IMG/VR virus record: IMGVR_UViG_3300036466_000209
Span: 1-36,204 of that record
Direction: 5' to 3' (one strand)
Length of the DNA: 36,204 nucleotides
Source: a virus
Shown here: one piece after another, positions 1-36,204 of the stretch
Position numbering within the stretch: the stretch's first letter is position 1
How the letters are laid out: each line of letters opens with the position of its first letter
Made by a program: the position numbers and the translations under genes
Notes under the pieces: generated by a model
The model's input: only the letters and a program-made list of their open reading frames with translations
Told to the model about the DNA's origin: nothing
Databases searched by the model: none

Positions 1-1
1 T

Positions 2-214
2 TTTTTTTTTGGTTATTGTTCCTTTGAAGAAAGCAATGGAGTAGGAGGATTTAACATATTGTATAACATAAACGGAGATGAATATGATGAGAGTACAATA
101 TGTGATTTTTATGAAGAATACTATAACCAACAGATGCAAGAACAAAATATAAATAGAACATACGAGGATAATGACTATACGTTTTTAGTTGAAACAAAAA
201 GTACTAAAGTATAA
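2..214 (+). CDS. Unknown protein, C-terminal fragment (5' end outside window)
   Basis: An open frame runs from the left edge to TAA at 212-214 (about 70 codons). It is rich in Asp, Glu, Asn and Tyr and ends in FLVETKSTKV. It has no start codon in the window, so it is the tail of a gene that begins upstream. The window opens with ten T residues, read as Phe codons. Codon use matches the neighbouring AT-rich genes. No domain is recognised. The next gene's SD lies just after this stop. Confidence 0.6.
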   Translation, partial: FFFGYCSFEESNGVGGFNILYNINGDEYDESTICDFYEEYYNQQMQEQNINRTYEDNDYTFLVETKSTKV

Positions 215-254
215 AAAAATTAATATTATTTCTATATTAATTAAAAGGCAAATA

Positions 255-560
255 ATGAGAAGAATTGAAAAATTTGAAACAGAAGATGGAAAATTGTTTG
301 ATAAACAATCAGAAGCATTAGCACATGAAGAATTATACTTTAAAGTAGAAGAAATTATAAAACTTCTAGGAGGTACAAATTCTTCTATAGATAAGACAAC
401 TGATTTTGTTAGTGGTTGCGGATACTATACATTAAATGAAAAAGATCATTTACTTGCGAATGAAAAAATGGCTATTCTTGTTAACAGTATATTTGATAAT
501 AAACCAGGATTTAAATCTAGACAAGTATATCAACATGAATTATTAGGTAAAGCTTCATAA
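255..560 (+). CDS. Small unknown protein (101 aa)
   Basis: I chose the ATG at 255, preceded by AAAAGG, over an upstream in-frame TTG that would overlap the previous gene. The protein starts MRRIEKFETEDGKLFDKQSE and looks soluble. The opening (a short strand, then DGK-F-DKQSEALAHE) resembles small phage proteins that begin with a beta-hairpin and helix, but I do not recognise the family. The frame stays open after its TAA for another 34 codons (561-665), so it could be the front part of a longer gene broken by a stop. Confidence 0.7.
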   Translation: MRRIEKFETEDGKLFDKQSEALAHEELYFKVEEIIKLLGGTNSSIDKTTDFVSGCGYYTLNEKDHLLANEKMAILVNSIFDNKPGFKSRQVYQHELLGKAS

Positions 561-665
561 GTGTATTGTACTATATTAGATGGTAAAAGATATGGTCAAA
601 CATACTATGCCAACAATCCACATAAAGTAAAAAATAAAGAATATAATATTAAGAGAGGTCTATAA
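561..665 (+). CDS. Possible 34-aa peptide, in frame with the preceding gene
   Basis: It starts with GTG immediately after the TAA at 558-560 and stays in the same frame: VYCTILDGKRYGQTYYANNP, then a basic tail. The composition looks coding (Tyr, Gly, Asn). It has no convincing SD of its own. It may be a separate small gene, a remnant of a longer version of the 255-560 gene, or a readthrough extension. The next start at 669 has a good GAGAGG site inside this frame's 3' end. Confidence 0.35.
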   Translation: MYCTILDGKRYGQTYYANNPHKVKNKEYNIKRGL

Positions 666-668
666 AAT

Positions 669-839
669 ATGCAATCTTACACTATAAAACCAGATGAAGA
701 ATTTTTAGTATTAACTGAAAAACCAGCTGATACACAAAAGAAAATTAAGCAATGGGTGTCTACAGGATATCAAGTTACTATTATAAATCAGTGTTATGGT
801 ACAAATACATTAATAACAACATTAACCAGAAGGAAATAA
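669..839 (+). CDS. Small unknown protein (56 aa)
   Basis: ATG at 669 follows GAGAGG at suitable spacing. The protein begins MQSYTIKPDEEFLVLTEKPA and ends TTLTRRK. The pattern beta - KIKQWVSTGYQVTIIN - beta is typical of a compact alpha/beta domain. The stop at 837-839 is three bases before the ATG of the next, large gene, whose SD (GAAGGA) lies within this gene's last codons, suggesting translational coupling. No function is recognised. Confidence 0.65.
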   Translation: MQSYTIKPDEEFLVLTEKPADTQKKIKQWVSTGYQVTIINQCYGTNTLITTLTRRK

Positions 840-841
840 AA

Positions 842-2830
842 ATGTCAAACCAAAAATTTAAACAATTCGCAGATAAAGTAAATGCTAGATTTTTAGAGAT
901 CTCAGCATCAGGACAACTTTTTAAAGTTAACATTTCAAAAGACCAACTTTGGGAAACTTATCAAAACACTTTTCCAGCAGCTGAAAATCCAATTTTTAGA
1001 GAGAGAAAAGTACATGACTGTCAAACATGTTACTCATTTATCAAGAAATTGGGTGCTGTTGTATCTATTCAAGATGACACATTACAAACTATTTGGGATG
1101 TAGAAGGACTTGAATCACCATATAGAGAAGTTGCAAAAGCTATGAACACCCTTGTTCTTTCTGGAGCTATTTCATCACCATTCTTAACAGATGAAAACTT
1201 AGCTGGTAGAGAGTACAACATGGAAGAAGCAGAATCTGGTTCAATCAGATGGGATCACTTTTATGCTGATATAGACCAAGCTTTCATTTCACAAAATGTA
1301 GCAACTATTAAAGGAGAAATTGAAACAACAATTTCAGTTTTCAAAAGAGCTTTAGATGAATTCTCTGTAGAAGCACTTGAATCAGTTATTGATTTATGTG
1401 ACACAATCTACAAAGGTGAAGAGTTTCAACCTACAGTAGCTAAGTTTTTAGCAGCAAAACAAGCTTATGAAGCATCAAATAAATCTTTATTTATCTGGAA
1501 AGAGTACAAAAATTATCCAGCTAAAATCAGAAACACAGCTATTGGTACACTTATCATTGACATCAATGAAGGTGTAAACTTAGAAGAAGCAGTTGCTAAG
1601 TATGAAAAAGTTGTTGCTCCAGCAAACTACAAAAGAACATCAGCTGTAGTTACTGAAGGTATGAAGAAACAAGCAACTCAAACTATTGATGAGCTTGGAC
1701 TTAGAGACTCATTACCAAGACGACATGCTACTTTAGATGATGTATCAGTAAACAATGTATTATTTGCAGACTCTTCAGCACAAGCTGTTATGAAAGATGC
1801 ATTAGATGACATATTAGACTCAGTAGTAACTAAACCAACAGCAACACCAAAAACAAGTCAAGAAGTGTCTATTGACAAGTTCTTAACTGATATTTTACCA
1901 AACTCAACAAATGTTGAAGTACTTGTAGAAAATAGACACACAGCAAACTTTGTATCATTAGTTGCACCAATCAACCCAGAAGCACCTAATATGCTTAAAT
2001 GGAACAATAACTTCTCATGGTCTTATGCAGGTGAAGTAACTGACTCTATGAAAGAGAGAGTTAAAGCAGCTGGAGGTTCTGTTATAGGAGACCTTAGATT
2101 TTCAATCCAATGGAATGAAGATGGTCAAGATGGTAGAAACGATTTAGATGCACATTGTAAATCTCCTTTAACATATATTAATTATGGCTGTAAAAGAGGA
2201 AGTTGTGGTGGTAAACTTGATATAGATATTCAAGACCCAATGTCACAAACAAAAGATGGTACTGCAGTAGAAAATATTACTTGGGATAACCATAAAAGTA
2301 TGCCTAACGGTACTTACAAGTTTTATGTTCACAGTTACTCTGGAAGAAATACTAGTGGATTTAGAGCACAAGTTGAAATACTTGGAGAAATTTTTGAGTA
2401 TAACTACGACAGAAGTGTTACATCTGATGTTGTTGTTGCTATTGTTACTTTAAAAAATGGTGAGTTTACAATTGACCACAAATTACAATCAAACTCAGTA
2501 TCTAGAACTGAATGGGATGTAACTACAAAACAATTCCAAAAAGTATCAACTATTATGTTGTCACCAAATTATTGGGATGACCAAAAAATTGGTAATAAAC
2601 ATTACTTCTTTATGTTGGATGGTTGTAGAAATCCAGATCCAGTTAGAGGATTTTATAATGAATTCTTATCAGAAGACCTAAGACCACATAGAAAAGTCTT
2701 TGAAGTACTATCATCTAAGATGAAATGTACTCCAGACAAAGACCAACTATCTGGTATTGGGTTTTCAAGTACACAAAGAAATGAGCTTACTGTAAAAGTT
2801 GATAATAGACCTTATTTAGTAAAGTTTTAA
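842..2830 (+). CDS. Large phage protein with a DUF2135/YfaP-like domain (662 aa)
   Basis: The start is ATG 842 (MSNQKFKQFADKVN), with GAAGGAAA just upstream, rather than an in-frame ATG 90 bases earlier that overlaps the small gene. The N-terminal half is helical, with a CQTC pair at residues 60 and 63. Residues about 419-515 have the pattern NDLDAHC - GGKLDIDIQD - VENITW - NGTYKFYVHSYSG. This is the layout of DUF2135 (YfaP-like) beta domains, which often carry acidic, probably metal-binding loops. The C-terminus (YWDDQKIGNKHYFFMLDGC to the end) looks like a separate conserved domain. The role is unknown. It is the first large gene of a cassette with an acyl carrier protein, MoxR ATPase and VWA protein, and DUF2135 proteins elsewhere also occur near VWA genes. 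The domain call is by pattern only. Confidence 0.75.
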   Translation: MSNQKFKQFADKVNARFLEISASGQLFKVNISKDQLWETYQNTFPAAENPIFRERKVHDCQTCYSFIKKLGAVVSIQDDTLQTIWDVEGLESPYREVAKAMNTLVLSGAISSPFLTDENLAGREYNMEEAESGSIRWDHFYADIDQAFISQNVATIKGEIETTISVFKRALDEFSVEALESVIDLCDTIYKGEEFQPTVAKFLAAKQAYEASNKSLFIWKEYKNYPAKIRNTAIGTLIIDINEGVNLEEAVAKYEKVVAPANYKRTSAVVTEGMKKQATQTIDELGLRDSLPRRHATLDDVSVNNVLFADSSAQAVMKDALDDILDSVVTKPTATPKTSQEVSIDKFLTDILPNSTNVEVLVENRHTANFVSLVAPINPEAPNMLKWNNNFSWSYAGEVTDSMKERVKAAGGSVIGDLRFSIQWNEDGQDGRNDLDAHCKSPLTYINYGCKRGSCGGKLDIDIQDPMSQTKDGTAVENITWDNHKSMPNGTYKFYVHSYSGRNTSGFRAQVEILGEIFEYNYDRSVTSDVVVAIVTLKNGEFTIDHKLQSNSVSRTEWDVTTKQFQKVSTIMLSPNYWDDQKIGNKHYFFMLDGCRNPDPVRGFYNEFLSEDLRPHRKVFEVLSSKMKCTPDKDQLSGIGFSSTQRNELTVKVDNRPYLVKF

Positions 2831-2831
2831 T

Positions 2832-3071
2832 ATGGAACATTTTATTAGAACTAAAAAGACTATTGAAAGAATAATAGGTGACACAGTACTAGGTGAAATC
2901 TCTGAAGATTCACGTTTAGAAGTAGACTTAGGTTGCGACTCATTAGACATTGTTGAAATCATTCTGGAAGTAGAAGATGAATTTTCTATTGAAATACCAG
3001 ATGTTGATTTGAAAAATCTTAAGTCAGTTAATGACTTAATAAATTATGTTAAAGAAAAGGAAACAAAATGA
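2832..3071 (+). CDS. acpP: Acyl carrier protein
   Basis: 79 aa, the normal ACP length. The phosphopantetheine site is LGCDSLDIVEI with Ser37 as the attachment residue. It is followed by the acidic helix EVEDEFSIEIPD typical of ACP helices II and III. An ACP carries acyl chains as thioesters for fatty-acid or lipid synthesis and for acyl transfer. It starts two bases after the previous stop and overlaps the next gene by four bases (ATGA). No fatty-acid synthase gene is nearby, so it presumably works with host enzymes (inference). No strong SD is seen, so coupling to the upstream gene is likely. Confidence 0.93.
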   Translation: MEHFIRTKKTIERIIGDTVLGEISEDSRLEVDLGCDSLDIVEIILEVEDEFSIEIPDVDLKNLKSVNDLINYVKEKETK

Positions 3072-3448
3072 ATATTTTTAAATATGCAGCACTTAAAAAA
3101 GTAAGAGTACCTACTTCAAGAGGTAACCTATCAGCAGAACAGTTATTGGATTTACCAATCAACCCAGATTTAACTAACGTTGTTACTAACTTAGCTAAAA
3201 ATTTAGACAAACAAGTACCAAGTACATTAGATTTTTTAGATGAATCTATTGAAGTAGATGAATTAACTCAAGCACAGTTTGATTTAGTTAAAGAAATTAT
3301 TAAACATAAACAATCTGAAAACAAAATTAAAACACAAGCTGCAGTTACAAGAACTCACAACGCTAAAATTGATGCACTTATTGCTAAAAAACAAGAAGAA
3401 GAACTTTCTACTTTATCAATTGCTGAATTAGCAAAACTTAAAAAATAA
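3068..3448 (+). CDS. Conserved-type phage hypothetical (126 aa, FKYAALKK start)
   Basis: The protein begins MNIFKYAALKKVRVPTSRGN and continues with LSAEQLLDLPI. It then has a Lys/Glu-rich helical half ending QEEELSTLSIAELAKLKK. I recall this arrangement (a short beta start, 'G-lsxExLxdLP', long coiled helices) from a hypothetical family widespread in tailed phages, but cannot attach a name or function. The C-terminal helix is likely coiled coil. It overlaps the ACP gene by four bases and is followed by a small basic protein. Confidence 0.8.
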   Translation: MNIFKYAALKKVRVPTSRGNLSAEQLLDLPINPDLTNVVTNLAKNLDKQVPSTLDFLDESIEVDELTQAQFDLVKEIIKHKQSENKIKTQAAVTRTHNAKIDALIAKKQEEELSTLSIAELAKLKK

Positions 3449-3457
3449 GGACTTATT

Positions 3458-3772
3458 ATGAACAGAATTCAAAAAGTAAACAGATCAAAAAAACTAAGAA
3501 TTAGATTATCTAAACATGGAAGTGCTGTTCAAGCACCAGTTATTAAATCAGCTGCTGATAAAACACCAAAAGTTCAAAGAACTGGAAATTATTACACACA
3601 AAAACAAAATCATGTAATAGGTGTTAAAGATCTAAAAGGTAAAGGTAACACTTATTACAATACAGTTCCTGCACACAAATTAAGAAAAGCTCAAAAACCA
3701 GGTGGTTTATTTGATGTTGGAGCTCTATTAAAGACACTTTTAGCTAAAACTGGATTTAGAAGCCCAATTTAG
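3458..3772 (+). CDS. Small basic protein of unknown function (104 aa)
   Basis: SD AAGGA (ATAAGGACTTATT) precedes ATG 3458. The protein is strongly basic (MNRIQKVNRSKKLRIRLSKH) and contains KVQRTGNYYTQKQNH and GKGNTYYNTVPAHKLRKA. It has few acidic residues, so nucleic-acid binding is plausible but not shown. The hydrophobic stretch GGLFDVGALLKTLLAKTGF near the C-terminus is too short for a clear membrane span. It lies between the FKYAALKK protein and the DHH phosphoesterase in one + strand run. Confidence 0.75.
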   Translation: MNRIQKVNRSKKLRIRLSKHGSAVQAPVIKSAADKTPKVQRTGNYYTQKQNHVIGVKDLKGKGNTYYNTVPAHKLRKAQKPGGLFDVGALLKTLLAKTGFRSPI

Positions 3773-3787
3773 CATAAGGAGCTTATT

Positions 3788-4672
3788 ATGACTACTATTA
3801 TTGTATATCATAAAGACTGTATGGATGGAGTGGCTTCAGCCTTTATTACTGATGCTGCTTTACCAAAAGACACTGAAAGAGAATTATTACCTATTCAGTA
3901 TGGTGAAGAAGAAAAACTATTTGATAAACTTAGACAACTTGATTATGATGTATCTGTAATTATGGTAGATTTCTCATTTAAACAAAAAGAAATGTCTGAC
4001 TTATTATTTACAAGTGTGGAAGTTACAGTTATTGACCATCATGCGACTGCTTGGCAAGAGTTAGAACCATTAATTCAAGAACCAAACTTTACTTTTCATT
4101 TTAATAATGAAAAGTCTGGAGCTACACTAACTTTTGAAATATTCAAAGCCAAACATGGGTTACGTAATGGTCTATTTAATTATATTGAAGATAGAGATTT
4201 ATGGAAATGGAAATTAGCTTATTCTAAAGAAATTTCAGAATACTTATCTTTAATTGTTAAACCTAATGATATTGAATCTTTTAAAGAGGCTTATGAACTA
4301 TTTAATAAAGATACTAAAACATTTGTTAAAAATGGGCAAACTCTACTTTTAAAAAAACAACAGTCTGTTAATGCTAAAGTTAAAAAAGCTCAAGAAGTTA
4401 CTATTAAGAACACATCTTTCATGTTAATTAATGCAACAGAAAATGTGTCTGAACTTGGTAATGAAATTGCTAAACACTTTAATAAACCAGCTTGTATATT
4501 TTTCTTTGCAGAAAACTTCAAAGTAGTTTTATCATTCAGATCTACAGATGAACTACCTTCAGTATCAGATATTGCTAAGCAATTCCCTGGTGGTGGTGGA
4601 CATAGAAATGCTGCTGGTTGTACTATAACTTTAGATGAATTATCTAATATTATAGGTACTAAACGTAAGTAG
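3788..4672 (+). CDS. DHH/DHHA1-family phosphoesterase
   Basis: 294 aa. The N-terminal DHH domain shows HKDCMDGVAS (Asp10, Asp13), IMVDFSF and VIDHHAT (Asp83-His84-His85), the residues that bind the catalytic metal pair. The C-terminal DHHA1 substrate-binding motif is GGGGHRNAAGC (residues 268-278). This is the layout of NrnB/NrnA-type enzymes, which cut short RNA oligonucleotides, pAp or cyclic dinucleotides. SD AAGGAG precedes ATG 3788. In a phage it could recycle nucleotides from degraded RNA or destroy host defence second messengers; both are inferences. A stem-loop follows the gene. Confidence 0.9.
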   Translation: MTTIIVYHKDCMDGVASAFITDAALPKDTERELLPIQYGEEEKLFDKLRQLDYDVSVIMVDFSFKQKEMSDLLFTSVEVTVIDHHATAWQELEPLIQEPNFTFHFNNEKSGATLTFEIFKAKHGLRNGLFNYIEDRDLWKWKLAYSKEISEYLSLIVKPNDIESFKEAYELFNKDTKTFVKNGQTLLLKKQQSVNAKVKKAQEVTIKNTSFMLINATENVSELGNEIAKHFNKPACIFFFAENFKVVLSFRSTDELPSVSDIAKQFPGGGGHRNAAGCTITLDELSNIIGTKRK

Positions 4673-4680
4673 TTTTTTGA

Positions 4681-4699
4681 GAGGGTATTTTGTACCCTC
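4681..4699 (+). terminator. Intergenic stem-loop, possible weak terminator or processing hairpin
   Basis: GAGGGTA - TTTTG - TACCCTC is a perfect 7-bp stem nine bases after the DHH stop. No U-tract follows directly (AATTAAAAATT), while T residues precede it, so it is not a textbook intrinsic terminator. It may instead stabilise the upstream mRNA end. Confidence 0.45.
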
Positions 4700-4726
4700 A
4701 ATTAAAAATTAATTTAAGGAAGAAAA

Positions 4727-5905
4727 ATGACTCAAAACGAAAGACTAATTATCACACAAAACATTAAAGCACAACTTGATGGAGCTCCAGTTGCACCAAT
4801 TTGTGTTAGTGGACATCCAGGAACTGGAAAGTCTACTATTGTTGAACTTATTGCTAAAGACTTGGACATGAATTTTACTAATGATTCAGCCCCAACAATG
4901 ACACACGAGATTTTAAGTGGTTTACCAGATACTGTTGATGCTCCAGAATTTCAAAACATTTCTTTAGACCAATCTGTTCCAAAAGCAACTCAATGGTCTA
5001 TTCCAGAAATGATAGTAAAAGCTAGTAGACTTGCTAAAGAAAAACCTACAGTGCTTTTAGTAGACGACTTTCATATGGTAAGTCCTCATTTACAAGCATA
5101 CTTTTATGGTCTTTTATTAGAAAGAAGACTTGGGAATTATAAATTACCTAGTAATGTTGCAATTGTACTTACTATGAATGACTCTGAATCAGCTGGATTT
5201 GGTGGTATTAATTCTGCAGTTCGTAATAGAATGGCAATATTAAGAGTTGAATTCAACTTTGATTATTGGTTATCATCATATGGTAACAGACTACATTATT
5301 TAGTAGCTTCCTTTTTAAAAACAAAATCAAATTATTGTATGGAAGAAGAATCAACTGGAATTATTGGATACGCAACTGCTAGAGCTTGGACTGCTATTGC
5401 TGCTGAATTGAAATATCATACTGATGACTTTATATTATCACAATCATCTATTATTGCTGGTATGCAAGTATCTCAAGAAGCTGCAAGAGCATTTCAATTA
5501 CATGTTAACTATATATCAGCAATTGACTTTACAAGAGTAGTTGCTAACAAAGAATTAACAGACTTATCTTCTAAAGATCCTTTAGATTCAATTATTTATG
5601 CATATATCACTAACTTTATTTATACAGTTGATGATGGTTTATATTTATTTAAATTGATGAGTAAAAATATTGGGCAATCTGCATTCATTGGATTTATTCT
5701 TGGAGAATTATATATTAAGTATACGAACCAAGATGATGCACCATTGTCTGAAGGTTTAACTTTCATAATAGATAGATTATTGTCTAGTCCAATGGATAAA
5801 TCTAAATATGAACAAACTTCTTTACCAAAACTTGAAAAAGCTTTTGAAGAACCGATTGAGAATTTATCTGAGTTTATGGAAAAAGCTTCAGAATATCTTC
5901 TCTAA
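4727..5905 (+). CDS. MoxR-type AAA+ ATPase
   Basis: 392 aa. Walker A is GHPGTGKST (residues 29-37). Walker B is VLLVDDFHM (Asp113-Asp114, where Glu is usual at the second position). A sensor-1-like VLTMND lies near 150 and an Arg-finger-like GINSAVRNRM near 162-171. MoxR ATPases act as chaperones with a VWA-domain partner, and the next gene encodes a VWA protein, so the pair probably works together (established for the family; inferred here). It could remodel a phage or host protein complex. SD AAGGAAG precedes ATG 4727. The C-terminal 150 residues are helical and unassigned. Confidence 0.88.
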   Translation: MTQNERLIITQNIKAQLDGAPVAPICVSGHPGTGKSTIVELIAKDLDMNFTNDSAPTMTHEILSGLPDTVDAPEFQNISLDQSVPKATQWSIPEMIVKASRLAKEKPTVLLVDDFHMVSPHLQAYFYGLLLERRLGNYKLPSNVAIVLTMNDSESAGFGGINSAVRNRMAILRVEFNFDYWLSSYGNRLHYLVASFLKTKSNYCMEEESTGIIGYATARAWTAIAAELKYHTDDFILSQSSIIAGMQVSQEAARAFQLHVNYISAIDFTRVVANKELTDLSSKDPLDSIIYAYITNFIYTVDDGLYLFKLMSKNIGQSAFIGFILGELYIKYTNQDDAPLSEGLTFIIDRLLSSPMDKSKYEQTSLPKLEKAFEEPIENLSEFMEKASEYLL

Positions 5906-5926
5906 GGCCCTAATTAGCCATTTTTA

Positions 5927-5935
5927 TGGTATAAT
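5927..5935 (+). promoter_or_regulatory. Extended -10 promoter upstream of the VWA gene
   Basis: TG-G-TATAAT (5927-5935) is a perfect extended -10 element in the 58-base gap between the MoxR and VWA genes. A T-rich stretch lies just before it and no good -35 hexamer is seen, which is usual for extended -10 promoters. It would start transcription about 20 bases before ATG 5964. It suggests the VWA gene can be transcribed separately from moxR by host RNA polymerase. Confidence 0.55.
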
Positions 5936-5963
5936 TATATAATTAATTAACAAAGGATAATTT

Positions 5964-7376
5964 ATGAAAAAACAAGAATTTTTACATGAAGCAAGTCATT
6001 ACATTTTTAAAGAAGTAGCAAAAACTACCAACTTATTGTGTGGACTTAGTAAAACATCTTCTATGATTGCAAATTTATTTGCTAATCTTCCATTAAAAGT
6101 TGAAGCAAGGTATATTGAAACTATGCCAAAACCTTCTAAAAAACTAAACGCACTAGATGAATTTGTACATGCTTATATCAAGCATGATGACTCATCTGTA
6201 GTGTATATTGCTTTCTTTTATTCTGATGAAAAACATTTCAAAAGAATTATGTCAGCAATTAAAAAACACTCAGAATTTTTTGCTTATATATATATGAGAG
6301 AAGCTCTTAAACTGGTTCGTTTGATGAACACAAGGACTCATTATACAATGATGTCTGGAATTATTAAACATAACAACCCAGGAATTTCTGTTGAAAGCTA
6401 TTATAGATTAAGCCAGACAGCTTGTAACTATGTTATCAATTCAACTATTAAAGAACTATTTGATGGTTCTAAAGTTAGTAGTAAAGTTGATAAAATTCTT
6501 GAAGGTCAAGTATATGATGCTAAATACCATAAGATGTCAGAAATGGATGTGCTTATAGATATTATTACTATAGACCATGAAGCTACTCCAACTATTACAA
6601 AACTTGATGAGCAATTTTCTTATGATGAATGGTCAAATATGGTATTTGATAATACAAATGGAGCAATTAATACTGATGAATCAATTATAACAGATTTAGG
6701 TGAATCAGTATCAACACAACTTGCTAGTATGGGTAGAGGTGGTGCTTCTGAAGCAATATTCTCAGAATTTTTTCAAGCTAAAAAAGTAAAAACTGGATGG
6801 TTTAAAAAACTTGCTGCTAAATTTAGTAGAGAAGTGTATTATATGACCAACACATTTACATCACAATGGTCTTCACTTAATGTGACTTATAGACACAAAT
6901 TTAAAGCACCAAAAGCTAAATATGAGGACAACAAATTATCTGTTGTACTTTCTGTTGACCATTCTGGGTCAGTTTCAACTGATGGATTACAAAAATTACT
7001 TTACCTATTTGAGAAACACTCAAAAAAGATTACTCAGTTATTTGTACTAGTACATGATACTGAAGTAGTTAAACAGTTCACACTTGAATCTGACTATGAC
7101 ATTAAGTCTAACCCACAATTTGTGGAAGCTTTAGCTCATAGATTTGCTGTTGGTGGAACATCTCATTTTGATGTATTCAAAAAAATTAATGGAATGTTAA
7201 AAGATAAAACAATTGATCCAGAAAAAACAATTTATATATCATTTTCTGATAACCATTCAGATATTCCGGCATCTTGGAAAGAATTTCCAAAACTTAAAAA
7301 ATTACAAACAACTTTCTTAAGTCCAGTTAACAATCCAGTTAACGTGCCAAATACAACTGATATAACAATGCAATAG
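5964..7376 (+). CDS. VWA-domain protein (DUF2201/CobT-like MoxR partner)
   Basis: 470 aa. The C-terminal VWA domain has the MIDAS metal site: VDHSGS (Asp332-His-Ser334-Gly-Ser336), a candidate Thr in GGTSHFD (399) and Asp429 in FSDNHSD. The N-terminal two thirds are helical, as in DUF2201 proteins that pair with MoxR ATPases. A HEASH string at residues 8-12 matches HExxH, but not at the place where DUF2201 proteins carry it; the equivalent region seems degenerate (YMREALKLVRLM). SD AAAGGA precedes ATG 5964, and an extended -10 promoter lies in the gap upstream. It is probably the partner of the upstream AAA+ ATPase. The target is unknown. Confidence 0.85.
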   Translation: MKKQEFLHEASHYIFKEVAKTTNLLCGLSKTSSMIANLFANLPLKVEARYIETMPKPSKKLNALDEFVHAYIKHDDSSVVYIAFFYSDEKHFKRIMSAIKKHSEFFAYIYMREALKLVRLMNTRTHYTMMSGIIKHNNPGISVESYYRLSQTACNYVINSTIKELFDGSKVSSKVDKILEGQVYDAKYHKMSEMDVLIDIITIDHEATPTITKLDEQFSYDEWSNMVFDNTNGAINTDESIITDLGESVSTQLASMGRGGASEAIFSEFFQAKKVKTGWFKKLAAKFSREVYYMTNTFTSQWSSLNVTYRHKFKAPKAKYEDNKLSVVLSVDHSGSVSTDGLQKLLYLFEKHSKKITQLFVLVHDTEVVKQFTLESDYDIKSNPQFVEALAHRFAVGGTSHFDVFKKINGMLKDKTIDPEKTIYISFSDNHSDIPASWKEFPKLKKLQTTFLSPVNNPVNVPNTTDITMQ

Positions 7377-7403
7377 CAACTCACACGGGTAACCGTGTAG
7401 TTG
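7377..7403 (+). terminator. GNRA-capped hairpin after the VWA gene (terminator or processing site)
   Basis: CAACT-c-ACACGG-GTAA-CCGTGT-AGTTG forms an 11-bp stem with one bulged C and a GUAA (GNRA) tetraloop, starting at the base after the stop. It is followed by TTATATT, a weak U-tract. It is probably a 3'-end hairpin of the upstream transcript. Confidence 0.55.
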
Positions 7404-7441
7404 TTATATTAGCATATTACTAATATTTTAATCTAACAACT
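7399..7441 (+). promoter_or_regulatory. Alternative hairpin overlapping the terminator-like stem and the next leader
   Basis: AGTTGTTA (7399-7406) pairs with TAACAACT (7434-7441), and TATTAG pairs with CTAATA inside. The left arm reuses AGTTG, the 3' strand of the preceding hairpin, so the two structures exclude each other. The right arm abuts the AAGGA SD of the gene at 7453. This resembles an attenuator-type switch, but no function is shown. Confidence 0.35.
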
Positions 7442-7452
7442 AAGGACAACTA

Positions 7453-8472
7453 ATGTACACAGCTCAACAAGTAGCATCAGAAATAGAGCAAATTAAACCA
7501 AATTTTACAGAATTTATAAAATGGTTAAAATTTGGTAAATCTGAAAAATTACTAGAGGATTTTAACAACACAAAAAATATGTCTGTAAAATTGTTCAAAG
7601 CCCAATTAATCATAATCACTTATCAAACACATAATCAAATGTATGCTTATTCATCTTATTTAAATACCTTTGCTCAACTATTACAAGATAATTTAGATAA
7701 ATCTGGAGTTATTCAAAGTGCAAATGCTTACAGTAATTATACATATTTTAATTACTCAGGCTACACTATATCTAATTCTTTTAAGGAACAGCATATAGCA
7801 AACTATATTACCGATGTTAAAAAATACTTAACACCTTATTTATGGAATAAAATAAGAGTTAAGACTAGTAAATCTGTTGATTTTAAAGAATTAAAAGAGG
7901 ATTTATTTTGTTTAACAACTTTTAAAAATTATTTAGATAACTTAAAAACTAAACTTCCATCAACTCAAGTTAAAATTTATGTTGAACAAATTAAAAATTT
8001 TAAAGTAGACATAAAACAACAATATTTAGATTTATTATTAGGTCATGTTGGAATTCCCTCAATTGACTTACAAAAATCTTTATATTATCTTATCCCAAAC
8101 CAAAGTCATGACAAAATTGAAAAATTTATGGAGTTAGGTACTAAACGGCAAATTCAAAACTTAGCAATTAAAAATGGTATTCCGGTACCTGCTTCATTGT
8201 ATGATGATAGAGAATCTGATTATAAACCATTTATAACTAACACTAAGCGTAAACCAACTACAGATATACCTAATATTTCTTATTTAGTTGGAACAGCATA
8301 TTTATTAAAAGTGCTAGATAGATTAGAACCAAATCCAGTATACGCTTATTTTGTAGAACAAATTAATGAACATCTTAAAGAACCTGAGTATGGAGAACCT
8401 TTAAAAATTTACTTAGCAAGTTTAAAAACAACCAGTGAAGTTTTAGGAGAGTATTGCGATGGACTTATTTAA
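7453..8472 (+). CDS. Unknown protein (339 aa)
   Basis: SD AAGGA (CTAAGGACAAC) precedes ATG 7453. The protein is Lys, Asn, Tyr and Ser rich, mostly helical, with no Cys-rich site, P-loop or signal peptide. A run of Tyr/Asn/Ser residues (AYSNYTYFNYSGYTISNSF) lies near residue 95. The helical C-terminal part ends SLKTTSEVLGEYCDGLI. It overlaps the next gene by 14 bases, so the two are probably coupled. No family is recognised. Confidence 0.8.
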   Translation: MYTAQQVASEIEQIKPNFTEFIKWLKFGKSEKLLEDFNNTKNMSVKLFKAQLIIITYQTHNQMYAYSSYLNTFAQLLQDNLDKSGVIQSANAYSNYTYFNYSGYTISNSFKEQHIANYITDVKKYLTPYLWNKIRVKTSKSVDFKELKEDLFCLTTFKNYLDNLKTKLPSTQVKIYVEQIKNFKVDIKQQYLDLLLGHVGIPSIDLQKSLYYLIPNQSHDKIEKFMELGTKRQIQNLAIKNGIPVPASLYDDRESDYKPFITNTKRKPTTDIPNISYLVGTAYLLKVLDRLEPNPVYAYFVEQINEHLKEPEYGEPLKIYLASLKTTSEVLGEYCDGLI

Positions 8473-9157
8473 ATATACAACTGCAATTAAAGAGATTGAA
8501 TTAACTAAAACTGTTAGTGGCTTAGAAGCATTAATTAGACACTATATTAAGTTGCTTCCAAGTAATTATTCACATATAGAAAATATAGACATATTTTATT
8601 ATAAACTATTAGCTTTTTCACTTAATAGATTTGATTTAAAATCTAGTAGAACTTTACCTGGATTTATTTATGATTGTAAAAAGTATACTCAAAACAAATT
8701 ATTAATATCTATTTTTGAAGTACATTTGCCAAATTATAAAAAGAATTATAAGTATTCTCCTATTTTTTCTAAAACACCAACATATACTAAGTTTATGGAC
8801 ATATTTGAATTTGATACTAATATAAGTCTTCCGCACTCTACATGGTATATAGTTAAATTAAATGAAATTATTGATAATAACCCAATTCACTTTACTGTGG
8901 AGTTTAATTATTCAAAAGATTCTTTTGAAAACTACTCAACTGATTTACATCCAAATATACAAACTTTAACTTATGCAATTAGATATAAGCAAGTGAATTT
9001 TCCTTATAAAGAACAAACTATTTGGGACTTATTTCTTAAAGATTGTAGGGATGCTGTATCTAAATTTCCAACAGAAACACAGTTAAAAGAGCAAACTTTA
9101 AAACTTCAACAACAAATTACTGCTCTTAATAGTTTAAAGGATTATATTAATGTCTAA
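8459..9157 (+). CDS. Unknown protein (232 aa)
   Basis: It starts at ATG 8459 inside the previous gene, with GGAG 8-11 bases upstream (TTTTAGGAGAGTATTGCG). The N-terminus MDLFKYTTAIKEIELTKTVS recalls the start of the unknown gene at 15164 (FFKYMSLLAKLESIKG), so the two may be distant paralogues. The C-terminal helix (ETQLKEQTLKLQQQITALNS) is likely coiled coil. It overlaps the nuclease gene downstream by eight bases. The function is unknown. Confidence 0.78.
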   Translation: MDLFKYTTAIKEIELTKTVSGLEALIRHYIKLLPSNYSHIENIDIFYYKLLAFSLNRFDLKSSRTLPGFIYDCKKYTQNKLLISIFEVHLPNYKKNYKYSPIFSKTPTYTKFMDIFEFDTNISLPHSTWYIVKLNEIIDNNPIHFTVEFNYSKDSFENYSTDLHPNIQTLTYAIRYKQVNFPYKEQTIWDLFLKDCRDAVSKFPTETQLKEQTLKLQQQITALNSLKDYINV

Positions 9158-9647
9158 TTCTGAATCTTTATTACAAATGACATTTGTTTCTACTTGTAGA
9201 ACTTTATACCCAACATTGGTTATGAACTTATCACTTAATGGTATTTCACTTAATGGATTAACACCAATCCAAAAGTCACAACTTATCACACAAGCTAAAC
9301 GGGAAGGTATGGAGAATGGTGTACAGGATTTATCTATTTATTTGCCAGAATCCCAAATCCTTAACCTTGAGTTTAAACGACCTAAAGGTGGTAAGCAAAG
9401 TCCTGACCAAGTAGTTATTGAATCTAAGTTGAAAGAATTAGGACATAACTATTATTTAGTTAGAACACCAAAACACTGTTTTGAACTTATTGCAAAATAT
9501 ACTTCAGTTGAGTTTAGACAATCTCAATTTGATGCTTTAGTCATACCAAGTTCTAACGGAGTATTGACTAAAAAGTTTTTATACTTTACCAAAGGAACCA
9601 AAGTAGAATTTGTTGAAGCCCAACTTAAAGAATACTATTTTATTTAG
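9150..9647 (+). CDS. VRR-NUC-like PD-(D/E)XK nuclease
   Basis: 165 aa. Residues 55-85 read NGVQDLSIYLP then EFKRPKGGKQSPDQ. This matches the VRR-NUC pattern of D...ExK (Asp60, Glu74, Lys76) followed by G-x-Q-S-x-x-Q. It continues ELGHNYYLVRTP, the usual last strand of the fold. Such small phage nucleases cut branched or modified DNA, or act in recombination. It lies between two unknown proteins and a nucleotidyltransferase. Its start overlaps the upstream gene by eight bases and has AAAGGA upstream. Specificity cannot be read from the sequence. Confidence 0.8.
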   Translation: MSNSESLLQMTFVSTCRTLYPTLVMNLSLNGISLNGLTPIQKSQLITQAKREGMENGVQDLSIYLPESQILNLEFKRPKGGKQSPDQVVIESKLKELGHNYYLVRTPKHCFELIAKYTSVEFRQSQFDALVIPSSNGVLTKKFLYFTKGTKVEFVEAQLKEYYFI

Positions 9648-9655
9648 GAGTATAT

Positions 9656-10240
9656 ATGCAAACTGATTGGATGCATGAACCAGAAGAACTTAATTTACAA
9701 TACTTTCTAAGCAATGGAGTATTAACTGGTTCAAGAGCCTTTGGTGTTGCAAAACCAGACTCTGACTGGGACATTATTATAGAACTTGACACTTTACCAA
9801 GAGATTGGATGTATTATGTTTGTGATTATCATGTTTGTATAGACTTTACTGGAAACTTCAAAGAAGAACCATCTTCAGATGAAGCGGATGGAATAGATGA
9901 CGCTGAGTATGTACCTAAAAAAGATGCAGAATACATTTGGGGTAAAGAACTATTAGTAATTATTAAAATTTGGAATAATGAAGAAAATGAAGAAGAGTGT
10001 ATTAACTTATTTATTTATGATAATGGAACTAAAGATTTATTTTCTAAGTTTAAACAAGTTAATACTATTATGAATTTTACACTCACTAAAGAACAATTAT
10101 CTGATAGAGATACTAGAGTAGATAGATTTATTGAATGTTTGGATAAATTTGGAATTTCTCATAAACCAAAACCAAAAGTAAAATCTATTTTTGATTTTCA
10201 ACTTAATACACCACCACTAATTATATCAATATCAATATAA
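9656..10240 (+). CDS. Small nucleotidyltransferase-fold protein
   Basis: 194 aa. The signature of the polymerase-beta-type nucleotidyltransferase fold is clear: GSRAFG (residues 25-30), then SDWD (Asp37 and Asp39, metal ligands), then IIIELD. SD TAGGAG precedes ATG 9656. It is much smaller than CCA-adding enzymes and lacks their extra domains. Relatives transfer nucleotides to proteins, antibiotics or RNA, and MNT-type antitoxins also share the fold. It is the last gene before an island of tRNA and tRNA-like RNAs that lack encoded CCA, which hints at an RNA substrate; this is only inference. Confidence 0.82.
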   Translation: MQTDWMHEPEELNLQYFLSNGVLTGSRAFGVAKPDSDWDIIIELDTLPRDWMYYVCDYHVCIDFTGNFKEEPSSDEADGIDDAEYVPKKDAEYIWGKELLVIIKIWNNEENEEECINLFIYDNGTKDLFSKFKQVNTIMNFTLTKEQLSDRDTRVDRFIECLDKFGISHKPKPKVKSIFDFQLNTPPLIISISI

Positions 10241-10730
10241 ATCGGGGCGAGTCAAATGTCCCTCATGCCGAGAGCCTAAGTGATAGGATTTGAAAAAGCG
10301 GATTGTAAAACCAGTAAGACTGTCTTCCATAAGACATAAACGGGTGGTTGTTAAGCCATTCAAAGAATTTAGCACGTTCCTAAGTACGTACCTACAAACT
10401 TATACAAGCAATGTATACATGGAGCTACTTATGCCGAGATCGAGTACGGTGGCTCTAGTGTGTATATGGCCTGAGATGGTCAAGATTTATCCCTCAAAGA
10501 TATACAGTATTTTAGGAAAATGAACTTATTATATTGGCAAATTTACTATATTGTAGTAAGTATTTATACTTTCCTGGACTAACGAGTGGTGTCGAGAACA
10601 ACCAGTATATAGTAACTCATTAAACCGCACCTGTGTCTATATTTGATGTACTAGATGGAATGTAATAAATTACACGAATAGTGAGTTGATAGAATGGTTT
10701 AATATACTTCCCACACTCATTGCCATTTAT
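10241..10730 (+). ncRNA. Non-coding stretch with dense potential RNA structure (island 1, left part)
   Basis: This 490-base gap lacks a convincing gene: short frames here have a different composition, many stops and no SD. It is less AT-rich than the coding DNA. Helices I can trace by eye include 10411-10467 (listed separately), TTTAGGAAA pairing with TTTCCTGGA (about 10510-10576), TAAcGAGT with ACTCaTTA (about 10580-10622), and a T-arm-like GATGG-TCAAGAT-TTATC (about 10475-10491). Together with the downstream tRNAs this suggests a transcribed array of structured RNAs. Exact boundaries are uncertain. Confidence 0.5.
10411..10467 (+). ncRNA. Long imperfect hairpin in island 1
   Basis: Bases 10411-10429 pair with 10448-10467. 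GAGCTAC/GTGGCTC forms the core, then a bulged G, then TGTATACA against TGTGTATA with G-U pairs: about 19 pairs, five of them G-U. The inner loop holds CCG-AGATCGAGTA-CGG. The many wobble pairs suggest selection on RNA rather than a DNA palindrome. The function is unknown. Confidence 0.4.
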
Positions 10731-10805
10731 GACATAGTAGCTCAGCTCGGTAGAGTCGCTCCCCTTTTAAGGGATAGGTCGCAGGTTCGAATCCTGCCTA
10801 TGTCA
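10731..10805 (+). tRNA. tRNA-Lys (anticodon TTT)
   Basis: This is a full cloverleaf. The acceptor GACATAG/CTATGTC has seven perfect pairs. T8 and A9 are followed by D-arm GCTC/GAGT, anticodon loop CTTTTAA (C32, T33, TTT, A37) on a CCC/GGG-based stem, and T-arm GCAGG-TTCGAAT-CCTGC. The discriminator is A73 and CCA is not encoded (CAC follows). The anticodon reads AAA/AAG, the most heavily used codons in this AT-rich phage. It is the best tRNA in the window. Confidence 0.92.
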
Positions 10806-10840
10806 CACTTACGACTCACCTTTGCACGCACGTTACTTTT

Positions 10841-10940
10841 GAATACTGTAAGCAAATGTGGAAGAGCAGAGCTAGACAGCTCGAATATACAGCGTCCTAG
10901 GTAAGACTGTATTTTGTTGGTTCGACTCCAACCAGTATTC
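10841..10940 (+). tRNA. tRNA-like gene with an enlarged middle; anticodon unclear
   Basis: The acceptor AATACTG/CAGTATT (7 bp, or 8 with G10841-C10940) and the canonical T-arm GTTGG-TTCGACT-CCAAC define a tRNA top half. The 67 bases between them exceed even class II tRNAs. They form GAGCT-AGAC-AGCTC (a 4-base loop, not an anticodon loop) and an outsized variable-type arm AATATACAG/CTGTATTTT. No 7-base loop with T33 in the right place could be found. It could be a class II tRNA with an oversized arm, an intron-containing tRNA, a degenerate gene, or a tRNA-like RNA with another job. Confidence 0.5.
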
Positions 10941-10955
10941 ACCCTATTTAACCAT

Positions 10956-11047
10956 CGAGGTTTGCAAGTGCCGTCTCAGCAGCAAACGTATAACTTGTTA
11001 ATCTGATTAATTAACAACAAGCATTGGTGCAATTCCAATCGCCTCGA
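10956..11047 (+). tRNA. Candidate tRNA-Ile(GAT)-like gene with expanded arms
   Basis: The acceptor CGAGGT/GCCTCG has six pairs. A D-like arm is TTTGC/GCAAA with a 16-base loop. The anticodon arm TTGTTAAT/ATTAACAA is eight pairs instead of five, with 7-base loop CTGATTA (T33, anticodon GAT, but T rather than a purine at 37). The T-arm is ATTGG-TGCAATT-CCAAT, with G where T55 is normal. Discriminator A; no encoded CCA. At 92 bases it is longer than a normal class I tRNA. It may be functional but divergent, or tRNA-like. Confidence 0.45.
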
Positions 11048-11053
11048 CCTTAT

Positions 11054-11130
11054 GTACTGTCTAGCTAGTCGCTAGGTTGGGCTTACTTTCATATAGTAAC
11101 GATACACTGGTGCAATTCCAGTACAGTACA
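11054..11130 (+). tRNA. tRNA with CAT anticodon (Met, or Ile2 if modified)
   Basis: The acceptor GTACTGT/ACAGTAC has seven perfect pairs. The anticodon arm TTACT/AGTAA carries loop TTCATAT (T33, CAT, A37). The T-arm is ACTGG-TGCAATT-CCAGT with the same unusual loop as the preceding gene. The D-arm is weak (GCT/GGC with a GG-containing loop). A73; CCA not encoded. Length 77. Whether it reads AUG or, after lysidine modification, AUA cannot be told from the sequence. Confidence 0.7.
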
Positions 11131-11131
11131 C

Positions 11132-11159
11132 ACACCGCAAAACACTCCTGCAGATGGCG
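11132..11159 (+). ncRNA. Short hairpin and flanking non-coding sequence after the CAT tRNA
   Basis: ACCGC (11132-11136) pairs with GCGGT (11155-11159). The following bases to about 11249 show only weak further pairing (for example CCTGC with GCAGG across about 60 bases) and no gene. This may be another degenerate tRNA-like unit, but I cannot build one. Confidence 0.25.
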
Positions 11160-11249
11160 GTATATAAATAGACAGTCTGAGAGTCGTATTCTAGAGTTCA
11201 CATTAGCAGGCGATACTAGCTATTAGAAGAATTAAACTTTTGAACAAAC

Positions 11250-11333
11250 AATCAATTGATGGAACAAAGTATCTTTGCTGAGTACAGTTATGTAGGTTGG
11301 ATTCCTACCTTACTTTGTTCTAGTGAATTGATT
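11250..11333 (+). ncRNA. Tiered hairpin with T-arm-like loop, leader of the gene at 11346
   Basis: AATCAATT (11250-11257) pairs with AATTGATT (11326-11333). GAACAAAGTA (11262-11271) pairs perfectly with TACTTTGTTC (11311-11320). Inside are CTG-AGTA-CAG and a T-arm-like GTAGG-TTGGATT-CCTAC (11292-11308) two bases before the 3' strand. It resembles an acceptor plus T-arm with the middle of a tRNA missing. It ends 12 bases before ATG 11346, close to its AAAGGA site, so it could be a separate RNA or a translational control element. Confidence 0.55.
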
Positions 11334-11345
11334 TAAAGGAATATT

Positions 11346-11582
11346 ATGGATGTTTATTTTGTCACTTTTAAAAATATATTTGATTTAGCCTTTTTTAAAA
11401 GTTCTATTTTAAATTACTCATATGGTAATACTCCAATAAGATTTAAAACTTTTAATAACGGCTTTTGTACATTTAGTTTAAAAGGCCCATTTAACTATCA
11501 TTTACTTAAACAAGATTTTCCAAATGTAAAAATAGTGTACAAGTTTTTCAAAAATAATAAATCCATATTTAAGGAACTTTAA
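11346..11582 (+). CDS. Small unknown protein (78 aa)
   Basis: SD AAAGGA precedes ATG 11346. The protein MDVYFVTFKNIFDLAFFKSS is rich in Phe, Tyr, Asn and Lys and ends FFKNNKSIFKEL. It has no clear membrane span despite the Phe content and no recognised motif. Its stop (TAA at 11580-11582) is directly followed by the next ATG, showing tight coupling. It is the first gene after the RNA island. Confidence 0.65.
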   Translation: MDVYFVTFKNIFDLAFFKSSILNYSYGNTPIRFKTFNNGFCTFSLKGPFNYHLLKQDFPNVKIVYKFFKNNKSIFKEL

Positions 11583-12071
11583 ATGAGAGTATATCCATCA
11601 AATGAAAGTGTAATTGCTGCATATTTACAACAATATTCAGTTGCCGTTAGAAATCCTGGAAATACTTTATCGTTTAGAGGGACTAAACTTTATTCTTATG
11701 AGTCTTTATTAGCAATTATAGAACCTTTAGATAAGGTTATATTTATTGATGAAAACATAAGAAACTATTCTAATACAACTGCTAAACAAACTTATCTATT
11801 AATAAGCAATACCTACTCCTTTACTACTTATTCTGTACCGCTAAATAAATCTCCTAAAGAGGTACTTACTTTTTATTGGGAAAAAATTGACAAACTGATT
11901 AAAAAATTTGACAAAGCAAGAATTTTACATGAATTGTATAAAGCCCAGATAAAATCAGAATTAAACCAAGCACAATCCTATATAGAGTATATGAATGTGT
12001 CTAAGCAATGTAAAGAATATAAGCACATAAACCAAATTACTAAAGAATTGTTTAAAAGAAAAATATTATGA
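11583..12071 (+). CDS. Unknown protein (162 aa)
   Basis: It begins directly after the previous stop (TAAATG), with AAGGA in the preceding codons. The N-terminal half is mixed (MRVYPSNESVIAAYLQQYSV) with a hydrophobic strand KVIFIDENI. The C-terminal half is a long charged helix (KIDKLIKKFDKARILHELYK onward) likely to be coiled coil. It overlaps the next gene by four bases (ATGA). No family is recognised. Confidence 0.72.
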   Translation: MRVYPSNESVIAAYLQQYSVAVRNPGNTLSFRGTKLYSYESLLAIIEPLDKVIFIDENIRNYSNTTAKQTYLLISNTYSFTTYSVPLNKSPKEVLTFYWEKIDKLIKKFDKARILHELYKAQIKSELNQAQSYIEYMNVSKQCKEYKHINQITKELFKRKIL

Positions 12072-12337
12072 CAGATTTAGAACGTTTAAAAGAACTAAAG
12101 CAACGTATTGAGTTTTTACGTGAATCAATATCTGAAGCAGAATTAATTCATTCAGTAGAACAGACTCTTACAGAATTTTGTGAATTTCAATGCACTTTTC
12201 ACAAATTTAACAAAAAATGGGAATATTATATTAGGTGTTATATTAAGTATGAAAATATAATACTTGTTAAATGGAATACTAATAAATTAGAATCACTATA
12301 CTATAATATTAAAGTACTGGTGACAGGAGAATATTAA
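12068..12337 (+). CDS. Small coiled-coil protein (89 aa)
   Basis: It starts at ATG 12068 overlapping the previous stop. The first 35 residues (MTDLERLKELKQRIEFLRES and on) form a strong heptad-type helix; the rest is beta-rich with aromatic residues (KWEYYIRCYIKYENIILVKW). It shares one base with the helicase gene downstream (TAATG). It may be a small partner of the helicase, but this rests on position alone. Confidence 0.7.
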   Translation: MTDLERLKELKQRIEFLRESISEAELIHSVEQTLTEFCEFQCTFHKFNKKWEYYIRCYIKYENIILVKWNTNKLESLYYNIKVLVTGEY

Positions 12338-14160
12338 TGCAAGCACGACTTTACCAACAACAAGCAATAGATTCTATTAAATTAGGTCAGACTAATCTTA
12401 TAGTAATGCCTCAAAGAAGTGGTAAGTCTTTTGTAATGGAACTTGCTATTGATAAATACCAATTTAACAAGGTACTTATTATTGTAGGATACCGTAAAAT
12501 TGTTAAACAACTGTCTAGTTATTATCAAGACAGATTTACATATATTTTATCAGGTGAACCATTTGACCATTCTAAACAAGTCCATATAGCAACCCATCAA
12601 ACTTTCAATAATAGGACAATTAACCCAGCAGAATATGACTGTATTATTATTGATGAATTCCATTCTCGTATGTCAAAAACTGTTTATGAGTTATTGGATA
12701 ACCAAGCAACTCATTTGTTATTTACTGGTACACCATTAACTAATCGTAACAAAATTATTACTAAAGGTATAGACAATTTTGTACAACCAGTTACAGTTAA
12801 GGACCTTCTTGAACAAGGTTATTTAGCACCTACCAGATTTTTATCTAATTCAGACATTATTGGTAAACATGCTGAACAATTAACAACAACCAAACAAGAC
12901 TTTGATGAGTCTATTGTAAGACAGCTTATAAAAACTGAGGACTTACTTGGTAACATTCGTAAGCTTATTATTGAGCAACAATTGGACACCAAGCATAACA
13001 CAGTAATTTATGTGAATTATATTGATACTGCAGATACTCTGTATGAACTTTTATCTGATTTAAATAATGTTCAGTTGATACATTCTAAGTTAACTGACAA
13101 ACAACAAACTCAAGCATTGACTGATTATGAATCCGGACCAGGAATTCTTATTAATGTTAGAGCTTTATCACTAGGTTGGGATAGTCCAATAACCGATCGA
13201 CTAATTTATGCATTCTTTACTAAGATTCACTCTTTAGCATTACAGATTCTTTGGAGAGCTTCAACAATTAACCAAAGCAACCCTAACAAAATTGCTAATG
13301 TTTATGACATGACAGGGCAACTTGGATTTGTTAATCCCTATACAGACTTTTCATCTTATTCTAAGAAGAAGTCTTGTAAAGACCAATGTTATGAGCAATA
13401 TGGGGATGACCCAATGCAATTATATTTTTGTTTAGAATCTTGTAAAGGTGAACCTATTGTAGTAAACTGTGATGGTAAACAACCATTTCACCACACTGAG
13501 AACCCGTTCATATCTAACTATCGAATTGCTGAAGGCACTCCATGTAACGAATCTTACCCATCTTGGGAATTTAAGTACAAGACTGTTGATGCTGGACTTG
13601 GACTAGTTACTAAGTACCAAAAGTGTCCTTGTGGATGTGTTACTGGGTATGATGTAAAAACTTTACACCAACCATCTGATATGATTCCAGTTTACGATGA
13701 AGATAAACTTATGAATACAGTTACTATACTATTCTCTAAAGAGCATATGAAAGCTCTAGCATTGTTTGATGACATTACCCAACCAAAGTATAAGCTTTAT
13801 GAATTTAACTCATCTGAGACTCTTTATGAAGAAGCTTGTAAGTTTTTTGGTTCTAAACTATTTCAAATATTAAGTAATGCTTCTATGCCAAAACTACCTA
13901 ATGTAGCAGTTAATAACCAACTTAACGCAGTGTTACCTCTTATTAAGTGGGGAACACCAAATTCTGGATTTATTAAGAAACTTATTAAGTCCAAAATGGA
14001 AAATATTTGTGAATTTCTGGGATTAAAACCTGGGATGGTGTACTATGTTGCTAAACACATTACTAAAGACAACGAAAAACAGATTTTACAAGACATTAGC
14101 AGAAACTCATTTGACCGAAGTGATTTTGTTAAGTATTGCAAAAAACTACAAAAGGACTAA
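12337..14160 (+). CDS. SF2 DEAD/DEAH-type helicase with a Cys-rich insert
   Basis: 607 aa. The helicase motifs in order are: Q-like start LYQQQAIDSI, Walker A PQRSGKS (Gly29-Lys30-Ser31), Walker B IIIDEFHS (Asp106 to His109), motif III LLFTGTP (129-133), domain 2 start HNTVIYVNY, motif V ALSLGWDSP and motif VI QILWRAS. This is the UvsW/RadD-like layout of ATP-driven DNA or RNA unwinding enzymes. After about residue 345 comes a Cys-rich segment (SCKDQCYEQYG, CLESC, KCPCGC) that could bind zinc. SD ACAGGAG precedes ATG 12337. It probably serves replication or recombination; the exact substrate is not readable. Confidence 0.88.
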   Translation: MQARLYQQQAIDSIKLGQTNLIVMPQRSGKSFVMELAIDKYQFNKVLIIVGYRKIVKQLSSYYQDRFTYILSGEPFDHSKQVHIATHQTFNNRTINPAEYDCIIIDEFHSRMSKTVYELLDNQATHLLFTGTPLTNRNKIITKGIDNFVQPVTVKDLLEQGYLAPTRFLSNSDIIGKHAEQLTTTKQDFDESIVRQLIKTEDLLGNIRKLIIEQQLDTKHNTVIYVNYIDTADTLYELLSDLNNVQLIHSKLTDKQQTQALTDYESGPGILINVRALSLGWDSPITDRLIYAFFTKIHSLALQILWRASTINQSNPNKIANVYDMTGQLGFVNPYTDFSSYSKKKSCKDQCYEQYGDDPMQLYFCLESCKGEPIVVNCDGKQPFHHTENPFISNYRIAEGTPCNESYPSWEFKYKTVDAGLGLVTKYQKCPCGCVTGYDVKTLHQPSDMIPVYDEDKLMNTVTILFSKEHMKALALFDDITQPKYKLYEFNSSETLYEEACKFFGSKLFQILSNASMPKLPNVAVNNQLNAVLPLIKWGTPNSGFIKKLIKSKMENICEFLGLKPGMVYYVAKHITKDNEKQILQDISRNSFDRSDFVKYCKKLQKD

Positions 14161-14163
14161 TCA

Positions 14164-14547
14164 ATGTCAGTTAACACACACGGATTTAATGAAGGCGATT
14201 TAGTAACCAATCAAGCATTTTGTGAATACAAGCCTTTTAAGCTTACTTCATCTCATTTTAGAGGCATATCAGCAAGGAACTCTCAATGGTTTGCTTGTTT
14301 AGAGTACGCCTCACCTTTAGATTTTAAGGTATACCAATCACTTATTGATGAAGTCTCTGATTTATTCTCAGACTTAACTGATGCTCATGTATCTTATGCT
14401 ATGGGAGACAAACAACTTGGTGGCTGTAAACCATTAGACTTAAACTATTTCAAACCTGAACGTAGACCTTTTATTGAGGAGTACCTAGGAAACAACAATT
14501 CAGTGGAAGTTGCACTTAAGTATTATGAATTTTTAAAGGTTAAATAA
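14164..14547 (+). CDS. Unknown protein (127 aa)
   Basis: ATG 14164 is three bases after the helicase stop; AAAGGA lies in the helicase end. The protein (MSVNTHGFNEGDLVTNQAFC) has the look of a small beta domain, then a helical end (NNNSVEVALKYYEFLKVK). The motif GDKQLGGCKPLDLNYF and a single pair of Cys residues are not enough to assign a function. It overlaps the next gene by one base. Confidence 0.7.
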   Translation: MSVNTHGFNEGDLVTNQAFCEYKPFKLTSSHFRGISARNSQWFACLEYASPLDFKVYQSLIDEVSDLFSDLTDAHVSYAMGDKQLGGCKPLDLNYFKPERRPFIEEYLGNNNSVEVALKYYEFLKVK

Positions 14548-15164
14548 TGAACAAACAACTAATTAACAAATATTGGAAAGAATTTTGTCATTGGAAAGAT
14601 GGTGGAAATGTTATATTTTTATCTAATAAAAATAATTGGAGAAATATATCATACTTTGCGAATTTTTGGAGCTTAAAAGAAATAGGTAAAATAAAATCTG
14701 TAGTTATAAGTGATGAATATATAGAATTCAGAAAAGCACTAGCTGAAGGTAAGATTATACAGTTTAATTACGGCACAAAACAAGAACCAGATTGGGAAAA
14801 CTGTGATGAAGTAAATGAAGAGCATTATTTTTCAGCGTATGAAAATTTTTATCGTATCAAACCAGATAAACCTAAGTTCAAGGCCGGTGATTGGACGAAT
14901 GAAAAAGGTAGTTTAGAACCTATACAATTAACTGAAAAATATATTGATACAATAAACAAAGTTGGTTCGTGGGATGATTTTACTGAGTGGAAACCTCAAC
15001 GAGGTGAATGGTGTTTAATGTGGAAACACAATAAAGATGTTGTTGCACTAGAACAGTACAGCAACCTCACAGAAGTTTCATTATATCAATCTAAATCAAA
15101 AAGAGTTTATAATGAATGTATGCCGTTTACAGGAACATTACCAACACATTTAAAGGACCAATAA
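14547..15164 (+). CDS. Unknown protein with C-terminal W-x-P-x-x-x-EWC module (205 aa)
   Basis: TAATG overlap with the previous gene. The second half contains PIQLTEKYID, then EWKPQRGEWCLMWKHN, and ends FTGTLPTHLKDQ. The protein from 21224 has the same order: PVKLTQENIV, LWRPNVNEWCWKKYY and FIGKLPTFLKEQ. The two are therefore paralogues. An N-terminal repeat of the same idea may be present (IQFNYGTKQEPDWENCDEV). This looks like a small SH3-like or beta-barrel module. The function is unknown. Confidence 0.75.
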   Translation: MNKQLINKYWKEFCHWKDGGNVIFLSNKNNWRNISYFANFWSLKEIGKIKSVVISDEYIEFRKALAEGKIIQFNYGTKQEPDWENCDEVNEEHYFSAYENFYRIKPDKPKFKAGDWTNEKGSLEPIQLTEKYIDTINKVGSWDDFTEWKPQRGEWCLMWKHNKDVVALEQYSNLTEVSLYQSKSKRVYNECMPFTGTLPTHLKDQ

Positions 15165-15775
15165 TGGAAGAAACAATTGATTTTTTCAAATATATGAGTT
15201 TACTTGCTAAACTAGAATCTATTAAAGGAACTAAAAAACCAATACATGATTTTGTGAATGAGATATATAGATTATCAAACAAATTACAAGTTCATAATGA
15301 AAAATACCAACCGCATCCACAAACAGCAAGGTATGCTTATATGTTAGTTACTAGAGCTCTTACTTATGATGGATCTGTAAAACCAATTAAAAACCTTATA
15401 CTAAGACAATTAAAGGTATTAACAAATTTATTACTAAGTAGAGAGATAGTGACAAAAGAAAATATAGTTGAGACTTATGAATTTTGTACAGGAACTATAG
15501 ATATATCTCCCAGTTCTTTAAAGCAATTTTTTATTTTAGACGATATAGTACAACCTTTGACAGATAAAAAATTTTATCTAAGTTTTTGGGGCACTAAAGA
15601 ATTAAAACTATTTTCAGATTCAAAACAAGCAGCTAGAGTTTTTCTCAAAAAACATAATCCAGACAGCCTATTATTAGATTATATTACTTTTGATCAAAAA
15701 GAACACGATAAAGTAATAGCTGAAATGCAAGAATTTAACAATTTATACACGCCAATATTAAAGGACTTAAAATGA
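15164..15775 (+). CDS. Unknown protein (203 aa)
   Basis: ATG 15164 with AAAGGA upstream fits better than the in-frame ATG 48 bases earlier, which lies inside the previous gene. The stop/start overlap is TAATG. The protein begins MEETIDFFKYMSLLAKLESI and is helical, with repeated Leu-rich segments (KNLILRQLKVLTNLLLSREI). The start resembles the protein from 8459 (DLFKYTTAIKEIELTK). It overlaps the nuclease gene by four bases. No function is recognised. Confidence 0.75.
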   Translation: MEETIDFFKYMSLLAKLESIKGTKKPIHDFVNEIYRLSNKLQVHNEKYQPHPQTARYAYMLVTRALTYDGSVKPIKNLILRQLKVLTNLLLSREIVTKENIVETYEFCTGTIDISPSSLKQFFILDDIVQPLTDKKFYLSFWGTKELKLFSDSKQAARVFLKKHNPDSLLLDYITFDQKEHDKVIAEMQEFNNLYTPILKDLK

Positions 15776-16749
15776 GCACACTAGCAGCCTCAGCACAACA
15801 AACTAAAGACATTACTATTAATGGTAAAACTTTTACAAACAACACAAATTTATCAAAGGAACATGCAATATTTGCCAGTTATCATAGCACATTGTATAGC
15901 GGAAACCCTCCAAGAGAAGGTAAGTTGTCAACAACAACTATTATTGGGCCTCTTAGAAAAGCAATACTTGCTATTAAATATCCAGAAACCGGAACACAAG
16001 ATGTGTCTACTCTTATGGCAAGTGCCAAAGGAACAGCAATGCATGAAGGACTTACACAAGCACTTAATGCATACAACGTTGGATATACATGTGAAAAAAG
16101 AGTTGAGCGTGAAATTAATGGTTGGAAAATTTCAGGAGAATTTGATGTTTTAACACCAGACAAACAAATCAAAGATTTTAAGTTTGTATCTAATTATAAC
16201 ATCAAAAAGCTTATTGAAGATAAAGAAAAACTACAGCCTGAGTGGACTCTTGAAGAGATGTATATACATGTACCAACTTATTTTAAGTATGTAGCACAAT
16301 TGTCTATTTACAAATGGTTACTTAATGATCCAGAAGTAAAAACTTATGGTTCTATCCTATTCTCACTTAATAACGGTTCTGATATGGGAAAATACACAAT
16401 TGACCAGGAAGTTACTTTCCCACTTAGACCTATGGAAGAGATTGAAGAATTTCTATTTGATAGAGTTCAACAAATGAAAGATTATCTTGCCTCTGGAGAA
16501 ATTCCACTTTGTTCTAATGAGGAACGAGGTTATTCACCAGGTGAGTGGAAACTACAAAGAATGGGAAGCACTGGTAAAATGGCAACTGTTAGAGGTTCTA
16601 AATGTGCTTCAGCTGCGGATTTATCTGAGTTTATTAGAAAATCTGGTCGTCCAGGTGATGTTGAAGTTATCATACCACCTAAGTATATGTTATGTGGTTA
16701 TTGTAAATTCAAAAACGTATGTGACCAATACGTACCTGTAGAGGACTAA
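15772..16749 (+). CDS. Cas4/RecB-like PD-(D/E)XK exonuclease with Fe-S cysteines
   Basis: 325 aa. The RecB-type nuclease motifs are present: AMHEGL (His91), GEFDV (Asp125), IKDFKF (Asp135-x-Lys137) and AQLSIYKW (Gln176 to Tyr180). Four cysteines, C247, C308, C311 and C317 (LCGYCKFKNVC), have the spacing of the 4Fe-4S clamp of Cas4/AddB nucleases. Such phage enzymes resect DNA ends for recombination or degrade DNA. No CRISPR genes are nearby, so it is a phage recombination nuclease rather than a CRISPR factor. It overlaps the previous gene by four bases, lies two genes upstream of DNA polymerase, and may act with the Sak4-like ATPase at 24992 (inference). Confidence 0.88.
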   Translation: MSTLAASAQQTKDITINGKTFTNNTNLSKEHAIFASYHSTLYSGNPPREGKLSTTTIIGPLRKAILAIKYPETGTQDVSTLMASAKGTAMHEGLTQALNAYNVGYTCEKRVEREINGWKISGEFDVLTPDKQIKDFKFVSNYNIKKLIEDKEKLQPEWTLEEMYIHVPTYFKYVAQLSIYKWLLNDPEVKTYGSILFSLNNGSDMGKYTIDQEVTFPLRPMEEIEEFLFDRVQQMKDYLASGEIPLCSNEERGYSPGEWKLQRMGSTGKMATVRGSKCASAADLSEFIRKSGRPGDVEVIIPPKYMLCGYCKFKNVCDQYVPVED

Positions 16750-16752
16750 CAA

Positions 16753-17019
16753 ATGATAAGAACAGTAGACGAAGCTTATGGAACAGACGCAGATGGAAAC
16801 CGTGGAGTTACAGCAATATCCTATGAATTATCTGATGATGACACACCAGAAATAGAATCTCAAATTACAGAATTCATAGAATCTACTGGTGAACTACCAG
16901 AAAAACCACTTATTGTTCGGTTAATTGATCCAATAACAGCAGAAGATGTTGAATTTGAAGTAGATCCATTTTACTATATACCAAAAGTTAAAATGGAAAC
17001 TTATATTAAGGAGAATTAA
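16753..17019 (+). CDS. Small acidic protein (88 aa)
   Basis: ATG 16753 is three bases after the nuclease stop, with GAGGA overlapping that gene's end. The protein is strongly acidic (YELSDDDTPEIESQITEFIE) and ends FYYIPKVKMETYIKEN. The middle (PLIVRLIDPITAEDVEFEVD) looks like a small beta domain. It shares one base with the DNA polymerase start. It could be a small polymerase or nuclease accessory protein, but only position supports this. Confidence 0.7.
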   Translation: MIRTVDEAYGTDADGNRGVTAISYELSDDDTPEIESQITEFIESTGELPEKPLIVRLIDPITAEDVEFEVDPFYYIPKVKMETYIKEN

Positions 17020-19682
17020 TGACAATACTATTAACCGAACTACCAGAAAACTACGAAGCTTCTATTAAAGCCCAAGTACTGGAAAGATTTGGTGTTGAAA
17101 ACCCTAAGTTTATTATTCGTATGATACACCAATTACATCATTCAGACCTTGGATATGAAATCCATGGATTACAAGAACCTATTGTATGTGATTATTGGGG
17201 AATCAAAGATGACTGTATTATTAGAGTTGATGATTGTTCTGATGTATCAGCAATCGCAGAGATTGTAGCATCTCAATATATTGAGCCAGTTGTACATTTC
17301 TGTGATGAGCTAGAGGTCGCTAAACGATGGTTGAACCGCTACAATTCTGATTTCCATACAGTAGCAGTTGACTTTGAAGCAAAGGATTTAACTTTACCTC
17401 AATTCAACGAACTTACTATGTTGTCTATTGGATGGAACTTATTAAAGTCTACTGTTATTGTGTTTAAAGACCAAGCTATTAGGGATTATGTACTTAACTG
17501 GTTAGTTACTACTGAAATACGACAAGTTTGGCATAATACTTTATTTGACCTTAAATTTATTAAGTATCATACTGGCAAATTACCAAAGAACATTGAAGAC
17601 TCACAACTATTAGCAGCAGTTTACAACAACAATGTAGACTCTATGAAACGTAAGTCCGGTCTTAAAGGACTTTCTGGAACACTTTATCAAGATTGGGCAA
17701 AAGATAAATCTTCATTTGACTTATATGACACTGAAGGTAATGAATTTGTAACCAACCTGAACTATGTGGGTTCTGGAGATCCAAGCATTTATAATTTACG
17801 ACTTATTAAGTATGCAGGTATTGATACACCAGCAACTAAGCTGGCTTTTGAAAAGTTCGACAAAGAACCGGCCTATCCAAATCATTGGATACCACAAACT
17901 TCTGAGCCTAGACACAATACTGAACAATTTAACCAACGTTATTACTATGAATTTATTCTCAAACCAGCAATACCAGTTATTGTTGAGATGATTATGAATG
18001 GTCAAGCAATTGATTTGGATAAAGTTGACAAATTAAAAGCAGAAGTTGAACAGTTTAACAAAGAAACTCTTGAAACTATTAGCAGTATTCCAATTGTTAA
18101 GGAATTTCAAGACAAAGTTGACCAAATTCGTATTGATAAGTTACTAGCACCAATACAAAAAGCAATGAAGAAACCTAAGTATGAAGGTTACAAGAATACT
18201 GTAGCTATGAGGACTTGGATTGTTAATCATTACGCTGGAACTACTCATGACAAAGTGACGGCTGTTATGCTAAAAGATATTGAGGCACCTATTGCTAAGT
18301 TATTACTTGACAAAGCTTTTGAGGATACTTTAGTCAAAGCTGGAGCAGACTTGTATGAGGAAGCTGAATGTCTTAGACAGAACACCAACGCTAATCGTAT
18401 TGACAAGATTAACAATCCAGAAAAGTATACACAAGTAGGATTTAACCCTTGGAATTACCAACAACTCAAACAAATGTGGATATCTTTTGGGCTAACTTCT
18501 TACAAAGTATCTAAAGAAACTGGTGAAATGTCATTTGATTCTGATGTGCTTAAAGAACTATCTAAAACAGCAACTGGTGACCCTCAAAAAGTCATTAAGC
18601 TTTATTTAGAAGTTGCACAGTCTAAAAATATGATTACACAGTATATACCAAAATATTATGGTTCTACTGTTAATGGTAGACTACATTATGCTCTTAAGCT
18701 AATGGGAACTTTTACAGGCAGATTATCTGGTAAAGCAGGTGGCGATAAACTTGAAGCTCCAATGAAACATCAAATGGGAGCTAATGGAGTTACCCAACCT
18801 GTTGGACATAGAGTTTATGGTAAGACTGTTAAGTCTATGTTTGTAGCACCTAAAGGTCGTATTTTAGCAGCATGTGATTACAACGGATTGGAAAACCATA
18901 TTAATGCCTGTTTAACTAAAGATGAAACAACTATTAAGTTATTAAGTCCAGACCCAGAAACTGGATTGATGTGGGATATGCACACATTACATAGTACTAT
19001 TTTCTTCAAAGAAGAATGGGAAGCTATTACTGGTCAACCATTTGAGAACACTATCCAGTATAACAACATGTGTTACAAATTAACTGATGAGAACTCAGAA
19101 GCTTCAGCTTTACGTTCTAAGTCTAAACCCATAACCTTTAAATTAGCTTATGGAGGATTCCCAGACTCACACAAAGGTGGGGTTATTACTCAAGCAATTT
19201 TTGACAGATACCACACTGAGTTATACCCAGGTGTTACCAGATTTAGGGAAGACTATGTTATCCCAACTTCACAAGACCAGAATTATTTACATCTTAACTG
19301 GGGACTTAGAGTTTATTCCAGTAACCCAAAAGGTGATTTACTGGCATTGAACAACGCAAATTTCCAAGGCTATTCGGATTTAACTCTGATTGCTGGAACT
19401 AAGTTTAGGGACAAGTATTTAGCTGAAGGTAATCCACACAACATAATGGGATTGAACATCATTCATGATGCACTTTACTATGAATTGGATGACACACCAG
19501 AAGCAATTAAGTGGGTCAATGACAACCTTATTGCAACTATGGTACCAGATTTTCTACACAACCAAACTGTTCATTTAAGAGCAGAATGTGACTTCGGATA
19601 TAATCAAAAATCTATGGTAACTATGCCAAACAACGCAGATTTACCAACAATTGTTAATAAATTAGCAACTTTAAAGGACTGA
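17019..19682 (+). CDS. polA: Family A DNA polymerase with 3'-5' proofreading exonuclease
   Basis: 887 aa; no 5' nuclease domain. The exonuclease motifs are VDFEAKDL (Asp118, Glu120), WHNTLFDLKF (His172 to Asp177) and YAGID (Tyr265, Asp269). The polymerase motifs are: A, CDYNGLENH (Asp620); B, RSKSKPITFKLAYG (Arg699, Lys703, Phe707, Tyr711); C, IIHDALYYE (His816-Asp817). All catalytic residues are present. The residue equal to position 762 of E. coli Pol I is Phe. The N-terminal 110 residues before the exonuclease are unassigned. SD AAGGAG precedes ATG 17019. It is the replicative polymerase of this phage, acting with the primase-like protein, helicases and SSB-like protein encoded downstream. 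Confidence 0.97.
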   Translation: MTILLTELPENYEASIKAQVLERFGVENPKFIIRMIHQLHHSDLGYEIHGLQEPIVCDYWGIKDDCIIRVDDCSDVSAIAEIVASQYIEPVVHFCDELEVAKRWLNRYNSDFHTVAVDFEAKDLTLPQFNELTMLSIGWNLLKSTVIVFKDQAIRDYVLNWLVTTEIRQVWHNTLFDLKFIKYHTGKLPKNIEDSQLLAAVYNNNVDSMKRKSGLKGLSGTLYQDWAKDKSSFDLYDTEGNEFVTNLNYVGSGDPSIYNLRLIKYAGIDTPATKLAFEKFDKEPAYPNHWIPQTSEPRHNTEQFNQRYYYEFILKPAIPVIVEMIMNGQAIDLDKVDKLKAEVEQFNKETLETISSIPIVKEFQDKVDQIRIDKLLAPIQKAMKKPKYEGYKNTVAMRTWIVNHYAGTTHDKVTAVMLKDIEAPIAKLLLDKAFEDTLVKAGADLYEEAECLRQNTNANRIDKINNPEKYTQVGFNPWNYQQLKQMWISFGLTSYKVSKETGEMSFDSDVLKELSKTATGDPQKVIKLYLEVAQSKNMITQYIPKYYGSTVNGRLHYALKLMGTFTGRLSGKAGGDKLEAPMKHQMGANGVTQPVGHRVYGKTVKSMFVAPKGRILAACDYNGLENHINACLTKDETTIKLLSPDPETGLMWDMHTLHSTIFFKEEWEAITGQPFENTIQYNNMCYKLTDENSEASALRSKSKPITFKLAYGGFPDSHKGGVITQAIFDRYHTELYPGVTRFREDYVIPTSQDQNYLHLNWGLRVYSSNPKGDLLALNNANFQGYSDLTLIAGTKFRDKYLAEGNPHNIMGLNIIHDALYYELDDTPEAIKWVNDNLIATMVPDFLHNQTVHLRAECDFGYNQKSMVTMPNNADLPTIVNKLATLKD

Positions 19683-19683
19683 T

Positions 19684-19857
19684 ATGTTTGTTGGATTTGA
19701 TCCAAGACCACCAACTAATAGAAACTTCATTAAATGGACATTTATATGTGAATGGTGTCACAATTATTGGAGACCTTTTTGGATTCTTAAAGAAAGTAAA
19801 GTAGATTTTAAATGCACTTGTGGAAACCATCCAACTTCACGTTATAAAAAGGATTGA
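19684..19857 (+). CDS. Small zinc-ribbon-like protein (57 aa)
   Basis: ATG 19684 follows the polymerase stop by one base, with AAAGGA before it. The protein begins MFVGFDPRPPTNRNFIKWTF and has CEWC (Cys22, Cys25) and CTCG (Cys44, Cys46), a likely zinc ribbon. It ends SRYKKD. Its size and composition suit a small nucleic-acid-binding or adaptor protein. AAAAGGA near its end serves the next gene. Confidence 0.7.
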   Translation: MFVGFDPRPPTNRNFIKWTFICEWCHNYWRPFWILKESKVDFKCTCGNHPTSRYKKD

Positions 19858-19858
19858 T

Positions 19859-20020
19859 ATGAAACGATATTTAGTAGCATTACCTATCTTTAGAGGCAGT
19901 AAGGGATTTTGTCACCAAACTATTTTAGTTAGTGCTAAAGATTTACCAGATTGTATCTCTTTAGTACATCATCTAAGACCTAATAGGAACATTGGGGAAA
20001 TTAAGGAAATTGACTATTAG
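19859..20020 (+). CDS. Small unknown protein (53 aa)
   Basis: ATG 19859, one base after the preceding TGA, is chosen because AAAAGGA lies 5-11 bases upstream; an in-frame upstream TTG would overlap the zinc-ribbon gene. MKRYLVALPIFRGSKGFCHQ, then TILVSAKDLPDCISLVHHLR, is a compact beta-alpha design. It is the last gene before the second RNA island, and a hairpin starts at the second base after its stop. Confidence 0.65.
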   Translation: MKRYLVALPIFRGSKGFCHQTILVSAKDLPDCISLVHHLRPNRNIGEIKEIDY

Positions 20021-20021
20021 G

Positions 20022-20046
20022 CCATCAACGATTGACAAGTTGATGG
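20022..20046 (+). terminator. Perfect 8-bp hairpin after the polymerase operon
   Basis: CCATCAAC-GATTGACAA-GTTGATGG starts at the second base after the stop of the 53-aa gene. No U-tract follows (TAAGTAGG), so it is a terminator-like or processing hairpin rather than a classic intrinsic terminator. Its 3' strand is also used by the alternative helix at 20041-20104. Confidence 0.5.
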
Positions 20047-20104
20047 TAAGTAGGCTCTTAATAGGAGGCTCTCCTAACAGGAATGAAAATTAGCCTTTAC
20101 ATCA
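20041..20104 (+). ncRNA. Bulged helix with inner hairpin (alternative to 20022-20046)
   Basis: TGAT-g-GTAA-gt-AGGCT (20041-20056) pairs with AGCCT-TTAC-ATCA (20092-20104): 13 pairs with two bulges. Inside is TAGGAG-GCT-CTCCTA (20062-20076). Because TGATGG is shared with the preceding hairpin, only one of the two can form at a time. Confidence 0.45.
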
Positions 20105-20132
20105 GAAGCCTTAAAGAGCAAGGGAAAGGCAG

Positions 20133-20247
20133 GTAGTTAGTAATTTATAAGACAGGAATAAAGCCGCCTGCAGTACTAAGGTTCAGAGGACGATATCGTC
20201 CCAGAAGTGTACTTAACCAAGTTGTAACCGGACCAATTACTAACTAC
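20133..20247 (+). ncRNA. Structured RNA closed by a perfect 13-bp helix
   Basis: Bases 20133-20145 (GTAGTTAGTAATT) are the exact reverse complement of 20235-20247. The enclosed 89 bases contain GGACG-ATAT-CGTCC (20188-20201), extended outward by TTC/GAA and AGTAC/GTACT. GCAGG (20129-20133) can pair with CCTGC (20167-20171), which would interleave with the 13-bp helix as a pseudoknot. The composition is richer in G+C than the flanking genes and I see no coding frame. Class unknown. Confidence 0.55.
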
Positions 20248-20251
20248 TACT

Positions 20252-20309
20252 TATAGAGATGAGCCAGAATGGTAGCCGTAATTGGCAATAGTGGTTCGAT
20301 TCCTCTGTA
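20252..20309 (+). ncRNA. Compact tRNA-like element
   Basis: TATAGAG (20252-20258) pairs with CTCTGTA (20303-20309). Inside are a D-loop-like AGAATGGTAG, a GCC-GTAATT-GGC hairpin and a T-loop TTCGATT on a short GTGG/CC stem (20291-20303). At 58 bases it is too short for a normal tRNA and lacks a 7-base anticodon loop. It may be a truncated tRNA or a tRNA mimic. Confidence 0.35.
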
Positions 20310-20317
20310 GATTAATA

Positions 20318-20335
20318 GGTGGGTTCGAGACCACC
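20318..20335 (+). ncRNA. T-arm-like hairpin without an identifiable tRNA body
   Basis: GGTGG-GTTCGAGA-CCACC is a perfect 5-bp stem with a TTCGAGA sequence in an 8-base loop, the hallmark of a tRNA T-arm with one extra base. No partner for the following AACTCGCC was found at the expected distance upstream, so a complete tRNA could not be built. Confidence 0.35.
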
Positions 20336-20345
20336 AACTCGCCTT

Positions 20346-20398
20346 AGAGCAGCAATGAGAATATTAGTTGTATCCAATGTTATTCTCTTTGGTGTTCT
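20346..20398 (+). ncRNA. Long hairpin, 16 of 18 positions paired
   Basis: Bases 20346-20363 (AGAGCAGCAATGAGAATA) pair with 20381-20398 (TATTCTCTTTGGTGTTCT), with one G-U pair and G-G and T-T mismatches. The 17-base loop contains TTG-TATC-CAA. This length is not expected by chance in so short a span. The function is unknown. Confidence 0.5.
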
Positions 20399-20404
20399 AC
20401 GACT

Positions 20405-20436
20405 AGTGGTACAGTCTGTGTGAGTCAGACAGCACT
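20405..20436 (+). ncRNA. Hairpin with a 7-base loop
   Basis: AGTG/CACT encloses GTCTG-TGTGAGT-CAGAC (20414-20430). The 5-bp stem and 7-base loop copy the geometry of an anticodon arm, and a D-arm-like ACT-AGTGGTAC-AGT lies just upstream. The loop lacks T33, so it is not a standard anticodon loop. Confidence 0.4.
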
Positions 20437-20472
20437 TATTTAACAGTTAAAGAAAACAGCTTTCTCTCCTTT

Positions 20473-20528
20473 TGTCGGAAGGTGGGAGTGTGTACAAGTT
20501 ATGGTAAGAGTCCATTTACCTTTCGACA
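20473..20528 (+). ncRNA. Hairpin closed by an 11-bp helix with T-arm-like inner loop
   Basis: TGTCGGAAGGT (20473-20483) pairs fully with ACCTTTCGACA (20518-20528), with one G-U. Inside, ATGG-TAAGAGT-CCAT (20501-20515) sits two bases before the 3' strand, the same plan as the element at 11250-11333. Unknown structured RNA. Confidence 0.5.
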
Positions 20529-20535
20529 TCTTAAG

Positions 20536-20607
20536 GCCCGAAAGCGTGTAAGTTGTGTTAGTATGACATACGTCGGGAACGTAGTCAGTTCGAGGCTGAC
20601 AGGGCAA
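20536..20607 (+). ncRNA. tRNA-like element with class II-type variable arm and T-arm
   Basis: TACGT-CGGGA-ACGTA (20569-20583) abuts a perfect T-arm GTCAG-TTCGAGG-CTGAC (20584-20600), the order seen in Leu/Ser/Tyr tRNAs. Upstream GCCC and downstream GGGC can close a short acceptor of only four pairs. A GTGT/ACAT arm is present but without a usable anticodon. It is probably a degenerate tRNA or a tRNA mimic. Confidence 0.45.
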
Positions 20608-20610
20608 ATT

Positions 20611-20721
20611 TTAATATACCTATGAGAGCACATTAGTAAAGTGATTGCATGAGTTAGGGTCGCAACCTAGACTGTCACTTACTAGCAGATTAATTACCTG
20701 GTGCTTTCTTAGGTATATTAA
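20611..20721 (+). ncRNA. Long three-tier hairpin (20 outer base pairs) upstream of the gene at 20746
   Basis: TTAATATACCTA (20611-20622) pairs perfectly with TAGGTATATTAA (20710-20721). After a T-T mismatch, GAGAGCAC pairs with GTGCTTTC (one G-U). Next comes TAGTA-a-AGTGA (20634-20644) with TCACTTACTA (20675-20684), and at the centre a T-arm-like TTAGG-GTCGCAA-CCTAG (20654-20670). It is the strongest structure of the window and ends 24 bases before the GTG at 20746. It could be an independent RNA or a leader element. Confidence 0.6.
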
Positions 20722-20745
20722 CCAATAATTTTGTAAGGATACATA

Positions 20746-20943
20746 GTGAACAAATTAACACCAAGACAAGTTTATAATTTACTGTATACAGTAACTAAAC
20801 ATGACAACAAACATTTAGGTGAAGACAAATCTAGTAGAGTAGCAAATATTTATGCTGTAAAGGCTACTTGGACAGTTTATAACAATCCAAGAGAGTACTT
20901 AAGATTTGTTTCGGCTTTATTGAGAATTTATAATATCAATTAA
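20746..20943 (+). CDS. Small unknown protein (65 aa, GTG start)
   Basis: GTG 20746 is preceded by TAAGGA at a usual distance. MNKLTPRQVYNLLYTVTKHD, then NIYAVKATWTVYNNPREYLR, is a helical basic protein without known motifs. It is the first gene after RNA island 2; the long hairpin ending at 20721 lies in its leader and could affect its expression. It is followed by an A-rich 33-base gap. Confidence 0.65.
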   Translation: MNKLTPRQVYNLLYTVTKHDNKHLGEDKSSRVANIYAVKATWTVYNNPREYLRFVSALLRIYNIN

Positions 20944-20976
20944 ACAAATAACAAAAAAAAAATTAAGGAATTATAA

Positions 20977-21213
20977 ATGCCTACTATTACATCTAGTTTT
21001 AAGCTTAATACTAAAGAAGCTATTAAATTAAAATTTGAGAATAAACTTGATAGTTTAGTAAAAAGAATTTTGACTGAACAATTAGTAAAAGAGATTATAG
21101 ATTCTAATTGTATTGAAATAATTAAGCATGAACCAATTCCTAATTCATTACATTATATTAGTCCAAGCAGTATAACTTTTGTAGCTAGAGTAAATGTTGA
21201 AAAACCAGAATAA
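20977..21213 (+). CDS. Small unknown protein (78 aa)
   Basis: SD AAGGAA precedes ATG 20977. MPTITSSFKLNTKEAIKLKF has a long helix (ENKLDSLVKRILTEQLVKEI), then a strand region ending SSITFVARVNVEKPE. It has no Cys, P-loop or membrane segment. An A9 run lies just upstream of the SD. Its end carries AAAGGA for the gene at 21224. Function unknown. Confidence 0.65.
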   Translation: MPTITSSFKLNTKEAIKLKFENKLDSLVKRILTEQLVKEIIDSNCIEIIKHEPIPNSLHYISPSSITFVARVNVEKPE

Positions 21214-21223
21214 AGGAACAATT

Positions 21224-21703
21224 GTGAAATTAATTTCAGAAAGAGTGGATAAACTCATACAAGAGAACAAACCTTTACAGGTACATATTGGAAATCATTG
21301 GGTTGATTTTGATGGAGAAGCATATGAATTATTAAAATTTCATCGCTCAGATATTAGAGAAAAACCAGAAAAAGATTTTACTATAAGTGAGTGGTGGATA
21401 CCATTTAATAACACAGAACCTGTAAAACTGACACAAGAGAATATAGTTCATTTTATTGGAATTAAACCTTATATGCAATACACAGAAGCAAAGCTATGGA
21501 GGCCAAATGTGAATGAGTGGTGTTGGAAGAAATATTATGGCTTAGTTAAAGTTATAGAGATTAACCATTATTCTGATGTAGGCACCTTGTACATAATAGA
21601 ATCATTAAGAGCTAATGAAGCCTACCATTTAAATCCTTGTTCACTTAATTCCCTGGAGCCTTTTATAGGTAAACTACCAACATTTTTAAAGGAACAAAAT
21701 TGA
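21224..21703 (+). CDS. Paralogue of the 14547 protein (159 aa, GTG start)
   Basis: GTG 21224 with AAAGGA eight bases upstream is preferred to an in-frame TTG inside the previous gene. The protein shares its plan with that from 14547: PVKLTQENIV, LWRPNVNEWCWKKYY and the ending FIGKLPTFLKEQ. It is shorter at the N-terminus. The Trp/Pro/Glu-Trp-Cys signature suggests a small beta domain. The last bases contain AAAGGA for the TTG start of the next gene, which overlaps by four bases. Function unknown. Confidence 0.75.
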   Translation: MKLISERVDKLIQENKPLQVHIGNHWVDFDGEAYELLKFHRSDIREKPEKDFTISEWWIPFNNTEPVKLTQENIVHFIGIKPYMQYTEAKLWRPNVNEWCWKKYYGLVKVIEINHYSDVGTLYIIESLRANEAYHLNPCSLNSLEPFIGKLPTFLKEQN

Positions 21704-23979
21704 AAATTGAAGAACAAATATTAACAAATTTAAAGTCACTTATTGACCAGTACGAATCAGAATTAACTTTTTTACATAATCGTAAAATGGATCAATTTGA
21801 TATGACATACTTACCAGAAGTTTTACAGAATATGGTAAAAGTAGCAAATGCTAAAACACCATCATTCTCAAACATTTCTGCTGTTGCAGTATCAAACTTT
21901 GTGTTATCCCACTTATTTGGTCAACTAAGACCAGTTATTAGTGATGGCATCTACTCAGATGACAATATTGGAATTAACACATATTCAGTAATTATTAGTA
22001 GGTCCGGTTCTGGTAAAGATAGTACTTACAAAGCATTATCTAAAGCTGTTTCTAAAGCACATGAACTAATTCACAAACAACATATTATTGAGCTGGAAGA
22101 CAAAGCTCGTATGAAGTTTATTAGAGATGCAAAGAAAACTACACAAGACTTAGATGAATCTACTGTAACTAGGGATATGTATGAACATCTTATTGACAAA
22201 CCAGAAACACCCATTGCTTCATTAGGTTCTACTCGAGGTGGTTTAACTACTTCTCTTAACCGTATGTCAAAAACTTCTTTTGGTATTAAGTCACTATTTG
22301 CTAGTGAGCTTGGATTAGCTATTCAATCTAACTCATCTATTGTGGAAGTTCTTGAACTATTCTCTACTTTATTTGATATGGGTGAATCTGTTTCACCAGA
22401 ATTTAAAACCCAAGAATCTAAAGAAGAGTCAGTTAATGGAATGTTTCCTAACTTACTTGGAATTAGCTCACCCGCACCATTTTATACTGAAGGTAATGTT
22501 CGTAGACTTCTTGTACCAATGCTTACTACTTCACTTGCTCGTAGAGTATCTGTTGTATTTAGTAATGCAAATGAAGAATTTGAGAATGAGTACATACCAG
22601 AAAGCCCTTCTGAACGTAGAGAAATTCAAGCTCAGAACAGAATTGTACTTAAGGAATTAACCGAGTCTTTAAATGAGCACTTTGTTAAATGTATAAAACA
22701 CACTATTGCAGATCCAAATATTATGTTTGATGATGAAGCACAGACAATTTATGATGACTATAAATCATACACTCAAGACCTTAGTAAGTATTTACTGCTT
22801 AAATATGGAGATTCTGTTGAAGGTATAGAAATGTCTGGTAGGGCATTTAAAATGGGACGTATTGCAGCAACTTGGACTTTAGCTCAAAACAAACGAATTA
22901 TTGATGCAGAAACTCTTAAAGCAGCAATTTATTTTTGTGATTACACAGCACAACATTTAACTAGATTTGCTAATACTCTTGAACTTAAAGATTATGAGAT
23001 ATTCATTAATGATTGGGAGCAAGGATTTATTGATAACACATTACCTGTTGACCAAGCTATTACTAAAGGATACATTAGTACTAAGCATTTGAACAAAGTA
23101 TCTTTGGAGAATTTCTTAAAGCCTGTTAACTCTAGACTTGAAGGAGTTGCTACAGTATCTTATAATGACAAAACTAATGCATTTGTATTTGTACCAGTTG
23201 TTAAAGTTATTAGTGGAGACTATTCATATAGAGCAATGCCTGGACATATTACACAAAGACCTCTTACAAATGTTGCTGCTAATAGGCCTATGGATGCACT
23301 TGGTAAGTTATTAGTTGTTGATTCAACTATTAACCCATTTGTTGAGGATTCGGCAAACTTTGTTATGCTAAATGTTGAACATTCCTTTTTATCTATGGAT
23401 ATGATTAGCAAATATTTGGCAAGAACACACCATTATATAGCTACTAGTAAAGACTCAAGTAATAAGCATGCATTTACATTGATTATACCTGTTAACTCTA
23501 TTATTAAGTCTTCAGAGTATAAGTACATTGCTTTATCTATTGCTAACCAACTAATGTTGAAAGTTGCACCAGAACATTGTGAGCATGACATGCTTTATTA
23601 TGGATATATTGGAGCTACTATGTTACAAGCATCTGACAACCCACAACTATTTGATATTAGTGGAATTATTGGTAACTTAGCATCTGGAGCTGATGTGCCT
23701 TTATTATCAGTTAAGCCTGATAAGAAACCTAACCCAGCTGTAACAGCTAAGTATTTTCAAGATGACATTTTACAACATAAGCAATTATTAATTGATATGC
23801 TTGACGCATCTTCAAATCCTTTACTTTTATTTGCAAGTATTGTTTATGATCTTAAAGTACATTATGTATCTGATGACAAAATATTAGAATTTGTTGATAG
23901 CGTTAATTCATCATTGATTAAGTCTATTGATGAACAAACAAAACAAATTTATTTAATAGAGCCATTTATTAATTTATAA
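21700..23979 (+). CDS. DUF3987-like replicative P-loop ATPase/helicase (759 aa, TTG start)
   Basis: The TTG at 21700 overlaps the previous stop (TTGA) and has AAAGGA upstream. Residues about 30-60 resemble the DUF3987 start (LPEVLQNMVKVANA then NISAVAVSNF). Walker A is RSGSGKDS (Gly103 to Lys106). It continues with a long helical insert, an FASELGLA strand-helix that resembles Walker B surroundings, NLLGISSPAPF, then LARRVSVVF with an Arg pair. Proteins of this type serve as replicative helicases or primase partners in phages and plasmids. The next genes encode a zinc protein and a primase-like protein, which fits. The C-terminal 300 residues are unassigned. The family call is by pattern. Confidence 0.72.
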   Translation: MKIEEQILTNLKSLIDQYESELTFLHNRKMDQFDMTYLPEVLQNMVKVANAKTPSFSNISAVAVSNFVLSHLFGQLRPVISDGIYSDDNIGINTYSVIISRSGSGKDSTYKALSKAVSKAHELIHKQHIIELEDKARMKFIRDAKKTTQDLDESTVTRDMYEHLIDKPETPIASLGSTRGGLTTSLNRMSKTSFGIKSLFASELGLAIQSNSSIVEVLELFSTLFDMGESVSPEFKTQESKEESVNGMFPNLLGISSPAPFYTEGNVRRLLVPMLTTSLARRVSVVFSNANEEFENEYIPESPSERREIQAQNRIVLKELTESLNEHFVKCIKHTIADPNIMFDDEAQTIYDDYKSYTQDLSKYLLLKYGDSVEGIEMSGRAFKMGRIAATWTLAQNKRIIDAETLKAAIYFCDYTAQHLTRFANTLELKDYEIFINDWEQGFIDNTLPVDQAITKGYISTKHLNKVSLENFLKPVNSRLEGVATVSYNDKTNAFVFVPVVKVISGDYSYRAMPGHITQRPLTNVAANRPMDALGKLLVVDSTINPFVEDSANFVMLNVEHSFLSMDMISKYLARTHHYIATSKDSSNKHAFTLIIPVNSIIKSSEYKYIALSIANQLMLKVAPEHCEHDMLYYGYIGATMLQASDNPQLFDISGIIGNLASGADVPLLSVKPDKKPNPAVTAKYFQDDILQHKQLLIDMLDASSNPLLLFASIVYDLKVHYVSDDKILEFVDSVNSSLIKSIDEQTKQIYLIEPFINL

Positions 23980-23988
23980 GGAGTACAT

Positions 23989-24219
23989 ATGAATAGAATA
24001 GAACTTTTAACACGTCTTAAAGAAATTGGAGTAAACCCAAAAACTTATGGTGAACAGACTATTGCAATTGATACTTTTAAAGCTATAAAAGAAAAGCAAT
24101 TATGTGATAGTTGTAGATATGACTATTGTGGTTGTTCTGTACAAGACTCAATTTTACAAATTGATCCAAAGGCCAATTTTAAAACTTTTGGATGTAACAG
24201 TTTTAAACCATGCAAGTAA
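23989..24219 (+). CDS. Small Cys-rich protein, probable zinc binder (76 aa)
   Basis: SD AAGGAG precedes ATG 23989. The first half is helical (MNRIELLTRLKEIGVNPKTY). The second has LCDSCRYDYCGCS and FGCNSFKPCK, six or more cysteines suited to one or two zinc sites. It overlaps the primase-like gene by ten bases and could be its zinc-finger partner, since many primases need a zinc domain, but this is inference. Confidence 0.72.
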   Translation: MNRIELLTRLKEIGVNPKTYGEQTIAIDTFKAIKEKQLCDSCRYDYCGCSVQDSILQIDPKANFKTFGCNSFKPCK

Positions 24220-24995
24220 CTCTATCGGTAAGACCATTACCAGGATTTAGCAAGTCTGAACGAGAAGACATTAAGTTCTACACCCGTTATTTGAAGTGTT
24301 ACTTTGAATCATTAGTGGAGTTATTGTCTAAAGACTATATGTATTCACCTTTTGGGTATTTAGGAATGGAACAAGGACTCTATAACATTTGTAGTGAAGC
24401 ACAATTTATTGTTATTGACGTAGATTACACATCTACCGACATACATAGTAGACTTTTACAGCTTGCAGATGAGGAATTAGAGTGTATTTTGGGAACCACA
24501 AGTGACCCAAGTAACTTACTGAAGTACCGTGTGCTTTTACCTCTTAACAGACCTGTTAACTCTAAAGAATATCGTAGATTAGTTACTGGTGTTAGAGAGT
24601 TTGGCTTAATACCAGATTTGGATAGGGCTTCTGAAAGACCTTCTCAAAAGTTTTATTCCTACGCAAATTCTACTGTAGTGTTTAATAAAGGTTCACCTTT
24701 AGTAGTTGATAATTACTTAGCTGAAGAGTCACAAGTATCACAAACCCAATTAAACTGTGATTTAGAATTACACCATATTCTTGATGAGTTAAGCAGTTAT
24801 TCTACTGCTCCACCAGGTAGTAGAACCCGTTATTTGTTATCAGCAGCATTCAATTTAGTTGAACGTGGAGCTGATAACAAGCTTATTGAGCAGGTTATAT
24901 TACATATTAATCGCTCATTTTTGGTGCCCAAGGATACAAACTCTGTATACCGTAGGGTCATTAATTTTATTAAAACGAGAAGGAAATTTTTATGA
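24210..24995 (+). CDS. Archaeo-eukaryotic-type primase-like protein (AEP/prim-pol)
   Basis: 261 aa. FIVIDVDYTS gives the DxD metal site (Asp70, Asp72). It is followed by ILGTTSDP and KYRVLLPLNRPVN (Arg107), the pattern shared by phage and plasmid AEP primases and RepB-like proteins. Then comes DLDRASERPSQKFYSY, another family signature. The last 80 residues form a helical domain. It lies between the zinc protein and the Sak4-like ATPase with short overlaps, and directly after the DUF3987-like ATPase, forming a primase-helicase unit. It probably makes primers for the family A polymerase. Confidence 0.78.
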   Translation: MQVTLSVRPLPGFSKSEREDIKFYTRYLKCYFESLVELLSKDYMYSPFGYLGMEQGLYNICSEAQFIVIDVDYTSTDIHSRLLQLADEELECILGTTSDPSNLLKYRVLLPLNRPVNSKEYRRLVTGVREFGLIPDLDRASERPSQKFYSYANSTVVFNKGSPLVVDNYLAEESQVSQTQLNCDLELHHILDELSSYSTAPPGSRTRYLLSAAFNLVERGADNKLIEQVILHINRSFLVPKDTNSVYRRVINFIKTRRKFL

Positions 24996-25723
24996 TATTA
25001 GAAAATATTAAATTAGCAGACAGAAAACGTCTAACAAGTCACTATCCAGTTTTATTGGCGAGTGAAACAGGTTCTGGGAAAACATTTGCATTTTCTCAGT
25101 TAACTCCAGCGGAAAAGAAAAGAACTTATATTCTTAACTTTGACGGAAAAGCAATTTCAGATGATGATTCTGAGTTTTTAAAAGTTTACTATGAATTTGA
25201 TGTTGAAGACATCGAAATGGTTGACAAAATTGAACAAATTATCATTACTGTTCTATCTGATGACAGAGTTGATAGACTATTATTGGATACATTTACGCTT
25301 ATGACAAAACTATTTAACAGATGGGCTGCAAAACACTTCTCAGGATTTGATGTATGGAATGCCTACAACAATGCTATTACACAAATTCTTGAGTGTGTTA
25401 AATCTGCAACACTTACATATGGTAAATTTACTTATGTTACAGCACACTACCCACCAAAAGTTGGTATGGCACCAAATTCTAAAAGATATGTTACTACAAA
25501 AGGTAAAGAGCATACAAACATTATTGAAGAATCATTCTCTACTGTTGTTGAAACAGTTATGGAAGATAGACAATTCAAATATGTTTGTGATGTATTTGAT
25601 GAAACCAATACTACAAAAACAAAATTAGTTGAGAGTTCATTCAAATTTGTAAGAAAGTCTGTTGATGATTTAGAACAAATTTTAACTAAATCTAAAACAG
25701 TAGCTGATGAGCAATTGGTGTAA
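24992..25723 (+). CDS. Sak4-like/RecA-fold ATPase (AAA_24 type)
   Basis: 243 aa. Walker A is SETGSGKT (Gly27 to Thr31) in a very early position, and Walker B is RLLLDTFTLM (Asp99). The segment FTYVTAHYPPK has the place of the sensor in AAA_24/Sak4 proteins. These small RecA-like ATPases help single-strand annealing and recombination with a phage SSB. An SSB-like gene lies two genes downstream. It overlaps the primase-like gene by four bases; AAGGAA precedes ATG 24992. Confidence 0.82.
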   Translation: MILENIKLADRKRLTSHYPVLLASETGSGKTFAFSQLTPAEKKRTYILNFDGKAISDDDSEFLKVYYEFDVEDIEMVDKIEQIIITVLSDDRVDRLLLDTFTLMTKLFNRWAAKHFSGFDVWNAYNNAITQILECVKSATLTYGKFTYVTAHYPPKVGMAPNSKRYVTTKGKEHTNIIEESFSTVVETVMEDRQFKYVCDVFDETNTTKTKLVESSFKFVRKSVDDLEQILTKSKTVADEQLV

Positions 25724-25726
25724 ATC

Positions 25727-25960
25727 ATGAACACATTAACAAACAAACAAGTTAGAGAACTTATGAATGAGTTCTCACCAAAGTCCGATGGCTACGTTCT
25801 TAAACTTACTAGAGCACAATTTGAGGAATTAGTTGAGGATGCTACTGATGTAGATATCTCAGAAACGGAAGGTTCTAATGGGAATCGGCTAAAAGCTTTA
25901 CTGAAATCGTCAACTGATGAGCAAGTAGAAGCTTTAGTAAAAGCTCTTAGAGCTGTTTGA
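25727..25960 (+). CDS. Small protein resembling an AbiJ N-terminal domain (77 aa)
   Basis: ATG 25727 is three bases after the previous stop and has no clear SD, so coupling is likely. The protein has a helical start, then LTRAQFEELVEDATDVDISE, GSNGNRLKALLKSS and EQVEALVKAL. This order (F-E-x-x-V-x-D, D-I, G-S-x-x-N-R-L, then a V-x-x-L-V helix) matches, as I recall it, small AbiJ_NTD-type domains found on abortive-infection proteins. Here the domain stands alone. The match is tentative. Two hairpins follow the gene. Confidence 0.65.
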   Translation: MNTLTNKQVRELMNEFSPKSDGYVLKLTRAQFEELVEDATDVDISETEGSNGNRLKALLKSSTDEQVEALVKALRAV

Positions 25961-25971
25961 CCATCATGTCA

Positions 25972-26024
25972 CTAAACTGTTAGTCGACTAGAGTTTAGGT
26001 GTAGCTTCGGCTAGAACATTTTTA
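25972..26024 (+). terminator. Two stem-loops ending in a T-run (terminator/attenuator)
   Basis: Hairpin 1 is CTAAACT (25972-25978) with AGTTTAG (25992-25998), enclosing the palindrome TAGTCGACTA. Hairpin 2 is TAGC-TTCG-GCTA (26002-26013) with a UUCG tetraloop, followed by ATTTTTATTTAT. This is the best terminator candidate upstream of the SSB-like gene; the short second stem suggests partial termination. Confidence 0.55.
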
Positions 26025-26047
26025 TTTATATGAAAGGAAATATAATA

Positions 26048-26809
26048 ATGTCAATTATTATGAACACAATTAACAACATGTCTGAAAAAGACAAAGAAAA
26101 ATTAGGAAAAGTTGGTACTAAAATCAACACAGATGGTGCACATGCATTAACAATCGTAGAAGCTTATGAGATTGATAACCAAAGATTCTATCTTAAATGT
26201 GAAGATTCAGAAGGTAAAACAGTTGACTGGACTGGATTCCTTAAGCAAAAAGTTGGTAAAGACAAAGATGGTGTCGTAAAAGCTGGGGAATACTCAGTAT
26301 CTGGTGTAAAAACATATTTAGATGATGAAAATGCTGAATATGACAACTTAAGAGTTATTGGACAAATCAACAATTTATGGAAAATTTGTGGATTAGATGC
26401 AGCACAATTTGGTGTAGGTATTGTAGCTGGAACAGTTACATTTGCAAAAGCTGGCACTAAAAACGTTGAAAGATGGACTACTTTAATTGGTAGAGAGTTT
26501 ACTGGAATTACTTCATTCTTAGTAACACTTGATGCTGATGGTAAAAAAGCTTGGAGAAACCAAGACCTTAACATGGATGCTTTATTTACTAAAACTAAAC
26601 TTTCACAAGCAGAGGTTGATGGTGGAAAAACTGAACCAGTTGCTATTGAAGCTGCAATTACTGCTGCTAAAGCAAATGCTGGAATTGAATTTAAAAACAA
26701 ACAAAACAAAATTTGTATCCAAGAGTTACAGTTAATCAAAGGTGCTGGAAAAGTTCCTGCAACTGAAGATGCTACTGCAACTAAAACAGTTGACGCAGGA
26801 ATATTCTAA
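26048..26809 (+). CDS. Probable single-stranded DNA-binding protein (253 aa)
   Basis: ATG 26048 is chosen because AAAGGAAA lies 11 bases upstream; an in-frame ATG at 26030 lacks an SD. The protein is beta-rich with charged Lys and aromatic residues (NQRFYLKCEDSEGKTVDWTG), as in OB-fold SSB proteins. It has an Ala-rich helix near 205-220 and ends KTVDAGIF, a short tail finishing in Phe as SSB tails often do. It lies next to a Sak4-like ATPase, which commonly works with a phage SSB. The function is inferred from composition and context; no catalytic motif is seen. Confidence 0.55.
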   Translation: MSIIMNTINNMSEKDKEKLGKVGTKINTDGAHALTIVEAYEIDNQRFYLKCEDSEGKTVDWTGFLKQKVGKDKDGVVKAGEYSVSGVKTYLDDENAEYDNLRVIGQINNLWKICGLDAAQFGVGIVAGTVTFAKAGTKNVERWTTLIGREFTGITSFLVTLDADGKKAWRNQDLNMDALFTKTKLSQAEVDGGKTEPVAIEAAITAAKANAGIEFKNKQNKICIQELQLIKGAGKVPATEDATATKTVDAGIF

Positions 26810-27120
26810 TGGAGAAGTCTTTACACAACACTTGTGCTAATGGTGCAAGTAAGAATGTAAAAGACATAGTTTTCTGGGGTAACGGTGATACTTTCAAACT
26901 CATCTCTAAAGCTTCTTCTGAAGCTGAGGGATGGATGAAGTCTACCAAAGCTATGCAAGCTGGAACTTCTACCGTTGTTCAAGTAACAACTCAGCAACGG
27001 AATCCAGATGGTACCTACTCTATAGCAGAAGATTTAACTACAGTACCTAATTCTTATATACATGAAGAAAAAGATACTGAAGGAACTGTAATTAGTAGGT
27101 GTATAGTAGGTATAGAATGA
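26809..27120 (+). CDS. Unknown protein (103 aa)
   Basis: It shares one base with the SSB-like gene (TAATG). MEKSLHNTCANGASKNVKDI, then VFWGNGDTFKLISKASSEAE and EGWMKSTKAMQAG, describes a small alpha/beta protein with a beta-rich second half (STVVQVTTQQRNPDGTYSIA). In several phages a protein of this kind follows the SSB gene, but I cannot name it. It overlaps the next gene by four bases (ATGA). Confidence 0.72.
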   Translation: MEKSLHNTCANGASKNVKDIVFWGNGDTFKLISKASSEAEGWMKSTKAMQAGTSTVVQVTTQQRNPDGTYSIAEDLTTVPNSYIHEEKDTEGTVISRCIVGIE

Positions 27121-27326
27121 CTCAACCAGAAATTCTAACTAAGTACCAAGAGACCTTAGAAGGAACTCTTGGTGCCATTGCTGCACATTTGGTGTGTACT
27201 AGCAAGGACTCAAGTAAAGTTATTAGAGATTGCTCTAAGCAGCTGGATTCTATGTCAGTTGAACTTAGAAAAACTTTAGTCGATTTAGATAAAACTTTAG
27301 GTGTTCAAAATGAACAATCAAATTAA
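27117..27326 (+). CDS. Small helical protein (69 aa)
   Basis: ATG 27117 overlaps the previous stop (ATGA) and is preferred to an upstream in-frame ATG in the previous gene. MTQPEILTKYQETLEGTLGA, then a helical remainder (SVELRKTLVDLDKTLGVQNE), is likely a helical bundle or coiled coil. No function is recognised. Confidence 0.65.
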   Translation: MTQPEILTKYQETLEGTLGAIAAHLVCTSKDSSKVIRDCSKQLDSMSVELRKTLVDLDKTLGVQNEQSN

Positions 27327-27348
27327 ATATATAAGGAAATCACAACAA

Positions 27349-27687
27349 ATGGAATTAACTAAAAACCAAATCCAATTGTCTTTAACTAAGACAGAACTTA
27401 ATCAAGTTATTGCTGAAGCTTTGGCTGATGCAGAAACTTCTGCAGCTATTAAAAGAGCATTAAACCCTTTACTAGCTGACAAATTTCCACAATTCCCTGA
27501 ATTTACTAATATTATGTTAGGAGATACGGATGAATCAGGTGCAACTCAAGTTATCTTGAAACAACCAACAACACCAAAAGCTACTGGGCCTATTAAGTCA
27601 ATTGAGCCTACAGTTATTGATGAACCTGTTGTTCAAGAGGAAGAATCTACTCCTGTTAATGAGTATGTTGAACCTGCAGCAGAATAA
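27349..27687 (+). CDS. Unknown protein with acidic Pro-rich tail (112 aa)
   Basis: ATG 27349 is chosen because AAGGA lies about 11 bases upstream and the start falls after the previous stop; earlier in-frame starts overlap it. The N-terminal half is helical (TKTELNQVIAEALADAETSA). The C-terminal half is disordered, rich in Pro, Thr and Glu (VVQEEESTPVNEYVEPAAE). Strong hairpins follow the gene. Confidence 0.65.
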   Translation: MELTKNQIQLSLTKTELNQVIAEALADAETSAAIKRALNPLLADKFPQFPEFTNIMLGDTDESGATQVILKQPTTPKATGPIKSIEPTVIDEPVVQEEESTPVNEYVEPAAE

Positions 27688-27689
27688 CA

Positions 27690-27711
27690 TAAGTACTCTT
27701 CGGAGTACTTA
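27690..27711 (+). terminator. Perfect 9-bp hairpin with UUCG tetraloop
   Basis: TAAGTACTC-TTCG-GAGTACTTA begins three bases after the stop. The UUCG loop makes it very stable. The following GTACAGTC has no U-run, but TTGTTTTATTTC comes 10 bases later, inside the next hairpin. It is probably a 3'-end stabiliser or terminator. Confidence 0.6.
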
Positions 27712-27713
27712 GT

Positions 27714-27751
27714 ACAGTCTTGTTTTATTTCATGTTTTCCTTCAAGACTGT
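27714..27751 (+). terminator. Second hairpin with T-rich 20-base loop
   Basis: ACAGTCTTG (27714-27722) pairs perfectly with CAAGACTGT (27743-27751). The loop is T-rich (TTTTATTTC...TTTTCC). In tandem with the UUCG hairpin it forms a double stem-loop boundary between the SSB operon and the next genes. Confidence 0.5.
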
Positions 27752-27777
27752 CCTAAATACTCAACAAAGGACACCAA

Positions 27778-28107
27778 ATGCAAGTTAATTCGCCAAGTCA
27801 TATTGAAGTAGTTTTTAGAGATGAACATAAATTTCAACTAAGAGTTCTACAAAATCCACATGTTTGTAGATACGATCAAGTCACATCTATAAAACAATAT
27901 ATTAATTTATTTGGTAAACCAACAGCGTTCATTTGGCATGATTCACATCTAAGACCGATTACTCCTAAACTTATCAAATGGATTGAAGAAGAATTCAAAC
28001 CATTATTTGATTATGATCCCCTAAAGTGGTTAGCAAGTGTTGGTACCTGTTTTCCAGAACTAAGACCATATCTAAAGGATTTTCATGACATCTCTAGTAA
28101 CTTATAA
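27778..28107 (+). CDS. Unknown protein, first of a tandem paralogous pair (109 aa)
   Basis: SD AAAGGA precedes ATG 27778. The core AFIWHDSHLRPITPKLIKWI then EEFKPLFDYDPLKWLAS recurs in the next gene as YFKWHKSALCQINPKLIDWI then REFMPMFDKDSFMWSVS. It therefore arose by tandem duplication. The conserved WH, INPKLI/ITPKLI, EF-P-FD and W residues probably define the fold. It overlaps its partner by 23 bases. Function unknown. Confidence 0.75.
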   Translation: MQVNSPSHIEVVFRDEHKFQLRVLQNPHVCRYDQVTSIKQYINLFGKPTAFIWHDSHLRPITPKLIKWIEEEFKPLFDYDPLKWLASVGTCFPELRPYLKDFHDISSNL

Positions 28108-28399
28108 TTGCTTTAATGAAGAAGATTGTATATCATTTATTGAATTATTTTGGAAAGACAGTCACTCAACCCAAATCTTTCCTATGCAAACTTGTAGAGG
28201 ATTATCGCATAAAGGTAAACGTCCTACCTATTTTAAATGGCACAAGTCTGCCTTATGTCAAATTAATCCTAAGCTTATTGATTGGATTTATAGAGAATTT
28301 ATGCCTATGTTTGATAAAGACTCATTTATGTGGTCTGTTAGTACAAAACAATTACAAAAGGAACTACAATGTCATTTAATTGGTCAAACCAACAACTAG
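28085..28399 (+). CDS. Unknown protein, second of the tandem paralogous pair (104 aa)
   Basis: It starts at ATG 28085 inside the previous gene, with AAAGGA upstream. The N-terminal part differs (MTSLVTYNCFNEEDCISFIE). The core WHKSALCQINPKLIDWIYRE is clearly related to the previous protein. Its last 31 bases overlap the helicase start in another frame, an unusually long overlap suggesting the end was extended. Function unknown. Confidence 0.73.
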   Translation: MTSLVTYNCFNEEDCISFIELFWKDSHSTQIFPMQTCRGLSHKGKRPTYFKWHKSALCQINPKLIDWIYREFMPMFDKDSFMWSVSTKQLQKELQCHLIGQTNN

Positions 28400-29844
28400 A
28401 CATATTTAAAGCTATCGAGTCTGGAGAACATCCAGTACTTAAAGTAAAAGCAACTGCAGGAGCAGCTAAGTCTAGCTCGTTAGTTGAAGCTATTGCAAGG
28501 TACAAGTATACACACCAGGAAGCTAAAGTACTCTATTTAGTATTTGGTAATATGGCTTCTAAAGAAGCTCGTTTAGCATTTGGTAAAACAGCAATTGTTA
28601 GTACATTACATTCATACGCTTATCATAAAGTGGTTAAACAGTATGGACTTGGAGAAGTTAAACCATTTATTACTTGGAGAGATATATCTAAAACTGTTCG
28701 TAGACCATTTGGTAAAGATTCTGAAATAACCACATTAATTGAAGAATATTGCAAATCAGAATTTATTACTATGGATGAATATATTAACTCTATTGATGAT
28801 GACTCTTTTCAATATAACCTTATACCAGCAGCTAAGCAAATACTTAACCTTATGGCAACTGGTAAAATGCCTGTAACTCACTCATTTTATCTTAAACTAT
28901 ATCACATACTTGTTATGAGAGGTACTGAAAAGCCACCAGCTGTAGACAGATTACTTATTGATGAAGCTCAAGATTTATCTGCAATGGCTTTGGATATTAT
29001 CAGTAAAATACCAACTAAACAACTTGTTTTAGTGGGTGACCAAAATCAACGTATTTTCAGTTTTATGAAACTTATTGATGGTTTTGAAAGATTCTCTAAA
29101 GCTTATGTATTGGAATTGTCTACTTCCTTTAGAGTTGATAACTCTTATGCACCAGTTATACAACATTTTCTTAGAAAACACTTGGAAACTCATGCTGTAT
29201 TTGAAGGCATGTTGTATCCAGAAGATGTTGTGCCAAAAACAAAAGCATATTTAACTCGTACAAATGCATCATTAATTGGTAAAATGATTGAACTTAATAA
29301 ATCTAAAAAGCAATATCACTTATCTAATAATGCTAAAGTTAAACAAATGTTTAAATTACCATTAGCTGTTATTTATGCTAAACCAGGATTTCCACAAAAA
29401 GACCATGAACTTAAACATTTTCAAGAACTTGTTGATGAATGGGGTAAACTTCCACAATATAAAAGAGAACAGCAAGGCTTATATACATTTTTATTGAATC
29501 ATCCAAACATTGATTCAGCCTCAACTTCAGCTATTAAACTTGTTATATCATTCACTAAAGAAGATATTATTGATGCTTCTGAGCAAGCTGAGAAACACAA
29601 AAAAACTGCTTGTAATTTACAACTTATGACAGCTCATACATCTAAGGGAACTACTAGAGATATTATTGAACTAGACCCTGATATGGATAAAGCTGTTAGA
29701 GAAGCATTATCAAAAACTTTTAAAGGTACTGAAGAAGACCGTAGATCTGAACTGTGCCTTTATTTTGTTGCAATAACCAGGCATAGGCATAAACTTATAG
29801 GGGCAAATTATTTAAAAGAACTTATGGAGGAAATTAATGAGTGA
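28369..29844 (+). CDS. UvrD/Rep-like SF1 helicase
   Basis: 491 aa. Motif I is ATAGAAKSSS (Gly31, Lys34, Ser35): Ala replaces the Gly normally found just before Lys. Other motifs are: STLHSYAY (Ia region), LLIDEAQD (Asp198 to Asp202, II), LVGDQNQRIFSF (III), ELSTSFRVD (IV), LMTAHTSKGTTRD (V) and YFVAITRHRHK (VI). It is shorter than UvrD, so the accessory subdomains are reduced. Such phage enzymes unwind DNA at forks or help recombination. SD AAAGGA precedes ATG 28369 within the previous gene, and it overlaps the next gene by eight bases. Confidence 0.92.
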   Translation: MSFNWSNQQLDIFKAIESGEHPVLKVKATAGAAKSSSLVEAIARYKYTHQEAKVLYLVFGNMASKEARLAFGKTAIVSTLHSYAYHKVVKQYGLGEVKPFITWRDISKTVRRPFGKDSEITTLIEEYCKSEFITMDEYINSIDDDSFQYNLIPAAKQILNLMATGKMPVTHSFYLKLYHILVMRGTEKPPAVDRLLIDEAQDLSAMALDIISKIPTKQLVLVGDQNQRIFSFMKLIDGFERFSKAYVLELSTSFRVDNSYAPVIQHFLRKHLETHAVFEGMLYPEDVVPKTKAYLTRTNASLIGKMIELNKSKKQYHLSNNAKVKQMFKLPLAVIYAKPGFPQKDHELKHFQELVDEWGKLPQYKREQQGLYTFLLNHPNIDSASTSAIKLVISFTKEDIIDASEQAEKHKKTACNLQLMTAHTSKGTTRDIIELDPDMDKAVREALSKTFKGTEEDRRSELCLYFVAITRHRHKLIGANYLKELMEEINE

Positions 29845-30259
29845 TATTAAAAAATTACAAGAATGGTTTGAAAACTATTTAATAACAGAAAAACCCCAAA
29901 ACATTGGTGGTGGAGCTGTTGAAATTTCAAGCAACAATGAAGATGTGTCAGGACTGTTATTTATTAAAGGTAGAGCTGATATATCTGTATCTGAAAACTT
30001 ATGCATAGCATTAGGTGTAAATGGACATGACCTTAATAGGTATGCTTTAGCGTTTAAAAAGATTAACGAACTTACAAAACCATTTACTTACTCAAATGCT
30101 TATAGATTAAGAATGTCTACACCATTTCAAAATTGTGTTATGACATTATTGGAATTGGAAGACTATGCTAAAAGAGTTATTGAAAATGATGACGAAGTAG
30201 GACCATATACTCCAACAACCAATTTGATTGAATACACTGGAGCGACTAAAAGGATTTAA
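29837..30259 (+). CDS. Unknown protein (140 aa)
   Basis: It starts inside the helicase end (eight-base overlap) with GGAGGA upstream. MSDIKKLQEWFENYLITEKP is helical; the middle (EISSNNEDVSGLLFIKGRAD) is beta-rich; the C-terminus is acidic (ENDDEVGPYTPTTNLIEYTG). It contains two Cys but no metal motif. It is followed one base later by the GTG start of the GP88-like gene, whose AAAGGA lies in this gene's last codons. Function unknown. Confidence 0.72.
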   Translation: MSDIKKLQEWFENYLITEKPQNIGGGAVEISSNNEDVSGLLFIKGRADISVSENLCIALGVNGHDLNRYALAFKKINELTKPFTYSNAYRLRMSTPFQNCVMTLLELEDYAKRVIENDDEVGPYTPTTNLIEYTGATKRI

Positions 30260-30260
30260 T

Positions 30261-30815
30261 GTGCTTATACAAAAAGGCAATAGTAAGTTAAACAATACTT
30301 ACATGTTTAACATAGTAGCAAACAAATCTGTTTGTGGTAGGGAATGTCCAGGATGTTATGCAATTTCTGAACAAGTTAGATACCCATCTGTTCTTAAAGT
30401 TCGTAATGAGCGTTGGACAGCTTCTGCTAGATCTAATTTTGCTGATGTGATACATTATGAGCTTAAACACTTATCACAAAGACCTAAGTACTTTAGAATA
30501 CACGCATCTGGAGAGTTTTATGCTCAACACTATGTGGATTCTTGGACTAGAATAGCAAAATCTAACCAAGATATTATATTTTATGTATACACTAAAAGAA
30601 TTGAACATTTTGATTTTTCAGAATTTAAAAATCTAAAGAATACAGTGCTTATTAACTCATTACATTTTGGTAGAATTAACTATGGACCACTTGAAGCAGC
30701 TCCTAAGAAGGCTTTCATTTGCCCAGTAAGTAAAAACATTTTATGTGGTATACATTGTACACATTGTATGACCAAAGAAGCAGAAAACAAAGGTGTTTAT
30801 TTTATTAAACACTAA
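30261..30815 (+). CDS. GP88-like Cys-rich protein with CX3CX2C motif (184 aa, GTG start)
   Basis: GTG 30261 with AAAAGGA eight bases upstream is better than an in-frame TTG inside the previous gene. The start GNSKLNNTYMFN, then CGRECPGCYA (Cys25, Cys29, Cys32), and RIHASGEFYAQHY match the phage GP88 family as I know it. The CX3CX2C spacing is that of radical-SAM iron-sulphur loops. A second Cys group, FICPVSKNILCGIHCTHC, lies near the end. A radical-SAM-type or other Fe-S enzyme is possible, but no substrate can be proposed from the sequence. It lies between the SF1 helicase region and the ligase. Confidence 0.72.
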   Translation: MLIQKGNSKLNNTYMFNIVANKSVCGRECPGCYAISEQVRYPSVLKVRNERWTASARSNFADVIHYELKHLSQRPKYFRIHASGEFYAQHYVDSWTRIAKSNQDIIFYVYTKRIEHFDFSEFKNLKNTVLINSLHFGRINYGPLEAAPKKAFICPVSKNILCGIHCTHCMTKEAENKGVYFIKH

Positions 30816-30831
30816 TTTAAAGGAATAATTT

Positions 30832-31923
30832 ATGACAGTATTATATAAACCAACAAAAACAGGAGCTACTCAGCAGTGGTCTGTTGTAGTACAAGGTGAT
30901 TCATTTATCTGTACTTATGGCCAATTAAATGGCAAAATGACTTCACAGTCAACTACATGTACTGGTAAAAACATTGGAAGAGCTAATGAGACAACACCAG
31001 AGCAACAAGCTCAGCTTGAAGCTAATGCATTAGTTACAAAGAAACTTAAATCTGGTTACTCTTATGAGATATCTGATACACCAAGTGTAAAGTTACCAAT
31101 GAAAGTTAAGTCTTATCAAGACCAATTAAAGAATATTAAATTCCCTTGTATAAGTACACCAAAACTTAACGGAGTCAATGGAATTTACAAAAGAGTTAAT
31201 GGTGAATTAACTATTTATTCAAGAGGTGGAGAAATATACCCACCAATACCTCATCTTGAAAAACATATTCATGACATAATGGATGAACTTCCATCTGACG
31301 AATTAAATGTTGAACTATATGTTCATGGGGAACATTTACAAGACATTCAATCTGCAGTTAAGAAACCTAACAAGTTATCTCCTAGACTAACAGCAAATAT
31401 ATTTGATATTTGTGATGTTGATGAAGATTATGAATCTAGAAGAATAATGTTAGAAACACTTTATTCAACTCTTAAAAGACTTGGACATCCTTCATTACAA
31501 TGGATAGGATTACTTATTGGGGTTAAATGTAACTCACATGAAGATATTGAAACACATTACAACCATTGTATGGCTGGAAGCTTAGAAGGTACTGTTATTA
31601 AAAACCTAGATGGGATGTACAAACACAATGTTCGTTCATCTGATCAATTTAAGTATAAAAAAGTACAATCTAAAGAGTTTTTGATTATTTCATTTGAACT
31701 TGACAAGAATGGATTACCAGTATTTATTATGAATGTTAAAGATAAGTTTTTCAAAGCTAAGCCAAAAGGCACTAAAGAATACTGGAGTTCTGTAGATCCT
31801 CACTCATTTGTTAACAAATGTGCAACTATTGAATTTGAAATGTATAGTAAAGATGGAATTCCATTGAAACCTATCTTTATATCAACTCGTGAGATGGACT
31901 CTAACGGAAACCCAAAGGAATAA
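30832..31923 (+). CDS. ATP-dependent DNA ligase with N-terminal WGR-like domain
   Basis: 363 aa. Motif I is PKLNGVNG with the adenylated Lys111; Asn113 replaces the usual Asp of KxDG. Motif III is VELYVHG, IIIa NIFDICD, IV LEGTVIK and V FKYKKVQSKE. The first 80 residues (YKPTKTGATQQWSV, then CTYGQLNGKM and NIGRANETTPEQQA) resemble a WGR-type domain. I recall phage ligases with the same N-terminus. It seals nicks during replication and recombination using ATP. SD AAAGGA precedes ATG 30832. Confidence 0.88.
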   Translation: MTVLYKPTKTGATQQWSVVVQGDSFICTYGQLNGKMTSQSTTCTGKNIGRANETTPEQQAQLEANALVTKKLKSGYSYEISDTPSVKLPMKVKSYQDQLKNIKFPCISTPKLNGVNGIYKRVNGELTIYSRGGEIYPPIPHLEKHIHDIMDELPSDELNVELYVHGEHLQDIQSAVKKPNKLSPRLTANIFDICDVDEDYESRRIMLETLYSTLKRLGHPSLQWIGLLIGVKCNSHEDIETHYNHCMAGSLEGTVIKNLDGMYKHNVRSSDQFKYKKVQSKEFLIISFELDKNGLPVFIMNVKDKFFKAKPKGTKEYWSSVDPHSFVNKCATIEFEMYSKDGIPLKPIFISTREMDSNGNPKE

Positions 31924-31926
31924 CAC

Positions 31927-32382
31927 ATGACAACTGAACAAAACAACTCAATTATTCTAGCTCATGATTTAGGTCAAGACTATTTTGTCTGGCAAATGTC
32001 TGAAGCTGATAAAACAATGCATGAAGATCAAAGACTTGAAGCATTTTTAGAAGAACAAACATTTGATGAAGACACAGAAAAAGTATTTGCTATTATGGAG
32101 CATACTGGTGATAATTGGGATGAAGCAGAATCTGATTTTGGTTCAGACACATACAAAGTATTAACTGATGATGAAGCAGATGAACTGCTTGATGAACGTC
32201 TAGAAGAGTATATTGATGATTGTGTTTTATGTAATATATATGAGGAATATCATAGGTATTTTAACAGAGATGAGTGGAAATCAGACAATACTGATGATAG
32301 AGGACATTGGTTAAACTATTCAGACGGTTCTGAAGAAGAAGAAACAATTAATGGAACGACATATTATATTTATAAGCAATAA
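31927..32382 (+). CDS. Very acidic unknown protein (151 aa)
   Basis: ATG 31927 is three bases after the ligase stop; AAAGGA overlaps the ligase end. The protein is rich in Asp and Glu (LTDDEADELLDERLEEYIDD), with Trp and His residues. It could mimic DNA or bind a basic partner, a common role of acidic phage proteins, but no motif supports a specific function. A promoter-like TATAAT follows. Confidence 0.72.
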   Translation: MTTEQNNSIILAHDLGQDYFVWQMSEADKTMHEDQRLEAFLEEQTFDEDTEKVFAIMEHTGDNWDEAESDFGSDTYKVLTDDEADELLDERLEEYIDDCVLCNIYEEYHRYFNRDEWKSDNTDDRGHWLNYSDGSEEEETINGTTYYIYKQ

Positions 32383-32387
32383 TTAGA

Positions 32388-32393
32388 TATAAT
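32388..32393 (+). promoter_or_regulatory. Promoter -10 element upstream of HU and nrdAB
   Basis: TATAAT (GATATAAT) lies in the 63-base gap before the HU gene, one of the larger gaps in this operon. No clear -35 box is seen. It would drive the HU-nrdA-nrdB run. Confidence 0.45.
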
Positions 32394-32445
32394 CTCAACC
32401 CACCGAAATGTGGAAAAACTAAACTTTTTATATAAGGAGTTCTAT

Positions 32446-32703
32446 ATGAACAAAAAAGAATTTATTAGGGTACTTGCAACTAAGCAAGAAATTAGCCAAG
32501 GAGCAGCTTCTGATTTATTAGAATCTGTAAAAGATATTATTAAAACTGAATTATCAGCAGGTAATGAAGTTGTGTTAGGTTCTGATTTTGGTACATTTAA
32601 ACCAACTAGAAGAACTGGTTTAGTTCCAGGAACTAGTACTAAATATGATAGTTCATCTGTTAAATTCAGTATTTCTGCACCATTTAAGAAAGCGTTAAAC
32701 TAA
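32446..32703 (+). CDS. hup: HU/IHF-family DNA-binding protein
   Basis: 85 aa; ATG 32446 has a strong AAGGAG, so an earlier in-frame start is rejected. MNKKEFIRVLATKQEISQGA, then VKDIIKTELSAGNEVVLGSD, FGTFKP and SSSVKFSISAPFKKALN follow the HU pattern: two helices, the beta arm region and the final strand-helix. The arm is short (TRRTGLVPGTSTKYD). HU bends and compacts DNA, and here would serve phage DNA organisation or replication. It shares one base with nrdA. Confidence 0.92.
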   Translation: MNKKEFIRVLATKQEISQGAASDLLESVKDIIKTELSAGNEVVLGSDFGTFKPTRRTGLVPGTSTKYDSSSVKFSISAPFKKALN

Positions 32704-34913
32704 TGTCAACTATAAACGTAGTTAAGCATGACGGCACTACGGAACCATTAGATTTAACCAAACCTACAGCAAGCTTAGAATGGGCTGCTGAAGGCTTATC
32801 AGGTGTGTCTGTATCTGATATTATGATTCAATCAAAACTACACTTTTTTGATGGTATTACAACTTCTTACATTACAGATATATTTATAAAAACTTGTGAT
32901 GATATGGCGGATTTAAGAAACCATAACTATGATGCTGCAGCTAGAAATCTCAAACTGCAAAAACTATATAAGCATGTTTTTAACTCAACGACTCCTACTA
33001 GCCTTATGGAATTTCTTGAAGATAGAGTTCAAGCTGGACATTATTCAGCCAATGTACTTAATCAACCAGGAGTTGACTATAAGGTTTTAGAAGAGACAAT
33101 TGATCATTCAAAAGACTTTAATTTCACTTCATCTGGACTAGATGCACTTATTAAAGGTTATGGTATTTGTAAGTATGAAACTCCACAATTTATATTCATG
33201 GCTATTGCTATTGATATATTTAGAGACTATCACTTTGCAAAAACTGACTTTATAGTGGATTTCTACAAAGCTTTAGCTGATTTTAAAATCACTTTACCTT
33301 CACCAGAAATGAGAGCCTTACGAACAAATTCCACTGATTACGCATCATGTATTACATTTCGTATGGGTGATTCTATTGATTCCTGGGATGAAGCAGACTC
33401 AGCATTATTAAAGCACACAGTTGCTTCGGCAGGTGTTGGAGTTGATATTGCAGATGTAGCTTCTATTGGAGATAAAGTAAAGAATGGTCTTATTACCCAT
33501 TCTGGAAAAGTACCAATTTTGAAGTCTATTGATACTCATGTTAAGAAAGCATCGCAGAATGGTAGACGAGGTTCAGCAACAGGTTATGTGAATTTCTTTG
33601 ACCCAGAGATTGAATCAATCTTTGCATTGAAGTCACCACGTATGCCTGTTGAAGACCGTATTAATGATTTATCTTACGGGATAAAACTAAACCAACTAGC
33701 TTATGACAGAAGTAAAACTGGAGGAATGATTTCATTATTCTCAGTTAGAACTGCTCCTAAGTTACTGGAACTATTTTACTCAGAAGATATTGAAGCATTT
33801 ACAAAGTATTATGAAGAACTTGAAGCACAAGAACTTTATACTGCTCAAATAGATGCACAAGATTTCTGGGAACGTTTAGTAGCTGTTGAATCTGCAGAAA
33901 CATCATCTTATTATACTATTAATATTGATGAAATGAATGCAAACTCACACATCACTAGACCAATTACACAATCAAACATTTGTGTTGAATATATAACAGG
34001 GACTAAACCTTTAAGTTCAGAACACCCAAATAGACCTGACATTGGTGTATGTGTACTTGGAAATGTTAACCAAGGATTAGTTGGAATTGAAGAATTACCA
34101 AGAATTACAGAATTATTGGTAAGAGCCCAATCTCACATCATGCAAAGACAAGTTCACCCAACATCTCAAGCTAATGCCTATGTGGCCACTTACAGAGATA
34201 TTGGACTTGGACTTTCAAACCATGCCTTTTGGTTAGCAAATAACGGTTGGCGATATGGTGAACAAGCTGCACTTGATGCTCATAATGAGTGGATGGAACA
34301 CTTTTCATATAATTGTCACTATGCCTCTATGCAACTTGCCAAAGAACTTGGTGCAGCACCAGGATTTGAGTTTCACGATAAACTGCTACCAGTTGCTCGT
34401 TACAAGAAAACTGTAGATGAGTTAGTAGAGCCCCAATTACATTGTGATTGGGTAGGATTAGCTTACGAAATTGAAGAACATGGTATGTATAATGTAGGTT
34501 TGATGATGGTTCCTCCAGCTGAAACTTCAGCAGGACCAAGTAACCAAACTACAAGTCTTGAGCCAATTAGACAATTATTGACTGTTAAAGATAAGTCTGG
34601 AACAAATTATAACCAATTTGCACCTGATGCAATCAGATTAGCCGGTAATTATGACTATGCGTTTGATTACAACATTAACAAAAACTTTTTGAAGCATGTT
34701 GCAATTACACAAAAGTGGATTGATAAAGGTATTTCGGCAAATACATTTTATAACCCAGAATGGCATGAGGGTAAAGTATTATCTTCAGAAATTCTTAGTG
34801 ATTTATTTTTTGCTAAATATTATGGTGTAAAAACTAGATATTATCAGAATACTAAGCTTCCAGACGAAGCAGAACAAGATTTAAAGGGATGTAAGGAGGG
34901 ATGTAGTGTCTAA
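32703..34913 (+). CDS. nrdA: Class I ribonucleotide reductase, large subunit
   Basis: 736 aa. It reduces ribonucleotides to deoxyribonucleotides with NrdB. The active-site Cys pair is C216 (YASCITF) and C450 (VCVLGN), with C427 in the radical site NICVE (Asn425, Cys427, Glu429). The swinging C-terminal pair is C730 and C734 (GCKEGC). The ATGYVNFFDPEI and MMVPPAETSAGPSN segments are also typical. The N-terminus is short, so a full ATP-cone for activity control is probably missing or reduced. It overlaps HU by one base and NrdB by eight. It increases the dNTP supply for phage replication. Confidence 0.97.
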   Translation: MSTINVVKHDGTTEPLDLTKPTASLEWAAEGLSGVSVSDIMIQSKLHFFDGITTSYITDIFIKTCDDMADLRNHNYDAAARNLKLQKLYKHVFNSTTPTSLMEFLEDRVQAGHYSANVLNQPGVDYKVLEETIDHSKDFNFTSSGLDALIKGYGICKYETPQFIFMAIAIDIFRDYHFAKTDFIVDFYKALADFKITLPSPEMRALRTNSTDYASCITFRMGDSIDSWDEADSALLKHTVASAGVGVDIADVASIGDKVKNGLITHSGKVPILKSIDTHVKKASQNGRRGSATGYVNFFDPEIESIFALKSPRMPVEDRINDLSYGIKLNQLAYDRSKTGGMISLFSVRTAPKLLELFYSEDIEAFTKYYEELEAQELYTAQIDAQDFWERLVAVESAETSSYYTINIDEMNANSHITRPITQSNICVEYITGTKPLSSEHPNRPDIGVCVLGNVNQGLVGIEELPRITELLVRAQSHIMQRQVHPTSQANAYVATYRDIGLGLSNHAFWLANNGWRYGEQAALDAHNEWMEHFSYNCHYASMQLAKELGAAPGFEFHDKLLPVARYKKTVDELVEPQLHCDWVGLAYEIEEHGMYNVGLMMVPPAETSAGPSNQTTSLEPIRQLLTVKDKSGTNYNQFAPDAIRLAGNYDYAFDYNINKNFLKHVAITQKWIDKGISANTFYNPEWHEGKVLSSEILSDLFFAKYYGVKTRYYQNTKLPDEAEQDLKGCKEGCSV

Positions 34914-36018
34914 TCATTTATTTAACCCAAACCCAATTGACTTTGCCCAAACCTCATTATTTTTGGGGGAGGGTAGGAATATTGCAAGGCTTGATTTATC
35001 TATTGAGCCACACATCTCCAAGATGACAGCAGATGCCATTGGTAAACTTTGGTTTTCTGGAGATTTTTCACCATCTAAGGATGGTAAAGACCATATTTCT
35101 TGTGGAGTTCCTCTTCAAACTTTATTTATGAAGAACCTAAAGTTTCAAACTTTACTTGACTCACTTGCTGCTAGGTCAGTTGCTGAAGTATTTATACCAA
35201 TCACAACCAATCCACAGCTTGCGAGTTGGTGGTTCCAACATGCATTTTTTGAAGAGAATATTCACTCACAGTCTTATGCAGACATACTTAAGGGATTACC
35301 TGTTGATGCTAAAGCTATCTTTGATGATATTATGGTTAACCCAGCAATTCTTAAGAGAGCTAATTCTATTGTTACTTGTTTTGAAGATACAGTTGAACAC
35401 AATGCCAGAATGATCTTATCAAACACTGTTAAAGGTGGATTAGTAGAGTATGACCTAGAAGCTCACAAAGTTTCTATTGTTAAGTCTTTATTTGCACTTA
35501 ATATTTTGGAAGCAGTATTGTTTAAGTCTTCATTTCTTACAAGTTTTGCTTTTAAGGAAAACGGACTTTATTCAGTAACTGCAGACATTATCTCTAAAAT
35601 TGCACAAGACGAAGCTGGTCATTATGCTATGACTATTAATTTACTTAATAGACTACGTAACGATCCAGCTTGGGCTTACATTTTTATTGAAGAGTCTGCA
35701 GCTATAGACCAGTTGTATAGAGATGCTCTAGAAGCAGATTTTGACTGGATTGATTATTGTTACACTAACGATGTACAACTTCCTGGTGTTAACAATAAGA
35801 TATTAAAGCAATATGTTACAGCAAACATTTATTCTGTTATGACTTCGGTTAAACAGCCACCAATTGTTGATAAACTTGACAACCCATGTAAGTGGTCTAA
35901 CAAGTACACAAGACCTTCTTCTATTCAAACTGCACAGAAGGAGAAAACTTCTGGTAACTACTTATTAGGTGTTGTAAAGAAAGATATGACTAAAGAAAAA
36001 TGGGAGGAATTGTTATGA
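34906..36018 (+). CDS. nrdB: Class I ribonucleotide reductase, small subunit
   Basis: 370 aa. The diiron and radical residues are present: Asp85 (LLDSLAARS), Glu117 and His120 (EENIHSQSY) with radical Tyr124, a later Glu, and DEAGHYAMT (ExxH). The intact Tyr indicates a class Ia/Ib-type tyrosyl radical enzyme. It starts inside nrdA with AAGGAGGG upstream (TGTAAGGAGGGATGTA), the strongest SD in the region. The C-terminus KKDMTKEKWEELL ends in an acidic/hydrophobic tail that would dock on NrdA. It overlaps the next gene by four bases. Confidence 0.96.
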   Translation: MSNHLFNPNPIDFAQTSLFLGEGRNIARLDLSIEPHISKMTADAIGKLWFSGDFSPSKDGKDHISCGVPLQTLFMKNLKFQTLLDSLAARSVAEVFIPITTNPQLASWWFQHAFFEENIHSQSYADILKGLPVDAKAIFDDIMVNPAILKRANSIVTCFEDTVEHNARMILSNTVKGGLVEYDLEAHKVSIVKSLFALNILEAVLFKSSFLTSFAFKENGLYSVTADIISKIAQDEAGHYAMTINLLNRLRNDPAWAYIFIEESAAIDQLYRDALEADFDWIDYCYTNDVQLPGVNNKILKQYVTANIYSVMTSVKQPPIVDKLDNPCKWSNKYTRPSSIQTAQKEKTSGNYLLGVVKKDMTKEKWEELL

Positions 36019-36204
36019 TTTGTACAAGATGTTTACATGACATTACAAAAAAGCATTGTAACCGTTGCATAGAATTGTTAGCTGAAAAAGGAACTGTTTG
36101 GACTCAATTTGGAGTATGTCTTAAAGGTAAGTACGCAAGTGCTTATTCTGGACCACTACTTAAAGTTGAAGACACTAAACAAGTTACTATCACAGAAGAA
36201 CTTT
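36015..36204 (+). CDS. Zinc-finger-like protein, N-terminal fragment (3' end outside window)
   Basis: ATG 36015 overlaps the nrdB stop (ATGA) with GGGAGGA upstream. The visible 63 residues begin MICTRCLHDITKKHCNRCIE: Cys3, Cys6, Cys15 and Cys18 form a CxxC-CxxC zinc site. It then reads LLAEKGTVWTQFGVCLKGKY. In phages, small Cys-rich proteins next to nrdAB are sometimes glutaredoxin-like, but this zinc spacing argues against that. The function is unknown because the gene is cut. Confidence 0.75.
   Translation, partial: MICTRCLHDITKKHCNRCIELLAEKGTVWTQFGVCLKGKYASAYSGPLLKVEDTKQVTITEEL

Follow-up and report, generated by a model that had tools for sequence, protein, structure and literature searches.

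Comparative evidence for a compact phage RNA family in a mosaic of structured units between replication genes

The tRNA arrays of phages carry stable RNAs that are not tRNAs. T4 stable RNA species 1 and 2 (rnaC and rnaD) are small non-tRNA RNAs of the phage tRNA cluster (PMC3014915), and the phage RNAs GOLLD and ROOL often occur close to tRNA islands (PMC12286853). The locus described here lies in a 36,204-nucleotide viral sequence (IMG/VR record IMGVR_UViG_3300036466_000209), all of which was analysed and is termed the window; the host is probably a bacterium. This locus contains a structured element, designated M1, that is distinct from each of these RNAs. T4 rnaC ends in an acceptor and a T-arm, as do units in another structured region of the window (island 1), whereas M1 has neither. 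Neither rnaC nor rnaD is an M1 member, the best score in their region being 11.8 bits on the other strand with filters off. GOLLD and ROOL are several hundred nucleotides long and have other structures, while M1 RNAs span 55-118 nucleotides and have no covariance-model match to them. M1 shares with tRNAs its place in tRNA arrays, where some neighbouring units retain an acceptor/T-arm half, but it lacks D-, anticodon- and T-arms and differs in its linker and conserved loops. Bacterial Y RNAs (YrlA) have a closing stem and, in some members, a tRNA-like part. A Y RNA reading of M1 gained no support, since M1 has no Rfam match and its phage records contain no Ro60/TROVE protein; that search covered phage records, possibly fragments, and a host-encoded Ro60 would escape it.

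The window encodes a family-A DNA polymerase (17019-19682) with about 30% identity to the enzymes of Alteromonas phages AD45 and PT11-V19, and a primase gene begins downstream at 21700. The interval between them holds two small ORFs, the region studied here (island 2, 20021-20745) and further small genes. Island 2 is a non-coding gap of 725 bases that separates the two replication genes, with the polymerase operon upstream and a small gene at 20746 downstream. It contains no ORF of at least 60 amino acids, and its GC content of ~0.41-0.43 compares with 0.25-0.35 in adjacent windows. All island 2 features given below are on the + strand.

Island 2 folds with a predicted minimum free energy (MFE) of -223.9 kcal/mol, corresponding to a z-score of -5.3, or -5.9 with 30 shuffles. 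The latter value lies beyond those of all 45 other 725-nucleotide windows (mean -1.6, lowest -4.9), and the opposite strand scores -4.1. Tiles of 180 nucleotides cut the helices and give a modest signal, which indicates that the folding signal resides in whole elements. The long helices described in the first-pass annotation are real, with arms at 20133/20247, 20611/20721 and 20337/20407; two contiguous helices of at least 12 base pairs within 130 nucleotides are seen, compared to 0.05 expected from shuffling. That annotation also listed three T-arms with a TTCGA loop, of which only one is canonical (20584-20600, GTCAG.TTCGAGG.CTGAC). In the TTCGATT hairpin near 20296 one stem pair is broken, and the T-arm claimed near 20323 has an eight-nucleotide loop, the MFE structure instead forming a 9-bp helix, AGGTGGGTT/AACTCGCCT. 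T-arm-type hairpins with five pairs and a seven-nucleotide T-loop occur twice where 0.04 are expected (P ~7e-4). The annotation had found no complete tRNA in island 2, and ARAGORN, Rfam and a cloverleaf criterion agree.

No Rfam 15 family, GOLLD and ROOL included, matches island 2 at gathering score. A relaxed search of 19950-20800 returned two rejected matches below that score, one to isrC (20435-20554, 23.8 of 39 bits) and a chance hit to Vimentin3. Blastn against 50,697 phage records, queried with island 2 and with three M1 loci, gave nothing beyond chance; the one hit, 25 bases long and to phiKZ-like phages (E 3), was dismissed on the same ground.

M1 occupies 20133-20247, with a covariance-model core match at 20138-20242. 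Its outer helix P1 joins 20133-20145 to 20235-20247 with 13 of 13 positions paired. Across the family, P1 is free in sequence, varies from 8 to 18 bp and encloses a compact core of ~25 invariant positions in the order UNAAGACAG...AARCC...CUGCA...ACCGG. The 5' core (20146-20171) reads UAUAAGA-CAGG-AAUAAAGCCG-CCUG-C, is near-invariant in the alignment of ten sequences and contains the P2 hairpin (20153-20156/20167-20170). The inner three pairs of P2 are invariant, and the fourth is G-C, A-U or U-A depending on the member. A variable arm, P3 (20172-20213), consists of an AGTAC/GTACT stem and an extra hairpin, GGACGATATCGTCC, and is missing from the minimal, 55-nucleotide member (L095). The CGG of the conserved 3' core (20222-20234, TTGTAACCGGACC) may pair with the CCG of the P2 loop in a predicted pseudoknot, which is unproven because this pairing is almost invariant. 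Since neither the inner P2 pairs nor the pseudoknot vary, the support from covariation falls mainly on P1, on P3 and on the fourth pair of P2. Independent predictions for two phages give the same fold (z -3.6 and -4.0); folding of the minimal member alone is not significant (z -0.9).

Two M1 copies were compared in an alignment that MAFFT had misaligned, and for which variable inserts were trimmed and the structure was named by hand. In it, seven pairs carry double-sided changes and none is broken, while slid controls collapsed. A covariance model (R1, built from the two sequences), searched over 507 kb, recovered both known copies and a third in contig L041 (E 1e-7, a rough value given a short Infernal calibration). 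The L041 copy lies directly 3' of the polymerase gene (65% identity) and 5' of a homologue of the window gene at 20746 (58% identity). The same gap there holds M1 only, which makes M1 the core that this locus conserves.

A 5'-core pattern was scanned through 2.9 million viral contigs and matched 45 loci, two of which are known copies (L042, equivalent to G005, and L087, the L041 contig). Nine of the remaining 43 fit the structure and 3' core, scoring 29-70 bits with R1; the pattern included neither the 3' core nor P1, and both are nonetheless present in all nine. L064 scores 17.9 bits with R1 and was accepted at 28.2 bits on a second model, R2, which was built partly from L064 itself. Two candidates were rejected, L071 as coding-like on reading and L091 as coding-like, repeat-rich sequence with no model match. 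Members are defined by a helix, P1, that closes AAGACAG..CUGCA and ACCGG cores, all of which the window copy has; it scores 93.6 bits with R1 and 31.7 with R2, having helped build both. The family thus comprises ten distinct sequences on 13 viral contigs, window counted. Every member other than the window was found directly or indirectly through 5'-core similarity, on contigs that are fragments, and the invariance of the 5' core is partly imposed by this selection.

The ten-sequence alignment, which was fitted to the structure, has standard pairs in 97.8% of pair cells. Double changes occur at 11 of 17 pairs, in 38 cells. None of 500 shuffles reached the observed cell, type or covariation values, and three reached the pair count. 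In P1, seven of the eight modelled pairs show double-sided changes across the ten sequences, with as many as four or five pair types at a single pair. This variety, together with slid controls that were at most 41% paired, argues against a fitting artefact. Judged by this comparative evidence, M1 is a real RNA family.

The family also appears to be new relative to Rfam 15 and the open-access literature compared. Rfam 15 matches none of its members above chance. In 84,980 prokaryote genomes the 5'-core pattern found 71 loci and no credible members; the best reached 24 bits, the ACCGG box or P1 was imperfect, and these loci were treated as chance. The M1 model had no credible match in AD45-P4, PT11-V19, R22Y, Mel-JY01, immuto, LR756508, LysYB1, Vibrio 2.275.O or T4.

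M1 tends to be a neighbour of tRNA genes. ARAGORN finds a tRNA within 1 kb in seven of the 12 other M1 contigs versus one of 33 pattern-only controls (Fisher P 1e-4) or, counting distinct sequences, beside four of nine (P 0.005). The sole such control is the repeat-rich coding sequence L091. Four contigs (L073, L088, L093 and L075) place M1 2-4 nucleotides after tRNA-Thr(UGU), and L055 places it 7 nucleotides after tRNA-Ile. In L058/L068 a tRNA-Met is 0.4 kb away, among aberrant tRNA-like units. A tRNA-like unit ending CCACCA stands just 5' of M1 in G005, and T-arm units lie 3' of it in L064. No tRNA is found near M1 in L041, L054 or L095; in L095, M1 sits ~30 nucleotides 5' of a recA-like gene, a placement that would also fit a cis-acting element. 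M1 is on the strand of its neighbours in every case read and is single-copy in each of the records that were searched whole. Its contexts, which include tRNA arrays and positions ahead of a recA-like gene or a small gene, share no downstream gene, which argues that M1 is not a riboswitch.

M1 is consistently in the sense orientation and tends to lie near tRNAs, which favours a stable RNA released together with them. M1 would be co-transcribed with its neighbours, often tRNAs, and freed by the usual processing of the tRNA or RNase III type. It would then persist as a stable RNA, and during infection its invariant core would serve as a binding site for the translation machinery or for a protein of host or phage. 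Such action in trans is a plausible assignment that we offer tentatively.

M1 might instead act in cis in transcript processing, perhaps as a self-cleaving ribozyme of a new kind, by cutting polycistronic phage RNAs so that tRNAs and mRNAs are separated. A compact core of ~25 invariant positions inside a closing helix of free sequence, with a possible pseudoknot, has the look of such an RNA. So does the position of M1 between co-transcribed genes (L041, L095) or tRNAs (L073, L055) with no common downstream gene. However, Rfam ribozyme families do not match it even at relaxed thresholds, and P1 exceeds the length that self-cleaving RNAs usually need. We regard a processing element as unlikely, and slightly more so the specific proposal that M1 is a small self-cleaving catalytic RNA of a new class, which phages would use to separate tRNAs and mRNAs.

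As to the remainder of island 2, local alignments against shuffled controls indicate that the region is a mosaic of separate units rather than a single RNA, and that some units are common to different relatives. At its 5' end, E1 (20016-20076) has a TCAAC/GTTGA hairpin followed by a TAG..CTA stem and is common to relative L007 (5473-5533). The two share 85% identity, above every shuffle, and the element has a z-score of -3.0. In L007, E1 stands alone, adjoining tRNA-Ser, and part of M1 (20149-20233) matches a 1.25-kb island elsewhere in the same phage (G005). Downstream of M1, a tRNA-like segment (20250-20312) with the imperfect TTCGATT T-arm and no canonical cloverleaf (z -2.4 for 20250-20319) has no homologue among the relatives compared. 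It is followed by a long hairpin (20337-20407) whose 27-nucleotide arms, 20337-20363 and 20381-20407, are 78% complementary (z -3.3 for 20320-20410), by a T-arm-like hairpin with a TGTGAGT loop (20414-20430, GTCTG.TGTGAGT.CAGAC) and by another long hairpin (20473-20528) with arms TGTCGGAAGGT.. and ..ACCTTTCGACA (z -2.6 for 20446-20530).

E3 (20535-20606) is a tRNA-like three-way element that includes the canonical T-arm and is common to L001 (9512-9586). The homology covers 20527-20606 and falls in the same polymerase-primase gap of L001. A pair of the T-stem differs between the two, reading C-G in the window but T-A in L001, and the z-score of E3 itself is only -1.3. That gap in L001 also matches E2 of island 1 (10548-10610). 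The last unit, a 3' domain (20611-20721), is the strongest single element (z -5.9). It is closed by a ~20-bp helix with 21-nucleotide arms (20611-20631/20701-20721) that are 90% complementary, and it has no convincing homologue. A similarity of 20625-20756 to G003 is doubtful, the same G003 stretch fitting island 1 better. The separate homologies of E1, M1, E3 and E2 show that these units move and are kept independently, like tRNA genes. Most parts of island 2 other than M1 have no homologue, and none of its other units was convincingly found at M1 loci, the sole hit being the recA-like coding sequence of L095.

The T-arm-like hairpins, far above chance in number, and the units of island 1 and relatives with intact acceptor/T-arm but altered lower halves could mark island 2 as a graveyard, or a workshop, for degenerate tRNA genes. 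Yet M1 has no tRNA plan and is conserved over distant phages, which is not expected from decay, and the conservation of E1 (85%) and E2 (81%) exceeds the 71-76% identity of alignable coding DNA of these relatives, so that we consider this explanation improbable. A single large ornate RNA of the GOLLD/ROOL type, suggested by the size and dense folding of island 2, by its origin in a phage and by the tRNA neighbourhood (PMC12286853), is very improbable, as GOLLD and ROOL are unmatched in an Rfam search at E up to 10 and the units occur apart, M1 alone in L041, E1 by tRNA-Ser in L007 and E3 with E2 in L001.

Several further features of island 1 and of the relatives were recorded. Positions 11053-11130 of the window form a near-canonical tRNA with anticodon CAU that ARAGORN missed. 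It has a 7-bp acceptor, a 5-bp anticodon stem with a TTCATAT loop, a T-arm (ACTGG.TGCAATT.CCAGT) and an unusual D region. Two tRNA-like units, 10841-10940 and 10954-11047, combine a perfect acceptor/T-arm with altered lower halves, a plan comparable to T4 rnaC; the second has an 8-bp anticodon-like stem. E2, TTTCCTGGACTARCRAGTGGTGTYGAGMACAACCAG, is highly conserved with compensatory stem changes between 10548-10618 of the window and 9432-9502 of L001, at differing genome positions, and further copies were not found. The 3' end of island 1 (11185-11345) is conserved in G003 and G005, where it precedes the same gene, keeping an outer hairpin, AATCAATT/AATTGATT, while the inner helix is replaced. 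In L001, an 8-bp acceptor-like stem, GTACATTA/TAATGTAC, surrounds two successive D-arm and T-arm units in a doubled-tRNA-like arrangement (9290-9413). The polymerase gene of L001 is interrupted (5001-8850, with ORFs 5001-5525 and 6802-8850 and a 261-amino-acid ORF, 5583-6368, between them), as with an intron or intein. L022 has a structured non-coding island of 1.25 kb (4308-5560) that holds M1 and aberrant tRNA-like units (4919-4990 and 5424-5505), and L058 (4780-5450, - strand) arrays such units around one ARAGORN tRNA-Met.

Island 2 is therefore read as a cluster of independent RNA units that includes a new family, and we are confident of this part. The combined explanation, in which this cluster carries a trans-acting M1, is probable on balance. 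From islands 1 and 2 together, the first-pass annotation had suggested a small-RNA family, structured and specific to one group of phages. Homologues of E1, M1, E3 and E2 and the covariation of M1 bear out the family, and the restriction to one group is wrong for M1, which is present in phages of clearly different kinds, several of which have complete tRNA arrays. Relatives lacking the helices had been named as evidence against it; most of the other helices are indeed absent from every relative examined, and M1 is shared.

To the stable non-tRNA RNAs of phage tRNA arrays, represented by rnaC/rnaD, GOLLD and ROOL, M1 would be a compact addition whose members are many and unrelated, whose core is sharply delimited and whose minimal form has 55 nucleotides. 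Its small size puts structure determination, pull-down and cleavage assays within reach, so that the role of such phage RNAs becomes directly testable. Its discovery also suggests that the annotation of phage tRNA clusters overlooks RNA genes.
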